From Hyphomicrobiales bacterium (lineage in GTDB: Bacteria; Pseudomonadota; Alphaproteobacteria; Rhizobiales; Beijerinckiaceae), in contig CANGOE010000002.1 of assembly GCA_947455455.1 (NCBI GenBank), positions 1 through 64,000 of the forward strand: a stretch of 64,000 nt of DNA, written 5' to 3'. Within the stretch, counting starts at the first letter, position 1, and each line of letters opens with the position of its first letter. A program made the translations under genes and the position numbers. The notes beneath the pieces are model-generated. The model was given only the letters and a program-made list of their open reading frames with translations, did not search any database and was not told where the DNA came from. Shown piece by piece: positions 1 to 64,000 of this stretch.

Positions 1-113
1 CCCAACATGGGTATCGGCGGCATAACACCCGCTCAGAAGTTAAAATTGGCCGCATAAGTTCTACTGCAAAACCCCTTTAAAAAAGGGGGCATTACCGGAT
101 TATTATGTATTTT

Positions 114-141
114 AGGACTGCTTATTTAGGAATATAGTCCT
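114..141. repeat. Inverted repeat AGGACT-N16-AGTCCT, followed by direct repeat GTACAC-N5-GTACAC (143-159)
   Basis: Read directly from sequence; noncoding region. Confidence 0.5.
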
Positions 142-218
142 AGTACACATATGGTACACACGCAGTTTTTAGCACTGTAAGCACTTGATAAATAAGAACT
201 ATTTCTATCCTCAAGTAC

Positions 219-260
219 GCGAAGCGCTAAGTCGGGTTTACCCTCCTTCGCTTTGTTTTT
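219..260 (+). terminator. Hairpin with nested GGGT-TT-ACCC and closing stem GCGAAG/CTTCGC, followed by a T-rich tract; terminator-like or structured RNA
   Basis: GCGAAG(219-224)...CTTCGC(246-251) then CTTTGTTTTT... (T-rich). Confidence 0.45.
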
Positions 261-280
261 CTGGACCACACCAATACAGC

Positions 281-313
281 GCCATCGGATGCACAATCCG
301 GTGGCGTTTTTTT
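281..313 (+). terminator. Rho-independent terminator
   Basis: GCCATCGGAT-GCACA-ATCCGGTGGC (10-bp stem, one GU) followed by GTTTTTTT. Confidence 0.8.
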
Positions 314-485
314 GTGTCCTTTCTATCCGCACAAAGACAACCAAAGCGCCTCTCCCGCAGGAGGTGGCCTTGGCATCGGAGAACCGTGCCATTCCGGCTG
401 TCAAAAAAAGAATTTAATATTTAATTATTAAAATACAAAATTAATTGTTATCCTGAATAGAAAATTATAAAAAAAGGATAATAAT

Positions 486-1130
486 GTGATTCATAAAATT
501 GAAATTGATATTAAAAATTCTGTCGATGATCTTGGTAAAAATGGCTATTCAATTTGTGAGAATATGATCTCTCCGGAAATTATTACTTTACTGATACAGG
601 AATTAGAAAACCGCGAAAGAACCGGCGACATCAAAGCCGGTCTGGTGGGACGGGGCGAAGCCAAAACAATCGACGGAAAACAGAGAGACGTTTTATCAAG
701 CTGGATCGGCAACGATACCGCGGGGGAAAAATATTTTCTGGATTTTGCGGAACAGATAAGGCTGTCGATCAACCGCAATTTGATGTTGGGCCTGTTCGAA
801 TTCGAATCCCAATTTCTTCATTACCCGATCGGCGGCTTTTATAAACGCCATGTCGATGCGTTGAAGGGCAACCGAAACCGTATCGTGTCCATGGTGGCCT
901 ATCTCAACCAGAATTGGAGCGACGCAGATGGCGGCTCGCTGGCCATATGGGAGAATGACCAATCATTACGGCCCGTCATCGAGGTCATGCCCACCGCAGG
1001 CACCGTTGTGCTGATGCTGTCCGAAGACATTCCGCACGAAGCGCGGTCGGCTTTGCGGGAACGGCGGGCCATTGCCGGATGGTTTCGGGTCAACCCGTCC
1101 TCGGCAGGCCAAATCAATCCCTCTCACTGA
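486..1130 (+). CDS. 2OG-Fe(II) dioxygenase, prolyl 4-hydroxylase/SM-20-like
   Basis: GTG start; HxD...H motif (RHVDALK ... IPHEA) and late R in GWFRVN; AT-rich upstream region. Confidence 0.75.
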   Translation: MIHKIEIDIKNSVDDLGKNGYSICENMISPEIITLLIQELENRERTGDIKAGLVGRGEAKTIDGKQRDVLSSWIGNDTAGEKYFLDFAEQIRLSINRNLMLGLFEFESQFLHYPIGGFYKRHVDALKGNRNRIVSMVAYLNQNWSDADGGSLAIWENDQSLRPVIEVMPTAGTVVLMLSEDIPHEARSALRERRAIAGWFRVNPSSAGQINPSH

Positions 1131-1146
1131 GCGGGCTGTTGGCGTT

Positions 1147-2886
1147 CTATTGCAAGCCCAGCGCGTGACGGGCGGCAATCCGGGCGAAGACCAGTCCGGG
1201 ACCGATGGTAATGCCGGGAGCGGGATAAGTATCACCCATGATCGATTGCATGTCGTTGCCGACGGCATATAAGCCGCCAATCGGTTGCCCCTGCCCGTCA
1301 AGCACCTGTGCATGCGGGCTGGTGGCAAAACCGGTCGAGGCCCCGATATCGCCGGGATAGAGGCGGACTGCGTAAAACGGCCCCTGTTGCAACGGGCCGA
1401 GATTGGGATTTTTGCCGCTCCATGCCGGATCGCCCAAATTCTGCTGATAGGCGGTTTCACCGCGATGGAAGTCGGGATCGATCCCGGTATCGGCATAGCG
1501 GTTGATCCGCTCCACGCTGGCTTGCAACCCTTCGGCCGGTATCGATAGTTTGCCGGCCAGTTCCGCGAGGGTGCGACCTTCGGTGAGGTAGCCGTCGGCC
1601 AGAAACGGGCCAAGCCCCTTGCCGCCGGGGCGTACCATGCCGATGCCATATTTGCGCAAGGCCGTGGCATCGCAAATCAGAAAGGCCGGAATGGTCGGGG
1701 TGGACTTGTGGGCTTCCAGCATAGCCAGCGCGAACAGATGGTAAGATGTGCTTTCATTGACAAACCGCTCGCCTTTGGCATTGACCGTGATCATGCCGGG
1801 CTTGGCACGGTCCATCACAAAATGCGGGAACACCGCCGTCGTGCCATCAGCGCGTTTGCGCATGGAGACCGGGGCCCAAAAGGCGTGGGACGTCTTGTTC
1901 TCTCCGTAGACCCCGCCAACCGCCTTGACCAGATCATGCGCCTGACCGGTATGACCGGGGGCGGCGGGTGACCAGCTGGCTGGAACATCGGGTAACAGTT
2001 GCGCCCGCAGATCAGGGTGGCGGTTAAAGCCGCCGCTGGCCAGCACCAGTCCTTTGGCCACACGGATCTCGCGGGTGATCCCACCGCTTTCAATCTCGAC
2101 CCCAGTGACCCCTGCCGTCCCCGTCCTGATGCTCCGCACCGTGGTATCGAGCGCCAGCGTGACCTTGTCATGTTGCGCGAGCGAATGGAGCAACCGCGCC
2201 ACATGCGCATTGCCCATCACAAGCCGCGTACCGCGCGGCCAGACCAGCCGGTCGCGCGCATGGCGCATCAGGATTGCCACCGAATGTTTGAACGACGTCC
2301 AGTTGCGGGTCATCCCGAGCAGATGGTTGATATCGGTACGGTCCACCATCATGCCGCCCAGCACGGTGAATTCGGGGATCGGCGGGCGCAATAGCCTGAA
2401 CAGATCGCCAAGCAGGCGGCCATCGAACGGCACGGGCTCCAAGGCCCTCCCGTTCAGGGTCGAACCCGCCAGATCGGACATATAATCGGGATGTTTGGGA
2501 TAAGGACGATATTTCAGGGCCGATTGCTGTTCGGCCTGATCGACTGCGGCACGGCCATTGTCGAGGAAAGCCTGACGGTTGGCCCGCACACTGCGGTCGC
2601 CCACTGCATTGTCGAGATATTGGGCCGTGCGGGCCGGCGTATCATCGGAATTGACAGCCGCCTCGTGATGCGAGCCCGGTATCCAGCTCGTGCCTGCCGA
2701 CCATGCGGTTGTGCCGCCGACAAAGGACGTGCGTTCAACCAGCAGGACGCTGGCACCTTCCATTGCGGCAAACAAAGCGGCCGCCATGCCCGCACCACCG
2801 GCACCGATGACCACAAGATCGAAATCTGTCCGGTGGCCGAGCGGTTCCATCCCCCGGTCAAGCAGGTTCATGTCCATGCGCCTCAA
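1147..2886 (-). CDS. FAD-dependent oxidoreductase, fumarate reductase/3-ketosteroid dehydrogenase-like flavoprotein
   Basis: DLVVIGAGGAGMAAALFAAMEGASVLLVE dinucleotide-binding motif; C-terminal YAVGNDMQSIMGDTYPAPGITIGPGLVFARIAARH. Confidence 0.85.
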   Translation of the reverse strand: MRRMDMNLLDRGMEPLGHRTDFDLVVIGAGGAGMAAALFAAMEGASVLLVERTSFVGGTTAWSAGTSWIPGSHHEAAVNSDDTPARTAQYLDNAVGDRSVRANRQAFLDNGRAAVDQAEQQSALKYRPYPKHPDYMSDLAGSTLNGRALEPVPFDGRLLGDLFRLLRPPIPEFTVLGGMMVDRTDINHLLGMTRNWTSFKHSVAILMRHARDRLVWPRGTRLVMGNAHVARLLHSLAQHDKVTLALDTTVRSIRTGTAGVTGVEIESGGITREIRVAKGLVLASGGFNRHPDLRAQLLPDVPASWSPAAPGHTGQAHDLVKAVGGVYGENKTSHAFWAPVSMRKRADGTTAVFPHFVMDRAKPGMITVNAKGERFVNESTSYHLFALAMLEAHKSTPTIPAFLICDATALRKYGIGMVRPGGKGLGPFLADGYLTEGRTLAELAGKLSIPAEGLQASVERINRYADTGIDPDFHRGETAYQQNLGDPAWSGKNPNLGPLQQGPFYAVRLYPGDIGASTGFATSPHAQVLDGQGQPIGGLYAVGNDMQSIMGDTYPAPGITIGPGLVFARIAARHALGLQ

Positions 2887-3685
2887 GAAGAAAGTCCACC
2901 ATCAGATCGCGCACACGCGCAAACATATCCGCGCCGGTCATTGTGTTGCATCCAACGGTCCGAGCCGTTGCAATCATCGGCGGCACAGCCGGCACGGTGA
3001 TCACACAGCCGACGAATTGACCGGATGTAAAATGGTGCGACTCTACCGGATGCGGATCATCCGGCTTCATCCCGATCGGGGTGGCATTGAGGACAATATC
3101 GAAGCCGCGGGGATCGGGACTGCCGATCGATACTTTCCCCAAGCCCAGTCCCGCCAACCGTCCGGCCAGCGAATCCCTGCGCGCATGATCCTCGTCATGG
3201 ATCGCCAGCCCGGATACACCCGCCGTCATCAGCGAATAGGCAATCGCCGATCCGGCCCCGCCCGCACCCACCAGCAAAGCCCGCTGGCCCTTCGGATGAC
3301 AGCCTTTGGATATCATCGCTTCGACATAGCCCATGCCGTCGAACATATCGCCATGCCATGTCCCGTCGGCATTGCGGCGCATGGTGTTGACCGCGCCAAG
3401 AAATGTGGCCCGATCGGAAGCCGTAGCGCAGAAGGCGAAGCAGGCAAATTTATGCGGGACGGTGGCAATCAGCCCATCGACATTCCTGGCCTTCGACATG
3501 TGCTTGACCCAATCGGGCAGATCGGCGGGTGTCACATGGGCAGGCACACACAGGGCATCCCGTCCGGCATCGTGAAAAGCCTTGGACACGCCTGCCGGAG
3601 ATTTGACCTGGGCAATCGGGTCACCCACGATGAAGTGAAGCCGGGTTGCCCCACTCAGATGCATCGGATCGGCGGGCTGTGACAT
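2858..3685 (-). CDS. Shikimate/quinate dehydrogenase-like protein (AroE paralogue)
   Basis: VGDPIAQVKSP, ATVPHK, GAVNT, LLVGAGGAGSAIAYSL, LNATPIGM; start taken as MSQPADP. Confidence 0.8.
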   Translation of the reverse strand: MSQPADPMHLSGATRLHFIVGDPIAQVKSPAGVSKAFHDAGRDALCVPAHVTPADLPDWVKHMSKARNVDGLIATVPHKFACFAFCATASDRATFLGAVNTMRRNADGTWHGDMFDGMGYVEAMISKGCHPKGQRALLVGAGGAGSAIAYSLMTAGVSGLAIHDEDHARRDSLAGRLAGLGLGKVSIGSPDPRGFDIVLNATPIGMKPDDPHPVESHHFTSGQFVGCVITVPAVPPMIATARTVGCNTMTGADMFARVRDLMVDFLLEAHGHEPA

Positions 3686-3911
3686 TGCGCACTCGCATAT
3701 TGGAGAAAAGCAGGAAAGCAACAGGCAGAATTCGCCCGCAATCGGACCAAGGGACCAATCACGGAAAGCACCACTTTATGCAAAACTGGAATTAAATTCA
3801 ACTCTTGAATATTTTTCCGGTTTTATTACAATGCGCCCGATATCCTGTGCCCGACATCCCGTGCCATTGCCGATGGCGTTTCCAACCAAACCAGCTTTGT
3901 GAAAGGCCGAT

Positions 3912-4745
3912 ATGAACGGCGTTCTGGAACGAACCCTCGCACTGCTGGAATTGCTGTCGCATCATGGCGAAGGGCTGGAACTGGCCGCCATTGCGGACCG
4001 ATTGGATATTCCGCGCAGTGCCGTGCACCGCCTGCTGGCTGATCTGGTCAGGCTGGGCTATGTCCGGCAAACCCGTGGGCACGGGGATTATCTGCTGACC
4101 ACCAAGCTGGTATCGATGGGCCTGTCCTATCTCGGCAATACCGGCATCGTCGATATTGCACAGCCTTTGCTCAACGGTCTGGCAGACAGGTCGGGGGAAC
4201 TGGTGCGCCTGTCGGTGGTCGACGGTGAACGACTCACATGGGTTGCCCGTGCACAGGGCGCGCGGCAGGGTTTGCGCTACGATCCCGATATGGGCAGTGA
4301 TGCGCGGCTGTCATGCTCCTCGTCGGGTTGGGCCTGGCTGTCGACGATGACAGACGATGAGGCTGTGTCGCTGGTGGCCAGACAGGGTATCGGCCAGCCG
4401 GACCAGTTCGGTCCTCTCGCCCCCACCTCGCTTCAACAGGTGCTCGAGGCGGTCCAGACCACCCGCAAGCGCGGCTTCAGCATGACAACCGACACCTACA
4501 CCGCCGGATTGGCGGCGATGTCGGCTCCCGTGCGCTTTGCCGGACAACCTGCCTTCGGTGTCTTGACGATTGCCGGACCCACGGCGCGTTTTACCCGCGA
4601 GCGGATGGAAGACCTCGCACCCGATTTGCAGGCCACAGCCCAGCAATTGGCGACCCTGAGCGGGGCTTCTCCTTTCTTCCGGGTGACAAACGAGACCGGC
4701 CGATTGGCTTCCGATGATGGCCGCAAACCGATTTATGCCGATTGA
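3912..4745 (+). CDS. IclR-family transcriptional regulator
   Basis: N-terminal wHTH (RTLALLELLSHHGEGLELAAIADRLDIPRSAVHRLLADLVRLGYV) plus effector domain. Confidence 0.9.
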   Translation: MNGVLERTLALLELLSHHGEGLELAAIADRLDIPRSAVHRLLADLVRLGYVRQTRGHGDYLLTTKLVSMGLSYLGNTGIVDIAQPLLNGLADRSGELVRLSVVDGERLTWVARAQGARQGLRYDPDMGSDARLSCSSSGWAWLSTMTDDEAVSLVARQGIGQPDQFGPLAPTSLQQVLEAVQTTRKRGFSMTTDTYTAGLAAMSAPVRFAGQPAFGVLTIAGPTARFTRERMEDLAPDLQATAQQLATLSGASPFFRVTNETGRLASDDGRKPIYAD

Positions 4746-7146
4746 GATGGACAAAACGGCTCCCGACACACGCGATTGCGACCTGCTGGTCATCGGCTCC
4801 GGTGCGGGCGGATTATCGGCGGCAGTGACTGCGGCGCATTTGGGCCTGAAAGTGATTGTTGCCGAAAAAGATCGTGAATTTGGCGGCACCAGTGCTTGGT
4901 CGGGCGGCTGGATGTGGATTCCGCGCAATCCTTTGGCCGTGGAGGCGGGCATTGTCGAGCCGATCGACAAGCCGCTGGCCTATCTGCGGCACGAACTGGG
5001 CAACCGCTTCGATGACAAACGCGCCCGCACCTTTCTCGAAAACGGCCCGCGCATGGTGGATTTTTTCCGTCGCAAGACAGCCCTGCAATTCATCGACGGC
5101 AATGCCATTCCCGATTTCCATGGCAACAGCCCCGCCTCTGCCACAGGCGGACGCTCGGTGTGCGCCGCACCGTTTGATGGCCGCCGTCTGGGTGAGGATC
5201 TTTACCGTCTGAAACCGCCCTTATACGAGACAACCCTGTGGGGCATGGGGATCGCGTCGGGGGCGGAGTTGCGGCATTTCCTCAACGCGCTCAAACAACC
5301 CGCATCGTTGAGCTATGTCGTTAAAAAAGTCCTGCGGCACTGGCGTGATCTTGTGTGGCACCGGCGCGGCACGCAATTGGTCAACGGCAATGCGCTGGTG
5401 GCCGCACTGGCGCGCTCGCTGTTTGATCAGGGTGGAGAGATCCTGCTCGACAGTCCTGCCACGCGCCTGCTCGGCACCGATGACCGCATCACCGGCGCTG
5501 TGCTGTCGACCCCGCAAGGTCCCTTGCATATCCATGCCCGTTGCGCCGTCTTGTTGGCCAGTGGCGGCTTTCCGCATGACCGGAGCCGCAAACAGGCTTT
5601 ACTGCCGCATGCCCCGACCGGAACTGAACATTGGTCGGCAGGCAATCCATCCAATCAGGGTGACGGTTTGCGACTGGGCGAGCAGGCGGGCGGGATGGTC
5701 GCCGGTGATCTGGTTCAGGCGGCGGCCCTTGCCCCCGTATCGCTGGTCCCGCGTGCCGATGGCCAGGTTGCGCATTTTCCACATCTGATCGAACGGGCCA
5801 AACCGGGCCTGATTGCTGTGACCGCAACCGGACAGCGCTTCGGCAACGAGGCCAATTCCTATCACGATCTGATGCAGGATTTGCTGGCCGCCACCCCTGC
5901 GGGACACAAGCCCGAAGCCTGGCTGATCTGCGACCACACCTTCTTGCGCCATTACGGATTGGGGGCCGTCAAACCCGCCCCGATGCCTGTCGGCCGCTGG
6001 TTGAAAAACGGCTATCTCAAGCGCGGGCAAACCTTAACCGAGCTGGCGCAAGCCTGCGGCATTGATGCGACAGGCCTACAAGCCACCCTTACGCGCTACA
6101 ACGCCATGTGTGCCGATGGACAGGATCTGGATTTTGCCAAAGGAAGCACCGCCTATAACCGGATACAAGGCGACAGTCTGTCAGCCGGACGGCGCGGCCT
6201 GCCCAATCCCTGCATGGGTCCGGTTGAAACGGGGCCGTTTTATGCCGTCAAGATCGTAATGGGCAGTCTGGGCACCTTTGCAGGTTTGCAGGTCAATGAC
6301 CGTGCGCAGGTGCTTGATGCCACACAACAGCCGATTGCCGGTCTCTATGCCGGCGGCAATGACATGACCAGCATGATGGGCGGACACTATCCATCAGGCG
6401 GCATCACGCTCGGCCCCGCGATGACCTTCGGGTTCATCGCCGCCCATCATATGGCGGGACTGGATCCGGCCGATAGCCCTCTCACACCGCCTGCTCATTA
6501 TTCATCGAGGAATGACACCATGTATTACGAACTCGCCACTATGACCCTGCCCTTCGGCACCGCCGGACAGGCCGCAACCCATGTCGAAGCCTATGCCGCA
6601 AGCCCTGAAGCAGGCGGCGAATTGCTCGGTTGCTGGTTCAGCGATATCGGCCAGCTCAACCAGATGATCGTCTTGCGCGGCTTTCCCACACGCGATGCCC
6701 TGTATGCGGAACGTGCCCGCACCCAGAACCATGCCAGCCCGTTCGGATGCGGCGAGATATTCCAAAGTCTGGACCTGCAAAGCTATCAGGGGTTCGGCTG
6801 GATGAAGCCGGTGCGCCCCAGCGCCGAAAGCGGCATCAAAGGCCCGGTCTATGAAATCCGCACCTATGGCATCAAGGCAGGCGGTGTCGAACCGACCATT
6901 GCCTTGTGGGAACAGTCCGTGCCTGCCCGCGAAAAGCTCTCGCCCTGCGTCATCGCCATGGTCGCGCTGGATGGCCCGCTCCGCTTTACCAATATCTGGG
7001 CCTATGAGAGCCTCAATGCCCGCAGTCAGATCCGCGCCGAAGCGGTGGCGCAGGGTATCTGGCCACCCAAAGGCGGCCCCGCCCATCTCACAACGGCGAT
7101 GACCTCGACCATTGCCATGCCGACAGCCGTCTCGCCGCTGAAATAA
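4714..7146 (+). CDS. FAD-dependent oxidoreductase (KstD/fumarate reductase type) fused to a C-terminal NIPSNAP-like region
   Basis: CDLLVIGSGAGGLSAAVTAAHLGLKVIVAEK; C-terminal part from MYYELATMTLPFGTAGQ has two NIPSNAP-like segments (second: VYEIRTYGIKAG...). True start may be 4735 or 4747. Confidence 0.8.
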   Translation: MMAANRFMPIEMDKTAPDTRDCDLLVIGSGAGGLSAAVTAAHLGLKVIVAEKDREFGGTSAWSGGWMWIPRNPLAVEAGIVEPIDKPLAYLRHELGNRFDDKRARTFLENGPRMVDFFRRKTALQFIDGNAIPDFHGNSPASATGGRSVCAAPFDGRRLGEDLYRLKPPLYETTLWGMGIASGAELRHFLNALKQPASLSYVVKKVLRHWRDLVWHRRGTQLVNGNALVAALARSLFDQGGEILLDSPATRLLGTDDRITGAVLSTPQGPLHIHARCAVLLASGGFPHDRSRKQALLPHAPTGTEHWSAGNPSNQGDGLRLGEQAGGMVAGDLVQAAALAPVSLVPRADGQVAHFPHLIERAKPGLIAVTATGQRFGNEANSYHDLMQDLLAATPAGHKPEAWLICDHTFLRHYGLGAVKPAPMPVGRWLKNGYLKRGQTLTELAQACGIDATGLQATLTRYNAMCADGQDLDFAKGSTAYNRIQGDSLSAGRRGLPNPCMGPVETGPFYAVKIVMGSLGTFAGLQVNDRAQVLDATQQPIAGLYAGGNDMTSMMGGHYPSGGITLGPAMTFGFIAAHHMAGLDPADSPLTPPAHYSSRNDTMYYELATMTLPFGTAGQAATHVEAYAASPEAGGELLGCWFSDIGQLNQMIVLRGFPTRDALYAERARTQNHASPFGCGEIFQSLDLQSYQGFGWMKPVRPSAESGIKGPVYEIRTYGIKAGGVEPTIALWEQSVPAREKLSPCVIAMVALDGPLRFTNIWAYESLNARSQIRAEAVAQGIWPPKGGPAHLTTAMTSTIAMPTAVSPLK

Positions 7147-7160
7147 AGACCGCAGGATGT

Positions 7161-7179
7161 CGGGGAGACAGGCTCCCCG
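7161..7179 (+). repeat. Intergenic hairpin CGGGGAG-ACAGG-CTCCCCG
   Basis: Perfect 7-bp stem between flavoprotein and isomerase genes; no strong T tract. Confidence 0.5.
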
Positions 7180-7209
7180 TATTCCTCATTGTATTGGACC
7201 GGAGCTCCC

Positions 7210-8025
7210 ATGAGCCGCCTTTATTCACTGGCCTATCTGACCTCGCACCGTTGCACACCCGCCGAGGCCGTGCGGATTGCGGCTGAGACCGGCTATCACA
7301 TGGTGGGCTTGCGGCTTTGGCCCAATGCACCGGGAGCCCCCCAACAGCATCTGTTGGGCCAGCCTGCCGCTTTGCGCGAAACGGTGGCCGCCATGCGCGA
7401 TACCGGTATCCGCGTGTTCGATCTGGAGATCATCCGGCTCGACGAAACCTTTGATCCGCACCGTTGGGATGCGCTGTTCGAGATCGGGGCAACCTTGCAA
7501 GCCAAAGCGGTTCTGGTCGCCGGCGATGACAGGGACGAAACGCGCCTGAGCGACCATTACGCGCGCCTGTGTGAAACACTCCAGCCGTTCGGCCTGACCG
7601 CCGATCTGGAATTCATGCCATGGACCGCTGTGCCGAATGCCCGCGCGGCCCTGCACATCATCAACCGTGCGGGAAACCCCGCCAATGCCGGTATTCTGGT
7701 CGATGCACTGCATGTCGGACGCTCGGCGACAACGCCGGAGGATATCCGCGCCATTCCGCGCCATCTCCTCCATTATGCCCAGATTTGCGATGCGCAGGCT
7801 GGCTTGGCGTTCACGACCGAACAGATGATCCACACCGCCCGTTGCGAGCGTCTCATGCCGGGCGAAGGCACCATCGATCTTGACGGCCTTTTTTCAGCCC
7901 TGCCCGCCGATCTGCCGGTCAGTGTCGAGATCGTCAATTTTTCCCGCGAAACCGGCATCTCCCCCGCAGATTGGGCCGCACAGTGTCTGGCCCATAGCCG
8001 GAGCCTGATCCAGAACCTTGCCTGA
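7210..8025 (+). CDS. Sugar phosphate isomerase/epimerase-like TIM barrel (xylose isomerase-like fold)
   Basis: SLAYLTSHRCTPAEAVRIAAETGYHMVGLRLWP; catalytic-type E/D/H residues; EIVNFS near C-terminus. Confidence 0.75.
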   Translation: MSRLYSLAYLTSHRCTPAEAVRIAAETGYHMVGLRLWPNAPGAPQQHLLGQPAALRETVAAMRDTGIRVFDLEIIRLDETFDPHRWDALFEIGATLQAKAVLVAGDDRDETRLSDHYARLCETLQPFGLTADLEFMPWTAVPNARAALHIINRAGNPANAGILVDALHVGRSATTPEDIRAIPRHLLHYAQICDAQAGLAFTTEQMIHTARCERLMPGEGTIDLDGLFSALPADLPVSVEIVNFSRETGISPADWAAQCLAHSRSLIQNLA

Positions 8026-8043
8026 GAACCGACAGGACAACGC

Positions 8044-8976
8044 TCAGGAGGATGGATACATCCGGCAACCCGGCAGAGGGCCCAATTGTTCTGCAAACCG
8101 CCGTGCTGTTTTCAGGCCAAACGGTGTCGGTTGCAAAGCACAGCGGCGGTCATGGTCCACATCGATACCGGAGCGCCATGCGGCAATCCGCTTGCCATAG
8201 ACAACCAGTGTCTCGAGCGACTGCATGACAAACACCACGGTGGGCAGGATCCGTGCATATTCGGCTTCGGCCTCCTCGATGGCCCCTGCGGCAAACATCC
8301 GGGCAATCTGTTGGTGTTCCAATGCGCAATCCGGCGCGACAATCATGCCGGAACACCCCGCACGGAGATTGTCCAGCAATTCCATGCCGCCGCGACCGTT
8401 GAGGACAGGAAAGCCAGAACCGACCTGATGCACGGTACGCTCGATGATCACAACCGGCGCCTCGCCTTTCATGAAGAGCAGATTGGGACACCGCGCCCTC
8501 AATCGGGCCAAGGCATCCGCATTCAAACCGACACCGAGAAATTCAGGAGCATTCTGGATGCCCGCAGGAATTGTCGGGTCCAGTGCTCGCACTCCGTCAA
8601 GCACGTCAATGAAAAAGGCCTCAAGCTCCGGCTCGGCGATGGGGCTTCCGGGACGGGATGGCGGCTGAAGGATGAGGAAATGCGCCCGCGCCTCAATGGC
8701 CACACGGGCAAGATCCAATTGCTCTGCGACTGTGGCGCCACTCAACGTCACAGCCATCGGCGCAGTTCCTGCCAGATCCTGCGCAACCCAGTGGATCAGC
8801 TGATGCTTCTCCCCGACAGACAGTTTGTTGACCTCGGTTGCCAGACCAAGAACGGCAACCCCCGGCGCGCCCGTGCGCAATGCGATCTGGACCTGCAGAC
8901 GCATGGCTTCCCGGTCAAGTTCGCCGGCGGAATTGAAATAGGCATACAGAATGGGCCAGATACCTTGCATGGTCAT
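8044..8976 (-). CDS. Dihydrodipicolinate synthase (DapA) superfamily; probable 2-keto-3-deoxy-sugar-acid dehydratase/aldolase
   Basis: Schiff-base Lys context LLFMKGEAP; IQNAP in place of the usual YNxP. Confidence 0.8.
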   Translation of the reverse strand: MTMQGIWPILYAYFNSAGELDREAMRLQVQIALRTGAPGVAVLGLATEVNKLSVGEKHQLIHWVAQDLAGTAPMAVTLSGATVAEQLDLARVAIEARAHFLILQPPSRPGSPIAEPELEAFFIDVLDGVRALDPTIPAGIQNAPEFLGVGLNADALARLRARCPNLLFMKGEAPVVIIERTVHQVGSGFPVLNGRGGMELLDNLRAGCSGMIVAPDCALEHQQIARMFAAGAIEEAEAEYARILPTVVFVMQSLETLVVYGKRIAAWRSGIDVDHDRRCALQPTPFGLKTARRFAEQLGPLPGCRMYPSS

Positions 8977-8997
8977 GTCTTCTTCCGGTTGGGAGGG

Positions 8998-10722
8998 TTA
9001 GTGGGAATCGCGTGGCACATCCGCCCCGCTTCCCCCCACAAGGACTTCAAGATCGGCGCCCAAATGGGCTTGCTGGACACCCTCGACATAGATTTTCTGC
9101 CAGCCGCGCAGAGGCAGGGACGGAGCAACCCACAGCGCCTTGCGCCGCGCAAGCTCCTCATCGCTGATCTCGAGATGCAAGCGCCGTCCGGGCACATCAA
9201 GTTCGATCATATCGCCGTTTTGCACCAAGGCCAGCGGACCGCCAACCGCCGCTTCGGGCGACACATGCAACACGACCGTGCCATAGGCTGTCCCGCTCAT
9301 CCGCCCGTCGGAGATACGGATCATGTCGGTTATGCCCTTGCGCAGGACTTTGGGAGGCAAAGGCATGTTCCCGACCTCGGCAAAACCGGGATAGCCTTTG
9401 GGTCCGGCCCCTTTGAGGACCATGATGCAATGTTCATCGATATCGAGTTGCTCGTCATTGATGCGGGCGTGCAGATCCTCGATATTTTCGAAAACGACAG
9501 CCCTGCCACGATGCACCAGCAGTGACGGAGTGGAGGCCGACGGTTTGATGATCGCGCCATCGGGGGCCAGATTGCCCTTGAGGACGGCAATACCGGCTTT
9601 GTCCTTGAAGGGAATGTCCAGTGGCATGATCACTTTGCGGTCATAACACTCGGCTTCAGCATTATTGGCACCAATGCTCGCTCCGTTGACGGTCAAGGCT
9701 TCCTGATGGATCCATTGCCCGAGTTCACGGATCACTGCGGGTATGCCCCCGGCATAGTACAGATCTTCCATCAAATATTCGCCGGATGGCTGGAGATTGA
9801 GAAGACAGGGGATTTCGGACCCGATTTTATCCCAGTCTTCGAGTGTGAGCGGAACACCCATGCGACCGGCAATCGCCAACAGATGCACCACGGCATTGGT
9901 TGAGCCCCCGATCGCGGCATTGACCCGAATGGCATTTTCGAAGGCTTGGCGGGTCAGGATCTTGCTCATGGTCAGGTCTTCTTTGACCATCTCCACAATG
10001 CGTCTGCCCGACATATGGGCAAGCACCTGACGGCGGGAGTCGACCGCGGGAATCGCCGCATTATGCGGGAGCGACATGCCCAGGGCCTCGACCATAGAGG
10101 CCATGGTCGAGGCAGTCCCCATGGTCATGCAATGACCACGGGAACGGTTCATGCCGGACTCCGCATCGATGAAATCCTGCATGCTGATCTTTCCGGCACG
10201 CACAGCCTCCGACATCTGCCAGACACCGGTCCCGGATCCAATGACCTTGTCTTTGTAGCGACCGTTCAACATCGGGCCACCGGATATGCCGATGGTTGGC
10301 AAATCACAGCTGGCCGCTCCCATCAGCAATGCCGGCGTGGTTTTGTCACATCCCATCATCAGGACAACGCCATCAATCGGATTGCCTCGGATGGATTCCT
10401 CGACATCCATCGAAGCCAGATTACGGAACAGCATGGCTGTGGGGCGCAAGTTGGATTCCCCCAGCGACATCACCGGAAACTCCACAGGGAACCCGCCCGC
10501 CTCATAAACGCCGCGCTTCACATATTCGGCAAGCTCACGGAAATGGGCATTGCAGGGGGTCAATTCCGACCAGGTGTTGCAAATGCCGATCACCGGCCTG
10601 CCATCGAAAAGATGGTGTGGCAAACCCTGGTTTTTCATCCAGCTGCGGTGGATGAAGCCGTCCTTGTCGGCTTTGCCGAACCAGGCCTGACTGCGAAGTC
10701 CTTTTCCGCCGGATTTTGTCAT
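8998..10722 (-). CDS. IlvD/Edd-family dehydratase (probable sugar-acid dehydratase)
   Basis: GICNTWSELTPCNAHF, MMGCDKTTPALLMGAASCDLPTI, SGGPMLNGRYK, NAAIGGSTNAVVHLLAIAGR, ISDGRMSGTAYG. Confidence 0.9.
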   Translation of the reverse strand: MTKSGGKGLRSQAWFGKADKDGFIHRSWMKNQGLPHHLFDGRPVIGICNTWSELTPCNAHFRELAEYVKRGVYEAGGFPVEFPVMSLGESNLRPTAMLFRNLASMDVEESIRGNPIDGVVLMMGCDKTTPALLMGAASCDLPTIGISGGPMLNGRYKDKVIGSGTGVWQMSEAVRAGKISMQDFIDAESGMNRSRGHCMTMGTASTMASMVEALGMSLPHNAAIPAVDSRRQVLAHMSGRRIVEMVKEDLTMSKILTRQAFENAIRVNAAIGGSTNAVVHLLAIAGRMGVPLTLEDWDKIGSEIPCLLNLQPSGEYLMEDLYYAGGIPAVIRELGQWIHQEALTVNGASIGANNAEAECYDRKVIMPLDIPFKDKAGIAVLKGNLAPDGAIIKPSASTPSLLVHRGRAVVFENIEDLHARINDEQLDIDEHCIMVLKGAGPKGYPGFAEVGNMPLPPKVLRKGITDMIRISDGRMSGTAYGTVVLHVSPEAAVGGPLALVQNGDMIELDVPGRRLHLEISDEELARRKALWVAPSLPLRGWQKIYVEGVQQAHLGADLEVLVGGSGADVPRDSH

Positions 10723-10838
10723 GGTGACCTTTCGCGTGAAACAGCAGACCCGTAAAACATCAATCAAATGATATGTTTACATTGAACATCCTGTAAAGGA
10801 AAAGTCGGCGGCGGTCCCAAACCCGCCGGGAAATGCCT

Positions 10839-11525
10839 TCAGGTGTTCCGGATATGGCCGTCCACGACCTCGATGATCCGGTCGCAACGCTCGGCCAGAG
10901 ACCGGTTATGTGTGACGATGATGAAGCAGGTGCGGCTTTTGGTGTTGACCTCGCGCATCAAGGCAAACACATCATCGGCGGATTTACTATCGAGATTGCC
11001 GGTCGGCTCGTCGGCCAGCACAATCTGCGGGGTCATCACCAAAGCGCGCGCCAAAGCAACGCGTTGCTGTTGGCCTCCCGACATATCAGTTGCCGGATGG
11101 TCGGCCACCTTGGTCAAACCCACCCTGTCGATCAGATCGCGGGCGCGGGCCTCGCAGGTCAGATCGGGAAATCCACGGTCGACCACCATCGGCAACATGA
11201 CATTTTCAAGGGCGGTAAATGCGGCAATCAGATGATGGTATTGAAACACAAAGCCGATGCTTTCCCCGCGCAAACGGGTCAGAGCGGCATCATCGAGCTG
11301 GCCGGTATCCTGCCCCTGAATAAACAGCTTGCCACTGCTGGGCCGGTCCAGCAGGCCGATAATATTCAACAGCGTGCTTTTACCGGACCCCGAAGGCCCC
11401 ATAATGGCGACAAACTCGCCCGCCTCCAATGTCAGATCGATCGCGTGCAACACCTCGGCCTGCGATGGTTCGCCCGCATGATAGACCTTGCCGATCCGTT
11501 CAAGCCGCAACAGGTGATCAGCCAC
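10839..11525 (-). CDS. ABC transporter ATP-binding protein (LolD/MacB-like)
   Basis: Walker [10 protein letters not shown], signature [15 protein letters not shown], Walker [12 protein letters not shown]. Confidence 0.92.
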
Positions 11526-12744
11526 GGATCGCCACCACAGGATCGAGCTTGGCCGCCCGCAAGGCCGGAGCCATGGCCGCCAACAAGCCCGTCAGAGTTG
11601 CCAGAACGGCGGTATAGACGAAAAGTTGCTGTTCCAGCACCAAAGGAAACAGCTCGCCGCCGTCAGACTGCCGGGCTACGGAATGCCAATAGACCAGCCC
11701 GCCCGCCCCCAGCACCGCCCCCACCAACGAGCCGGCAAAGCCCAACAAGCCGCCCTGCAACAGAAACAGGCGGATGATCTGCCCGCGCGTGGTGCCCATG
11801 GCCCGCAAAATCCCGATCTCTTTCGACCGCTGGATCACCGAAACCACCAATACGGCGGCAATGCCGAAGGCCACCGACAGGCCGACAAACAGCCGGATCA
11901 GCGTATTCGTGGCCTTTTGCGCCTGAATGGCCGAAAAGAATTGGGCATTGGTTTTGATCCAGCTCTCGGCCACCACCCTGTGCGAGGCCATGATGGTTTG
12001 GGCCATGTCCTCTGCCGCATAAATGTCGTGGAGGCTGACATCGAGCGAGGTGACCCCGCCGATCATACCCATCACCGATTGCGCCGTGCGCAAGGCGACA
12101 TAGGTACTGCGCTGATTGGCCGATTTGTTGCCGAAATCCAGCAAGCCGATAATGGTCAATACCCGCTGGCCGTCATTGGCCGAGGTGATATTGATCTTGT
12201 CACCGACCCGCGCGCCCAATTCTCTGGCCAGTTCGATCCCGATCAGGATGCTGTCACTGGTCAAGCGCGGGTGCCCTGCCACCACATAATCAGGGATTTT
12301 GACAATCCGGAAATAGGTATCCGGCTCGATCCCGACAAGCGTGATGGACCGGCTCGCCTCGCCACGGATGGCCAGCACCGATCCCGATATTGTCGGAGAG
12401 ACGAAGGTGATATTCGGCTCGTCCCGCAAAAGCCGGACAATGCTTTGCCATTGGTCGATCAGGGCAAGCCGCTGGCTGGGACGTTGCACCGTCGCATCCT
12501 CAATCTCGCGGGCAGGATCGCGCAGGATTCGCGCCACCTGATCGGGCGCAATGACCTGAATTTGGGCCTGTGTCGTCAGCACGCGCTTCAGGATATTGCT
12601 TTCGAGACCGGCCAGCATGGCCGACATGAACACGATCACACCGACCCCGATCGACACGCCCACCACGATAAACAGGGTTTGCAACCGCCCCTCATAGAGA
12701 AAGCGCACGGCAACAATCCATTCGAGCGGCAAGCCATACGTCAT
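11518..12744 (-). CDS. ABC transporter permease, FtsX/MacB-like
   Basis: N-terminal TM plus periplasmic domain, three C-terminal TMs; [16 protein letters not shown] motif. Confidence 0.9.
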
Positions 12745-13997
12745 GGCAGGACCGCCCTGACACGTTGGCCCGTGATGACACCGGCCCCGACAGGGATCAC
12801 CGCATCACCGTCAGCGGCCCCGTCCACAATTTCGTAATAGGCCGCGCCATGCACTCCGATCCGCACCGGCTGTTTGACCGCCCGTCCCTGTTTGATCCCC
12901 AAAATCCAAGGCCTGTTACTGATCGCATCATGCACCCCCCGCGCGGACACGATCAACACCTGATCCCGCCTTGCCACTTCGATATCGACCGAGACCGTCA
13001 TATCCTGCCGCAGGTAAGAAGGCGGATCATCGACCGTCAATTTCACCTCGACGGAGGCGCGGGACATATCGACGGCAGGATTGATAAACGCCACTTTGGC
13101 CGCAAAGGTCTGGTCCGGATAGGCATCGGCGGAGGCCAAAGCGGATTGGCCCAAGCGGAGCAACCCCAGATTGCGCTCGTCCAACTGGATCACCAATTGG
13201 GTTTCCCCGTCGGGGGCCAGCACCAGCAAAGCCTTGCCCGACTGGGCCACCATGCCGCGCTCCACCATCCGCCTGATCACAACTCCGTTGCGCGGCGCGG
13301 TGATGCTGGCATAAGCGAGGCGCGACAAGGCCGTATCCAGATTGGCGCGGGCCTGGGCAATCTGGGTTTGTGCGAAGACATAATCACTGCCACCCGGACT
13401 GGCATTGTAGACCTGCAACTGTGCCGTGCGCACCTGTGCTTTGGCCACTTCCAGATTTTTCTGCGCACCGTCCAGCGATGAAAAGGAGGCATAGCCTTTG
13501 GCAGTCAGATTGTCGGTGCGCTCGAAGGTCTTTTCGACCTCAAGCAGGGTCGCTCGCGCCCCGATCAGGCTTTCTTGTGCGGCTGGCAGGGTCATTTCGT
13601 TGAGCTGGCGCATATGGGCTTCGGCCTGATCCAGATTGCCTCGCGCCTGCACAACCCCAGCCTTCAACTCGCTGGCTTCGAGGCGGACAAGAATTTGTCC
13701 CGCTGTGACCTGCTCGCCCTCCCCGACCAGCACATCGGCGACAATACCGGTAATCTGGCTCCCGATATCGACACGATACGGGGTCTCGAAATGGCCACTG
13801 GCCACCACCGATTGCACCAGATTGCCGCGTTTGACCTGCTCGACAACCACCGCAGGGCCGAACAGCATTCGTGCCACCTGCCAGCCAGCAAACAGCACAA
13901 CCACAAAGGCTACGATCAAAAACCAACGATAGGACCACAGCAAAGCCAGCATGGAATACCGGCTCTCGGCTTTGTCCATTTCAATGTGACTGGCCAT
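12741..13997 (-). CDS. HlyD/MacA-family periplasmic adaptor subunit
   Basis: Single N-terminal TM; VVEQVKRGNLVQSVVASGHFETPYRVDIGSQITGIV; coiled-coil; ITAPRNGVVI. Confidence 0.88.
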   Translation of the reverse strand: MASHIEMDKAESRYSMLALLWSYRWFLIVAFVVVLFAGWQVARMLFGPAVVVEQVKRGNLVQSVVASGHFETPYRVDIGSQITGIVADVLVGEGEQVTAGQILVRLEASELKAGVVQARGNLDQAEAHMRQLNEMTLPAAQESLIGARATLLEVEKTFERTDNLTAKGYASFSSLDGAQKNLEVAKAQVRTAQLQVYNASPGGSDYVFAQTQIAQARANLDTALSRLAYASITAPRNGVVIRRMVERGMVAQSGKALLVLAPDGETQLVIQLDERNLGLLRLGQSALASADAYPDQTFAAKVAFINPAVDMSRASVEVKLTVDDPPSYLRQDMTVSVDIEVARRDQVLIVSARGVHDAISNRPWILGIKQGRAVKQPVRIGVHGAAYYEIVDGAADGDAVIPVGAGVITGQRVRAVLP

Positions 13998-14278
13998 CGA
14001 ACAACAGCATTGCAGTTGCGCTTACATGATCGGAATCAATCGGCATGGGTTATCTCCAGTCACTGGAACGCTCGTGAACCAGTTCAATAAAAATACAATA
14101 AAGATAATGATCAATAATATTAAATTTAATATTCAATATTATGTAAAAATTACGAACAATAAACATAATATATATGAAAGATACGTTTTAAATATAAATG
14201 ACAAATTTAATTTTATATAAAATTTTAAATTTTCAAAAGACTATTTATTACATAACCATTGAAAGGTGCACAGGTATC

Positions 14279-15334
14279 ATGCGCTACAAAATGATCCAGA
14301 CAGGTCTTGATGTGATGGGTCTGGTGCGCGCCGACCAATGGTTGTCGGGTTTGGGCATGGCTGGCCTGAAGCAGGGCCGTGGATTGATCCTGACACTGCA
14401 CAGGGTCAGGCCGCACCAAACCGGTGCGTTTGCACCGAACCGGTTTCTCGATATCACGCCCGAATTTCTTGATCACAGCCTTGGCTTCTTCCGAAAGGCC
14501 GGTTTCGAACCGCTTTCGATCGACCAATTGCCGGAACGGCTCGCCACCACAAACCGACAGACAAAGCCATTTTTTGTCGTCACCTTTGATGATGGCTACC
14601 GCGATGTGCTGGACCATGCCTGGCCGGTCCTGCGCAAACACCAATGCCCTTGGACCATCTATATCACCGGTGCCTATGCGCAAGGCCAGGGCCGTATCTG
14701 GTGGCTGGAATTGGAAGAGGCAATAGCCGGGCAGGATGCAATCAACCTGCAGATCGGCCCCCGCCCCGTTACACTCAAAACACAGTCTGTAGCTGAAAAA
14801 GCCAAGGCGTTCAGATGGTTGCGCAACCTCTTTTACAAGACACCCTCGCGCCAATGGCCCGCATTGCTTGACGACATACGGGCGCAATCAAGCGAGCCAT
14901 CGCGCCAAACGCCAGCAGTCCTATGCGCCAACTGGCAGGATCTGGCCGCCCTCCGCCATGATCCGTCCATCACCATCGGGTCACACACACTCACCCACCC
15001 CATCCTGTCACAGATTGGCGATGCGCAAGCCAGGCAGGAGATTGGCGCGAGCAGGCGCATGATTGCGGAAGCGCTCGGCACCGCGCCCCGCCATTTTTCA
15101 TATCCCTCAGGCGGCGCAAACAGTTTTTGCCGGCGCGATATCGAACTCGTCGCCCATGCAGGCTATCAAACAGCCGTCACCACCCGACCGGCCCATCTTT
15201 GGCCGATCAACAGCGGGGATCCGACAGCCCGCACCTCCCTGCTGACCCTGCCGCGCATTTCGCTGAACGGACATTTCCAGTCCGATGAATGGCTAAGGGC
15301 TATCGTATCGGGGTTGCCGTTCCGGCGATCCTGA
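14279..15334 (+). CDS. Polysaccharide deacetylase family protein (NodB/CE4)
   Basis: ILTLHRVRP; VVTFDDGYRDVLDHAWPVL; GSHTLTHPILSQI; RHFSYPSGG. Confidence 0.88.
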   Translation: MRYKMIQTGLDVMGLVRADQWLSGLGMAGLKQGRGLILTLHRVRPHQTGAFAPNRFLDITPEFLDHSLGFFRKAGFEPLSIDQLPERLATTNRQTKPFFVVTFDDGYRDVLDHAWPVLRKHQCPWTIYITGAYAQGQGRIWWLELEEAIAGQDAINLQIGPRPVTLKTQSVAEKAKAFRWLRNLFYKTPSRQWPALLDDIRAQSSEPSRQTPAVLCANWQDLAALRHDPSITIGSHTLTHPILSQIGDAQARQEIGASRRMIAEALGTAPRHFSYPSGGANSFCRRDIELVAHAGYQTAVTTRPAHLWPINSGDPTARTSLLTLPRISLNGHFQSDEWLRAIVSGLPFRRS

Positions 15335-15590
15335 CCAAGCCTGCCCGTTTTCTGCCTTCACGGTTTTATCGTCACCGTTTTTGCCGGGCCGTCACACCGT
15401 CCGGGATCGATAAAAGCACCATAATTCAATGAATGTAAAAACCCATGCGGAAATTGAATATCAATAAATAAAATTTACTTCGTATTTTAATTATACACAA
15501 AACACCCATTAATTAATTATTAATAACAAGTTCATGCCTCATCAAAATCAAATGATGATGTATTGATTATTACTATTTTAGGAGGGTTTG

Positions 15591-16283
15591 ATGTTTAATA
15601 ATTTCCGAAACATGAAGAATTTTAATTTAAAATTGAAATTCAGGAAATTCATAAACAAAAACATTCAATTCTTGGGTCTGGCCAGCAAAAGAACATGCGA
15701 CATTGTTTTGGCCTTTACAGGCATAGTCTTGACCCTTCCATTGTTCATCGCAATCGGTCTGCTGGTAGCCCTTGATGGCGGCCCGGTCTTTTATTCGCAT
15801 CAACGCATTGGCAAACAGGGCCGTAGCTTTGGATGCCTGAAATTCCGCACCATGATTTTGGGTGCGCAGGACTGTCTTGAGGAATACCTCTCCTATAATC
15901 CAGACGAGCGGCACGAATGGGAACACCATCAAAAACTGATGTTCGATCCGCGCACCACTGCGATCGGGCTGTTCCTGCGCAAGTCCAGTCTGGATGAATT
16001 GCCACAGCTGTTCAATGTCCTGATCGGCGACATGAGCTTTGTGGGCCCGCGTCCGGTCACACAGGCTGAATTGTCGCATTTTTACGGTCGAAAAGCGCGG
16101 TTCTACACCTCGATCCGTCCGGGCATTACCGGACCCTGGCAGATCAGCGGCCGCAACGAAATCGGTTACAGCCAGCGGGTTCAGCTCGATACTCGCTACG
16201 CGCTTCGCCACTCGTTCCTGAATGATCTGGTGATTTTGATGCGAACCCCCGCAGTCATCCTGTCCGGCAGAGGAGCACGGTAA
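15591..16283 (+). CDS. Undecaprenyl-phosphate sugar transferase (ExoY/WcaJ-type initiating glycosyltransferase)
   Basis: [68 protein letters not shown] Shine-Dalgarno. Confidence 0.93.
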
Positions 16284-16284
16284 T

Positions 16285-18744
16285 ATGGGCAAGATCGATG
16301 ATGTCGACACCATGCAAGAAACCTCGGAATTGACCAGTTCCAAAGGCATCCATTTCACCCAAACCCCGATCCCCGGCCTGACATTCGGACGCATCAAAGC
16401 CCCCGGCACCCATGCGCCGGAAGCTGAAGCCCCGATCAACCCCGCTATGACCGGGCACAAGACCATCAGTATCTTGATGTCCACCTATGCGGCTGAAAAG
16501 GCGACACATCTGGCCCAATCGCTCGAGAGTGTCTTTGCCCAGACCCTGCCCCCCAACCAGCTTGTTCTGGTGCTTGACGGCCCGATCCCGCCAGACCAGC
16601 GCAACGTGATCCGCCGCTATGAAAGCGACCCGCGCATTGCCACCGTTACCCTTGTCAATCTTCCGGAGAATGGCGGGCTGGCCAAAGCCATGAATGCGGG
16701 ATTGATGGCCTGCACCGGCGATTATATCGCCCGCATGGACTCCGATGACATCTGCCTGCCGGACCGCCTGAAACTGCAGGCCACCTATCTGCAAAACCAT
16801 CCCGATATCGACCTTGTCTCGTCATGGGCCGAGGAGTTTTTTCCCGGCGACCAACCGTCCAAGGTCAAGGTATCACCGGTCAATCATGAGCATGTGTCGC
16901 AAGCCCTGCGCTGGCGCAATGTGATCATCCATCCCACCATCATGGTCAAAGCGACTGCTTTGAGGGCGCTGGACGGCTATAGGAGCCGCTTTGCCTATCT
17001 GGAAGATTACGATCTGTTCATGCGGCTGGTCCAATCCGGCTACAAAATCCACGTTTTACCGAAAATCCTGTTGAAGGTCCGCACCAGCCTTGATCTTTAT
17101 GGCCGCCGTGGCGGGTTAAACTATTGCCTGACCGAAATGTCGTTCCGGTTTGAATGTTGGAAACGGGGTTTTCTCAAAACCCATGAATTTCTGACCACAA
17201 CCGGACTCTACATGCTGTTCCGGATGCTATCGGGTCCTTTGCGGCAATATGCCTATTCCATTGCCCGCACCGGCCTGTCCGAGCCCAAAAGCCACAATGA
17301 CAATGTGTCCCCTACCCCTTGGCTACAGCCCGATCGCTGGCGTGCATGGGCCATTCCGCCGGTCAAGGCCACACAGGCCAAAGTGATGGACCTGCTGGGA
17401 CTGGTCGAAACCAAATCGAAAAAGAACCGCTACACCCGATTTGCAACCGGCTTCAGCATCGTGATGCTGTGTGTGGCTCTGGCCTGGCCGATGTTGCCGC
17501 GCCGCTATGCCACAACCTCGTCGGTCATCCTGCACCAGACCGAGCAGGAGGATGCACAGGTCGGTTTGCGGCAAGGTATTCTGGATGACGGCGCGATCCA
17601 GTCGGAAATCGACCGCCTGTCCTCACCCGTTATCATCCATCGCGTGATCAACCAGCTCGGTCTGCTGGAGGACAAGGCGTTCCATCACGGCGGCCTGTTC
17701 TGGAGCAAAGCAGAACCCGTACAGGTGATGGAAGCCCTGCGCGAGCGCATTTCAGTGGTCCGCGAGCGGCGATCCTATACGTTGAAGGTCAATTTCTGGC
17801 ACCCCGACCCCGTTTATGCCGCCAAAATTACCAATGCACTGGTTTCGACCTATCTCGAAGACCAGATTGCCCGCAAGCAGGAGGGCATCCAGGCCCAAAC
17901 GCGCAGGCTGGAAGAACGCGTCGCCCAACTGCAGGCCAGCTATCAAGCGGCCCAAATCGGTGTACGTGATTTCATGGCCTTGAACGGTATCAGTGACCGG
18001 GCCGACGGGTCCGATTTGCAAGGCCAGCTCAATTCGCTCAGCACTGAACTGGCACAAGCCCGCGCCCGCAGTATCGAGTCACAGGTCCGCGCCGAAGCGC
18101 TCGGCCAGATGCAATGGGCCGGCACTTTGCTCAATGCCCCCGAAGTGGTGGCATCCCAACAGGTGCAACGGGCGCGTGACATGCTGGCAGTCGTCTATGC
18201 CAAGCCTGCGGCTTTGGCGACAGAGACCAGCAGTCTCAAATCAACCATCGAAGATGAAGCCGTCCGCATCATCAGCACGGCTGAACACGAGGCCAAAATC
18301 TGGCAGACCCGCAAGGAGCGGTTGCAAAACGAGATCGAAACCGTCCGGGCCGAAATGGTGACGCGCCGGATCAACGAAATGCATCTTGATGAATTGCGAC
18401 GCACCGCCCAATCGAACGAAACCTCCCTCAACGAGACGTTGGCCAAGCTCAACAACCAGCTTGGACGCACCAGAGCCATGCAACCCGATGCCGATATTGT
18501 GGCCGTGGCCGAAGAACCCTTGAAGCCTGCCACTCCCAATGGCTGGATGGCCCTGATCGGCACGCTGTTTGTCGCCTCAGCCGCGGGAGGCTTGGCCGCA
18601 ATGCGCCCAAGGGCTTTTGCCCGCTCGTTGCGCCGCACAGCCATGGCATTGCGCAAAGGGGGCAAAGCGATCAATCCCGCTCTCGATCCCGACGGCGCGA
18701 TCCCACCCGCGACATGCCACTCAAATCGGGAGCAAACGGCATGA
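16285..18744 (+). CDS. Fusion: family 2 glycosyltransferase (N-term) plus Wzz/GNVR-type polysaccharide co-polymerase (C-term)
   Basis: GT2: ISILMSTYAAEKATHLAQSLESVFAQT ... YIARMDSDDICLP; then TM (SIVMLCVALAWPM), long coiled coil, PLKPATPNGWMALIGTLFVAS Pro-rich/TM2. Confidence 0.85.
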   Translation: MGKIDDVDTMQETSELTSSKGIHFTQTPIPGLTFGRIKAPGTHAPEAEAPINPAMTGHKTISILMSTYAAEKATHLAQSLESVFAQTLPPNQLVLVLDGPIPPDQRNVIRRYESDPRIATVTLVNLPENGGLAKAMNAGLMACTGDYIARMDSDDICLPDRLKLQATYLQNHPDIDLVSSWAEEFFPGDQPSKVKVSPVNHEHVSQALRWRNVIIHPTIMVKATALRALDGYRSRFAYLEDYDLFMRLVQSGYKIHVLPKILLKVRTSLDLYGRRGGLNYCLTEMSFRFECWKRGFLKTHEFLTTTGLYMLFRMLSGPLRQYAYSIARTGLSEPKSHNDNVSPTPWLQPDRWRAWAIPPVKATQAKVMDLLGLVETKSKKNRYTRFATGFSIVMLCVALAWPMLPRRYATTSSVILHQTEQEDAQVGLRQGILDDGAIQSEIDRLSSPVIIHRVINQLGLLEDKAFHHGGLFWSKAEPVQVMEALRERISVVRERRSYTLKVNFWHPDPVYAAKITNALVSTYLEDQIARKQEGIQAQTRRLEERVAQLQASYQAAQIGVRDFMALNGISDRADGSDLQGQLNSLSTELAQARARSIESQVRAEALGQMQWAGTLLNAPEVVASQQVQRARDMLAVVYAKPAALATETSSLKSTIEDEAVRIISTAEHEAKIWQTRKERLQNEIETVRAEMVTRRINEMHLDELRRTAQSNETSLNETLAKLNNQLGRTRAMQPDADIVAVAEEPLKPATPNGWMALIGTLFVASAAGGLAAMRPRAFARSLRRTAMALRKGGKAINPALDPDGAIPPATCHSNREQTA

Positions 18745-19967
18745 CCGAATGCATGGACACCGAAGTGGCCCGCTCTTTCCAATCCCTGCTGGCTGAACCC
18801 CGTCACCGCCTGCGCGTTCTGTTCTGGCATTGGGGGCGCGGCGGGGCGGGTTCGAAATTCACCTTCGAACTGGTGCGCGCCGCCCAACAGATCGGGGACA
18901 TCGATTGCTATGTATCGGCGGTGGCCGATTGCGAATTGGCGGATCTGGTCCGGTCCCTCGGCGAGCCTTTGCCGCTGTGCGAAATCACAACCTTCAAAGG
19001 CAACAAAGCGACCATGACGGGCAAACTGGCCGCGCTTTACGGGCTGACAGGGCTGGCGCAGATCGGCCAGCAATTCAAGGAATTTATCGCCCGACACCAG
19101 ATCGATCTGGTGGTCTGCACCATGCCTGCCATCTGGGATGCGGCCGTGTTCGGGGTGATCCGCACCATGCAACTGCCTTTCATTCTGGTGGTGCATGATG
19201 CCACGCCGCATCCCGGCGACAGCTATCCGCTCCGCCACCTCACCATGCGCCGCGAAATGGTGGCCGCTGACGGGCTGATCGTGCTGTCCGACCATGTCAA
19301 ACAGCAAGTGATGGCCCGACACGCCATTTCCGCAGACCGGATCTGGACCTTGCCGCATGGGGCGTTTGAATTCGGCGTGAAAATGCAACGTCATCTGGAT
19401 CACAGCCGCCCGACCCGCCTGCTGTTTTTGGGCCGGATCGTGGCCTATAAGGGGCTTGATCTGTTGCTTGGGGCCTATCGGCTTTTGCAACAGCAAGGGG
19501 CCAATGTCTCACTGGAAGTGATGGGATCGGGCGATATCAGCCCCTATGCCGAACAATTGGACGGATTGTCCGGCGTCACCCTGATCAATCAATGGGTCGA
19601 CGAGGCCGATATCGGTGCCGCGCTGGCGCGCAATGATGTGATGGTCATGCCCTATCGCGAGGCCAGCCAATCGGGCGTTGCCGCATCGGCGGCAACCGCA
19701 GGCATGCCGATGGTGGCCACACCCGTAGGCGGCTTGACCGAACAGATCATCGACGGCACGACCGGCGTGATCGCGCCCACCGCCTGCGCGAATGGCGTGG
19801 CAACAGCCATCCGCCGTTTGATCGACGACCACGCACTCTATGCCCACTGCTCGGCTGGCGCGATGGCCTATGCCGAACAGGAACTGGGCTGGGGACCGAT
19901 TGCCCAGCGCATGGGTGCAATTGCGCGCGATGTCGTGTCCCGCAAACTGATTGCGGAATACGAATAA
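18741..19967 (+). CDS. Glycosyltransferase, GT4/GT-B family
   Basis: RLLFLGRIVAYKGLDLLLGAYRLL; VMPYREASQSGVAASAATAGMPMVATPVGGLTEQI; ATGA overlap with upstream gene. Confidence 0.9.
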   Translation: MTECMDTEVARSFQSLLAEPRHRLRVLFWHWGRGGAGSKFTFELVRAAQQIGDIDCYVSAVADCELADLVRSLGEPLPLCEITTFKGNKATMTGKLAALYGLTGLAQIGQQFKEFIARHQIDLVVCTMPAIWDAAVFGVIRTMQLPFILVVHDATPHPGDSYPLRHLTMRREMVAADGLIVLSDHVKQQVMARHAISADRIWTLPHGAFEFGVKMQRHLDHSRPTRLLFLGRIVAYKGLDLLLGAYRLLQQQGANVSLEVMGSGDISPYAEQLDGLSGVTLINQWVDEADIGAALARNDVMVMPYREASQSGVAASAATAGMPMVATPVGGLTEQIIDGTTGVIAPTACANGVATAIRRLIDDHALYAHCSAGAMAYAEQELGWGPIAQRMGAIARDVVSRKLIAEYE

Positions 19968-22126
19968 TGTCCGCGCTCGGCACCCCTCAATCGGCCATCG
20001 GACCGGGTGCGGCCACCCTGTTGCCGGGCTGGCTGTTCCGCCCTGCCGGTTTCGGTCTCTTGACAACGGGACTGACACTGGCCGGTGCCGGAACCTCCTT
20101 GCTTGCACCGTTATTGCTCGATCCGGTCGGGTTCGGAGCCTTTGCACTGGTCTCGACCGTATTACAGCTTCTGGCCGCCTGTGATCTCGGCATGTCCCAA
20201 CTGGCTGACCGCCGCATGGTGCAGGAGGCCTCCAACCCTGTGGCCCGCGAGAACGGGCAGGATGACATTCTGGCCCTGCGCTGGTGTGTCGCGCTGGTGA
20301 CTGCGGGGGTGATCGCGCCACTGGCGGTTGCAACTGTCTGGTGGACCCATGCCTTGCCGCCACTGGCAACAGGTTGCGCCATTGTCGCCGCCGCCGCCTT
20401 CATGGCCAATAATGGTCTGGTCTCGTTCTACCGCACCAACGCACAGCCGCAGGCCTTCATCCGCACAGCCCTGCTGATGCAATTCGGGATGACCTTGCCG
20501 CGTTTGGCCGGCCTGATGCTGGGCGGTGTCAGCGGTTGTTTTGCGGCTCTGGCCGTGTGGTATCTCGGTCTGGCCGCCCTTGTGGTGCGTCCGCAACCGT
20601 TGCGCGGTGCGCGTCTGATCCAGACGCTGAAAGCCGGATTGCCCCTGTTCGCCTTTAACGGCTTATGGCTGGTCTATCTGGTCGCGGGCCGCTGGATTTC
20701 GTGGAGCCTGTCGGCCAATGGGACCGAATTCGGCCTGCTGGCCTTCGGATCGAGTTTCGTCCTGATCGGGACCGGCCTGATCGCCAATATCAGCCAGATG
20801 CGCTATCCGCAGATTTTGCGGGCCGCCAGCCAATCCCTGCCGCAAGCCAGCCGCATGATGGCGCGGGATCTGTTGATCCTGAGCCTGCTGGTCACAGGCG
20901 TGACAGGTGTGGCCATTGCCTATGCCGATCCGCTGATCGAACGGTTGTTTCCCCATTATTATCCGGCTCTGGCCGCCAGTCTGGCTGTTTCCTTGTCGGG
21001 TCTGCCCCTCGCCCTTGTCGGCTGGACCCTGCCGCTGACCATGAGCCTGTCGCGCCATATCCTGCGCGATGCGGCTATCCTTTTTTTGCCCGTATTGGTC
21101 TGCCTCGTGCCGATGATGGCGCTGGGGCAACGTCTGGGTGGTATTGAAGGGCAGGCCTGGGCCTTGGTGGCCAATGCCGCCCTGCTGGCTGGCGTGCAAC
21201 TGGCCCTCTTGGTGCGGATCGGTGTGTTCAGCCGTGTCTTGTGCCTGAATGTTCTGGTCCTGATGGGCCTGTTGCTGGTGATGATGACAGCCGGAGTTAC
21301 ACGCGCACGGACGGAGCCCGCAAAGCCCTATCACCGCCCCGAAACGAGCCGATTGACCTTCGAGGATGATTTCAAAACCCTCAGCCTGTGGGATGGCCAT
21401 ACGGGCCACTGGTTACCGCATTTCCCCGATGGCCGCCGCACGATCGTCACCAATAAAGAGCGGGAATTTTACATCGACCCGCGCTCGGACGACCCCTTGA
21501 GCCACTATGATCCCTTCAGCGTGGGTGACGGCCTGTCCATCTCTGCACGTCCGCTTCAGCGGCAGGACAAACGGCTGGCATTGGGGCTCGATTATGCCTC
21601 AGGCATGCTCTATAGCCAGCCCGCTTTCCAGCAAACCTATGGCTATTTCGAAATCCGCGCCAAAATGCCGCGCGGTCGCGGTTTGTGGCCTGCCTTCTGG
21701 CTCGTTCCGGCCGATCAGTCGTGGCCGCCGGAAATCGATGTGTTCGAAGTGCATGGCCACCTGCTCGAGGGCTATTGGGCGACGGTGCATATGACACCGC
21801 AAGCCAACCGCTTCACCCATCGCTGGCAGGACAAGCTCAGCGAAACCTCGCAATTCCGCATCCATACGCCCGATCTGTCGCTCGATTTCCATGATTACGG
21901 GGTGGAATGGAACCCAAAGGAGATCATCTGGACCTTTGACGGCCAGCAGGTCGCCCAAATCCCGACACCGGCGGAATTACACAAACCGATGAGCATGATC
22001 GTCAATCTGGCCGTCGGCGGCACATGGCCGGGGCCTCCCGATGCCTCCACAGTCTTTCCCTCGGCCCTGCAGGTTCAACACATCCGCGCTTACCAATTCA
22101 ACACTGACCAAGAGGTGCCACAATGA
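19967..22126 (+). CDS. Fusion: Wzx-like polysaccharide flippase (N-term, about 19967-21310) plus GH16 endo-glycanase (C-term, about 21340-22126)
   Basis: About 13 hydrophobic segments, then LTFEDDFKTLSLWDG ... GYFEIRAKMPRGRGLWPAFWLVP ... PEIDVFEVHG (GH16 ExDxxE motif). Confidence 0.85.
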   Translation: MSALGTPQSAIGPGAATLLPGWLFRPAGFGLLTTGLTLAGAGTSLLAPLLLDPVGFGAFALVSTVLQLLAACDLGMSQLADRRMVQEASNPVARENGQDDILALRWCVALVTAGVIAPLAVATVWWTHALPPLATGCAIVAAAAFMANNGLVSFYRTNAQPQAFIRTALLMQFGMTLPRLAGLMLGGVSGCFAALAVWYLGLAALVVRPQPLRGARLIQTLKAGLPLFAFNGLWLVYLVAGRWISWSLSANGTEFGLLAFGSSFVLIGTGLIANISQMRYPQILRAASQSLPQASRMMARDLLILSLLVTGVTGVAIAYADPLIERLFPHYYPALAASLAVSLSGLPLALVGWTLPLTMSLSRHILRDAAILFLPVLVCLVPMMALGQRLGGIEGQAWALVANAALLAGVQLALLVRIGVFSRVLCLNVLVLMGLLLVMMTAGVTRARTEPAKPYHRPETSRLTFEDDFKTLSLWDGHTGHWLPHFPDGRRTIVTNKEREFYIDPRSDDPLSHYDPFSVGDGLSISARPLQRQDKRLALGLDYASGMLYSQPAFQQTYGYFEIRAKMPRGRGLWPAFWLVPADQSWPPEIDVFEVHGHLLEGYWATVHMTPQANRFTHRWQDKLSETSQFRIHTPDLSLDFHDYGVEWNPKEIIWTFDGQQVAQIPTPAELHKPMSMIVNLAVGGTWPGPPDASTVFPSALQVQHIRAYQFNTDQEVPQ

Positions 22127-23364
22127 TGACTTTCACACGCTCCACCGCCAAAAAAGCCCTGCTCTGGTCACTGGTCTGTGTGATAGGGGGGACATTGACC
22201 GGACCCGCACCGCTGAAAGCCGCACCGACCAACTATCGGCTGGATACCGGTGATATCATCGACATCGATATCTATGGCATTGCCGAATTCAAACGCCGTG
22301 CCACCGTCAATGTCGATGGCGATCTGGCCCTGCCCTTTATCGGGGCGTTGCATGTATCGGGCCTGTCACTGGCCGAATTGCGCCAGTCGATTGTGACCAA
22401 TCTGATGCAGTTGCAGGTGATCCAGAACCCGCAAGTGACGGTGGAAATTGCCGAGCACCGCCCCTTCTATATCAGCGGCGATGTGTCCCGCCCCGGCGCG
22501 ATCCCCTATCGCAAAGGATTGGCCGTACGTCACGCCATCGCGCTGGCCGGCGGGTTCGACGTGGTGCATTTTCGCACCGACAATCCCTTGATGGTCACCC
22601 CCGAATTACGGGCCCGCCAGCAGTCGCAATGGCTGGATCTGGTCAAAATCGAAGCTCGTGCCGCCAGCATCGAGGCCGAACTGGCAGACCGGACCAGCTT
22701 CGATCTGCCCGCGTCCTCCCTGCCTCCGCATGTCGCTCCATCGGTGGTGGTAGACATTGTACAGGCCGAACAACGCGCCCTCAAAGCCCGCTTGCAGGAA
22801 TGGACCATGCGCGTCTCGTTCCAGCAGGACCGGATCAACCAGATCAAAAGCAATATGGCCGATCTCTCGCTCGGATTACTCCAACAAAGCGAAGCCTTGA
22901 CCTATCAGGCCACAGCCGTTGAGCGCGTCGCCGACAATGTCGCCAAGGGGATCACACCCGTCAATCGCGGAGCCGAGGAGCGGAGGGGTCTGGCGCAGAT
23001 CAAGGCCCAGGAAATTGAAAACCGCTCGAAACTGGCCCAAGCCCAAGCCGAATTTGCCAGTGCCGAACGTGAATTCGACCGGATGAAGGGCGAGCGGACC
23101 TCCGATCTCAATCACGCTTTCGAGGAGGTCACCATCACCCGTGAAAAGGTCCGGCTGGAGCTGAAAGCCACACAAGAAAAACTGCTTTATGCGGGGGCTG
23201 TCAAATCGCAGATGGGCCGCGATGCGACACCCGACATCCTCATCTATCGGGTGGTCAACGGCACAACGACCATGATGACAGCCGATCCCGATACGCAGAT
23301 CCAACCCGGCGATCTGCTCGATGTGATGATCAATCATAAGGCCGCCAGCGCCAATACCCAATAG
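22123..23364 (+). CDS. Polysaccharide export protein (Wza/ExoF-like)
   Basis: YRLDTGDIIDIDIYGIAEFKRRATVNVDGDLALPFIGALHVSGLSLAELRQSI; SLBB-type segment FYISGDVSRPGAIPYRKGLAVRHAIALAGG. Confidence 0.88.
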   Translation: MMTFTRSTAKKALLWSLVCVIGGTLTGPAPLKAAPTNYRLDTGDIIDIDIYGIAEFKRRATVNVDGDLALPFIGALHVSGLSLAELRQSIVTNLMQLQVIQNPQVTVEIAEHRPFYISGDVSRPGAIPYRKGLAVRHAIALAGGFDVVHFRTDNPLMVTPELRARQQSQWLDLVKIEARAASIEAELADRTSFDLPASSLPPHVAPSVVVDIVQAEQRALKARLQEWTMRVSFQQDRINQIKSNMADLSLGLLQQSEALTYQATAVERVADNVAKGITPVNRGAEERRGLAQIKAQEIENRSKLAQAQAEFASAEREFDRMKGERTSDLNHAFEEVTITREKVRLELKATQEKLLYAGAVKSQMGRDATPDILIYRVVNGTTTMMTADPDTQIQPGDLLDVMINHKAASANTQ

Positions 23365-23431
23365 CACCTGTCTCAATCCCTTGATGCCTCGGTCCCGATG
23401 CATCCCACTTTGCCTGCAGGAGCCAGCGCCT

Positions 23432-24841
23432 ATGTCCAAAACAACGCAGAATGTCCTGTCACTGGTGACAGCCCCTTTGCAGACATGGGGGTTGATCGGC
23501 CTGATCCTTGCGGCAGGCCTTGGCTGGCTTGTGAGTGTACTCCTGTTCGATCATATGGCCCTGCTGGTCCCGCTCGGCCTGTCGACGGCGGCTTTCGGGA
23601 TCTGGTTTCTGGTTCAAGCGGCTTCAGGCCGCATCTGGGCGCTGTCCTTGATGACCGCTTTTGCACTGATTGTGCCGAATATCAGTTTTATCGAACGCGA
23701 TTTGAGCGAATCCACCAATCTGGATGCCCAAAAGGGCTTGAAACTGGTGCTGTGGCTGGCGATGGGCCTTGTGGCGGCGGCACGCTGGCCGCATTACAAG
23801 CATCTGCTGGGCAATCGGCTTGTCGGCGCGTTTTTGCTGTTCAGCCTGCTGGCCTCGCTGTCAACCCTGTGGTCCCCGACACCGGCCTATACGGCGGCAG
23901 GCGGCCTGAGCCTTGTAGCCAGCCTGCTGTTTTGCTGTGCGATTGCCGCAGAATTGCCTGAGGAGCTTTTTTTCAAAACCATTGCGGCATCAATGATCCT
24001 TTATCTGGCTTTGAACGGGGTGGCGGGGTTGTTTCTGCCCAGCATATCATGGGCGCACTCGCTGGGGGATGAGGAGACTGCCCGATTGGCCGGTGTAGCC
24101 AGTCATCCAAATGTCTTGGCCAAAGAAATTGCCTCCTTCATCTGCCTTGCCATTCCTTTGGCCTTGGTCCGCGACAAACGGCGCTTGGCGATCGGGCTTG
24201 GGCTGGCCGGATTTATCGTGATTGCGCTGACGGGCAGTCGGACATCGCTGATTGCGATTGTCGCCGCTTTTGCCATTCCCGCTCTGTTTCAAACGCGCCA
24301 TGTCCTTGGCCCCATGGTCTGGGCGGGAACCCTTTTGGTGGGGACGTTCATGGTTCTGATGGCGACCGGCCTTGTGGCTTTGCCTGCCAATCTGTTGGCC
24401 AGCATGAGCAGAGGCGGTGACGGATCGGAAATTCTGACCATGACAGGCCGCACCGAATTATGGGGCTTTGTCTGGGACAAAATCCTGCAAGCGCCTTTGT
24501 TGGGACACGGCTTCAACACCGCCCAAACCGTGCTCAGCATTGATTGGTGGGGACAGCCGGATGCCGCCGTCGGCGCGCATAATATGTGGTTGCAGTCGTT
24601 GCTAACCCTCGGAATCGTCGGCACGATCCCCTTCACCTATTGGCATTTTGCGATTGCCAAACAAGGGGTCAACAGCACCCGGATGCTTTCAAGCCATATC
24701 GGCATTTACATTTTCTTTCTCGGTTTGGCCGAAGTCGGCATTGCCGCCCATCCGAGCATTCTGACCTATGCGGCCTTTCTGGCCATAGCCCGCGATGCAC
24801 AGGCCCATTCTCCCATGTCCATCGCCTCCCCCTCAGTGTGA
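23432..24841 (+). CDS. O-antigen ligase/Wzy-like polymerase family membrane protein
   Basis: Multiple TMs; SHPNVLAKEIA, TGSRTSLIAIVAAF, TGRTELWGFVWDKILQAPLLGHGFNTAQ, AHNMWLQSLLTLGIVG. Confidence 0.88.
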   Translation: MSKTTQNVLSLVTAPLQTWGLIGLILAAGLGWLVSVLLFDHMALLVPLGLSTAAFGIWFLVQAASGRIWALSLMTAFALIVPNISFIERDLSESTNLDAQKGLKLVLWLAMGLVAAARWPHYKHLLGNRLVGAFLLFSLLASLSTLWSPTPAYTAAGGLSLVASLLFCCAIAAELPEELFFKTIAASMILYLALNGVAGLFLPSISWAHSLGDEETARLAGVASHPNVLAKEIASFICLAIPLALVRDKRRLAIGLGLAGFIVIALTGSRTSLIAIVAAFAIPALFQTRHVLGPMVWAGTLLVGTFMVLMATGLVALPANLLASMSRGGDGSEILTMTGRTELWGFVWDKILQAPLLGHGFNTAQTVLSIDWWGQPDAAVGAHNMWLQSLLTLGIVGTIPFTYWHFAIAKQGVNSTRMLSSHIGIYIFFLGLAEVGIAAHPSILTYAAFLAIARDAQAHSPMSIASPSV

Positions 24842-24860
24842 AACAAGGAGTCCTCCCGCC

Positions 24861-25238
24861 ATGGCGCAAGCGATCAGAACCAATCATTACACGCCTTTTG
24901 AAACCGGCATGCGTCCGTGGGGCTATTGGACCGTGCTCGATAGCGGAGCGGGCTTTTGCGTCAAAAAAATCAAGGTCAAACCCGGCCAGCGCCTGTCCCT
25001 GCAATATCACCACCACCGAAGCGAGCATTGGCTGGTCATCGAGGGAATCGCGAAGGTTGAAATCAACGGCCAGACAAGCGTGCTGGAAGCCCGCCACCAT
25101 GTGGAGATCCCGTTACTGGCCCGCCATCGGCTTTCCAATATCGGGCTGACCGATCTGGTCATACTGGAGTTGCAACAAGGCGACATTCTTGACGAGAGCG
25201 ACATCGTCCGCCTCGCGGATGACTACGCACGCAATTGA
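24861..25238 (+). CDS. Stand-alone cupin, mannose-6-phosphate isomerase type II-like
   Basis: RPWGYWTVLDSGAGFCVKKIKVKPGQRLSLQYHHHRSEHWLVIEG; RLSNIGLTDLVILELQQGDILDESDIVRLADDY. Confidence 0.88.
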   Translation: MAQAIRTNHYTPFETGMRPWGYWTVLDSGAGFCVKKIKVKPGQRLSLQYHHHRSEHWLVIEGIAKVEINGQTSVLEARHHVEIPLLARHRLSNIGLTDLVILELQQGDILDESDIVRLADDYARN

Positions 25239-25301
25239 ACCCCCGATTTCCAAGCCCAGTTTTCCAAGCTCCAGATTTCATAGCCATTGAAAGGAAAAAC
25301 C

Positions 25302-26291
25302 ATGACAATCCTGATCACGGGCGGCGCGGGTTATATCGGCAGTCACATGAGCTGGCTGATGCATGACAACCATCAGGATGCTGTCATTCTTGATGATCTG
25401 TCGACCGGCAACATCAATCATGTGCCGCGCAATATGCGCCTTGTGGTTGCCGATATCGCCGATGAAGGCGCGGTCGAACGTATTCTGCGCGACCATCAGA
25501 TCACGGCCATCATCCATTTTGCCGCCAAGATCGTGGTGCCCGAAAGCGTGGCCTTTCCGCTCGATTATTACCGCGACAATACCGCCAAATCCCGCACGCT
25601 GATTGCACTGGCCGTCAAACACGGCGTGAAACATTTCATCTTTTCCTCGACCGCCGCAGTCTATGGCGACAGCCAGGACCCGGTGGTGACCGAGGAGAGC
25701 GCCAAAAACCCCGCCTCCCCCTATGGCCGTTCCAAATTGATGGTGGAATGGATGCTGGAGGATGCGGCCCGGGCGCACGGGTTGCGCTACGCGATTTTGC
25801 GCTATTTCAACGTGGCCGGAGCCGATCCGCTGGGCCGGACCGGACAATCGACCCGCAACGCCACCCATCTGATCAAGGTCGCCTGCGAGGCCGCTCTGGG
25901 CAGACGATCCGAATTGCTGGTCTATGGCACGGATTACCCGACCGAGGACGGCTCCTGCGTGCGCGATTACATCCATGTGACCGATCTGGTGGATGCCCAT
26001 TACCGGGCTCTGGATTATCTGCAAAAAGGCAATCCCAACACCGTCATCAATTGCGGTTACGGGCGCGGTGCCTCGGTGTTCGATGTCATCGAAACCGTCA
26101 AACTGGTGTCGGGATGCAATTTTCCGGTGCGTCTGGTGGACAAACGCGCCGGTGATCCGGCCTCGCTGGTCGCCAATGCCAGCAAGTTGCGCACGACGCT
26201 GGATTGGGTGCCGCGCAATGACAATCTGGCCACGCTCGTCCGGCATGCCTTCGAATGGGAAAAGAAAACAGGCCAGGCCTCCCGTGCCTGA
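25302..26291 (+). CDS. galE: UDP-glucose 4-epimerase
   Basis: MTILITGGAGYIGSHM; FSSTAAVYG; SPYGRSKLMVE; YFNVAGADP; DYIHVTDLVDAH. Confidence 0.92.
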   Translation: MTILITGGAGYIGSHMSWLMHDNHQDAVILDDLSTGNINHVPRNMRLVVADIADEGAVERILRDHQITAIIHFAAKIVVPESVAFPLDYYRDNTAKSRTLIALAVKHGVKHFIFSSTAAVYGDSQDPVVTEESAKNPASPYGRSKLMVEWMLEDAARAHGLRYAILRYFNVAGADPLGRTGQSTRNATHLIKVACEAALGRRSELLVYGTDYPTEDGSCVRDYIHVTDLVDAHYRALDYLQKGNPNTVINCGYGRGASVFDVIETVKLVSGCNFPVRLVDKRAGDPASLVANASKLRTTLDWVPRNDNLATLVRHAFEWEKKTGQASRA

Positions 26292-26333
26292 GAGAACCAT
26301 TGCCCCCTGCCATCATCACCGGAGGATAAAACC

Positions 26334-26771
26334 ATGCTCGATACCAGTCATATCATCCTTGTCTGCGACGCCAAACGCGGCCTGATCATGCGCAATCAGG
26401 GAAACCAACCACTGCATCTCGAGCAGGAATTCCACAACGATCTTGCGGCCACATCCCATCAATTGGGCAGCAGTCCACCCGGGCGCACCAGCAACAAGGT
26501 CGGCCCCGGCAGTGCGGTTGCGACCACCAATTATCACGATCAGGAGAAAATGCGTTTCATCCAAACGCTCGCCAAATCATTCATAGCCTATGCACAGGCC
26601 CATATCGATGCGGCCATCATCATGATCGCCCCGCCCAAATCGCTGGCCCTGTTGAGGCAGGCCACCGCCGTGGATTTCAAACACAGGAATGTTACTGAAA
26701 TCAACAAAGACATTACAAAAAATACGATAGAAGATATGAATCACTTTATAAATAAAATGATCAAAAAATAA
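26334..26771 (+). CDS. Host attachment protein family (AtsE-like)
   Basis: ILVCDAKRGLIMRNQG; FIQTLAKSFIAYAQAHIDAAIIMIAPPKSLALLRQA; INKDITKNTIEDMNHFI. Confidence 0.65.
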   Translation: MLDTSHIILVCDAKRGLIMRNQGNQPLHLEQEFHNDLAATSHQLGSSPPGRTSNKVGPGSAVATTNYHDQEKMRFIQTLAKSFIAYAQAHIDAAIIMIAPPKSLALLRQATAVDFKHRNVTEINKDITKNTIEDMNHFINKMIKK

Positions 26772-26834
26772 AATTTAATGCAATATATTTCGTTTATTTT
26801 ACAGCAATTAATATCCATTTTGACTTTTTAAATA

Positions 26835-26850
26835 TCAGATTTTCATCTGA
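26835..26850. repeat. Small inverted repeat TCAGAT-TTTC-ATCTGA in AT-rich intergenic region
   Basis: Perfect 6-bp arms. Confidence 0.4.
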
Positions 26851-26912
26851 ATAGTTACGCTTTCAAAATCGACATCCAATGGCATGCCCCTGACACCATG
26901 GAGGAGGTTTAT

Positions 26913-27542
26913 ATGGCACACTATTTTGACAATATTGAACATATAGCCGGCGCAAAAATTCCGAATGTCTCGCGGATTATTACGTCGGAGCCATCCTCTG
27001 AAAGTTATTGCGATGATATATTGGCGCAAATGCTTGATGACGGATTGCAAGAGCCGTGCATCGCCAGAGCGGATTTCTCGCATGCGTTCCTGTTTTCATC
27101 GATCATGACAGGCCGCTCGAATGTAGAATATATCCTGGATACAAGCGGCGGCTATACAGGACTGGAGGATCAGGAAACACGGCTTCCCATCTTCATGTTC
27201 AAAGCCAAAAACAGATTGCTGGGATACTATATCGACGACGTCAGTCCCAAAATTTCATTCTCCATTGATGTGGACCCTGCCGGCATTGTGACCTTCTTGC
27301 AGGAACGTCCCGTTGTCTGTTTCAGTGTCAACAATCTGGTCACCAGAGCCAGTTTTAATTCCGACAATCCATTGATTGTGTTGAGGTCCTCGCTCAAATT
27401 CCGCGATGTCAATTTTATTTCCCACCAGATCGATATTACCAAGCACTTCAATTTCAAAAACAACTATCCGGTGATCATCGCCGATCAGGATTTTCAAAAC
27501 AATTATTACGAATTACACAATGACAAAACGATCATTCTTTAG
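26913..27542 (+). CDS. Hypothetical protein, no recognised family
   Basis: Strong SD GGAGGAGG at 26899-26906; ORF overlaps the next gene by 23 nt. Confidence 0.7.
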   Translation: MAHYFDNIEHIAGAKIPNVSRIITSEPSSESYCDDILAQMLDDGLQEPCIARADFSHAFLFSSIMTGRSNVEYILDTSGGYTGLEDQETRLPIFMFKAKNRLLGYYIDDVSPKISFSIDVDPAGIVTFLQERPVVCFSVNNLVTRASFNSDNPLIVLRSSLKFRDVNFISHQIDITKHFNFKNNYPVIIADQDFQNNYYELHNDKTIIL

Positions 27543-28599
27543 CCCCGATCAACGGGTCACTTCCGATCCTGCCTTGGTTATTGCGCACGATTATTCAAAT
27601 CCCGCCTATCAAAACAGAACACAGATACAAAAAACGGCCACACTGGTTGTGGCTCCTTTCGCGCTTCACGATGCCGGCCTTGCCGATTTGGCACCCCATT
27701 ACAGCCTGATGGACACATTGCAATCCAATGGCATTGACAGGATGAGCCTGATCGAATGGGTTTCTGCCACACCCGAAACAGCGCATCACAGCATCAGCAC
27801 GCAACTCGCACTGCTCGACCGGATGGTCGACCATCACGGCGGCCGCACCAATCTGATCGGCCTGTGCCAAGGGGGCTGGCTGTCGTTGATCTATGCGGCA
27901 CTGTTTCCCAATAAAATCCGGCGGCTGGTTTTGGTCGGCGCGCCTGTCGATTTCCACGCCAACCTGCCCGTGGCCCTGCGCCGGGCACAGGAATTCTCGC
28001 AGAGCCTGAGCGGTCTCGGGCTTGCAGATTTTGGCTTCACGCAGGCCTGTGATTTCTGGACGGGGCAATGGGCCACATGGACACGGCAGATTGTCCGGGG
28101 CGGCGATATCCGCTGGCTTTGGCCCTATGATCTGGAGCGGGACAGGAACATTGCCGAGGCCCTGCAAATCCCCAACACCCACCCGCCGAAGATCCGCGCA
28201 CAGGCGATCAAAGCCCTGAAAAACTGGGACCAACGCCTGCTTGATCTGCCAGCCCCCTATTTCTGGCAAGTTGTACATTGGCTCTACCGCGACAACCGGC
28301 TGGCGCAAGGCACTCTTTATGCTCTGGACCAGCGCGTCGATTTGCGTGCCGTGACTTGTCCCATCTACCTGCTGGCGGGCGAGACCGATCATATTGTGTC
28401 ACTGGATCAAATTAGCGCCACCATCGGACTGGTGGGCACCCCGCCCGAAGCCATCACCATGGCCCGCGCCCCTTGCGGACATCTGGCTTTGTTTATGGGT
28501 CACCAGACCCTGACCCGTTTCTGGCCGCCTATCGCACAATGGCTTCGGGAGGACGATGACACGCACAAAATTGATCGAAAACCAAACAATTCAAATTAA
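27520..28599 (+). CDS. PhaC-like alpha/beta hydrolase with Cys nucleophile
   Basis: NLIGLCQGGWLSLIYAALFP (GxCxG box), LLAGETDHIVS (Asp), PCGHLALFMG (His). Confidence 0.7.
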   Translation: MTKRSFFSPDQRVTSDPALVIAHDYSNPAYQNRTQIQKTATLVVAPFALHDAGLADLAPHYSLMDTLQSNGIDRMSLIEWVSATPETAHHSISTQLALLDRMVDHHGGRTNLIGLCQGGWLSLIYAALFPNKIRRLVLVGAPVDFHANLPVALRRAQEFSQSLSGLGLADFGFTQACDFWTGQWATWTRQIVRGGDIRWLWPYDLERDRNIAEALQIPNTHPPKIRAQAIKALKNWDQRLLDLPAPYFWQVVHWLYRDNRLAQGTLYALDQRVDLRAVTCPIYLLAGETDHIVSLDQISATIGLVGTPPEAITMARAPCGHLALFMGHQTLTRFWPPIAQWLREDDDTHKIDRKPNNSN

Positions 28600-28683
28600 A
28601 TATTCGTGATTTTCATATGATCATCCAAATAGATATTTGAATCTAGGCGCTCGACATATTTTCCATAAATTGCGGAGCACCTA

Positions 28684-28956
28684 ATGAAAAACAGTCTTAT
28701 TGCGATCACACTCTGCCTTTGTCTTGGAGCTTGTGCGAGTGCCAGAGACGAGCGGATGGGTCAGGGTGCGCTGATCGGCGGTGCGGGTGGCGCCCTCATC
28801 GGCGGTGCCGCCTCGGGCACGCCACAGGGAGCCATAATCGGGGGCGTTGCCGGAGCGGCCGTGGGGGCCGTCGCCGCCGATATGACCCGCACTCGTCGCC
28901 GCAGTCACTGCTATTACAGCGAATATGACCAGCGCCGCATTTGCCGCAACCGATGA
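28684..28956 (+). CDS. Small glycine-zipper lipoprotein
   Basis: LCLCLGACAS lipobox; GALIGGAGGALIGGAASGTPQGAIIGGVAGAAVGAVA. Confidence 0.8.
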   Translation: MKNSLIAITLCLCLGACASARDERMGQGALIGGAGGALIGGAASGTPQGAIIGGVAGAAVGAVAADMTRTRRRSHCYYSEYDQRRICRNR

Positions 28957-29052
28957 GGTTGAAGAGGGGATGGTCTGACAGTCACCTGTAATCGCATAGA
29001 CATAATACGGGAACACTGCGCCATGGATCGGGATTGGGCACAATGATGGTGC

Positions 29053-29080
29053 AAAAGCCATTATAGGGATGGCTTTTCTT
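29053..29080 (+). terminator. Rho-independent terminator
   Basis: AAAAGCCAT-TATAGGG-ATGGCTTTT-CTT. Confidence 0.65.
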
Positions 29081-29139
29081 ATTGACCGATCCGGTTTGAC
29101 CGTTCATTGCAAAAAGCCCATCATCACAAAGGTGTCCCT

Positions 29140-29628
29140 ATGCTTGTGCGTTGTCTTGCGTTTGCTCTGTCATTGTTGCTGTTGAACCATCCTGCCCTTG
29201 CCAAAAATTTGGCCTTTCCAGAGAAAAATCCGATTGGAACAATTGTGCTTCCGGACAGCTGGAAGCCGAGAGAGATAGAATTCGGCTGGGAAGCCAAATC
29301 GCCGAATGACGATATCTATCTCAGCATTGAAATGATCAATGACAAGCTCATCAACAAAGTGGCGAATTCCAATGATGCTTGGATGAAAGACAATAAAATC
29401 CAGCTAAAACCCAACCCGATTGTTGAAGACCTCATGCTGGGCGGCCTGTTTGCCAAAGCCTTCAAATATCAGGCCACCGATGAAAACGGGCCGACCGTGA
29501 TCTATCAGGTGTTTGTGATGGCCGGAAAAGGGGCCGCATTGATCACCATCTGGGGCTCGGAAGAAGAGCAGAAAACCAGAGAAAAAGAATTGAACACCAT
29601 CATGAACAGCATCAAAGCCATCAACTGA
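29140..29628 (+). CDS. Hypothetical secreted protein
   Basis: Signal peptide MLVRCLAFALSLLLLNHPALA; intact ORF. Confidence 0.65.
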   Translation: MLVRCLAFALSLLLLNHPALAKNLAFPEKNPIGTIVLPDSWKPREIEFGWEAKSPNDDIYLSIEMINDKLINKVANSNDAWMKDNKIQLKPNPIVEDLMLGGLFAKAFKYQATDENGPTVIYQVFVMAGKGAALITIWGSEEEQKTREKELNTIMNSIKAIN

Positions 29629-29754
29629 CGGCAACCGATTACACATCCGGCCTATCGGGCGAACAGCCTGGGGGCCGGACACTGTCTCGGCCTTGGACCA
29701 AAGCCCGTCAGACAGGGCAATGCCGGACAGAAGGGGCGAATGCCCCTCTATCGA

Positions 29755-30513
29755 TCAGACCCAACCACCATCCACAATATACTGCTGGGCCGTACAGGCG
29801 GAGGCTTCTTCGGAAGCCAGAAACACCGTGAAACGGGCGATTTCGGAGGGCACCAGCTTGCGCTTGAGGCATTGGCGCTTGAGCAATTCCTGCTCGCCGT
29901 CCGGTGTCAGCCATTTTTCGATCTGCCGCTCGGTCATGATCCAGCCCGGTGCAATGGCATTCACACGCACATTATAGGGGCCATAATCACGCGCCAGCGA
30001 GCGTGTCAGTCCCAAGACACCCGCTTTGGAAGCCGAATAGGCCGCCATGCCGCCCTGTCCGGCCAGCCACGAGGTCGAGCCGAAATTGACGATCACCCCC
30101 TCATTGGCGGCGATGAAATCGGGCAGGACTGCCTGGGCGGCAAAAAACTGGTGCTTCAGATTCACCGCAATCCGGTCATCCCAATAGGCGGACGTGACGG
30201 TTTCGGTTGGGTGACGCTCATCATGTGCTGCGTTGTTGATCAGGATATTGACCGGCCCATGCTGGGCCTTGGCCTCGGCGAAACCGGCTTGCAGGGCATC
30301 AATATCGGTCAGATCCAGCTTGAAGAAATGGGCTGAAAGCCGTTCTGCGGCCAATTGGCTGGCCAATGCATGACCGGCGGACTCGTTGATGTCGAAAAAG
30401 ATCACATGCGCCTTTTGTGCGGCGAAAGCCTCGACAATCGCTTTGCCGATCCCCGATGCACCGCCTGTCACATAAACGATTTTACCTGCCAGATCCGGAT
30501 AAATCGCAGCCAT
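29755..30513 (-). CDS. Short-chain dehydrogenase/reductase
   Basis: VYVTGGASGIGKAIVEAFA; NNAAH; YSASKAGVLGLTRSLA. Confidence 0.92.
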   Translation of the reverse strand: MAAIYPDLAGKIVYVTGGASGIGKAIVEAFAAQKAHVIFFDINESAGHALASQLAAERLSAHFFKLDLTDIDALQAGFAEAKAQHGPVNILINNAAHDERHPTETVTSAYWDDRIAVNLKHQFFAAQAVLPDFIAANEGVIVNFGSTSWLAGQGGMAAYSASKAGVLGLTRSLARDYGPYNVRVNAIAPGWIMTERQIEKWLTPDGEQELLKRQCLKRKLVPSEIARFTVFLASEEASACTAQQYIVDGGWV

Positions 30514-30667
30514 CTTCTCACCTCTCTTCCATCACAGGACCGGTTGAATTGGCATGGTACAGCCATTTTGGAATGCACGCTGTCATCCAACCGACCCGAT
30601 CCTATTCGCTCAACGAACGCATCTTGCAAAAGCGTCTTGATCCGCACCATAAATAAATGAGTTGCGT

Positions 30668-30707
30668 ACGTCAAATTTTGATGTCACATTTCCCGAAAGA
30701 ACATCAA
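30668..30707. promoter_or_regulatory. Putative operator region: three ACATCAA-type half-sites (ACGTCAA/TTGATGT/ACATCAA)
   Basis: ACGTCAAA-T-TTTGATGT at 30668-30684 and ACATCAA at 30701-30707, just upstream of the 30724 ATG. Confidence 0.35.
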
Positions 30708-30723
30708 TGGGGAGTGAAGGGTT

Positions 30724-31983
30724 ATGACTGTCTTTCGTCGTTTATTGAGCTCTGCGGTTGGATTGGCCTGCCTTGCCGGCACGGCCTGGGCGGATACCAC
30801 GCTCAAATGGCTCCACATCGAGGTCAATCCCAATCAGGTCAAAATCTGGGAAGAGGTGGCACGCGATTTCGAGGCCAAGAATCCGGGCGTGAAAATCGAG
30901 ATGCAATTCCTCGAAAACGAGGCTTACAAGGCCAAGGCGCCGACCCTGCTTCAATCCAAGGACCGCCCCCATATCATCTATAGCTGGGCTGGCGGGGTAT
31001 TGAAGGCGCAGGTCGAGGCCGGCGTTCTCGAAGACATCACCGCTCAGGTGACCCCCTACAAGGACCAGCTGTCGGCGGCGGCAGTGAAAGCCTTTACGGT
31101 GGACAACAAGATTTACGGATTGCCGCACACCGTCTCGCAAGTCGGCTTCATGTATAACAAGGAGCTGTTTGCCAAGGCAGGCGTTGACGGGGCCAAGATT
31201 GCGACCTGGGACGATCTGCTGGATGCCGTCAAAAAGCTGAAAGCCGCCAATGTCACCCCGATTGTGGTCGGCGGGGCGGATAAATGGCCCTTGCATTTCT
31301 ACTGGACCCATCTGGCCGTGCGGCTTGGCGGCAAAGCCGGATTTGATGCCGCTCTGAAAGGCGAGAATGGCGGTTTCGAAGGGGATGTTTTCCAGAAATC
31401 GGGCGAGCATTTCAAGCAGTTGGTTGATCTGCAACCGTTCCAGCAGGGTTTTCTGGGCTTCAAAAACCCGCAAGCCGTTGGTGCCTTCGGCGATGGCAAA
31501 GGGGCCATGATTTTGGCGATCTCCTCCTTCTACCATACGCAACGCGCCTTGGCGGCGGACAAAGCCGGCCTGTCGGATGACAAAATCGGCTGGTTCAACT
31601 TCCCCGTTGTCGCAGGTGGCAAAGGCGAGGCCTCCGATACGCTGGGCGGTGTCAATGGCTGGCTGGTGACCAAGGGCGCACCGAAAGAGGCGGCGGAATT
31701 TGTCAAATTCTTCATCTCGGATGCGGTGCAGAAGCGTCTGGCACAGGGCAATTTCCTGATCCCGACCTTCAAGGGAGCCGAAGCAGGTCTGGGCAGTCCC
31801 TTCATGCGCAATATCGCGCAGAACATTGCAACCTCGAAATACCACCAGAACTTCTATGACCAGGATCTCGGTCCCTCGGTCGGGCGTGTGGTCAATGATG
31901 CGACGGCCGAACTGGCAGGTGGCACCATGACACCCAAACAGGCCGCCAAAGCCATTCAGGATGCCTTCAAGCAGGGCAATTGA
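30724..31983 (+). CDS. Sugar ABC transporter substrate-binding protein (family 1)
   Basis: Signal peptide; TTLKWLHIEVNPNQVKIWEEVARDFEAKNPGVKIEMQFLEN. Confidence 0.9.
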   Translation: MTVFRRLLSSAVGLACLAGTAWADTTLKWLHIEVNPNQVKIWEEVARDFEAKNPGVKIEMQFLENEAYKAKAPTLLQSKDRPHIIYSWAGGVLKAQVEAGVLEDITAQVTPYKDQLSAAAVKAFTVDNKIYGLPHTVSQVGFMYNKELFAKAGVDGAKIATWDDLLDAVKKLKAANVTPIVVGGADKWPLHFYWTHLAVRLGGKAGFDAALKGENGGFEGDVFQKSGEHFKQLVDLQPFQQGFLGFKNPQAVGAFGDGKGAMILAISSFYHTQRALAADKAGLSDDKIGWFNFPVVAGGKGEASDTLGGVNGWLVTKGAPKEAAEFVKFFISDAVQKRLAQGNFLIPTFKGAEAGLGSPFMRNIAQNIATSKYHQNFYDQDLGPSVGRVVNDATAELAGGTMTPKQAAKAIQDAFKQGN

Positions 31984-31988
31984 CCATC

Positions 31989-32019
31989 AAGCCCGGCCCT
32001 TTTCGCAAGGGCCGGGCTT
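31989..32019 (+). terminator. Intra-operon GC-rich hairpin between SBP and permease genes
   Basis: AAGCCCGGCCCTT-TTCGC-AAGGGCCGGGCTT, perfect 13-bp stem; no T tract. Confidence 0.75.
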
Positions 32020-32106
32020 GCCTGCCTCACGGCAAACCTCCCGCGGCAGAACGGATAATCCGGACATGATCCCCTCGGCGACCATCAAGCACCCTGTGTT
32101 ACCCCA

Positions 32107-32994
32107 ATGATCATGCCCCGCAAACCTTATGATGCCGGCAAATTATCGGCTCTTTTGCTGTTTTTACCCCCTGCTCTGCTGTTGTTTACAGTGTTTGTGG
32201 TGATGCCGATCGGCGAGGCCGCGTGGTATTCCGGCTTCAACTGGAACGGTTTCGGCTCGCCCAAAAACTGGATCGGCTGGGACAATTACCGCTTTGTCTT
32301 CGACAACAAGGCCTTCGGCACCGCCTTCAAAAACAACCTGCTGATCATTGTCGTGTCCTTGCTGGTGCAACTGCCATTGGCGCTGTCGCTGGCGCTGATT
32401 CTGGCACGCGCCTTCAAGGGTGCGGTCATGTTGCGCATGCTGTTTTTCATGCCCTATATTCTGGCAGAAATTGCCACGGGTCTGATCTTCAGCTTCATCT
32501 ATGACGGCGATTACGGATTGCTGGCGGCCATTTACCGACACTTCGATGCCCAGGCCCCCCATCTTCTGGCCAGCCCCGACACGTCGATGCTGGCGATCCT
32601 GCTGGTGATTGTCTGGAAGTATTTCGGCTTCCATATGATGCTGTTCATTGCCGCCTTGCAGGGTATGGACAAAAACCTTGTCGAAGCGGCCCGCGTGGAC
32701 GGGGCAAGCCGCTGGCAGATTTTGCGGCACATCATCATTCCCCTGCTCTACCCGACCATCAAACTCTCGATCTTTTTCGCCATTATCGGCTCGTTGCAAC
32801 TGTTCGACCTGATCATGCCACTGACACGGGGTGGTCCGGCGGATTCCTCGCATACGATGGTGAGCTTTCTCTACAATTTCGGCGTGATGCGGATGCGTGT
32901 CGGCTTTGGCAGTGCGGTCGGCGTGATCCTGTTCGTGGTCTGCGTCACCTTCGCCTTCAGCTATAAAAAATGGTTCATGCGCGATGAAGACTGA
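32107..32994 (+). CDS. Sugar ABC transporter permease (MalF-like)
   Basis: TM segments; EAARVDGASRWQILRHIIIPLLYPT EAA loop. Confidence 0.92.
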   Translation: MIMPRKPYDAGKLSALLLFLPPALLLFTVFVVMPIGEAAWYSGFNWNGFGSPKNWIGWDNYRFVFDNKAFGTAFKNNLLIIVVSLLVQLPLALSLALILARAFKGAVMLRMLFFMPYILAEIATGLIFSFIYDGDYGLLAAIYRHFDAQAPHLLASPDTSMLAILLVIVWKYFGFHMMLFIAALQGMDKNLVEAARVDGASRWQILRHIIIPLLYPTIKLSIFFAIIGSLQLFDLIMPLTRGGPADSSHTMVSFLYNFGVMRMRVGFGSAVGVILFVVCVTFAFSYKKWFMRDED

Positions 32995-33835
32995 AGAAGC
33001 ATTCAGCGAAAGCGGACTGGATTGGGCCGCCTTTCTCAAAGCCCTGTATTTGCTGGGCGTGGTGCTGTTTGTGGCCACACCTTTGGTGGCAACCGTCCTG
33101 GGCGGTTTCAAATCGCTGGGTGAATTGCGCACCAATCCGTTCGGCCTGCCGCAGGTATGGGAATGGAAGAATTACACCGATATCCTGCTGTCGCGCCGTT
33201 ATTGGCAGCTGTTGCAAAATTCGCTGATCATTTCGACACTGACGGTCATCCTGACCCTGATCACCGCCTCGATGGCCGCTTTCGTATTTGCCCATATCAG
33301 CTTTTTCGGCCGCACGATGATGCTCAACTACATCACCATGGGCCTGCTGTTTCCGGCCGCAACGGCGATTTTGCCCTTGTTCATCAAGGTGCGTGATCTG
33401 GGCCTGCTGGACCACTATCTCGGCGTGATCCTGCCGCAAGTGGCCTTTTCGCTGGCCATGAGCATCCTGTTGCTCAGGCGGTTTTTCAAGGAGCTTCCCG
33501 AAGAATTGCTGGAAGCCGCTTTGGTTGACGGTTGCAGTTACCTCAACTTTTTCCGCTATGTCACCCTGCCGCTGTCGCGGCCCATTCTGGCGACCGTCGG
33601 CACGATCACCTTTGTCCATAGCTGGAACGCCTATCTCGTGCCCTTGGTGATGCTCAATTCGGATAGTCAATATCCCTGGCCGATGGGCATCATGATCTAT
33701 CAGGGCGAATTTTCCGCCGAATGGCATCTCATTCTGGCTTTCATCACTCTCACCCTTTTGCCGACCATCATCCTGTTTCTGTTTGCCCAAAAGCACATCG
33801 TGGCAGGGCTGACTTCGGGCGCGGTCAAGGGCTGA
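32984..33835 (+). CDS. Sugar ABC transporter permease (MalG-like)
   Basis: EAALVDGCSYLNFFRYVTLPLSRP EAA loop; overlaps upstream permease. Confidence 0.92.
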   Translation: MKTEEAFSESGLDWAAFLKALYLLGVVLFVATPLVATVLGGFKSLGELRTNPFGLPQVWEWKNYTDILLSRRYWQLLQNSLIISTLTVILTLITASMAAFVFAHISFFGRTMMLNYITMGLLFPAATAILPLFIKVRDLGLLDHYLGVILPQVAFSLAMSILLLRRFFKELPEELLEAALVDGCSYLNFFRYVTLPLSRPILATVGTITFVHSWNAYLVPLVMLNSDSQYPWPMGIMIYQGEFSAEWHLILAFITLTLLPTIILFLFAQKHIVAGLTSGAVKG

Positions 33836-33862
33836 CACAACATCAACATCAAGGAGGAATTC

Positions 33863-34960
33863 ATGAAAAAGATCGGTATCGGTGTCATCGGCTGTGGTGT
33901 GATCAGCAAGGCCTATATGACCGCCATGAAGCAGTTCGACCACATCGAATTGCGCGCTGTCGCCGACATGCGGAGCGAACCGGCCCAACAGCGCGGCAAG
34001 GAATTCGGGGTGCCCGGCATGCGCGTCGATGACATGCTCAAACGCGATGATATCGAGATTGTCGTGAACCTGACCGTGCCGCTGGCCCATACCGACGTCA
34101 GTCTGGCTGTGTTGCGGGCGGGCAAACATGTCCATTCGGAAAAACCGTTGGGCGTGAACATGGTCGAGGCGCGCAAGGTGATGGAATTGGCCGCCGAAAT
34201 GAACCTGCGTGTCGGCTGTGCACCCGACACGTTTCTGGGTGGCGGCCACCAGACAGCCCGCAAGCTGATCGATGACGGGGCCATCGGCACACCCATCGGT
34301 GGGTCGGCCTTTTTCATGTGCCCCGGCCATGAACGCTGGCACCCTGCCCCCGGTTTCTATTACCTGCGTGGCGGCGGACCGATGCTCGACATGGGGCCCT
34401 ATTACATCACCAATCTGATCCAGTTGCTGGGTCCGATCCGTTCGGTGATGGGCAGTGCCACCCGCACCCGTGCGCAACGGCTGATCACCAGCGAGCCTTT
34501 GAAAGGCACGGTTATTCCGGTCGAGGTATCGACGCATGTGACGGGCCAGCTCGAATTCGAAAGCGGCGCGGTGATCTCGATCACCATGAGCTTCGACGTA
34601 CCCAAGCACAAGCATACGCCGATCGAAATCTACGGCAGTGAAGGGTCCATTCTTGTGCCCGACCCCAACCGCTTCGGCGGCGAGGTCCAGGTGGCCCGCA
34701 CGGGCGGCGAATGGGAGGTGCAACCCCATACCCATGCCCATACCGACGGTGAATTCCGGTCGATCGGGGTGGCGGATATGGCTTCGGCGATCATCCATAA
34801 CCGTCCGCACCGCGCCAGCGGTGCCTTGGCCCTGCACGCTCTGGAGGCGATGGAAGCCTTCCAGATCTCGTCGGATGAGGGCCGCCGCGTCATGCTCGAA
34901 ACCACCGTCGAACGCCCGAGCATGTTGCCCGCAGGCATGAAGAACGGTCACATCGATTGA
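33863..34960 (+). CDS. Gfo/Idh/MocA-family oxidoreductase
   Basis: KIGIGVIGCGVISKAYM; AGKHVHSEKPLGVNMVEAR. Confidence 0.92.
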   Translation: MKKIGIGVIGCGVISKAYMTAMKQFDHIELRAVADMRSEPAQQRGKEFGVPGMRVDDMLKRDDIEIVVNLTVPLAHTDVSLAVLRAGKHVHSEKPLGVNMVEARKVMELAAEMNLRVGCAPDTFLGGGHQTARKLIDDGAIGTPIGGSAFFMCPGHERWHPAPGFYYLRGGGPMLDMGPYYITNLIQLLGPIRSVMGSATRTRAQRLITSEPLKGTVIPVEVSTHVTGQLEFESGAVISITMSFDVPKHKHTPIEIYGSEGSILVPDPNRFGGEVQVARTGGEWEVQPHTHAHTDGEFRSIGVADMASAIIHNRPHRASGALALHALEAMEAFQISSDEGRRVMLETTVERPSMLPAGMKNGHID

Positions 34961-35016
34961 TCACCCGATCACAACCCATGATTGTTAAGACTGGAATTTA
35001 AAGGAAGGATACCGCG

Positions 35017-35658
35017 ATGCGTAAGGCTCTCATTGTGTGGGGAGGATGGCCCGGCCATGATCCTGATCTGTGTGCATCCATCTATCGCGAATGGCTCAAA
35101 AAAGAAGGGTTCGAGGTCCGGATCGAAACGGAAACGGCGGCTTTTCTCGACCCCGCATTGATGGACTATTCGCTGATCGTGCCGATCTACACCATGGCGA
35201 AGATCGAAAAACCGGAAGCCCTGCATCTGTGCGAGGTGGTCAAATCCGGTGTCGGCCTCGCAGGCCATCACGGCGGCATGTGCGATGCCTTCCGGGATTC
35301 GGTGGATTACCAATTCATGTGCGGCGGGCAATGGGTGGCCCATCCGGGCAATATCATCGACTACAAGGTCGACATTACCCGTCCCGATGACCCGATCATG
35401 CAGGGGATCGAGAGTTTCGAGCATCGCTCGGAGCAATATTACATGCATGTGGATCCCGCCAATGAAGTGCTTGCCACCACCACCTTTACAGGCGATCACA
35501 GCCCGTGGATCGATGGAGTCGTCATGCCGGTTGTCTGGAAAAAGCGGTTCGGCCAAGGCAGAGTGTTCTTCAACTCGCTTGGACACCGCGCCTATGAATT
35601 GGATGTGCCCGAAATCAGGACCATGATGATCCGCGGATTGTTGTGGGCGGCGCGTTAA
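35017..35658 (+). CDS. ThuA-like domain protein
   Basis: ALIVWGGWPGHDPDLCASIYREWLKKEGFEV; GLAGHHGGMCDAFRDSVDYQFMCGGQWVAHPG. Confidence 0.87.
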   Translation: MRKALIVWGGWPGHDPDLCASIYREWLKKEGFEVRIETETAAFLDPALMDYSLIVPIYTMAKIEKPEALHLCEVVKSGVGLAGHHGGMCDAFRDSVDYQFMCGGQWVAHPGNIIDYKVDITRPDDPIMQGIESFEHRSEQYYMHVDPANEVLATTTFTGDHSPWIDGVVMPVVWKKRFGQGRVFFNSLGHRAYELDVPEIRTMMIRGLLWAAR

Positions 35659-36707
35659 TGTCCGCAGGGGCCAAACAATCGTTTGAACGAACACGGCTTC
35701 AGGATGTCGCCCGCAGTGCGGGTGTGTCGCTGGCAACGGTTGACCGTGTGGTCAACCGGCGCAATGGCGTGCGTGAAAAAACGATACGGCGGGTTGAGGA
35801 GGCGATGGACCAATTGGGCTATCGCCTCGACCCTATGGCCCGCCGACTGGCCCGCAATCAAAGTTTCCGGTTCCTGTTCATCCTGCCGACAGGCACCAAC
35901 AGTTTCATGATGCAACTGCGCGAGCAGGTCGAACGCACCGCCGAATGGGCCATCAGCCAGCGCGGGTTCATCGACATGATCGAGGTCGATGTGTTCGATG
36001 CCGAAGCGCTGGCGCAGACGCTGGATCAACTCGACGAAGCCTATCACGGTGTCGCAACCGTAGCCCTTGATCATCCGCGCGTGCGGGTGGCGATTGATGA
36101 TCTGGTCCAGCGGGGAATTCCGGTGATCACGCTGGTCTCGGATGTGCCCTATTCACGCCGCCTGCATTATGTCGGCGTTGACAATCCGGCCGCCGGACGG
36201 ACAGCGGCGAGCCTGATGGGACGTTTTCTCAACAAGCAGGAAGGCTCGATCGGGATTCTGGTCGGGTCGCTGGCCCTGCGCGATCATGCCGAGCGCCATT
36301 TCGGCTTCAATCAGGTGCTGGCGCATGACTATCCGCATCTGAAAATGTTGCCGGTGGTCGAAGGCCGCGATGATCTGGAACTGTCGAAAGATCTCGTGAC
36401 GGAGATGATCGCCAAAACCCCCGACCTGATCGGCCTCTATAGTGCGGGTGCGGGCAATCGCGGGATTGCGCAAGCCCTGACGGAAAGCGGCAAAGCCGGT
36501 CAGGTGGTCTGGATCGGCCACGAGCTGACACCCCATACCAGACGCTTCCTGTTTCAGGGCACGATGGATGCCGTCATCAATCAGGATTCGGGCCATGAGG
36601 CCCGCTCTGCCGCACGCCTGTTGCTGGCCCATTGCTGGGGAGAGCCGGTGCTGGAAGATCAGGAACGGATCCGCATCGATATTTTCATCAAGGATAATAT
36701 CCCCTAG
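35658..36707 (+). CDS. LacI-family transcriptional regulator
   Basis: RLQDVARSAGVSLATVDRVVNRRNGVREKTIRRVEEAMDQLGYR; TAATG overlap with thuA-like gene. Confidence 0.92.
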   Translation: MSAGAKQSFERTRLQDVARSAGVSLATVDRVVNRRNGVREKTIRRVEEAMDQLGYRLDPMARRLARNQSFRFLFILPTGTNSFMMQLREQVERTAEWAISQRGFIDMIEVDVFDAEALAQTLDQLDEAYHGVATVALDHPRVRVAIDDLVQRGIPVITLVSDVPYSRRLHYVGVDNPAAGRTAASLMGRFLNKQEGSIGILVGSLALRDHAERHFGFNQVLAHDYPHLKMLPVVEGRDDLELSKDLVTEMIAKTPDLIGLYSAGAGNRGIAQALTESGKAGQVVWIGHELTPHTRRFLFQGTMDAVINQDSGHEARSAARLLLAHCWGEPVLEDQERIRIDIFIKDNIP

Positions 36708-36797
36708 CGCCATCGTGCGACATGGTCAGCCTCACGCGATCCCGCGAGATGTTTCGGACCGGCTTGCAACGCATTGAACACCAACAAGGAGTCTCGA

Positions 36798-37847
36798 ATG
36801 TCGGGTATCCCCCTCTCTTTCGCACCCCTGCGTTTCGGTATTTTGGGAGCGGCCAATATCGCGCGGGAATTTATGGACGGGGTCAAACAGTCCCCGCTTG
36901 TCACAGTGCAGGCCGTCGCCTCGCGCGATGGCACCAAGGCCGCCGAATTTGCCCGCACCTATGGCATCCCCGACCACCATGCCAGCTACGAAGCCATGCT
37001 GGCCGATCCGACGATCGAAGCGGTTTATATCCCTTTGCCCAATGATCTGCATGCCGAATGGGCCATCAAAGCGGCCCAAGCCGGCAAGCATGTCTTGTGC
37101 GAAAAGCCCCTTGCCGTCGGCCTGTCGGATGTCCAATCCATGTTCAGGGCCGCGCATGAAGCGGGGGTCAAGCTGGCCGAGGCCTATCCCTATATGGCCC
37201 AGCCGCAAACCATCACCATGAATGACCTGCTGAATGAAGGGGTCATTGGCCCGATCCAGACGGTTTCCGCCGCCTTCGGCTTCGGTATCGTCGCCCCTGA
37301 CGGCACCCCGATTGCCAATCCCGCCAATATCAGACTGCGCCCCGACAGGGCGGGCGGCGGGTTGCTGGACGCAGGCACCTATGCCGTATCATTGGTCAGG
37401 TTGGCGGTGGGCGAGCGCCCCTTGCGCGTCATCGCCAGCGGCCGCTACACCAAAACGGAGGTGGACCAGACGGTGGTGGCACTTCTGGAGTTCCCCTCGG
37501 GCACACTGGGCCAGATCTCGTGCTCGATGTCGGCCTCCTTCCATCGCAAAGCGTTGATTGTGGGCAGTCACGGGGTGATCGAAACCGATTATTCCAACCA
37601 TGCGCCCGCCGATGGCCGCCTGCATTTGAACATCAAACGCGGCGTGCCCAAAACAATCGGCTTTGAAACAACAACCGTCAGCGCGGCCGATGGCTTCAAA
37701 CTCGAAGCCGAAAGTTTTGCGACTTGGGTCCGGACCGGCCAAGGCTGGACTGGAGCCAGCGAAGCAGTCTCCCTTGACGTCGCCGCAACCCTCGAGGCCA
37801 TTGCCAAAAGCCTGGCCAGCGGCAAGTTTGAGGATGTCACACAATAA
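36798..37847 (+). CDS. Gfo/Idh/MocA-family oxidoreductase
   Basis: RFGILGAANIAREFMDGVKQSPLVTVQAVASRD; AGKHVLCEKPLAV. Confidence 0.9.
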   Translation: MSGIPLSFAPLRFGILGAANIAREFMDGVKQSPLVTVQAVASRDGTKAAEFARTYGIPDHHASYEAMLADPTIEAVYIPLPNDLHAEWAIKAAQAGKHVLCEKPLAVGLSDVQSMFRAAHEAGVKLAEAYPYMAQPQTITMNDLLNEGVIGPIQTVSAAFGFGIVAPDGTPIANPANIRLRPDRAGGGLLDAGTYAVSLVRLAVGERPLRVIASGRYTKTEVDQTVVALLEFPSGTLGQISCSMSASFHRKALIVGSHGVIETDYSNHAPADGRLHLNIKRGVPKTIGFETTTVSAADGFKLEAESFATWVRTGQGWTGASEAVSLDVAATLEAIAKSLASGKFEDVTQ

Positions 37848-37964
37848 AGGGCGCTTCCCCCTTCCAGAACAACCAACCGCTCTCAAAATTGAAGCCCTCC
37901 GGCTTGGTGGTTCCCAGTCAATCCGCTATGGCTTGCGTCAACAGGTCAGCGGGGATGGGTGAGG

Positions 37965-38567
37965 ATGCATTCGGCAGGGATTGACGGCTTCTTGTTGGGC
38001 GGCGGCCTGATTATGGCCATTGGCGCGCAAAATGCCTTTGTGATCCGCCAGGGCCTGCTTGGCCGTCATATTGTCTGGATCTGTCTGTTTTGCGCGCTCT
38101 CGGACACCCTGTTGATCTGGGCTGGCGTGTTCGGCTTGTCCGCTCTTGCTGAGGCTCTGCCGCTGTTTGTATCGGTCATGACCTATGGTGGCGCCGCCTT
38201 TCTGTTTTATTTCGGTCTTACCGCAATGCGCCGCGCGTTAAGGCCCGTTGCGGCGGATTTCGAGGCGGCCGATGCCCCGACATTGATATCGTCCTTGCTG
38301 GTCTGCGCCGGCTTCACGTTTTTAAACCCGCATGTCTATCTCGATACCGTCATTCTGGTGGGAAGCGTGGCAAATGCGCGCCCGATCGACGAGCGCAGTG
38401 CCTTTGCCTTCGGCGCGTCGACGGCCTCATTCCTGTGGTTTTTCAGCATCGGCTTGGGGGCTGTCCTGCTCAAACCATGGCTTGAACAGCCCCGCATCTG
38501 GCAATGGATCGACGGCCTGATTGCGCTGGTGATGTTCGTGCTGTGCGGCAAGCTGTTGATGTCTTGA
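37965..38567 (+). CDS. LysE/ArgO-family amino acid exporter
   Basis: GGGLIMAIGAQNAFVIRQGLLGRH; FTFLNPHVYLDTVILVGSVA. Confidence 0.88.
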   Translation: MHSAGIDGFLLGGGLIMAIGAQNAFVIRQGLLGRHIVWICLFCALSDTLLIWAGVFGLSALAEALPLFVSVMTYGGAAFLFYFGLTAMRRALRPVAADFEAADAPTLISSLLVCAGFTFLNPHVYLDTVILVGSVANARPIDERSAFAFGASTASFLWFFSIGLGAVLLKPWLEQPRIWQWIDGLIALVMFVLCGKLLMS

Positions 38568-38624
38568 TGGTCGAGGGGCAAGGAACAAGGGGCAAGCGGC
38601 AAGGACCAAAGCGGCCGGCCGCCC

Positions 38625-39518
38625 TCAAGCCCGTTTCTGGACAGCAAACCCGACCATCGCAGTCAGAACCACAAACACCCCCAGCACCTGCATGGGCGAG
38701 ATGGCCTGATCCAGAATGAAAAAGCCCATCAGCAAGGCCGATACAGGCTCGAAATTCATCACCGCCGCATTGTCGAGCATGCCGAAGCGCGGCATGAACA
38801 CGAAAAAGCTGATGATCGCGATGGCATAGAGAACCGACACACAGGCCAGCGCAATCCAGCCGGTGTTGTCCTGCGGAAGCGTGAAGCCATCCTGCACGAT
38901 ACCGATACCACCCATCAGCACCACGATGATCGACATCATGCACAGACTGCGGACACGGCTGTCGACAATGATCAACCAGCGCTGGGTCACCATCATCACC
39001 GTTGCGAAGGACAGGGCGGCCGCAAGCGCCAGCATGATCCCGCGCAACATCACAACGGCATCGGTTTGCGCCGAAAGACCGTAGAGATTGAGCGCGAGGC
39101 TCAAGCCCAGCAGAGCCACCGGCATAAACAGCAATGTCCGGTTGGAGGGTCTGCGCCCCTCGATCCCCCACGACATCAAGGCAAAAATAAACGGGAAGGT
39201 ATTGAAGGTCAGAAGCGCAAGTCCGACCGGTATCATCGACACAGCGGAATAGATGCACAGGCTCTGGATCGTCAGCAGAATGCCGGTGGCCAGCAATTTC
39301 AACCCGACCCCTTCAGGCAGGGCCAATGCCACACCTTCCAGCTTCAGCGCGACCAGCAAAGCAAAGGCCGTAAAGGCCGAGCGCACAATGACCGCCAGCA
39401 TCACACTGGTGCCATGGTCGAACGCCACACGGGCCGACACGTGGTTACTGCCGAAGGTGCAGGCAATCAGCATCAACAACAGCACGATCTGCCAACGGGG
39501 TCTGGTGGTATTTTGCAT
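38625..39518 (-). CDS. EamA/DMT-family transporter
   Basis: Ten hydrophobic segments; VSALLMGFFILDQAISPMQVLGVFVVLTA; start taken as MQNTTRPRWQ. Confidence 0.85.
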   Translation of the reverse strand: MQNTTRPRWQIVLLLMLIACTFGSNHVSARVAFDHGTSVMLAVIVRSAFTAFALLVALKLEGVALALPEGVGLKLLATGILLTIQSLCIYSAVSMIPVGLALLTFNTFPFIFALMSWGIEGRRPSNRTLLFMPVALLGLSLALNLYGLSAQTDAVVMLRGIMLALAAALSFATVMMVTQRWLIIVDSRVRSLCMMSIIVVLMGGIGIVQDGFTLPQDNTGWIALACVSVLYAIAIISFFVFMPRFGMLDNAAVMNFEPVSALLMGFFILDQAISPMQVLGVFVVLTAMVGFAVQKRA

Positions 39519-39550
39519 CTGCGGGGGATCTGACCTGACTGGAGGAAATG

Positions 39551-39584
39551 AAAGAACCGGGACGGCTAAGCCAGCCCCGGCTCT
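39551..39584 (-). terminator. Hairpin terminator downstream of the PheC-like gene
   Basis: Minus strand AGAGCCGGG...CCCGGTTCT followed by TTC; inner GGCTTAGCC. Confidence 0.6.
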
Positions 39585-39621
39585 TGCTGATCGGGATGAG
39601 TTGGCCGCAAGGGCCAATCGG

Positions 39622-40398
39622 TTACTTCATCCACTTCTCGACGATACGGTCATATTCACCGCTGGCTTTGGCCAGATGGAGCCATGTGTCGAACCATGCT
39701 TTTGTCGCCATATCCCCTCTCGGCAACATATAGCCCATTTCGCCATATTGGAGGGGCTTGTCGGGATTGACCGCGCACAGGCCGGGACGAATTTTTTGCT
39801 GTACGATCGTCTCGATCGACTCCGAGATCATGACATCGGCATTGCCCTTCAGGATTTCGTCGAAAATTGTGACGTTGTCATTGAAGACAATGACTTTGGC
39901 CGCAGGCAAATTCGTGCGGACAAATCGCTCATTGCTCCCGCCGGGATTGGTGATCACGGTCACGCTGGCTTTGTTGAGATCGGCAACGGTCTGGAATTTG
40001 GAGACATTCTCGCATTTGGTAATGGGGGCCTTGCCGTTAATCATATAGGCTTGGGTGAAACCTGCACGTTTGGCCCGCTCGGTCGACACGGAAATACCGC
40101 CAACCGCGACATCGCAACCGGCCAGAAAGTCATCCATCAATTTCGGCCATGAGGTTTTCACCATCTCGACCTCGACACCCAGCGCCTTGGCGGCGGAGGC
40201 AATCAGATCGATATCGATGCCCTCGAATGTGCCATCGGCTTTGGCCAGTGAGAACGGCTTGTAATCGCCAGGCGAGCATACCTTGATTTTGCCAGACTTG
40301 ATCATGGCATCAAGCCTTGAGCTGTCCTGCGCTTGCGCCTGAGGCGACAGCGCCAGCATCTGCATCACAAAAAAACTTATTACTGCAATCAGTTTCAT
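39622..40398 (-). CDS. Periplasmic solute-binding-fold protein; probable cyclohexadienyl dehydratase (PheC)-like enzyme
   Basis: Signal peptide; GDYKPFS, TSWPKLMDDF, GKAPITKCENVSKFQT, VTVITNPGGSNERFVRTNLPAAKVIVFNDNVTIFDEI, GLCAVNPDKPL, LPRGD. Confidence 0.65.
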   Translation of the reverse strand: MKLIAVISFFVMQMLALSPQAQAQDSSRLDAMIKSGKIKVCSPGDYKPFSLAKADGTFEGIDIDLIASAAKALGVEVEMVKTSWPKLMDDFLAGCDVAVGGISVSTERAKRAGFTQAYMINGKAPITKCENVSKFQTVADLNKASVTVITNPGGSNERFVRTNLPAAKVIVFNDNVTIFDEILKGNADVMISESIETIVQQKIRPGLCAVNPDKPLQYGEMGYMLPRGDMATKAWFDTWLHLAKASGEYDRIVEKWMK

Positions 40399-40620
40399 TG
40401 GTCCCGCCCTTGATCAGGTTGATGTGCCGAAAAATCCCTACTGGAAATCGAGTATTCACAAATATAGCGGCCTTGTCACCCGCCAACTTGGCGGCTGGTC
40501 TGTTATCCCTGATGTTTTCATGATTGAAATTCTCAACCAACATCCGCTTGATTTCAAAGCATTTTGCATATCCACTGCCTTTCAAGTCCGATGCAAAGCG
40601 GCATGAAGGGGAGAGACAGG

Positions 40621-41598
40621 ATGACACAGCCAGATGGCCCGGCTTTGGTGATGGGGTCGCCCCCCTTTTCATATCGTCCGTTGGAGAATTGGGGCCATTT
40701 GCCGCCCGGGATCGAGCTGAAAGATGTCGCCGGCATTGCGGTGGATGACAAGGATCACGTCTATCTGTTCAATCGTGGCCAGCATCCGGTTGTCGTGCTC
40801 GACCGGCACGGCGAATTCAAAACGAGTTGGGGACACGGCCTGTTCGTCAATGCCCATGGCGCGCATATCGGGGCGGACCAGTGCATCTATCTGACCGACA
40901 ACGGCAATCATACGGTCCGCAAATTCAGTCTGGATGGCAAATTGCTCCTGTCGATCGGCAACGAGGGCAAACCGGCTCCCTTTATGAGCGGGGAACCGTT
41001 TTGCCGGTGCACCCATACGGCGCTGGCGCCCAATGGCGACATTTATGTCTCCGATGGCTATGGCAATGCCGCTGTCCACAAATACGACCCGGCCGGCAAC
41101 CACCTGCTGTCATGGGGCAAGCCGGGATCGGGACCGGGCGAGTTCAACCTTCCGCATAACATCTGTTGTGATGCCGATGGCTGGGTCTATGTCGCCGACC
41201 GCGAAAACCACCGCGTCCAGATTTTTGACGGCCAGGGCCGCTACCAATCGCAGATCAACAACATGCACCGGCCCAGCGGGCTGGCCATTGTGCAGGGCCA
41301 ATGCCCGTGTTGCATCGTCGGCGAGTTGAAACCCTATCAACCCGTCAATCGCCTTACCCCGAATCTCGGGGCGCGGATCAGTTTTGTGGACCACAACAGC
41401 CAGCTCGTCTCGCGGCTTGACCGGGGCATGGGAGCGGGATCGGAAGCCGGACAATTTATCTCGCCCCACGCCATTGCTTTGGATTCGCATGGCGACCTCT
41501 ATGTCGGCGAAGTGGTTGAAGCGGATTGGAAAGCGGTGTTTCCCGACGAGGACATGCCGGACAGGCCCCGCCGGTTTCAAAAATTTAAACGGTGCTGA
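40621..41598 (+). CDS. NHL-repeat/six-bladed beta-propeller protein (peptidyl-alpha-hydroxyglycine lyase-like)
   Basis: Repeats such as GWVYVADRENHRVQIFDGQGRY, IYLTDNGNHTVRKFSLDGKLL, DIYVSDGYGNAAVHKYDPAGN; no signal peptide. Confidence 0.82.
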   Translation: MTQPDGPALVMGSPPFSYRPLENWGHLPPGIELKDVAGIAVDDKDHVYLFNRGQHPVVVLDRHGEFKTSWGHGLFVNAHGAHIGADQCIYLTDNGNHTVRKFSLDGKLLLSIGNEGKPAPFMSGEPFCRCTHTALAPNGDIYVSDGYGNAAVHKYDPAGNHLLSWGKPGSGPGEFNLPHNICCDADGWVYVADRENHRVQIFDGQGRYQSQINNMHRPSGLAIVQGQCPCCIVGELKPYQPVNRLTPNLGARISFVDHNSQLVSRLDRGMGAGSEAGQFISPHAIALDSHGDLYVGEVVEADWKAVFPDEDMPDRPRRFQKFKRC

Positions 41599-41720
41599 CA
41601 AGCGCCTTCATCGCTCATTCTGCTGGGCATTACGGCCGATCCATTCCATTGACGGGGTGACGCGCCCCTGTGATCATGCAAACCTGAAGGCCTTGTTGCG
41701 GGTAGATCAAAGGGTTGACC

Positions 41721-43106
41721 ATGTCGAGAGAACAAGCTGTTGCCAAAGCCCAAGCCTATTTTGACTCAGGCCTGATGAAAACCGATCTGACGCGACTGGT
41801 GGCGATCCCCACCGAGAGCCAGAACCCCGATCGGGCCGATGAATTGCCCCGCTACATCAGCACCGAAATGATCCCTTTACTGGAAAGCATGGGCTTTTCC
41901 TGCCGGATCCTGACCCACCCCAAGGCCAAGGGGCCGTTTCTGTTTGCCGAACGGTTCGAGGCCGAAGGCCTGCCGACCATTTTCGGCTATGGCCACGGCG
42001 ATGTGATCAGGGGGCTGGATAAAGACTGGCATGAGGGCCTGTCGCCATGGACCTTGAAAGAAGTGGGAGACCGCTGGTACGGGCGTGGCGTGGTCGACAA
42101 CAAGGGCCAGCACCTGATCAATCTTCAGGCTTTGAAATGTGTGCTGGAATTGCGCGGCGGGCTCGGTTTCAATGCCAAATACCTGATCGAAATGGGCGAG
42201 GAAATGGGCTCGCCGGGCTTGCGCGAATTGTGCATGGAACACGGGGAATTGTTGAAGGCCGACGTGCTGATTGCCTCGGACGGGCCAAGGCTCAATCAGG
42301 ACCGGCCGACCATCTTTTTGGGCTCGCGCGGCGGCATGACATTCGATCTCGAAATCGATGCCCGCGAGGGTGGACACCATTCGGGCAATTGGGGCGGTAT
42401 TCTTTCGGATCCGGGCATCCAACTGGCCCATGCGCTGGCCTGCATCACCTCCCCCACCGGCCAAATCCGCATCCATGAATGGGTGCCCAAAGAACTGCCT
42501 GCGGCGGTCCGGCGGGTGCTGGTCGATTGCGAGATCGACGGCGGCAGTGACGGCCCGACCATCGACCCCGATTGGGGCGAACCGGATCTGACCCCCGCCG
42601 AACAGGTGTTCGGCTGGTGTTCCTTCGATGTGCTGGCCATGAAGGTGGGCAACCCGGAAACGCCGGTCAATGCCGTGCCGCCCAAAGCCTGGGCGCGGTG
42701 CCAGTTGCGGTTTGTGGTCGGCATCGATGTCGAGGATATTCTGCCCGCCTTGCGCCGCCATCTCGACCGGCACGGTTTCGGGATGGTCACGGTCAACCAG
42801 AGCCGCGACGAGGTGTTCCATGCCACCCGCCTTGATCCCGATGATGCGTGGGTGACATGGGCATTGGTCTCGCTGGCCCGCACCACCAACAAAAAACCGG
42901 CCCTGTTGCCCAATCTGGGCGGCTCGTTGCCCAATGACATTTTCTCGGAAATTCTGGGTCTTCGCACCATCTGGGTGCCGCACTCCTATCCGGGCTGTTC
43001 GCAACATGCTCCCAACGAGCATCTTCCTGTTGCCATCGCGCGCGAGGGGCTGGGCATGATGGCCGGTCTCTATTGGGATTTGGGAGAAAACGCACCTGCC
43101 CTGTAA
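41721..43106 (+). CDS. M20-family metallopeptidase
   Basis: TIFGYGHGDV; WYGRGVVDNKGQHLINLQAL; EMGEEMGSPGL; dimerisation domain GGHHSGNWGG. Confidence 0.88.
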   Translation: MSREQAVAKAQAYFDSGLMKTDLTRLVAIPTESQNPDRADELPRYISTEMIPLLESMGFSCRILTHPKAKGPFLFAERFEAEGLPTIFGYGHGDVIRGLDKDWHEGLSPWTLKEVGDRWYGRGVVDNKGQHLINLQALKCVLELRGGLGFNAKYLIEMGEEMGSPGLRELCMEHGELLKADVLIASDGPRLNQDRPTIFLGSRGGMTFDLEIDAREGGHHSGNWGGILSDPGIQLAHALACITSPTGQIRIHEWVPKELPAAVRRVLVDCEIDGGSDGPTIDPDWGEPDLTPAEQVFGWCSFDVLAMKVGNPETPVNAVPPKAWARCQLRFVVGIDVEDILPALRRHLDRHGFGMVTVNQSRDEVFHATRLDPDDAWVTWALVSLARTTNKKPALLPNLGGSLPNDIFSEILGLRTIWVPHSYPGCSQHAPNEHLPVAIAREGLGMMAGLYWDLGENAPAL

Positions 43107-43210
43107 AGCGACACGGCACAGCCTTGATTCATGGCATTTGCCCACATCATCTCCCCTGATCCGGCATTTTTTGTCGGGACAGCCACCCTTCGGGATGCTA
43201 GCCTTCTGCC

Positions 43211-44128
43211 ATGACACAATTCATCTTCCGCCGCGCTTTGCTTGCTTTGTCCGTTGTGCTGACGGTGATGGCCATGGCGTTTGTGCTGACGCGGCTGTCG
43301 GGTGATCTGGCGATCTCGATTGCCGGACCGGGCTCGACGCAAGCCGATGTCGAGGTGATCCGCAAAGCCTACGGGTTGGACAGGCCGGTGCTTGTGCAGT
43401 TTTTCGACTGGACCCGCCTCGCGCTGACCGGCGATTTCGGCAACAGCTTTTTCTTCAAAGACAAAGTCTCGACGCTGATCGCGCAAAGAATGCCTGTGAC
43501 CTTCACACTGGGTTTTGCAGGCCTTGCCCTTGCCCTGATGATCTCGTTGCCACTGGGGATTATCGCGGCCCTTTATGAAAACACCTGGATTGACCGCACC
43601 GCCTTGTTGCTGGTGATGGTCGGGCAAGCCATGCCGAGTTTCTGGCTGGGACTGATCCTGATGATCGTGTTCGGGTTGCAACTCGGCTGGTTGCCGATTT
43701 CGGGGACCGGAAGCTGGCAGCATTTTGTGATGCCTGCCATTGTGCTGGCCTTTACGGCCGTGCCCGCGCTGACACGCCTGATGCGTTCGGGCATGATCGA
43801 TGCGCTCGGCTCCGATTACATCCGCACCGCACGGGCCAAGGGCCTGAGCCGTTCGAGTATTATTTTCAAACATGCCTTGCGCAATGCGGCCATTCCGGTG
43901 GTGTCGATTGCCGCTGTCCAGCTTGGTTTCATGCTGGGTGGCTCGATTGTGATCGAAACGGTGTTCGCCCTGCATGGTGTCGGCTATCTGGCATGGGAAA
44001 GCATCTCGAAGAATGATTTTCCGGTGGTGCAAGCCGTCGTGCTGGTGCTGGCCAGCATCTATATTGGTTTGACGCTGGTATCGGATATTCTCAATGCCCT
44101 GCTTGACCCGCGTTTGAGGGGGGCTTGA
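43211..44128 (+). CDS. Dipeptide-type ABC transporter permease (DppB-like)
   Basis: FIFRRALLALSVVLTVMAMAFVLTRLSGD; YIRTARAKGLSRSSIIFKHALRNAAIPVVSI. Confidence 0.92.
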   Translation: MTQFIFRRALLALSVVLTVMAMAFVLTRLSGDLAISIAGPGSTQADVEVIRKAYGLDRPVLVQFFDWTRLALTGDFGNSFFFKDKVSTLIAQRMPVTFTLGFAGLALALMISLPLGIIAALYENTWIDRTALLLVMVGQAMPSFWLGLILMIVFGLQLGWLPISGTGSWQHFVMPAIVLAFTAVPALTRLMRSGMIDALGSDYIRTARAKGLSRSSIIFKHALRNAAIPVVSIAAVQLGFMLGGSIVIETVFALHGVGYLAWESISKNDFPVVQAVVLVLASIYIGLTLVSDILNALLDPRLRGA

Positions 44129-44130
44129 GC

Positions 44131-44964
44131 ATGCCGCGTCTGACACAAATCAGTTTTGTCATCGGGCTTACCATTGTCGGACTGGTGTTTGTTGCGGCCG
44201 TGATCGGGCCTTGGCTGACGGGCCATGATGCCTTTGCGCAAAACCTCAACGCCCGCCTGATCCCGCCGGTCTGGATGGAAGGCGGCTCAAGCCTGCATTG
44301 GCTCGGCACCGACCAGTTGGGCCGCGACTATCTGACCCGCCTGTTATACGGCGCGCGCATCTCGCTGTTTATCGGAGTTTTGACGGTCATCACATCCGGT
44401 CTCATCGGCACCAGTCTGGGCGTATTGGGCGGTTTTTACGGCGGGCGGATCGATGATGCCGTGCTGTTTCTGATCACCTGCCGGCTGTCGATTCCGGTGG
44501 TGCTGGTGGCGCTGGCGGTGGTGGGGCTGATCGGATCGAGCCTGACACTGGTTGTTTCGACGTTGGGCCTGCTGTTATGGGACCGCTTTGCCGTTGTCGC
44601 ACGCGCCACAACCATGCAGATCCGCTCGCTCGATTATGTCAACGCGGCGTGGTGTTCCGGCTGTTCGCCGCTGGACATCATGCGCCATGAGATCCTGCCC
44701 AACATCTCAAGCCATTTGCTGGTGGTCTGCACGCTGGAAATTGCACTGGCCATTTTGCTGGAGGCCTCTTTGTCGTTTCTCGGTCTCGGTGTCCCCCCGC
44801 CTTTGCCGTCGTGGGGGCTGATGATTGCCGAGGGCAAGGACTACATGTTTTTCAGCGCATGGGTGATCATGATCCCGGGTCTGGCGCTGTTTACGCTGGT
44901 GCTGGGCATGAATATGGTGGGTGACGGATTGCGGCGGGCGTTTGGCACACAGGTGATCAAATGA
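44131..44964 (+). CDS. Dipeptide-type ABC transporter permease (DppC-like)
   Basis: HWLGTDQLGRDYLTRLLYGARISLFIG; SFLGLGVPPPLPSWGLMIAEGKDYM. Confidence 0.92.
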   Translation: MPRLTQISFVIGLTIVGLVFVAAVIGPWLTGHDAFAQNLNARLIPPVWMEGGSSLHWLGTDQLGRDYLTRLLYGARISLFIGVLTVITSGLIGTSLGVLGGFYGGRIDDAVLFLITCRLSIPVVLVALAVVGLIGSSLTLVVSTLGLLLWDRFAVVARATTMQIRSLDYVNAAWCSGCSPLDIMRHEILPNISSHLLVVCTLEIALAILLEASLSFLGLGVPPPLPSWGLMIAEGKDYMFFSAWVIMIPGLALFTLVLGMNMVGDGLRRAFGTQVIK

Positions 44965-45932
44965 CGCCGATCCTGGATGTCCGCAATCTGGCCGTACGCT
45001 TTGGCCCGACTTTGGCGGTCCGCAATGCCAGCTTTACGGTGCAAAAAGGCGAGACCCATTGCATCGTCGGGGAATCGGGTTGTGGAAAATCCGTGACCGC
45101 ACTGGCCATTATGAACCTGCTGGCCCGCAATGCCCGACGCGATGCCCAAGCCATCCGGTTCAACGGGCAGGATATGCTAGCCTATTCGGACCGGCAGATG
45201 GAGGATGTGCGCGGCAACCGCATGGCGATGATCTTCCAGGAGCCGATGACCAGCCTCAACCCCTCTTTCACCATCGGTTCGCAAATGATCGAGGTGTTGC
45301 GCCGCCACCACGCCACCACCCGACATGAGGCCGAACAACGGGCGATTGCCCTGATGCAACGGGTGGGCATTACCGCCCCGCATATGCGGCTTGGCCAATA
45401 TCCGCATCAATTATCGGGCGGTTTGCGGCAACGGGTGATGATTGCCATGGCGTTGATGTGCGATCCCGAATTGCTGATTGCCGACGAGCCGACCACTGCG
45501 CTGGATGTCACCGTCCAAGCCCAGATCTTGCGGTTGCTGGCCGAATTGAAACAGGAATTGGGTTTGGGCATTTTGCTGATCACCCATGATCTCGGCATTG
45601 TGGCGCGGGTGGCGGACCATGTGTCGGTGATGTATGCGGGCGAGGTGATCGAGTCCGGTCGCACCGCGCAATTGTTTGCCAATCCCGCCCATCCCTATAC
45701 CCGCGGCCTGATCGACTGCGTGCCGGTGCCCGGCAAAATCAGGCCGGGCGAGGCTTTGGGGTCCATTCCCGGCACAGTGCCGGTGATGAAAGACGGTTTT
45801 TCCGGCTGTGCGTTCCGGTTCCGTTGCCCGCAAGCCTCGGAGGTCTGCACCCAAGCGGTTCCGCGCCATGCGCTCGGCTCCGACCATATCGTCCATTGCC
45901 ATCTTGCGCCCTCACAGGGAGCAGGCCAATGA
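44961..45932 (+). CDS. Dipeptide-type ABC transporter ATP-binding protein (DppD-like)
   Basis: [49 protein letters not shown]. Confidence 0.93.
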
Positions 45933-46885
45933 GCCCATCCCCCGCACTGGTGCTTAAAGATCTATCCTGCACCTTCCATGTGCAGGGCGGCTTGTTCCAG
46001 CCTGCCCGGCACGTGCGTGCGGTCGACCAGATCAGCTTCACCCTCGAAGAAGGCGGCGTGCTGGGCATTGTCGGCGAGTCAGGCTGTGGCAAGACCACCT
46101 TGGCGCGGATGATTTTGGGCCTGCAAAACCCGACATCCGGCGAGGCATTCGTGCATGGCCAACGCCTGTCGGAAATGGGCAGACGCGCCCGCGCCCGCTT
46201 GATCCAGCCGGTGTTTCAGGATCCGTTCTCCTCGCTCAACCCCAAGCACCGCATACAGGACATTGTGGCCCTGCCCCTGCGCGCCCAAGGATGTTTCGAG
46301 CCGCACGAGATCGAGCGCCGGACTGCGGCCATTCTGGAACGGGTCGGCCTGTCCTCCGAGCAGGGCCGCCGCCTTCCTGCCCAACTCTCGGGCGGCCAGC
46401 GCCAGCGTGTCGCGATTGCGCGCGCGCTGATCCTCGAACCGCGCATTGTCGTGTGTGACGAGCCGACCTCGGCGCTGGATGTGTCGGTCCAGGCACAGAT
46501 TTTGAACCTGCTGGGCGAATTGCGCCGCGATCTCAACCTCACTTATGTGTTCATCAGCCACAATCTGGCAGTGGTCGAACATGTCGCCACAGATGTGATG
46601 GTGATGTATCTGGGCCGGATGGTCGAGCGCAACACCACCGCGAGCCTGTTCAAAGAGCCGCACCATCCCTATACCCAAGCCCTACTCGCCAGCGTGCTGA
46701 CACCGGAGCCGGGGCTGGGCCTGCCCGATGTCGGCTTGGGCGATATCATGCCCGATCCGGCCAATATCCCGTCGGGTTGCCGCTTCCATCCGCGTTGCTT
46801 GAAAGCGCAAGCGCAATGCGCCACCCTGTCTCCACCGACCCGCTCCATGCCCGATCAGGGCATGGTCGAATGCCATCTGTTCTGA
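45929..46885 (+). CDS. Dipeptide-type ABC transporter ATP-binding protein (DppF-like)
   Basis: GESGCGKTTLARMILGL; LSGGQRQRVAIARALILEPRIVVCDEPTSALDVSVQAQIL; ATGA overlap. Confidence 0.93.
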   Translation: MSPSPALVLKDLSCTFHVQGGLFQPARHVRAVDQISFTLEEGGVLGIVGESGCGKTTLARMILGLQNPTSGEAFVHGQRLSEMGRRARARLIQPVFQDPFSSLNPKHRIQDIVALPLRAQGCFEPHEIERRTAAILERVGLSSEQGRRLPAQLSGGQRQRVAIARALILEPRIVVCDEPTSALDVSVQAQILNLLGELRRDLNLTYVFISHNLAVVEHVATDVMVMYLGRMVERNTTASLFKEPHHPYTQALLASVLTPEPGLGLPDVGLGDIMPDPANIPSGCRFHPRCLKAQAQCATLSPPTRSMPDQGMVECHLF

Positions 46886-46920
46886 TCTTATCCATTCACC
46901 CTCGTCTTGAAGGACATGCC

Positions 46921-48447
46921 ATGCTCAGAAAATCGGTTTTCAGCCTTATCGTCGGGGCCACCTTGTTGGGCGCAAGCCTGTCGGGCGCGCAGGCCCAGAA
47001 ATCCAGCGACACCCTGCGCATCGCCATGCGCGATGCCCTGACCAATGTCGATCCCTATTACAACAATCTCAGAACCGGCGTGGTGATGTCGCATCAGGCT
47101 TGGGACATGCTGGTCTATCGTGATCCCGACAGCTTCGCGATCAAGCCGTTGCTGGCGACCTCGTGGACATTGGTGGATGACAAGACCATCGATTTCCAAC
47201 TGCGCTCCGGTGTGACCTTCCATGACGGCAGTCCGCTGACGGCCGAGGATGTGGTCTATACCATCAATCTGGTGTCATCGGCCGACAGCAAGGTCTCGGT
47301 GCCGACCAACACCAACTGGATCGAAAAGGCCGAAAAGACCGGCGATCTCAGTGTGCGCGTCACTTTCAAAAAGCCCAATCCGGCCGCACTCGAATATTTC
47401 GCGCTGGTCGTGCCGATCTATCCGAAAGCCTATCGCGAAAAGGTCGGCGCGGATGGCTATGCCAAGGCTCCGATCGGGTCCGGTCCCTATCGCATCAGCA
47501 AGTGGGAAGCAGGCAAGGAAATCACGTTCGAGCGGTATGAAGGCTATTGGGCCGCAAGCCCCAAAGGCAAGCCGGCCATCAAGACCCTCTATGTGCGCTT
47601 TGTGCCCGATGCCACAACCGAAATGACCGAATTGCTGGCCCAGCGCGTCGACTGGATCTGGAACGTCAATCCCGACCAATTCGACAATCTCGCCAAAATG
47701 CCGACCCTTCAGGTCACCCGCAAGGAATCAATGCGGATCGGCTATCTCTCGATGGATGCGGCGGGCCGTTATGGTGCGGGCAATCCTTTGACCAACCAGA
47801 AAGTGCGTCAGGCCATTGCCCATGCCATCGACCGCAAAACCATTGCCGAAAAGCTGGTGACGGGCGGATCACGTGTGCCTTTGGCCCCGTGCTACCCCGG
47901 ACAATTCGGCTGTGACAGCACCGCGGCCACCACCTATGACTATGACCCCGCAAAGGCCAAGGCCCTGTTGGCCGAAGCAGGCTTTCCGAACGGGTTCGAG
48001 ACCGAACTGGTCAGCTATGTCCTGCCGCAATGGACGGCCTCTGTGCAAGGCTATCTGCAGGCTGTCGGCATCAATGCACGGGTGAGCCAGTTGCAGATCC
48101 AGGCCGCTGTGGCCCGGTCATGGGAAGGCAAGAACCCGCTTTATATGGCAAGCTGGGGCTCCTATTCGATCAATGACGTGTCGGCCATCATGCCCAACTT
48201 CTTCTCGTTCGGCGGTGACGACTATGCGCGCGACCCTGAAATGAAGCGGATGCTGGAAGAGGCGGGATCAAGCATCGACCCCGAATTCCGCAAGAAGTCC
48301 TATGCGGCCGCCATCAAACGCGCCACCGAGCAAGCCTATTGGTTGCCTCTGCACACCTATGTGACCACTTACGGCTACAGCAAGACCCTCAACTTCACCC
48401 CCTATCCGGATGAACTGCCACGGTTCTATCTGTCCAAGTGGAATTGA
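46921..48447 (+). CDS. Dipeptide-type ABC transporter substrate-binding protein (family 5)
   Basis: Signal peptide; LRIAMRDALTNVDPYYNN; WTLVDDKTIDFQLRSGVTFHDGSPLTAEDVVYTI. Confidence 0.92.
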   Translation: MLRKSVFSLIVGATLLGASLSGAQAQKSSDTLRIAMRDALTNVDPYYNNLRTGVVMSHQAWDMLVYRDPDSFAIKPLLATSWTLVDDKTIDFQLRSGVTFHDGSPLTAEDVVYTINLVSSADSKVSVPTNTNWIEKAEKTGDLSVRVTFKKPNPAALEYFALVVPIYPKAYREKVGADGYAKAPIGSGPYRISKWEAGKEITFERYEGYWAASPKGKPAIKTLYVRFVPDATTEMTELLAQRVDWIWNVNPDQFDNLAKMPTLQVTRKESMRIGYLSMDAAGRYGAGNPLTNQKVRQAIAHAIDRKTIAEKLVTGGSRVPLAPCYPGQFGCDSTAATTYDYDPAKAKALLAEAGFPNGFETELVSYVLPQWTASVQGYLQAVGINARVSQLQIQAAVARSWEGKNPLYMASWGSYSINDVSAIMPNFFSFGGDDYARDPEMKRMLEEAGSSIDPEFRKKSYAAAIKRATEQAYWLPLHTYVTTYGYSKTLNFTPYPDELPRFYLSKWN

Positions 48448-48462
48448 TGGTCTGAGCAACAA

Positions 48463-48494
48463 AACGGGCGCAAGCATCCTTGCTTGCGCCCGTT
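48463..48494. terminator. Bidirectional terminator between convergent genes
   Basis: AACGGGCGCAAGCA-TCCT-TGCTTGCGCCCGTT, perfect 14-bp stem; minus strand continues TTTTGTT. Confidence 0.85.
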
Positions 48495-48515
48495 GTCATG
48501 TCAGTCGTGTTTATT

Positions 48516-49523
48516 TCAGGCCTGCCATGCCTTGATCTGGTCCACCAGAGCCTGCGTGGAAATGCCGTAACGGTCATGCAGGGTCGGCAAGGCACCAGCG
48601 GCGAGAAACTCGTCCGGCAGGCCGATATGGCGGAATTGTGCGGCCACACCGTTCAACATCATATGGCGGGCGACCGCTTCGCCCAAGCCGCCGACAATGG
48701 TGTGGTTTTCCGCCACCACCACCATGCGTCCGGTTTGTCGGGCCTCTCTCAGGATCGTTTCGGTATCAAGCGGCTTGATGGTCGGGACATGCAACACCGC
48801 GACATCGATTTTGTCGCTTTCAAGATGTTTGGCCGCTTCCAAGGCGCGCATGGTCATCAGACCCGTCGAGATGAACAGCACGTCGCGGCCCCCGCGAATG
48901 ACCTTGGCCTTGCCCAGTTCGAAGGTGTAATTATACTCGTCAAGCACCAGCGGCACCTGCCCGCGCAACAGGCGCATATAGACCGGTCCCTGATGGGCGG
49001 CCATGGCGGGAACCACCTGCGTGATCTCGCAAGCATCGCACGGATCGATCACCGTCATATTCGGCATGGCCCGCATCAAGGCCAGATCTTCGGCGGCCTG
49101 ATGGCTTGGTCCATAGCCGGAGGTGAGACCGGGCAAGGCGCAGACGATTTTCACATTGCGGTCTTCCTCCGCAATGGTCTGATGGATGAAATCATAGGCC
49201 CGCCGTGTCGCAAACACCGCATAGGTGGTTGCAAACGGCACAAACCCTTCGGCGGCCAAACCGGAGGCCGCACCGAACAACAGCTGTTCGGCCATGCCCA
49301 TCTGGTAATAGCGGTCGGGATAGGCCTGCCCGAACAGATGCAAATCGGTATATTTGCCGAGATCGGCGGTCATGCCGATAATATCGGTCCGCGTCTTGGC
49401 CAGTTCGACCAGAGCGGTTCCGAACGGCGCGGCTTGGGTGCGCTGTCCTTCGGAGGCAATCGAGGCGATCATCGCCGAGGTGGTCAGGCGCGGTTTTGAA
49501 GTGCTTGGCACCGGCTTTGTCAT
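48516..49523 (-). CDS. Transketolase C-terminal (Pyr plus C) subunit
   Basis: TADLGKYTDLHLFGQAYPDRYYQMGMAEQLLFGAASGLAAEGFVPFATTYAVFATRRAYDFI. Confidence 0.92.
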   Translation of the reverse strand: MTKPVPSTSKPRLTTSAMIASIASEGQRTQAAPFGTALVELAKTRTDIIGMTADLGKYTDLHLFGQAYPDRYYQMGMAEQLLFGAASGLAAEGFVPFATTYAVFATRRAYDFIHQTIAEEDRNVKIVCALPGLTSGYGPSHQAAEDLALMRAMPNMTVIDPCDACEITQVVPAMAAHQGPVYMRLLRGQVPLVLDEYNYTFELGKAKVIRGGRDVLFISTGLMTMRALEAAKHLESDKIDVAVLHVPTIKPLDTETILREARQTGRMVVVAENHTIVGGLGEAVARHMMLNGVAAQFRHIGLPDEFLAAGALPTLHDRYGISTQALVDQIKAWQA

Positions 49524-50362
49524 GATTGGCGTCCTTCTTCCAGTGCGGCCAGAGCCAACTGCCATTCGTGCGGATCGACACGGATAAAGTGGTTTTTCTC
49601 CCGCGCTTCGAGGAACGGCACCCCTTTGCCCATCAGCGTATCGGCAATGATGATGCGCGGCTTGGCTTCCGCATTGTCCTTGGCTGTATCGAAAGCCCCG
49701 ACCACCGCATCGAGATCATTGCCGTCGATGCGCTGGGTAAACCAGCCGAAGGCTTCCATTTTCTGCACCAATGGCTCGAAGGCCATCACTTGCGTGGACG
49801 GACCATCAGCCTGCTGGTTGTTGACATCGACAATGGCAATCAGATTGTCGAGCTTGTAATGGGCCGCCGACATCAGCGCCTCCCAGACTGCCCCTTCATC
49901 CAATTCGCCATCGGAGAACAGGATATAGACACGGGCATTGGACTTTTTGCGTTTGAGGCCCAAAGCCATGCCCACCGCAATCGACATGCCGACACCGAGC
50001 GAACCGCCCGACATTTCCATGCCCGGCGTATAGGAGGCCATGCCGGACATCGGCAAGCGGCTCTCGTCACTGCCATAGCTGTCCAGCTCCTCGGCGGGAA
50101 TGATGCCCGCCTCGATCAATGCGGCATAAAGCGCGATGGCATAATGGCCGTTCGAAAGCAGGAAACGGTCCCGCCCTTCCCATTCGGGATCTTCGGGCCG
50201 ATAGGTCATGGCGTGGAAATAGGCGACAGCCAGCACATCGGCAATATCCAGCGCTTGCGCGATATAGCCTTGGCCCTGCACTTCCCCCATCAATACCGCA
50301 TTGCGGCGCACGCGATAGGCCCGTTCGGCCAGATCACGATTGTGCCCTTTCAGATTGCCCAC
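49520..50362 (-). CDS. Transketolase N-terminal (TPP-binding) subunit
   Basis: GQGYIAQALDIADVLAVAYF; LFSDGELDEGAVWEALMSAAHYKLDNLIAIVDVNNQQADG; GTG start after AGGAGAG SD. Confidence 0.9.
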   Translation of the reverse strand: MGNLKGHNRDLAERAYRVRRNAVLMGEVQGQGYIAQALDIADVLAVAYFHAMTYRPEDPEWEGRDRFLLSNGHYAIALYAALIEAGIIPAEELDSYGSDESRLPMSGMASYTPGMEMSGGSLGVGMSIAVGMALGLKRKKSNARVYILFSDGELDEGAVWEALMSAAHYKLDNLIAIVDVNNQQADGPSTQVMAFEPLVQKMEAFGWFTQRIDGNDLDAVVGAFDTAKDNAEAKPRIIIADTLMGKGVPFLEAREKNHFIRVDPHEWQLALAALEEGRQS

Positions 50363-50411
50363 ATCTCTCTCCTGCTCAACAACGCCCTGTCGGGGCATGA
50401 AACCGAACCCA

Positions 50412-51161
50412 TCAATGGATGAGCATGCCGCCATTCACATCGATCACCGTACCGGTCAAATAGGACGACAGGTCGGAAGCCAGAAACAGATAGGCCCCCG
50501 CCACATCGCGCGCCTCGCCCAGACGGTTGAGCGGGATGCCCTTGATAATATCGGCACGCATCTCGTCGGTCAGCTTGTCGCCGGTAATATCGGTCTGGAT
50601 CAGGCCGGGGGTGATGCAATTGACGCGGATATTGTCGCTCCCCAATTCGCGCGCCATCGCCTTGGCCAAGCCCAGCACACCGGCTTTGGCGGCCGAATAA
50701 TGCGGACCACCGAAAATACCGCCACCGCGTTGGGCCGAGACCGATGACATGCAGGCAATCGACCCCTGTTTGCGCGACCGCATATGCGGAATGAAGGCCT
50801 GCGAGAGATAGAGCACCCCCGACAGGTTCACATCCAGAATCCGGTGCCAATCGGCTTCGGTAATATCCATGGTTTTCACAGGCTGGGTGATGCCGGCATT
50901 GTTGATCAGAATATCGATCTGCCCGAATGCCTTGATGGCCTGGTCGGCCGCCTGACGGCAGGCTTCGGCATTGGTGACATCGCAGGCCAGCCCGATATGG
51001 TCCGCTCCCAGTTCAGCGGCCGCCTGCTGTGCGGCCACACCGTCAAGATCCAGTATTGCAATACGGGCTCCGTGTTCGGCAAACAGGCGCGCCGTGGCCA
51101 ACCCGATACCGCGACGGCTGGCCGCCCCCGAAATGACAGCCGTTTTCCCTTTGAGCAACAT
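50412..51161 (-). CDS. Short-chain dehydrogenase/reductase
   Basis: LLKGKTAVISGAASRRGIGLATARLFAEHGARIAILD; NNAGI; YSAAKAGVLGLAKAMAREL. Confidence 0.92.
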   Translation of the reverse strand: MLLKGKTAVISGAASRRGIGLATARLFAEHGARIAILDLDGVAAQQAAAELGADHIGLACDVTNAEACRQAADQAIKAFGQIDILINNAGITQPVKTMDITEADWHRILDVNLSGVLYLSQAFIPHMRSRKQGSIACMSSVSAQRGGGIFGGPHYSAAKAGVLGLAKAMARELGSDNIRVNCITPGLIQTDITGDKLTDEMRADIIKGIPLNRLGEARDVAGAYLFLASDLSSYLTGTVIDVNGGMLIH

Positions 51162-51317
51162 TTCCTCACCTCTGAATGATTGTTCTTTCTTGATCCGATC
51201 ATCCCTTAAACCGGCAGGCAAGGCAAACGCAAACCGATTGAATATCCTGCGGCCCTATGCTGTGATCAGGCTGTTCAGGACAATCCATGTTGAAAAATCA
51301 TTTGAGGGGGAACGGTC

Positions 51318-52382
51318 ATGCCAAGATGGCAACAATTGCTGATGCTCGCCATGGTGTTGTGTATCGCCGGTATCGGGGCACAGGCCGCCGATGGGCCGGT
51401 CGCCAAAGACGGGGTCTTTCTCGCCCGCGCCTTCAAGATCCATAGCGGCGAGGTGATGGACGAGGTCAAGCTCGCCTATAAAACCATCGGCGACCCTAAA
51501 AATCCGGCTGTGCTGATTCTGCACGGCACGGCCGGATCAGCACAGAACATGCTCGGCGAGGGGTTCGGCGGGCAGTTGTTCGGCAAAGGGCAGGCTCTGG
51601 ACTCTGAGCGTTATTTCATCATCCTGCCGGATGCGCTGGGGGCAGGCAAATCATCGAAACCTTCGGACGGGCTGAAAGCCAAATTCCCCGCCTATAATTA
51701 TGACGATATGGTCGATGCCCAATACCGGCTGGTCACCGAAGGCTTGGGGATCAAGCATTTGCGCCTTGTGCTCGGCAATTCGATGGGCGGCATGCATACA
51801 TGGGTTTGGGGGGTGCGCTATCCCGATATGATGGATGCCCTGGTGCCGCTGGCCTCGCAACCGACAGCCATGGCCAGCCGCAACTGGATGATGCGCCGGT
51901 TGATGATCGAAACCATCAAGGCCGATCCCGACTATCAAGGCGGCCATTACACCACCCAGCCCAAACTGGCCCGCCTAGCCAATGTCTTTTATGCCACCGG
52001 CACCAATGGCGGCGATTTGGGTTGGCAGGGGCAGGCCCCTACCCGTGCGAAAGCCGATGCGCTGGTTGACAAAGCCCTTGCCGCCCCTGCGCCAGCCGAT
52101 GCCAACGACTTTATCTACCAGTGGCAGTCCTCGGCCGATTACGATGTGTCACCGCAATTGGGCCGAATCAAAGCCCGCTTGCTGGCCATCAATTCCGCCG
52201 ATGACGAACGCAATCCTGTCGCCAGTGGCTTGATGGTCAACAGCATCAAACAGATCAAGCGGGCCAGACTCTATCTCATTCCGGCCAGCACTGACACGCG
52301 CGGACACGGCACGACCGGCTCTCAGGCCCAATTATGGGCCCCGGAACTGAAAAAATTCATGGCCGGCCTGCCGAAACCCTGA
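51318..52382 (+). CDS. Secreted alpha/beta hydrolase, homoserine O-acetyltransferase (MetX)-like
   Basis: Signal peptide; ILHGTAGSAQN; LVLGNSMGGMHTWVWGVRYPDMMDALVPLAS. Confidence 0.82.
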   Translation: MPRWQQLLMLAMVLCIAGIGAQAADGPVAKDGVFLARAFKIHSGEVMDEVKLAYKTIGDPKNPAVLILHGTAGSAQNMLGEGFGGQLFGKGQALDSERYFIILPDALGAGKSSKPSDGLKAKFPAYNYDDMVDAQYRLVTEGLGIKHLRLVLGNSMGGMHTWVWGVRYPDMMDALVPLASQPTAMASRNWMMRRLMIETIKADPDYQGGHYTTQPKLARLANVFYATGTNGGDLGWQGQAPTRAKADALVDKALAAPAPADANDFIYQWQSSADYDVSPQLGRIKARLLAINSADDERNPVASGLMVNSIKQIKRARLYLIPASTDTRGHGTTGSQAQLWAPELKKFMAGLPKP

Positions 52383-52387
52383 GCGGA

Positions 52388-53713
52388 TCAGGTCATTTTG
52401 GCCAGATCGGCTTTCATGGTTTGGGCGGGATGACCCGCCCATTCCAGCCACATGGCGGCGGTCCACGAGAAGTCGCGCCCCCCCAGACCATCGCCATTGC
52501 GCGGATCAAAGGCTTCCCTGAAGCCGTGGGTCATGATGCTGGTGGCCGAGGTCTGGCGCAGGCTTTCGGCGGCCTCCGCGAAACCGTAATGGGCCAGCCC
52601 GTCGGCAATCATCCGGTTGACGACAATCCAGACCGGTCCCCGCCAATAGCGCCGTGCATCGTAACTGGCATGATGGGGGTCGGAACTGGGGACCATGAAG
52701 GGGGTGTCGGCCTGCCATGCGGCCATCAAGGCCATCAGGCTATCGGCCTCCTGCCGGCTCGCCACTTTGGCATAAAGCGGCAGGAACGAGGCCGAGGTTG
52801 CGCAAGGGGCGAGTTCACCCGTCACAAGGTCAAGCGAACGATAGGTGCCGTCGGCGGCTTTCAAGCGGGCAAAGGCTTTGGTGGAGCGCGCAATCCAGTC
52901 CTGCAACTGCTGGGCTTCGGCCTTGCGGCCCAATATCCCGGCCAGCTCCAGCAGATCATGGTCAGCCCGCAGTAAAATGCACTGGATGCCGAGATCGCAA
53001 ACCCGCATCGACAGGTGGCGGGCCACCGACAGCCCGTCCCAGTTCAACGCTTTGGCCTCTTCGACCAGCGTCATCACACGGTTGTAGAACAGATCGGTCG
53101 GCCGCTCGGACGGATCGACAATCTTGTTGTCCTTGCGCAAGCCCGACACATCGACAGTGGGAATGATGGCCGATAGCGGACCATCCCAATCGGGTGAATT
53201 GTCACGGCCGGTCTCCCATGGATGCACCACCGTCACCAGACCGCTGGCCTCGGGATCGCGGATCGTATGCCACCAGTGGTGCGAGGCAAAGATCTTGTCG
53301 AAGACAGCACCGAGCCGGACCAAAGCGGCCTGCCGGTCCGGCTCAAGCTCAAAAATCATCCGCGCCGCGGTGGCGGCCACAGGCGGCTGGGTAATGCCTG
53401 TGGTGGGGGGCTGGTGATGGGTGCCCCAAGCCGATGGACCGGGATAGTAATGATCGGCAGGCGCATGGAACACAATGCTCGGCACCATGCCATCGGGCCA
53501 TTGTCCGACAAACAGGGTCTCAAGCTCCTGCCATGCGCGCGCGCAATCGAAGGTCGCAAAGCCCATCGCGACAAAGGCCGAATCCCAGTTCCACTGGAAC
53601 GGATAGACCGAATGATTGGGCACGGTATACCCACCACGGTCATTGCGCCGCAAAATATCGTAAGCAAGATCGGTGCAGGCTTGCGGGGTCATCGGCTGTG
53701 TGTGCGCACTCAT
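52388..53713 (-). CDS. Six-hairpin (GH63/trehalase-like) glucosidase family protein
   Basis: PFQWNWDSAFVAMGF; WPDGMVPSIVFH; YWRGPVWIVVNRMIADGL; NGDGLGGRDFSWTAAMWLEW. Confidence 0.8.
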   Translation of the reverse strand: MSAHTQPMTPQACTDLAYDILRRNDRGGYTVPNHSVYPFQWNWDSAFVAMGFATFDCARAWQELETLFVGQWPDGMVPSIVFHAPADHYYPGPSAWGTHHQPPTTGITQPPVAATAARMIFELEPDRQAALVRLGAVFDKIFASHHWWHTIRDPEASGLVTVVHPWETGRDNSPDWDGPLSAIIPTVDVSGLRKDNKIVDPSERPTDLFYNRVMTLVEEAKALNWDGLSVARHLSMRVCDLGIQCILLRADHDLLELAGILGRKAEAQQLQDWIARSTKAFARLKAADGTYRSLDLVTGELAPCATSASFLPLYAKVASRQEADSLMALMAAWQADTPFMVPSSDPHHASYDARRYWRGPVWIVVNRMIADGLAHYGFAEAAESLRQTSATSIMTHGFREAFDPRNGDGLGGRDFSWTAAMWLEWAGHPAQTMKADLAKMT

Positions 53714-53715
53714 TT

Positions 53716-54753
53716 TTACAACGCTTTCCCTGTCTGTGTATCCATCACCACCACGCGGGCCGCATCCAGTTGCAAGCCGAGTGTCATGCCCCGTTCAATC
53801 TCGGCCTGCGGTGCGGCCACAACCCTGACACGCTCGCCCTTGACCATGCCTGTCAGCAACAGATGCGAGCCCATCGGCTCGATCACCCTGACCTCGAAGC
53901 CAAGCCCCTGATCGGCCTTAACCAATGCCACATCCTCGCCGCGAAAACCCAGCAAGACCGGCCCTTCATGGGCCAAGGGCATGGAGAAACCCGCGCAAGC
54001 CAACCTGCCGGCGGACGCTGTCATAGACAGGAAATTCATCGGCGGCGAGCCGACAAAACCGCCGACAAAGGTGCTCGACGGTTTGGAATAGATGCGGGTC
54101 GGCGTATCGATCTGTTCGATCACGCCTTTGTACATCACCGCGATCCGGTCGGCCAAACCCATGGCTTCGGTCTGGTCATGGGTGACATAAAGCGTGGTCG
54201 TGCCCGCCTCTTTCAGCACGCTTTTCAATTCGGCCCGCATTTCGAGCCGCAACAAGGCATCGAGATTGGACAAAGGCTCGTCCATCAGCAGGACGGCCGG
54301 TTCCACCGCCAGAGCCCGCGCCACGGCGACACGCTGGCGCTGGCCGCCCGACAATTTGGCCGGATAGCGATCGAGATAAGGCCCGATCTGCAACAAATCC
54401 GCGGCCCGTTTGACCTGCCGCTGGATGGTCGCCTCGTCACGCTTTTGCATCCGCAGGCCGAAAGCGACATTTTCAAACACCGTCAGATGCGGAAACACCG
54501 CATAATTCTGGAACACCATTGCCAGACCGCGCTTGGCGGGCGGCAGATCCGAGACATCCTGATCGCCGATCAGCACCCGCCCCGAACTGCGCGTTTCAAG
54601 TCCGGCGATGATCCGCAACAAAGTGGTCTTGCCGCACCCCGAAGGACCGAGCAAAGCAACAAATTCCCCGTCCGTCACGGTCAGATCGAGATGTTCGAGT
54701 GCCATTGCGGCCCCGAAGCGCTTGCTGACACCTTCAATCGTAATGGCTGCCAT
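53716..54753 (-). CDS. Sugar ABC transporter ATP-binding protein (MalK/UgpC-like)
   Basis: GPSGCGKTTLLRIIAGL; LSGGQRQRVAVARAL; LLMDEPLSNLDALLRLEMRAEL; C-terminal TOBE region. Confidence 0.94.
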   Translation of the reverse strand: MAAITIEGVSKRFGAAMALEHLDLTVTDGEFVALLGPSGCGKTTLLRIIAGLETRSSGRVLIGDQDVSDLPPAKRGLAMVFQNYAVFPHLTVFENVAFGLRMQKRDEATIQRQVKRAADLLQIGPYLDRYPAKLSGGQRQRVAVARALAVEPAVLLMDEPLSNLDALLRLEMRAELKSVLKEAGTTTLYVTHDQTEAMGLADRIAVMYKGVIEQIDTPTRIYSKPSSTFVGGFVGSPPMNFLSMTASAGRLACAGFSMPLAHEGPVLLGFRGEDVALVKADQGLGFEVRVIEPMGSHLLLTGMVKGERVRVVAAPQAEIERGMTLGLQLDAARVVVMDTQTGKAL

Positions 54754-54768
54754 GGCTCTGCGCCTCCC

Positions 54769-55590
54769 TCAGCGGCTGGTCACGCCCCAGAGGGCGAACA
54801 AATAGCGGCGCACCGCAAAGATAAACACCACCGACGGCACGATCAGGATGAACCCGCCTGCAAAACGGTAATGCAGGGGAGATTCGGACAGGACTGTCAG
54901 CAGATAGGCCGTCAATGTCCGTTGCTGGACCGTCAGAACCGAGGCGGCAAACACCTCGTTCCAGGAAATCACGAAGGCAAAAATCGCCGCCGCCGCCATG
55001 CCCGGCAGAGCCAGGGGCAACACGACTTTGACAAAGGCCTGCCAGCGGGTACACCCGAACACCCAAGCCGCCTCCTCCAATTCGCGCGGAATACCGGCAA
55101 ACAGGCTGGCGGTGATCATGGCCGCAAACGGCAAAGCCAAGGCGGTATGCACCAAAGACACGCCGAAAGCGGTATCATAGAGGCCGACACGGATGAACAG
55201 CACCGTCAAAGGCAGGGCCAATATCGCCAGCGGAAAAGCACGGGTCAGCAGGATCATCAGGCGGAACAGCGTCGCGCCCTTGAATGAAAAGCGCGCCAGC
55301 GCATAGCCGGCGGGTGCGCCCAATAACAGGGCCATCACCATGGTCAGGCTGGCCGCCAGCACCGAATTGAGAGCGGCATTCCAGACCCCGTCGATTTTCA
55401 GAAACACCGCCAGTTGATCGAGGGACAGGCTGGCAGGCCACAGGGTTTTGGGCCATTGATAGACAGCCGGACGGCCCCCGAATGCCCCCAGTCCGATCAA
55501 CCCGATCGGCAGAAGCACCCAGACGCACAGCACCGCCACGCCCGAACCATAAATCCAGCCTTTCACGGAACCGATTGACGGTTTTGTCAT
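54769..55590 (-). CDS. Sugar ABC transporter permease (MalG-like)
   Basis: EEAAWVFGCTRWQAFVKVVLPLALPGMAAA EAA loop. Confidence 0.92.
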   Translation of the reverse strand: MTKPSIGSVKGWIYGSGVAVLCVWVLLPIGLIGLGAFGGRPAVYQWPKTLWPASLSLDQLAVFLKIDGVWNAALNSVLAASLTMVMALLLGAPAGYALARFSFKGATLFRLMILLTRAFPLAILALPLTVLFIRVGLYDTAFGVSLVHTALALPFAAMITASLFAGIPRELEEAAWVFGCTRWQAFVKVVLPLALPGMAAAAIFAFVISWNEVFAASVLTVQQRTLTAYLLTVLSESPLHYRFAGGFILIVPSVVFIFAVRRYLFALWGVTSR

Positions 55591-56435
55591 GCCTGTGCCT
55601 CCGGCTTTTCGCGCAACAACCGCAGATAGACCGCCGTCGCCGCCAGCGAGATCACCATGATCAGCACCGCATAGGCCGCCGCCACACTGTAATTCTGGTT
55701 TTCGCGTTGCCAGACATAGGCCTCGCCGACCAGCACCGGAATATTGCGGCCGCCGATTGCATACACAGCGGCAAACACCTCAAAGGCCAGCACCGTGCGC
55801 AAAATCAAGGCCGATTGCAGGCTGGGCTTGAGCATCGGCAATGTGACACGGGTGAATTTTTGCCAACGCCCCGCACCGAAAATTTCGGCGGCCTCGCCGA
55901 ACTCCTTGGGGATCAATTGCAACCCGGCGACAATGATCACCAGAACCACCGCCGTCGACCGCCAGATTTCGGCCACCACCACCGCGATAAACAGCGTGAC
56001 AGGCGTTTCGGCATTCAACCAGGCGGTCGGGCTGTCGATCACCCCCATATGGAACAACAGCGTGTTGAGGTAACCGGTATTCTGCAGGATCGCCAACCAG
56101 ACCAGACCCGCCGCCAGATCGGAGACCCCCAAAGGGATGGTCCAGATCCACAACACCAATTCGCGGCCCTTCTGCATTTTCTGCAACATCAGCCCCATGC
56201 CGATGGCCAGCATCATTTGCAGGGGCACCACCGTCAGAACCAGCATGAAGGTGTTGCGGATCGAGACGTTGAAATTCAGATCATTCAGCATCCGCTGGTA
56301 ATTGCCCAAAAACCCCGCCGTACCGCCGTCAAACGACAGCACGATTGTCTGGACCAGCGGCACAGCAAAAAAGACCGCAAGAAACACACTTGCCGGAGCA
56401 ATCAGCATATAGGGCAACCAGCGTGAGGTCGGCAT
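55587..56435 (-). CDS. Sugar ABC transporter permease (MalF-like)
   Basis: GEAAEIFGAGRWQKFTRVTLPMLKPSLQSAL EAA loop; 4-nt overlap with next gene. Confidence 0.92.
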   Translation of the reverse strand: MPTSRWLPYMLIAPASVFLAVFFAVPLVQTIVLSFDGGTAGFLGNYQRMLNDLNFNVSIRNTFMLVLTVVPLQMMLAIGMGLMLQKMQKGRELVLWIWTIPLGVSDLAAGLVWLAILQNTGYLNTLLFHMGVIDSPTAWLNAETPVTLFIAVVVAEIWRSTAVVLVIIVAGLQLIPKEFGEAAEIFGAGRWQKFTRVTLPMLKPSLQSALILRTVLAFEVFAAVYAIGGRNIPVLVGEAYVWQRENQNYSVAAAYAVLIMVISLAATAVYLRLLREKPEAQA

Positions 56436-56503
56436 GGTGTGTTGATATCCTCAAGAGGGAAAGTGGCACGCGGACCATGCCCGCGTGCCGGTTTGTTCAA
56501 GCC

Positions 56504-57793
56504 TTATTTGACAGGGCAAGCGCCTTCGCTGGCCTTGTCGGGAGCCCAGCAAGGAGCCTTGGTGGCCGCCATGATCGAACGCATGACGTCGGCTTGCGCA
56601 TCAAGCGTGGCGCGGACAGGCTCGTTGCGCAGGACAATGCGCTGGAACGTGTCGACATAGACCTTGTTGAACTCGCCGCCCTTGTCACCCAGACCGACCG
56701 GCAACAAAGCCACTACGGCATCCTTGGCTGTCTGGGTCTTGGCCACGCCTTCGGCCAGCAGTTTCACACCCGGTGACAAGGTCGCAGGCAAAGTGGCATT
56801 GACCACCGGGAAGAAGCCAACTTCGGAAGCCGTGATCAACTGGGTTTCCGGCTTGGTCAGATGCAGGATCAGATCGGCCGCACCCTTGCGGTCGGGGGCG
56901 CCTTTGGCAATGGCCAGACCTGCAATCACCGGCATATAGGAGCGACCCTTTGGACCGGCTGGCGGGGCAACCACCAGATAGTCATTCGGGGACTGTTGCA
57001 AGGCATCCTTGACGCGGGCAATGTGATCCCATGCCACCCAGACTTCACCCGCCATCAAAGGCTCCTGCATGAAGTCATAAGAGGTTGAGTTGGGGTTGGA
57101 TTGTGCCCAGACGGCCTTGAAATCGTTCCACATCGCTTCAGCCTCGGCCGAACGGTATTCGGTCACCATCGAAGCGGTGTAGGAAGGATAGAGATTGCCC
57201 TGCAGGAAGCGGGCGAACAGACCCTTGGGGCCAACCGGGAAGCCGAGACGGCGCTGTCCGGTTTTCTCGTTCATCGCTTTGCCCCATTCAGCCAGTTGCT
57301 GATAGGTCAGCGCATTCACATCGGCCCCTGCGGGCAGGAAAGGCAGGGCCTTTTTGTTGACCACCATCACATAGGTGGCCTGCATCCACGGAATATACAT
57401 CTGCTTTGAAGTGCCGAGCTTGCCCAACTCCATCAGACCGGCGGGAATCCCGCGATCCTTCAGATTTGCGGCAACATCATCGATGGCATCCAGCGCGCCC
57501 ATCGGCAACAGCGGTTGCAATTCGCCATGCAAAGCGCCGACCAGACTGATCGTGTGCTTGTTGGCCTCGACCTCGGCTTTCATGCGCACGGTAAACGGTG
57601 ACGGCTCGTCAACCACATAGCTGGTTTTGGGCGCACCCTTCAAAATCACGTCGCGCACTTTCTGCGCCTCGTCGATCGGCCGCAACTGGGTCGACAGAAA
57701 GATCAGATCCTGGGCCTTGGCCACGGGGGCCGTGCCTCCCAGAGCCAAAGTCACAACGGCGGCAACGCCGGCGAGTAGAACAGTTTTACGCAT
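56504..57793 (-). CDS. Sugar ABC transporter substrate-binding protein
   Basis: MRKTVLLAGVAAVVTLALGGTAPVAKAQ signal peptide; family 1 SBP pattern. Confidence 0.88.
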   Translation of the reverse strand: MRKTVLLAGVAAVVTLALGGTAPVAKAQDLIFLSTQLRPIDEAQKVRDVILKGAPKTSYVVDEPSPFTVRMKAEVEANKHTISLVGALHGELQPLLPMGALDAIDDVAANLKDRGIPAGLMELGKLGTSKQMYIPWMQATYVMVVNKKALPFLPAGADVNALTYQQLAEWGKAMNEKTGQRRLGFPVGPKGLFARFLQGNLYPSYTASMVTEYRSAEAEAMWNDFKAVWAQSNPNSTSYDFMQEPLMAGEVWVAWDHIARVKDALQQSPNDYLVVAPPAGPKGRSYMPVIAGLAIAKGAPDRKGAADLILHLTKPETQLITASEVGFFPVVNATLPATLSPGVKLLAEGVAKTQTAKDAVVALLPVGLGDKGGEFNKVYVDTFQRIVLRNEPVRATLDAQADVMRSIMAATKAPCWAPDKASEGACPVK

Positions 57794-57829
57794 GTCTCGT
57801 CCTCCACGGATTAGGGTCATTCTTGGTCT

Positions 57830-58840
57830 TTATCGGGTTGGTGGCGGTGCTGTGGATCCACGTTCGATCAGACGCACCTCTCTGATATCGTGAACGGGTG
57901 TGGCTTCGGGGGTCTTGATGCGCGCGAGCAACAGCGAAGCCAGACGCTCGCCGGTATCGGCGGGCGGCAATTCCATCGTTGTCAAAGCCGGATCGGTACG
58001 CGCTGAAGCAGGCAGGTTGTCATGGCCGATCACCGACAGATCAGCGGGCACGCTCAGTCCCAATTCCCTGGCGGCTTTCAACACGCCGTAAGCCATGCGG
58101 TCGGTGGCGCATATAAGGGCGGTCGGACGATGCGCACCGGCCAGCACATTCAGAGACACCGCATAGGCAGGATCGGTTTCGGCCGCACTTTCAATCGAGT
58201 GCGGCACAAGCCCCGCCGCCTGCATCGCCGCCTCGTAGCCATTGCGGCGCAAGGTCGCAAAGGTAAAGGCCGAAGGGGCCGCCAGATGCACAATATGGCG
58301 GTGGCCTAGGGCCAGCAATCGTTCGGTGGCCACGCTGAAGGCCTTCATGCCGTCGCCGTCGAGCAGGGAATAATCACCCGCCACATCCGAACGGCCCATC
58401 ACCACAAAAGGCGTATCCGTGGTCAGCAGATAGCGGATCCGCGCATCGTCGCGCCGCGCACGCACGACGATGATGCCGTCAGCGCGGCGGCCTTCGACAA
58501 TCCGCCGATAGGTTTTGATTTCCTCATCGCCCGGAGGTGCGGCCAGCAGGGTCAGATCATATCCGGCTTTGACAAAATGAGGCCCCATCGCCGCCAGCAA
58601 CTCGATATAGAGCGGCTCGCCGAACCGGCCATGGGCCGTGGGCAGGACCATGGTCACCACTTCGGTCTGCCCGCGCCGCAAACGCCGCGCCGCCGCATTG
58701 GGACGATAGCCGGAGGCTTCCGCCGCCGCCCTCACCCGCGCCCGTGTCAGCGCCGAGACATCGGTATAGTCATCCAGCGCCCGCGACACTGTCGTGATCG
58801 ACAAGCCCAGTGACTGTGCCAGTTCCCGAATGGTCGACAT
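57830..58840 (-). CDS. LacI-family transcriptional regulator
   Basis: STIRELAQSLGLSITTVSRALDDYTDVSALTRARVRAAAEASGYRPNAAARRLRRGQ. Confidence 0.94.
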   Translation of the reverse strand: MSTIRELAQSLGLSITTVSRALDDYTDVSALTRARVRAAAEASGYRPNAAARRLRRGQTEVVTMVLPTAHGRFGEPLYIELLAAMGPHFVKAGYDLTLLAAPPGDEEIKTYRRIVEGRRADGIIVVRARRDDARIRYLLTTDTPFVVMGRSDVAGDYSLLDGDGMKAFSVATERLLALGHRHIVHLAAPSAFTFATLRRNGYEAAMQAAGLVPHSIESAAETDPAYAVSLNVLAGAHRPTALICATDRMAYGVLKAARELGLSVPADLSVIGHDNLPASARTDPALTTMELPPADTGERLASLLLARIKTPEATPVHDIREVRLIERGSTAPPPTR

Positions 58841-58903
58841 GATGCGCCCTTGTCCTCACCCCGTCCGATCCCGGCAATGTTGATTTTTATCGATGAGCCG
58901 GTG

Positions 58904-58923
58904 AATCCAAAACGTTTTGGATT
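58904..58923. promoter_or_regulatory. Putative LacI-family operator, perfect 20-bp palindrome
   Basis: AATCCAAAACGTTTTGGATT, CG-centred, upstream of the lacI-like gene. Confidence 0.75.
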
Positions 58924-59050
58924 TTGATCAGATCCATTATTCTTGTCAAGACACATCCTGCAGTTACGGCGTTTGGAGAGCGGGAATGACCGGTGGGCAA
59001 GACACACCCCAAGCCTGCCCCGTGACGTGATAGAATAGTCTTTCGAAATG

Positions 59051-59067
59051 CGTTTTATTGTAAAACG
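59051..59067. promoter_or_regulatory. Second inverted repeat CGTTTTA-TTG-TAAAACG, candidate auxiliary operator
   Basis: Perfect 7-bp arms; contains AAAACGTT core shared with the 58904 palindrome. Confidence 0.45.
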
Positions 59068-59169
59068 TTCAGATATATTGCGATATTCTTCGCAGTTTAA
59101 ATAGATTGCCCTTCGTCTCCGACAATATCCTGCCTGCTCATCTTCGATGTGGTGACGGGCGGGCATCTC

Positions 59170-59547
59170 ATGACAGTCAAACGGCAACAGGCAGGACGAT
59201 CAATCACACGATCCGTGCTGGTTATAGGGCTCTTGCTTCTTCCGCTCTGGCGGGGACAGGCAAAAGCGACCGTGATTACAATGGTCTGCCAAGATCCCTT
59301 GCGGCACTATTCGATTCTGTTTGATGACCGCAGCGGTGTGCTGATCTGGAAAAGCGCCTTTACAGAGGTGCAATACCAGTTGCGCCGTGTCCATTATGAC
59401 AAAAGAAAAATCACCGTGTGGGGTCGCACCCGTGATTATGGCAATGATTACTTGATGGAGATTTCGGACAAATCGTGGATCAAATATTTTTACGGAAATG
59501 GAAGCGATGAAACCGATCCATGCACAATTATCAGTAGAAAAAACTAA
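59170..59547 (+). CDS. Hypothetical small secreted protein
   Basis: Signal peptide VLVIGLLLLPLWRGQAKA; intact ORF, two Cys in mature part. Confidence 0.6.
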   Translation: MTVKRQQAGRSITRSVLVIGLLLLPLWRGQAKATVITMVCQDPLRHYSILFDDRSGVLIWKSAFTEVQYQLRRVHYDKRKITVWGRTRDYGNDYLMEISDKSWIKYFYGNGSDETDPCTIISRKN

Positions 59548-59776
59548 ATTGAACAGCCTTTCGGTAAATTCAATTGAACAAACATGATCATTTTAAACAT
59601 CGAAATTGACCAACAATATTTTATCTTTCCAATCCTGAATTCAATCAATATCAATGTGAACAACAAGAAAAAATGATCATGGCTCCTATTATGCCGTTTT
59701 TTCTTGTTTTTCTCAAATATTACTGCACTTGGCACCAAATAAGGCATTCCCAACGGACAGCCACAACAAAAATAAC

Positions 59777-59856
59777 CGAAAAATGCTTCATTTTTCAGCG
59801 CTCTCTAATCACGGCATAATATAAGAGGGTTTGAAATGCCCTGTTTAATCCCTCTT
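59777..59856. repeat. Two hairpins in the mucR upstream region: GAAAAATG-CTT-CATTTTTC (59778-59796) and AAGAGGG...CCCTCTT (59823-59856)
   Basis: Read directly; AT-rich noncoding stretch. Confidence 0.5.
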
Positions 59857-60055
59857 GATTTCGCCTCACTTTTGATTCAATCCAGTAACATTCTGAAAAA
59901 GTTGAAATTTCAATGAAAATTCATGAAACGAAAACGGATGACCTGTTTTTTGAAAAAAAACCGCATAAGAATTATTGATTAATCAATTCAACTCAATTAT
60001 GTCGATTGTATTGAGCTTTATAGTCTTGATGAACTTTCATGTTTTGGAGAAGAAA

Positions 60056-60502
60056 ATGGAACCCGAACACAATCATTACCAGTCAGACATCGTCGAATTG
60101 GCCGCTGAAATTGTTGCCAGCTATGTGGCACATAATTCAGTACCAGCGAGCGATCTGGCCCATCTCATTCATAACGTTCATTCCGCCCTCACCTCGCTGG
60201 GTCAACCCGTGGTTGAGGAAGTCAAGCATCAGGAACCTGCTGTTTCGGTGAAGAAGTCGGTCACTCCCGATTACATCATCTGCCTCGAAGACGGCAAAAA
60301 GTTCAAATCGCTGAAGCGCCATCTGCGCACCAAGTACGAAATGAGCCCTGAAGAATACCGCGCCAAATGGGGTCTGCCGTCCGACTATCCGATGGTTGCG
60401 CCCAATTATGCCGCCGCGCGCAGCAATCTTGCGCTTGCCATGGGTCTTGGCCAGAAGCGTCAGGCCAATGCAGGCCGCAAAAAAGGCTCCAAAGCCTCCT
60501 GA
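60056..60502 (+). CDS. mucR: MucR/Ros-family transcriptional regulator
   Basis: LAAEIVASYVAHNSVPASDLAHLIHNVHSALTSLG; ICLEDGKKFKSLKRHLRTKYEMSPEEYRAKWGLPSDYPMVAPNYAAARS. Confidence 0.92.
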   Translation: MEPEHNHYQSDIVELAAEIVASYVAHNSVPASDLAHLIHNVHSALTSLGQPVVEEVKHQEPAVSVKKSVTPDYIICLEDGKKFKSLKRHLRTKYEMSPEEYRAKWGLPSDYPMVAPNYAAARSNLALAMGLGQKRQANAGRKKGSKAS

Positions 60503-60537
60503 TATCGGGGGCCTTTCCGGCCCTTGTCCAAAATTTC

Positions 60538-60570
60538 AACCCGAAACGGCTTGGCTGTTTCGGGTTTTTT
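60538..60570 (+). terminator. Rho-independent terminator after mucR
   Basis: AACCCGAAAC-GGCTTGGCT-GTTTCGGGTT-TTTT. Confidence 0.9.
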
Positions 60571-60645
60571 ATGGTCTCTTCCCGGCAAATCATCCTATGC
60601 TGTTGCTTGATGAATTTGGATCGGTTGGGGGATTACAGCGTGAGC

Positions 60646-61668
60646 ATGGCATTACCGTCCTATGATTTGCCAAAAACCAACCGGCAGGTGCAACTGGTGC
60701 GCCGGCCACAAGGCGTGCCGCTGGCCGATGATTTCGCGTTGTCGACCCAAGCTGTTCCCGTGCCCGGCAAGGGCGAAATCCTGATCCGCAATCTGTTGCT
60801 GTCGGTGGATCCGGCGCAACGGGGCTGGGCTTCGGCGGAGGCCAATTATGCCAGCCCCGTGGCTTTGGGCAGTCCGATGCGGGCCTTGGCGATCGGTGTG
60901 GTGGTTGAAAGCCATGACGAGGCCTATCAGGCGGGTGATTGCCTTTACGGATTTTTCGGCTGGCAGGACTATGCCCTGACCACGCCGGACCAGATCGTGC
61001 TGAAACTCCATCATGCCCTGCCGTTGGATGCTCAACTGGCGCTGTTCGGCATCAGCGGAATCACTGCCTATCTGGCTCTGACATTGTGTGGCCGTCCGTT
61101 GGCGGGCGAAACGCTGGTGGTCTCGACTGCCGCCGGATCGGTCGGCAGTTTTGTCGGCCAGCTGGGCAAAAGCATGGGGTGCCATACAATCGGATTGACA
61201 GGCAGTGACGAGAAAGTCGCCCGTTGTCTGGAGCGTTACGGCTATGATCAGGCCGTCAACTACAAGACGGCAGAGCTCGAAGCGACCCTCAAAGCACTGG
61301 CTCCCCAAGGGGTTGATGTCTATTTCGACAATACCGGAGGTTCGATTCTCGACACCGTATTGCGGCAGATGAAAATAGCAGGACGCATCGTGCAATGCGG
61401 CACGGCCTCGGTCGGATCCTGGACACCCGCCCCGACCGGTCCGCGCAACGAACGCGAAATCATGACACGCCGCCTGACATGGAGCGGCTTTATCGTGCTC
61501 GACCACCGCGCCCGCTATGCGCAGGCCGCCGATGACATGGCCCGCATGGCCCTAGAGGGGTCACTGGTTTACGACACCCATATCCTGCAAGGGCTGGAGC
61601 AGGCGCCACAGGCTTTGTCACTGCTCTATGGCGGGGGCAATCACGGCAAATTGATGATTGCCCTGTAA
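60646..61668 (+). CDS. Zinc-independent MDR NADP-dependent oxidoreductase (CurA/leukotriene B4 dehydrogenase-like)
   Basis: RNLLLSVDPAQRGW; GETLVVSTAAGSVGSFVGQLGKSMGC; VDVYFDNTGGSILDTVL; GRIVQCG. Confidence 0.9.
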   Translation: MALPSYDLPKTNRQVQLVRRPQGVPLADDFALSTQAVPVPGKGEILIRNLLLSVDPAQRGWASAEANYASPVALGSPMRALAIGVVVESHDEAYQAGDCLYGFFGWQDYALTTPDQIVLKLHHALPLDAQLALFGISGITAYLALTLCGRPLAGETLVVSTAAGSVGSFVGQLGKSMGCHTIGLTGSDEKVARCLERYGYDQAVNYKTAELEATLKALAPQGVDVYFDNTGGSILDTVLRQMKIAGRIVQCGTASVGSWTPAPTGPRNEREIMTRRLTWSGFIVLDHRARYAQAADDMARMALEGSLVYDTHILQGLEQAPQALSLLYGGGNHGKLMIAL

Positions 61669-61769
61669 CGGCAGGACGGATGCAACCATCCGTTGCAAAA
61701 AACACTTGAAACCCAACCTCAACTTTGGTCTGCTTGAGGCAGAGATCAACCAACACATCACACAAGACC

Positions 61770-62078
61770 ATGCGCCCACGACTTCGCACCGTTTTATGTT
61801 CTGTTGTCCTGATGCTGTTTACGGGCGCGGCCATGGCCAGCGCTCCGCCTCCCCCGCCTGCCAAAAAGAAAGACGAGAAAGAAGGGCCTGTGCCGGGTCT
61901 GACAGGCGCCAAGTTGCTCAGATGCGATCCGGGATTCTATCCGTCCGGCAATGCCTGCAAACCCGCCCGTCCCGGCACCTATGTGCCCGGCGGGGCGACG
62001 TTCCCCATCCTATGCCCCAAAGGCACAACCTCGGAAGCCAAGTCGCGCTCTTTGGGGGAATGTGTGCCGACCAAATAA
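61770..62078 (+). CDS. Small secreted Pro-rich/Cys-containing protein
   Basis: Signal peptide; APPPPPAKKKDEKEGP; CDPGFYPSGNACKPARPGTYVPGGATFPILCPKGTTSEAKSRSLGECVPTK. Confidence 0.65.
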   Translation: MRPRLRTVLCSVVLMLFTGAAMASAPPPPPAKKKDEKEGPVPGLTGAKLLRCDPGFYPSGNACKPARPGTYVPGGATFPILCPKGTTSEAKSRSLGECVPTK

Positions 62079-62081
62079 GGC

Positions 62082-62657
62082 TCAATCGCCCGGCTTGAAC
62101 GGCTCTTCCTTGCCGGCGGGCACTGTGGTTTCGGACACGGACAACAGCATGGCCAAAGTCACATAGGTTCCGGTCACGGCAACCAGATCGACCACCTGCT
62201 GTTCACCCAAAATCTCTTTGGCTTCGGCAAAGCGCGCATCCGAGACCTTGTAGTCGCGGCACAATTCCATGCAGAAATCATAGACCACCGCTTCATCCGG
62301 CTTCATATTGGCAGGGCGGCGGCCCGCTTTGAGATCAAGCGCAACGCTTTCGGGCAATCCGGCTTTCAGCGCGATGGGGAAATGGGCGTACCATTCCACC
62401 TGCGAGCGCCACAGCTTGCCTTGGATGAGAATGGCAAATTCGCTCAAACGCATATCCAGCGAGGAATTCCAGCGCAGGTAATCGAGCAGATCGATCATCC
62501 GCTGGGCAAAGACCGGCGAGCGCAACATCGAATTGTAGGGGCCACCGATACCGACACTCGAGACCTTCATGATCTGGTCGGCCACAACCCGCTGTTCGGG
62601 ACGCAACTCTTCCAGCACGAGTTGCGGAAAGCGGGGTGGTTTTACTGGCTGTGTCAT
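62082..62657 (-). CDS. Carboxymuconolactone decarboxylase family protein
   Basis: SSLDMRLSEFAILIQGKLWRSQVEWYAHFPIALKAGL; VVDLVAVTGTYVTLAMLLSVS. Confidence 0.85.
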   Translation of the reverse strand: MTQPVKPPRFPQLVLEELRPEQRVVADQIMKVSSVGIGGPYNSMLRSPVFAQRMIDLLDYLRWNSSLDMRLSEFAILIQGKLWRSQVEWYAHFPIALKAGLPESVALDLKAGRRPANMKPDEAVVYDFCMELCRDYKVSDARFAEAKEILGEQQVVDLVAVTGTYVTLAMLLSVSETTVPAGKEEPFKPGD

Positions 62658-62691
62658 CGTTTCGTCCCTTGGGTTTATGGTTGAATTGCTC

Positions 62692-63585
62692 TCAAAATCC
62701 GATCGTTGCGCGCCCGCACCGCATGACCTTGTGGATCAGGTCGATCTGCATCAAATCCTCGCCGACCATCACCGGACCATCAAAAATCTGGCGGATCTCG
62801 CGGATGAGCGCGCTCTGGTCGGTGGCTGGCGGCACGATATGGGTCAGCAACAAGGCCCCCACCATAGCCTCGTTGGCGATCAGGGCGACTTGATCGGGGG
62901 TGCAATGGTAGGATTGCACCGCCCCGACAGTCGCGGCCGAACGCACGCCTGCTGTCACCGGCATATCGCGGGACACAAACACCTCCTGCACCAGCAGATC
63001 AGCCCCCACCGCCGCCTTGGTCAAAGCGGGACAGGGGGCGGTATCGCCCGAGAACACCAGCACACGGTCATAGGCATGGAACCGCAATCCGAAGGCCGGC
63101 ACGACGGGCCGATGATCGACCTCGAAGGCCTGAATGGAGAAATGGGCCTCTTCCTGATCCGACGGAAAGATCACCGGTCCTTCGAGCAATTCGGCGAAAT
63201 GGACTTTCAAACCGTCTGCCGAGGGTCTTTGCTCGTGGAGTATCCGCAGATGCACCTCGTCGGCAAAGGCTTCGATCTGCTTTTGCATGTGATTGATAGC
63301 GGATTGGGGGGCCATGACCCGCCATGGACGCTGACGGCCCTGATGCCAGCTCGACACGATCAACTGCCAGAAATCGATCAGGTGATCGGAATGGTAATGC
63401 GTCACGATCAACAGATCGATATCCGCCCCGCGCGTGCCTGCCGCCACCAGTTGCTGGCTGACACCCGATCCGCAATCGATCAGAATATGGCGCCCGGCCA
63501 CCTGCACCAGATGTGCGGGCCCAAGACGCGAGGTGGTGGCCACGGGACAGCCCGTGCCAAGACAGGTAAAACGGAAATCGGTCAT
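62692..63585 (-). CDS. Metallo-beta-lactamase-fold hydrolase (RNase Z/arylsulfatase-like)
   Basis: ILIDCGSGVSQQL; VTHYHSDHLIDF; VFSGDTAPCPAL; LLLTHIVPP. Confidence 0.88.
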   Translation of the reverse strand: MTDFRFTCLGTGCPVATTSRLGPAHLVQVAGRHILIDCGSGVSQQLVAAGTRGADIDLLIVTHYHSDHLIDFWQLIVSSWHQGRQRPWRVMAPQSAINHMQKQIEAFADEVHLRILHEQRPSADGLKVHFAELLEGPVIFPSDQEEAHFSIQAFEVDHRPVVPAFGLRFHAYDRVLVFSGDTAPCPALTKAAVGADLLVQEVFVSRDMPVTAGVRSAATVGAVQSYHCTPDQVALIANEAMVGALLLTHIVPPATDQSALIREIRQIFDGPVMVGEDLMQIDLIHKVMRCGRATIGF

Positions 63586-63883
63586 AGGGTAGTCTTTTTA
63601 TGATGAGATCGGGCAAGCCGGACAGGCAGAGCATAAGACATGACCCGATCCGGTCTGACAAGGTGGATTTATCGGCATGGCAGACCGGTGCATCAACAGC
63701 ATCAATTTATATTTTTTTAAGATTTTGAAGCATCAACCGTTAATATGAGCACGACCGGTCAAGATGACTGCCTTGAAAAGACCAAATTTCAGGCATTTAT
63801 TTTTACCGAGCCTGTATCGCCTGTATGAAATAGTGAAGCTGGACATTCAAACTTGTCGCCCTCTTTGAGCAAGTGTGAAACCG

Positions 63884-64000
63884 ATGACACGAGAATCCTA
63901 TCGCGACACCGACCAGCACAGCCACAATGATGTGGTGTGGAACTGGCAGATTCTGGCCGAAGTGGGCAATATTCAAGCCCAGCTCAAGCTCGGCCTGATC
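63884..64000 (+). CDS. 5' end of a truncated CDS, possibly Sel1-like repeat protein
   Basis: MTRESYRDTDQHSHNDVVWNWQILAEVGNIQAQLKLGLI; open to window end; AEVGNIQAQLKLGLI resembles a Sel1 repeat. Confidence 0.45.
   Translation, partial: MTRESYRDTDQHSHNDVVWNWQILAEVGNIQAQLKLGLI

Follow-up and report, generated by a model that had tools for sequence, protein, structure and literature searches.

A single gene in the DNA analysed here (64,000 nucleotides of a Hyphomicrobiales bacterium, hereafter the window) encodes a Wzx-type flippase joined to a GH16 glycanase domain. The fusion is a real and conserved architecture made of two well-known parts, and it is undescribed as far as the open-licence literature shows. 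We found no published flippase-GH16 fusion in the open-licence PMC literature, though one may still be described elsewhere, and the GH16 subfamily paper does not mention flippases.

The gene (19967..22126, plus strand) reads as 719 codons from an ATG start, with no internal stop. From the N- to the C-terminus, the protein consists of a 12-TM MOP/Wzx-type region, a thirteenth helix (TM13), a linker and the GH16 domain. The first-pass annotation had described both halves as one polypeptide of 719 aa, and the uninterrupted frame bears this out; we looked for a frameshift or a stop codon between the halves and found neither.

Distribution and conservation

The whole protein served as query against 248 genomes from the window's family; we rebuilt the ORFs and aligned 13 fusions. 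Full-length fusions in a single ORF were found in the window's genome and in 12 others. Identity to the window protein is 81% in G098 and 52% in G028, and lies between 37 and 44% in the remaining ten (G230, G195, G070, G208, G005, G047, G073, G194, G068 and G029). Two more fusions (G558 and G1115) occur in a second family of the order. In summary, the fusion is present in 15 genomes, and the 14 other than the window's span at least eight genera and two families. In a further genome (G219) the fusion is interrupted by contig ends, and two genomes of one genus (G1437 and G1441) are candidates, each with a strong flippase match inside an open frame long enough for a fusion. Orthologues are mostly fused; in one relative, G117, flippase and GH16 are separate genes.

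Flippase-profile searches covering 395 genomes from the class and 349 from the phylum turned up no fusion outside the order; since few candidates were scored per genome, rarer cases may be missed. The strong flippase matches from beyond the order (G733 and G875) are unfused. The distribution is patchy, with the fusion in two of the five genomes of the window's own genus. One fused relative, on contig CANFLM010000001.1, belongs to a Hyphomicrobiales MAG. In a plasmid search no match spanned 80% of the protein, and among the matches listed only the GH16 part was found.

Between the window protein and that of G098, the flippase half and GH16 each have a dN/dS of 0.15, while TM13 with the linker has one of 0.35. 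Both domains are therefore under purifying selection. The flippase half keeps 43 invariant columns in the 13 aligned sequences. A single origin of the fusion is likely rather than firm, because the deep branches of the flippase-domain tree are not resolved and two distant unfused sequences (L078 and L079) fall inside it on long branches.

Assignment of the two domains

The GH16 half (residues 463-711; 21353..22099, plus strand) matches PF00722 well above the cut-off (E = 6.4e-24; 84.8 bits against 22), and its closest solved structures are laminarinases, e.g. 3azx (1.2e-27). The catalytic E-x-D-x-x-E motif (21731..21748, plus strand) is intact as WPPEIDVFE, and E589, D591 and E594 do not vary among the 13 aligned fusions. 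The first-pass annotation had named a GH16 domain with an intact EIDVFE motif, and the profile match and the invariant residues uphold this. The comparison with ExoK made at the same time did not hold. On the NCBIfam EglC equivalog (NF052454; 3.6e-65) the protein scores 220.7 bits against a cut-off of 700, with the GH16 half alone aligning, whereas on the ExoK equivalog (NF052392) it scores 19.3 bits against 350. We take the spacing of the motif to be of the beta-bulge (laminarinase) type and not of the lichenase/ExoK type. Judged by profile scores, the GH16 of the fusion is EglC/laminarinase-like, not ExoK-like. No other GH16 was found in the window's genome, the assembly of which is 86% complete.

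The flippase half (residues ~26-415; 20042..21211, plus strand) was more difficult to place. In the window protein it has no Pfam match even at E <= 1 and no NCBIfam match. However, hits to PF01943 (Polysacc_synt) at E <= 1 occur in 8 of the 13 aligned sequences, the best at 1e-9, and the MOP/Wzx assignment therefore stands by way of the orthologues, the half being, on this evidence, strongly diverged in the window's lineage. Domain searches thus recovered GH16 directly and the flippase only through its relatives. A profile search of the PDB that started from the flippase half gave no meaningful match, and hhalign of the flippase profile against the genome's two other flippases, taken as single-sequence targets, was insignificant.

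Membrane topology

Hydropathy averaged over the alignment of 13 fused sequences fits the MOP pattern of 12 helices, followed by one more helix at residues ~427-447 (21245..21307, plus strand). Positive charges follow this model. Over 15 fused sequences, the mean number of Lys and Arg in the inside loops is 3.3, 3.6, 1.1, 4.0, 4.0, 2.1 and 2.1, and in the outside loops 0.3, 0.3, 0, 0.1, 0.9 and 0.5, so that the alternation is perfect over all 13 helices, each inside loop (1.1-4.0) exceeding each outside loop up to TM13 (0-0.9). An AlphaFold model of the whole protein draws 13 long helices. Its GH16 part is good (pLDDT mostly 70-90), while the flippase half is poor (pLDDT ~40), since the input included one full-length orthologue only.

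The predicted topology, from hydropathy and charge alike, thus has 12 TM helices with a cytoplasmic N-terminus, as in Wzx flippases. WzxE, a 12-TM protein, has its two termini in the cytoplasm (PMC11706664), and the fusions depart from it in having TM13 where the WzxE chain ends; a cytoplasmic C-terminus after TM12 is not known to be universal among Wzx proteins. Because the WzxE C-terminus is cytoplasmic after TM12, an additional helix would place the GH16 outside. A periplasmic GH16, as the first-pass annotation had proposed from 13 TMs, is therefore well supported as a prediction.

Origin of the fusion

The same note had called the hydrophobic segment before GH16 an extra one. This must be revised, as TM13 is also found in the unfused flippases (L063, L064, L072, L078 and L079) of five relatives (G117, G207, G228, G733 and G875). 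Since these carry TM13, it was probably not brought along with GH16, and for the same reason TM13 is unlikely to be a relic of a GH16 signal peptide. The likely history, read from the sequences, is that a flippase which already had 13 TMs and a periplasmic tail later gained GH16.

In G117 the 13-TM flippase and the GH16 are separate genes of one EPS cluster (L063:5695-11421, minus strand). The flippase has its C-terminus just behind TM13; beyond a Wzy-like frame lies the gene for GH16. The GH16 protein starts MTPVRPLAASRRGALGLLAAAPLTVLASRSPRAA, and by eye its SRRGALG resembles a Tat-like export signal. In the GH16 tree the G117 sequence is nested among the fusions, on a branch starred at 96 and with two changes needed to account for the fused set, so the gene pair is probably a secondary split of the fusion. 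The Tat-like signal on the freed GH16 is the strongest indication from sequence that the domain works outside the cytoplasm. L027, the unfused GH16 that is nearest in the tree, begins like a signal peptide.

We also saw related GH16 domains in other settings. One ORF of G079 (L020:1-2166, plus strand) joins a GT2 glycosyltransferase, a TM segment with A-x-A and a related GH16. In the GH16 tree this domain branches apart from the flippase fusions, and exported GH16 domains have therefore probably been joined to EPS assembly proteins at least twice. Three fusion genomes also encode, 1-2 kb from the fusion, a free-standing GH16 protein that carries RTX-type repeats at its C-terminus and is a probable type I secretion substrate (L054:6500-7984, L055:11199-12716 and L056:6339-7874); tethered and secreted glycanases thus coexist. 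In one genus, a protein of ~930 aa with AMP-binding, carrier and thioesterase domains (checked in L060) directly adjoins the fusion (L060:10322-13117, minus strand; L061; L062).

Operon context and proposed function

The operon genes and the deacetylase before them lie on the plus strand. The polysaccharide deacetylase (14198..15334; PF01522, 7.6e-20) is a conserved neighbour, adjoining most fusions. The operon comprises an initiating phosphoglycosyltransferase of the WbaP C-terminal type (15588..16283; PF02397, 1.1e-56; TIGR03022, 1.2e-82), a GT2 glycosyltransferase with a Wzz/EpsF-like co-polymerase (16285..18744; profile matches), a GT4 glycosyltransferase (18714..19967; PF13692, 6.5e-23), the fusion, a Wza-type polysaccharide export protein (22123..23364; PF02563, 5.5e-21) and a Wzy-type polymerase (23381..24841; PF04932 Wzy_C, 6.1e-16). 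The fusion overlaps both neighbours: the GT4 gene ends at 19967 and the Wza gene starts at 22123, a 4-bp overlap. With the phosphoglycosyltransferase, glycosyltransferases, Wzx, Wzy, Wzz and Wza all clustered together, this is the complete gene content of a Wzx/Wzy-dependent EPS operon, and most relatives, including those from other genera, have the same kinds of genes around the fusion. The fusion is the operon's only flippase candidate; two further Polysacc_synt proteins, encoded elsewhere in the genome, could flip.

The operon holds a second fusion, as the GT2 and Wzz/EpsF-like parts form one protein of 819 aa (815 aa in G098); in more distant relatives, e.g. G230, they are separate adjacent ORFs. 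Upstream of the operon (11518-13997), a divergent pair encodes an HlyD/RND-type periplasmic adaptor and an FtsX/LolE-like permease, and is kept in G098.

The explanation that we consider rather probable is that the protein is bifunctional and resides in the inner membrane, with an endo-beta-glycanase that trims nascent EPS, or clears it, at the point where the repeat units come out. The N-terminal MOP-family domain would flip lipid-linked repeat units to the periplasm, and TM13 would carry the chain across the membrane again, leaving GH16 in the periplasm beside the flippase exit, presumably near Wzy. There it would cut the new EPS chain, either setting its length or clearing polymer that is not exported. 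This explanation draws on sequence throughout, i.e. on the fusion itself, its conservation, the catalytic motif, the operon context and the topology signal; from these we infer the flipping activity, the glycanase activity on the operon's EPS and co-location as the reason for the fusion.

Trimming or clearance is favoured because of three precedents. Deletion of the GH16 PrmQ in Sphingomonas LM7 gives rugose colonies and altered EPS (PMC11340318), ExoK and ExsH together make low-molecular-weight succinoglycan (PMC4916376), and AlgL clears polymer in the periplasm (PMC5099689). On the other hand, the wzx of the LM7 cluster itself is dispensable (PMC11340318), which counts against this explanation, as do the two other Polysacc_synt proteins and the missing family match of the window's flippase half. 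The split in G117 shows that tethering is not indispensable.

The first-pass annotation had suggested that export is coupled to trimming, transglycosylation or quality control, and such coupling of flippase and GH16 is plausible from the sequence. A stronger version, in which a Wzx with a built-in periplasmic glycanase at the translocation point coordinates flipping, polymerisation and cutting in one complex, is tentative and on balance doubtful; if true, the complex would be a way to set EPS chain length besides Wzz.

Alternative explanations

Potentially, the fusion could be no more than an export device, with TM13 serving as an internal signal peptide behind which signal peptidase cuts, freeing soluble GH16 into the periplasm, so that the two activities would be encoded together but located apart. 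We consider this unlikely, while of the alternatives it survives best. The linker (residues 448-462; 21308..21352, plus strand) begins with a weak signal-peptidase-like TRA/RT, linkers evolve faster than either domain, and classical A-x-A motifs follow TM13 in L101 (SARA/EV), L071 (ARA/QT), L053 (AAA/ET), L057 and L051, as well as the TM segment of the separate GT2-GH16 protein of G079. However, A-x-A is not clearly enriched, being present in 8 of the 15 linkers against a mean of 5.2 in shuffles of these Ala-rich linkers (p ~0.07); L060-L062 and L054 lack a convincing site, and that of the window is weak.

It is less probable still that the MOP half is a mere membrane anchor which no longer flips, holding GH16 at the inner membrane while other flippases serve the operon. 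The two other Polysacc_synt proteins and the divergence of the window copy from the Pfam models would fit such a role, but strong purifying selection runs along the flippase half, as its dN/dS and invariant columns indicate, and the operon has no other flippase candidate. We see very little chance that GH16 is cytosolic (with 12 or 14 TMs), where it would act on lipid-linked units or be inactive. The cytoplasmic C-terminus of canonical Wzx speaks for this placement, whereas the charge alternation over 13 helices argues against it, as do the export signals found on GH16 in G117, where it is split off, and in L027, and the RTX repeats or signal peptides that many GH16 relatives bear, like secreted enzymes. 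That a sequencing error joined two genes, or that GH16 is translated from an internal start, is a negligible prospect: ATG and GTG codons are present inside TM13, but none is a conserved start with a Shine-Dalgarno sequence, and an artefact or frameshift is ruled out by the full-length fusions in 14 other genomes together with purifying selection on both halves.

Comparison with known systems

Glycanases are found in many EPS operons, where their purpose is unclear, and there is debate over whether they are free in the periplasm or belong to the assembly machine, AlgL being a case. The recurrence of the fusion in about 15 related genomes suggests a cutter built into the machine that exports EPS building blocks. 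With a natural covalent link under selection and a naturally split relative, the question of location becomes directly testable, and the link is itself physical evidence for the site at which such a glycanase acts.

The fusion resembles Wzx flippases such as E. coli WzxE (PF01943) in its 12-TM two-lobe hydropathy layout, its cytoplasmic N-terminus and its operon with Wzy, Wzz and Wza, and differs in the added TM13 and C-terminal periplasmic GH16. Both family score and similarity place the GH16 half nearest to the rhizobial EPS glycanases of the EglC/ExsH type, of which ExsH acts on self-made EPS; unlike the fusion, which has neither RTX repeats nor a signal of its own, these are separate proteins with RTX repeats and type I secretion. 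ExoK of Sinorhizobium meliloti is likewise a GH16 tied to an EPS pathway, but it is a separate secreted protein, and the fusion, with its beta-bulge motif, scores 19 bits on the ExoK model against 221 on that of EglC. AlgL of Pseudomonas aeruginosa is likewise a periplasmic polymer-degrading enzyme encoded in an EPS operon, with a proposed role in removing misguided polymer, but it is a lyase, free in the periplasm, and belongs to a synthase-dependent pathway. In Sphingomonas sp. LM7, PrmQ (GH16) and PrmI (Wzx) belong to one EPS operon and loss of the GH16 alters the EPS, but the two are encoded by separate genes.
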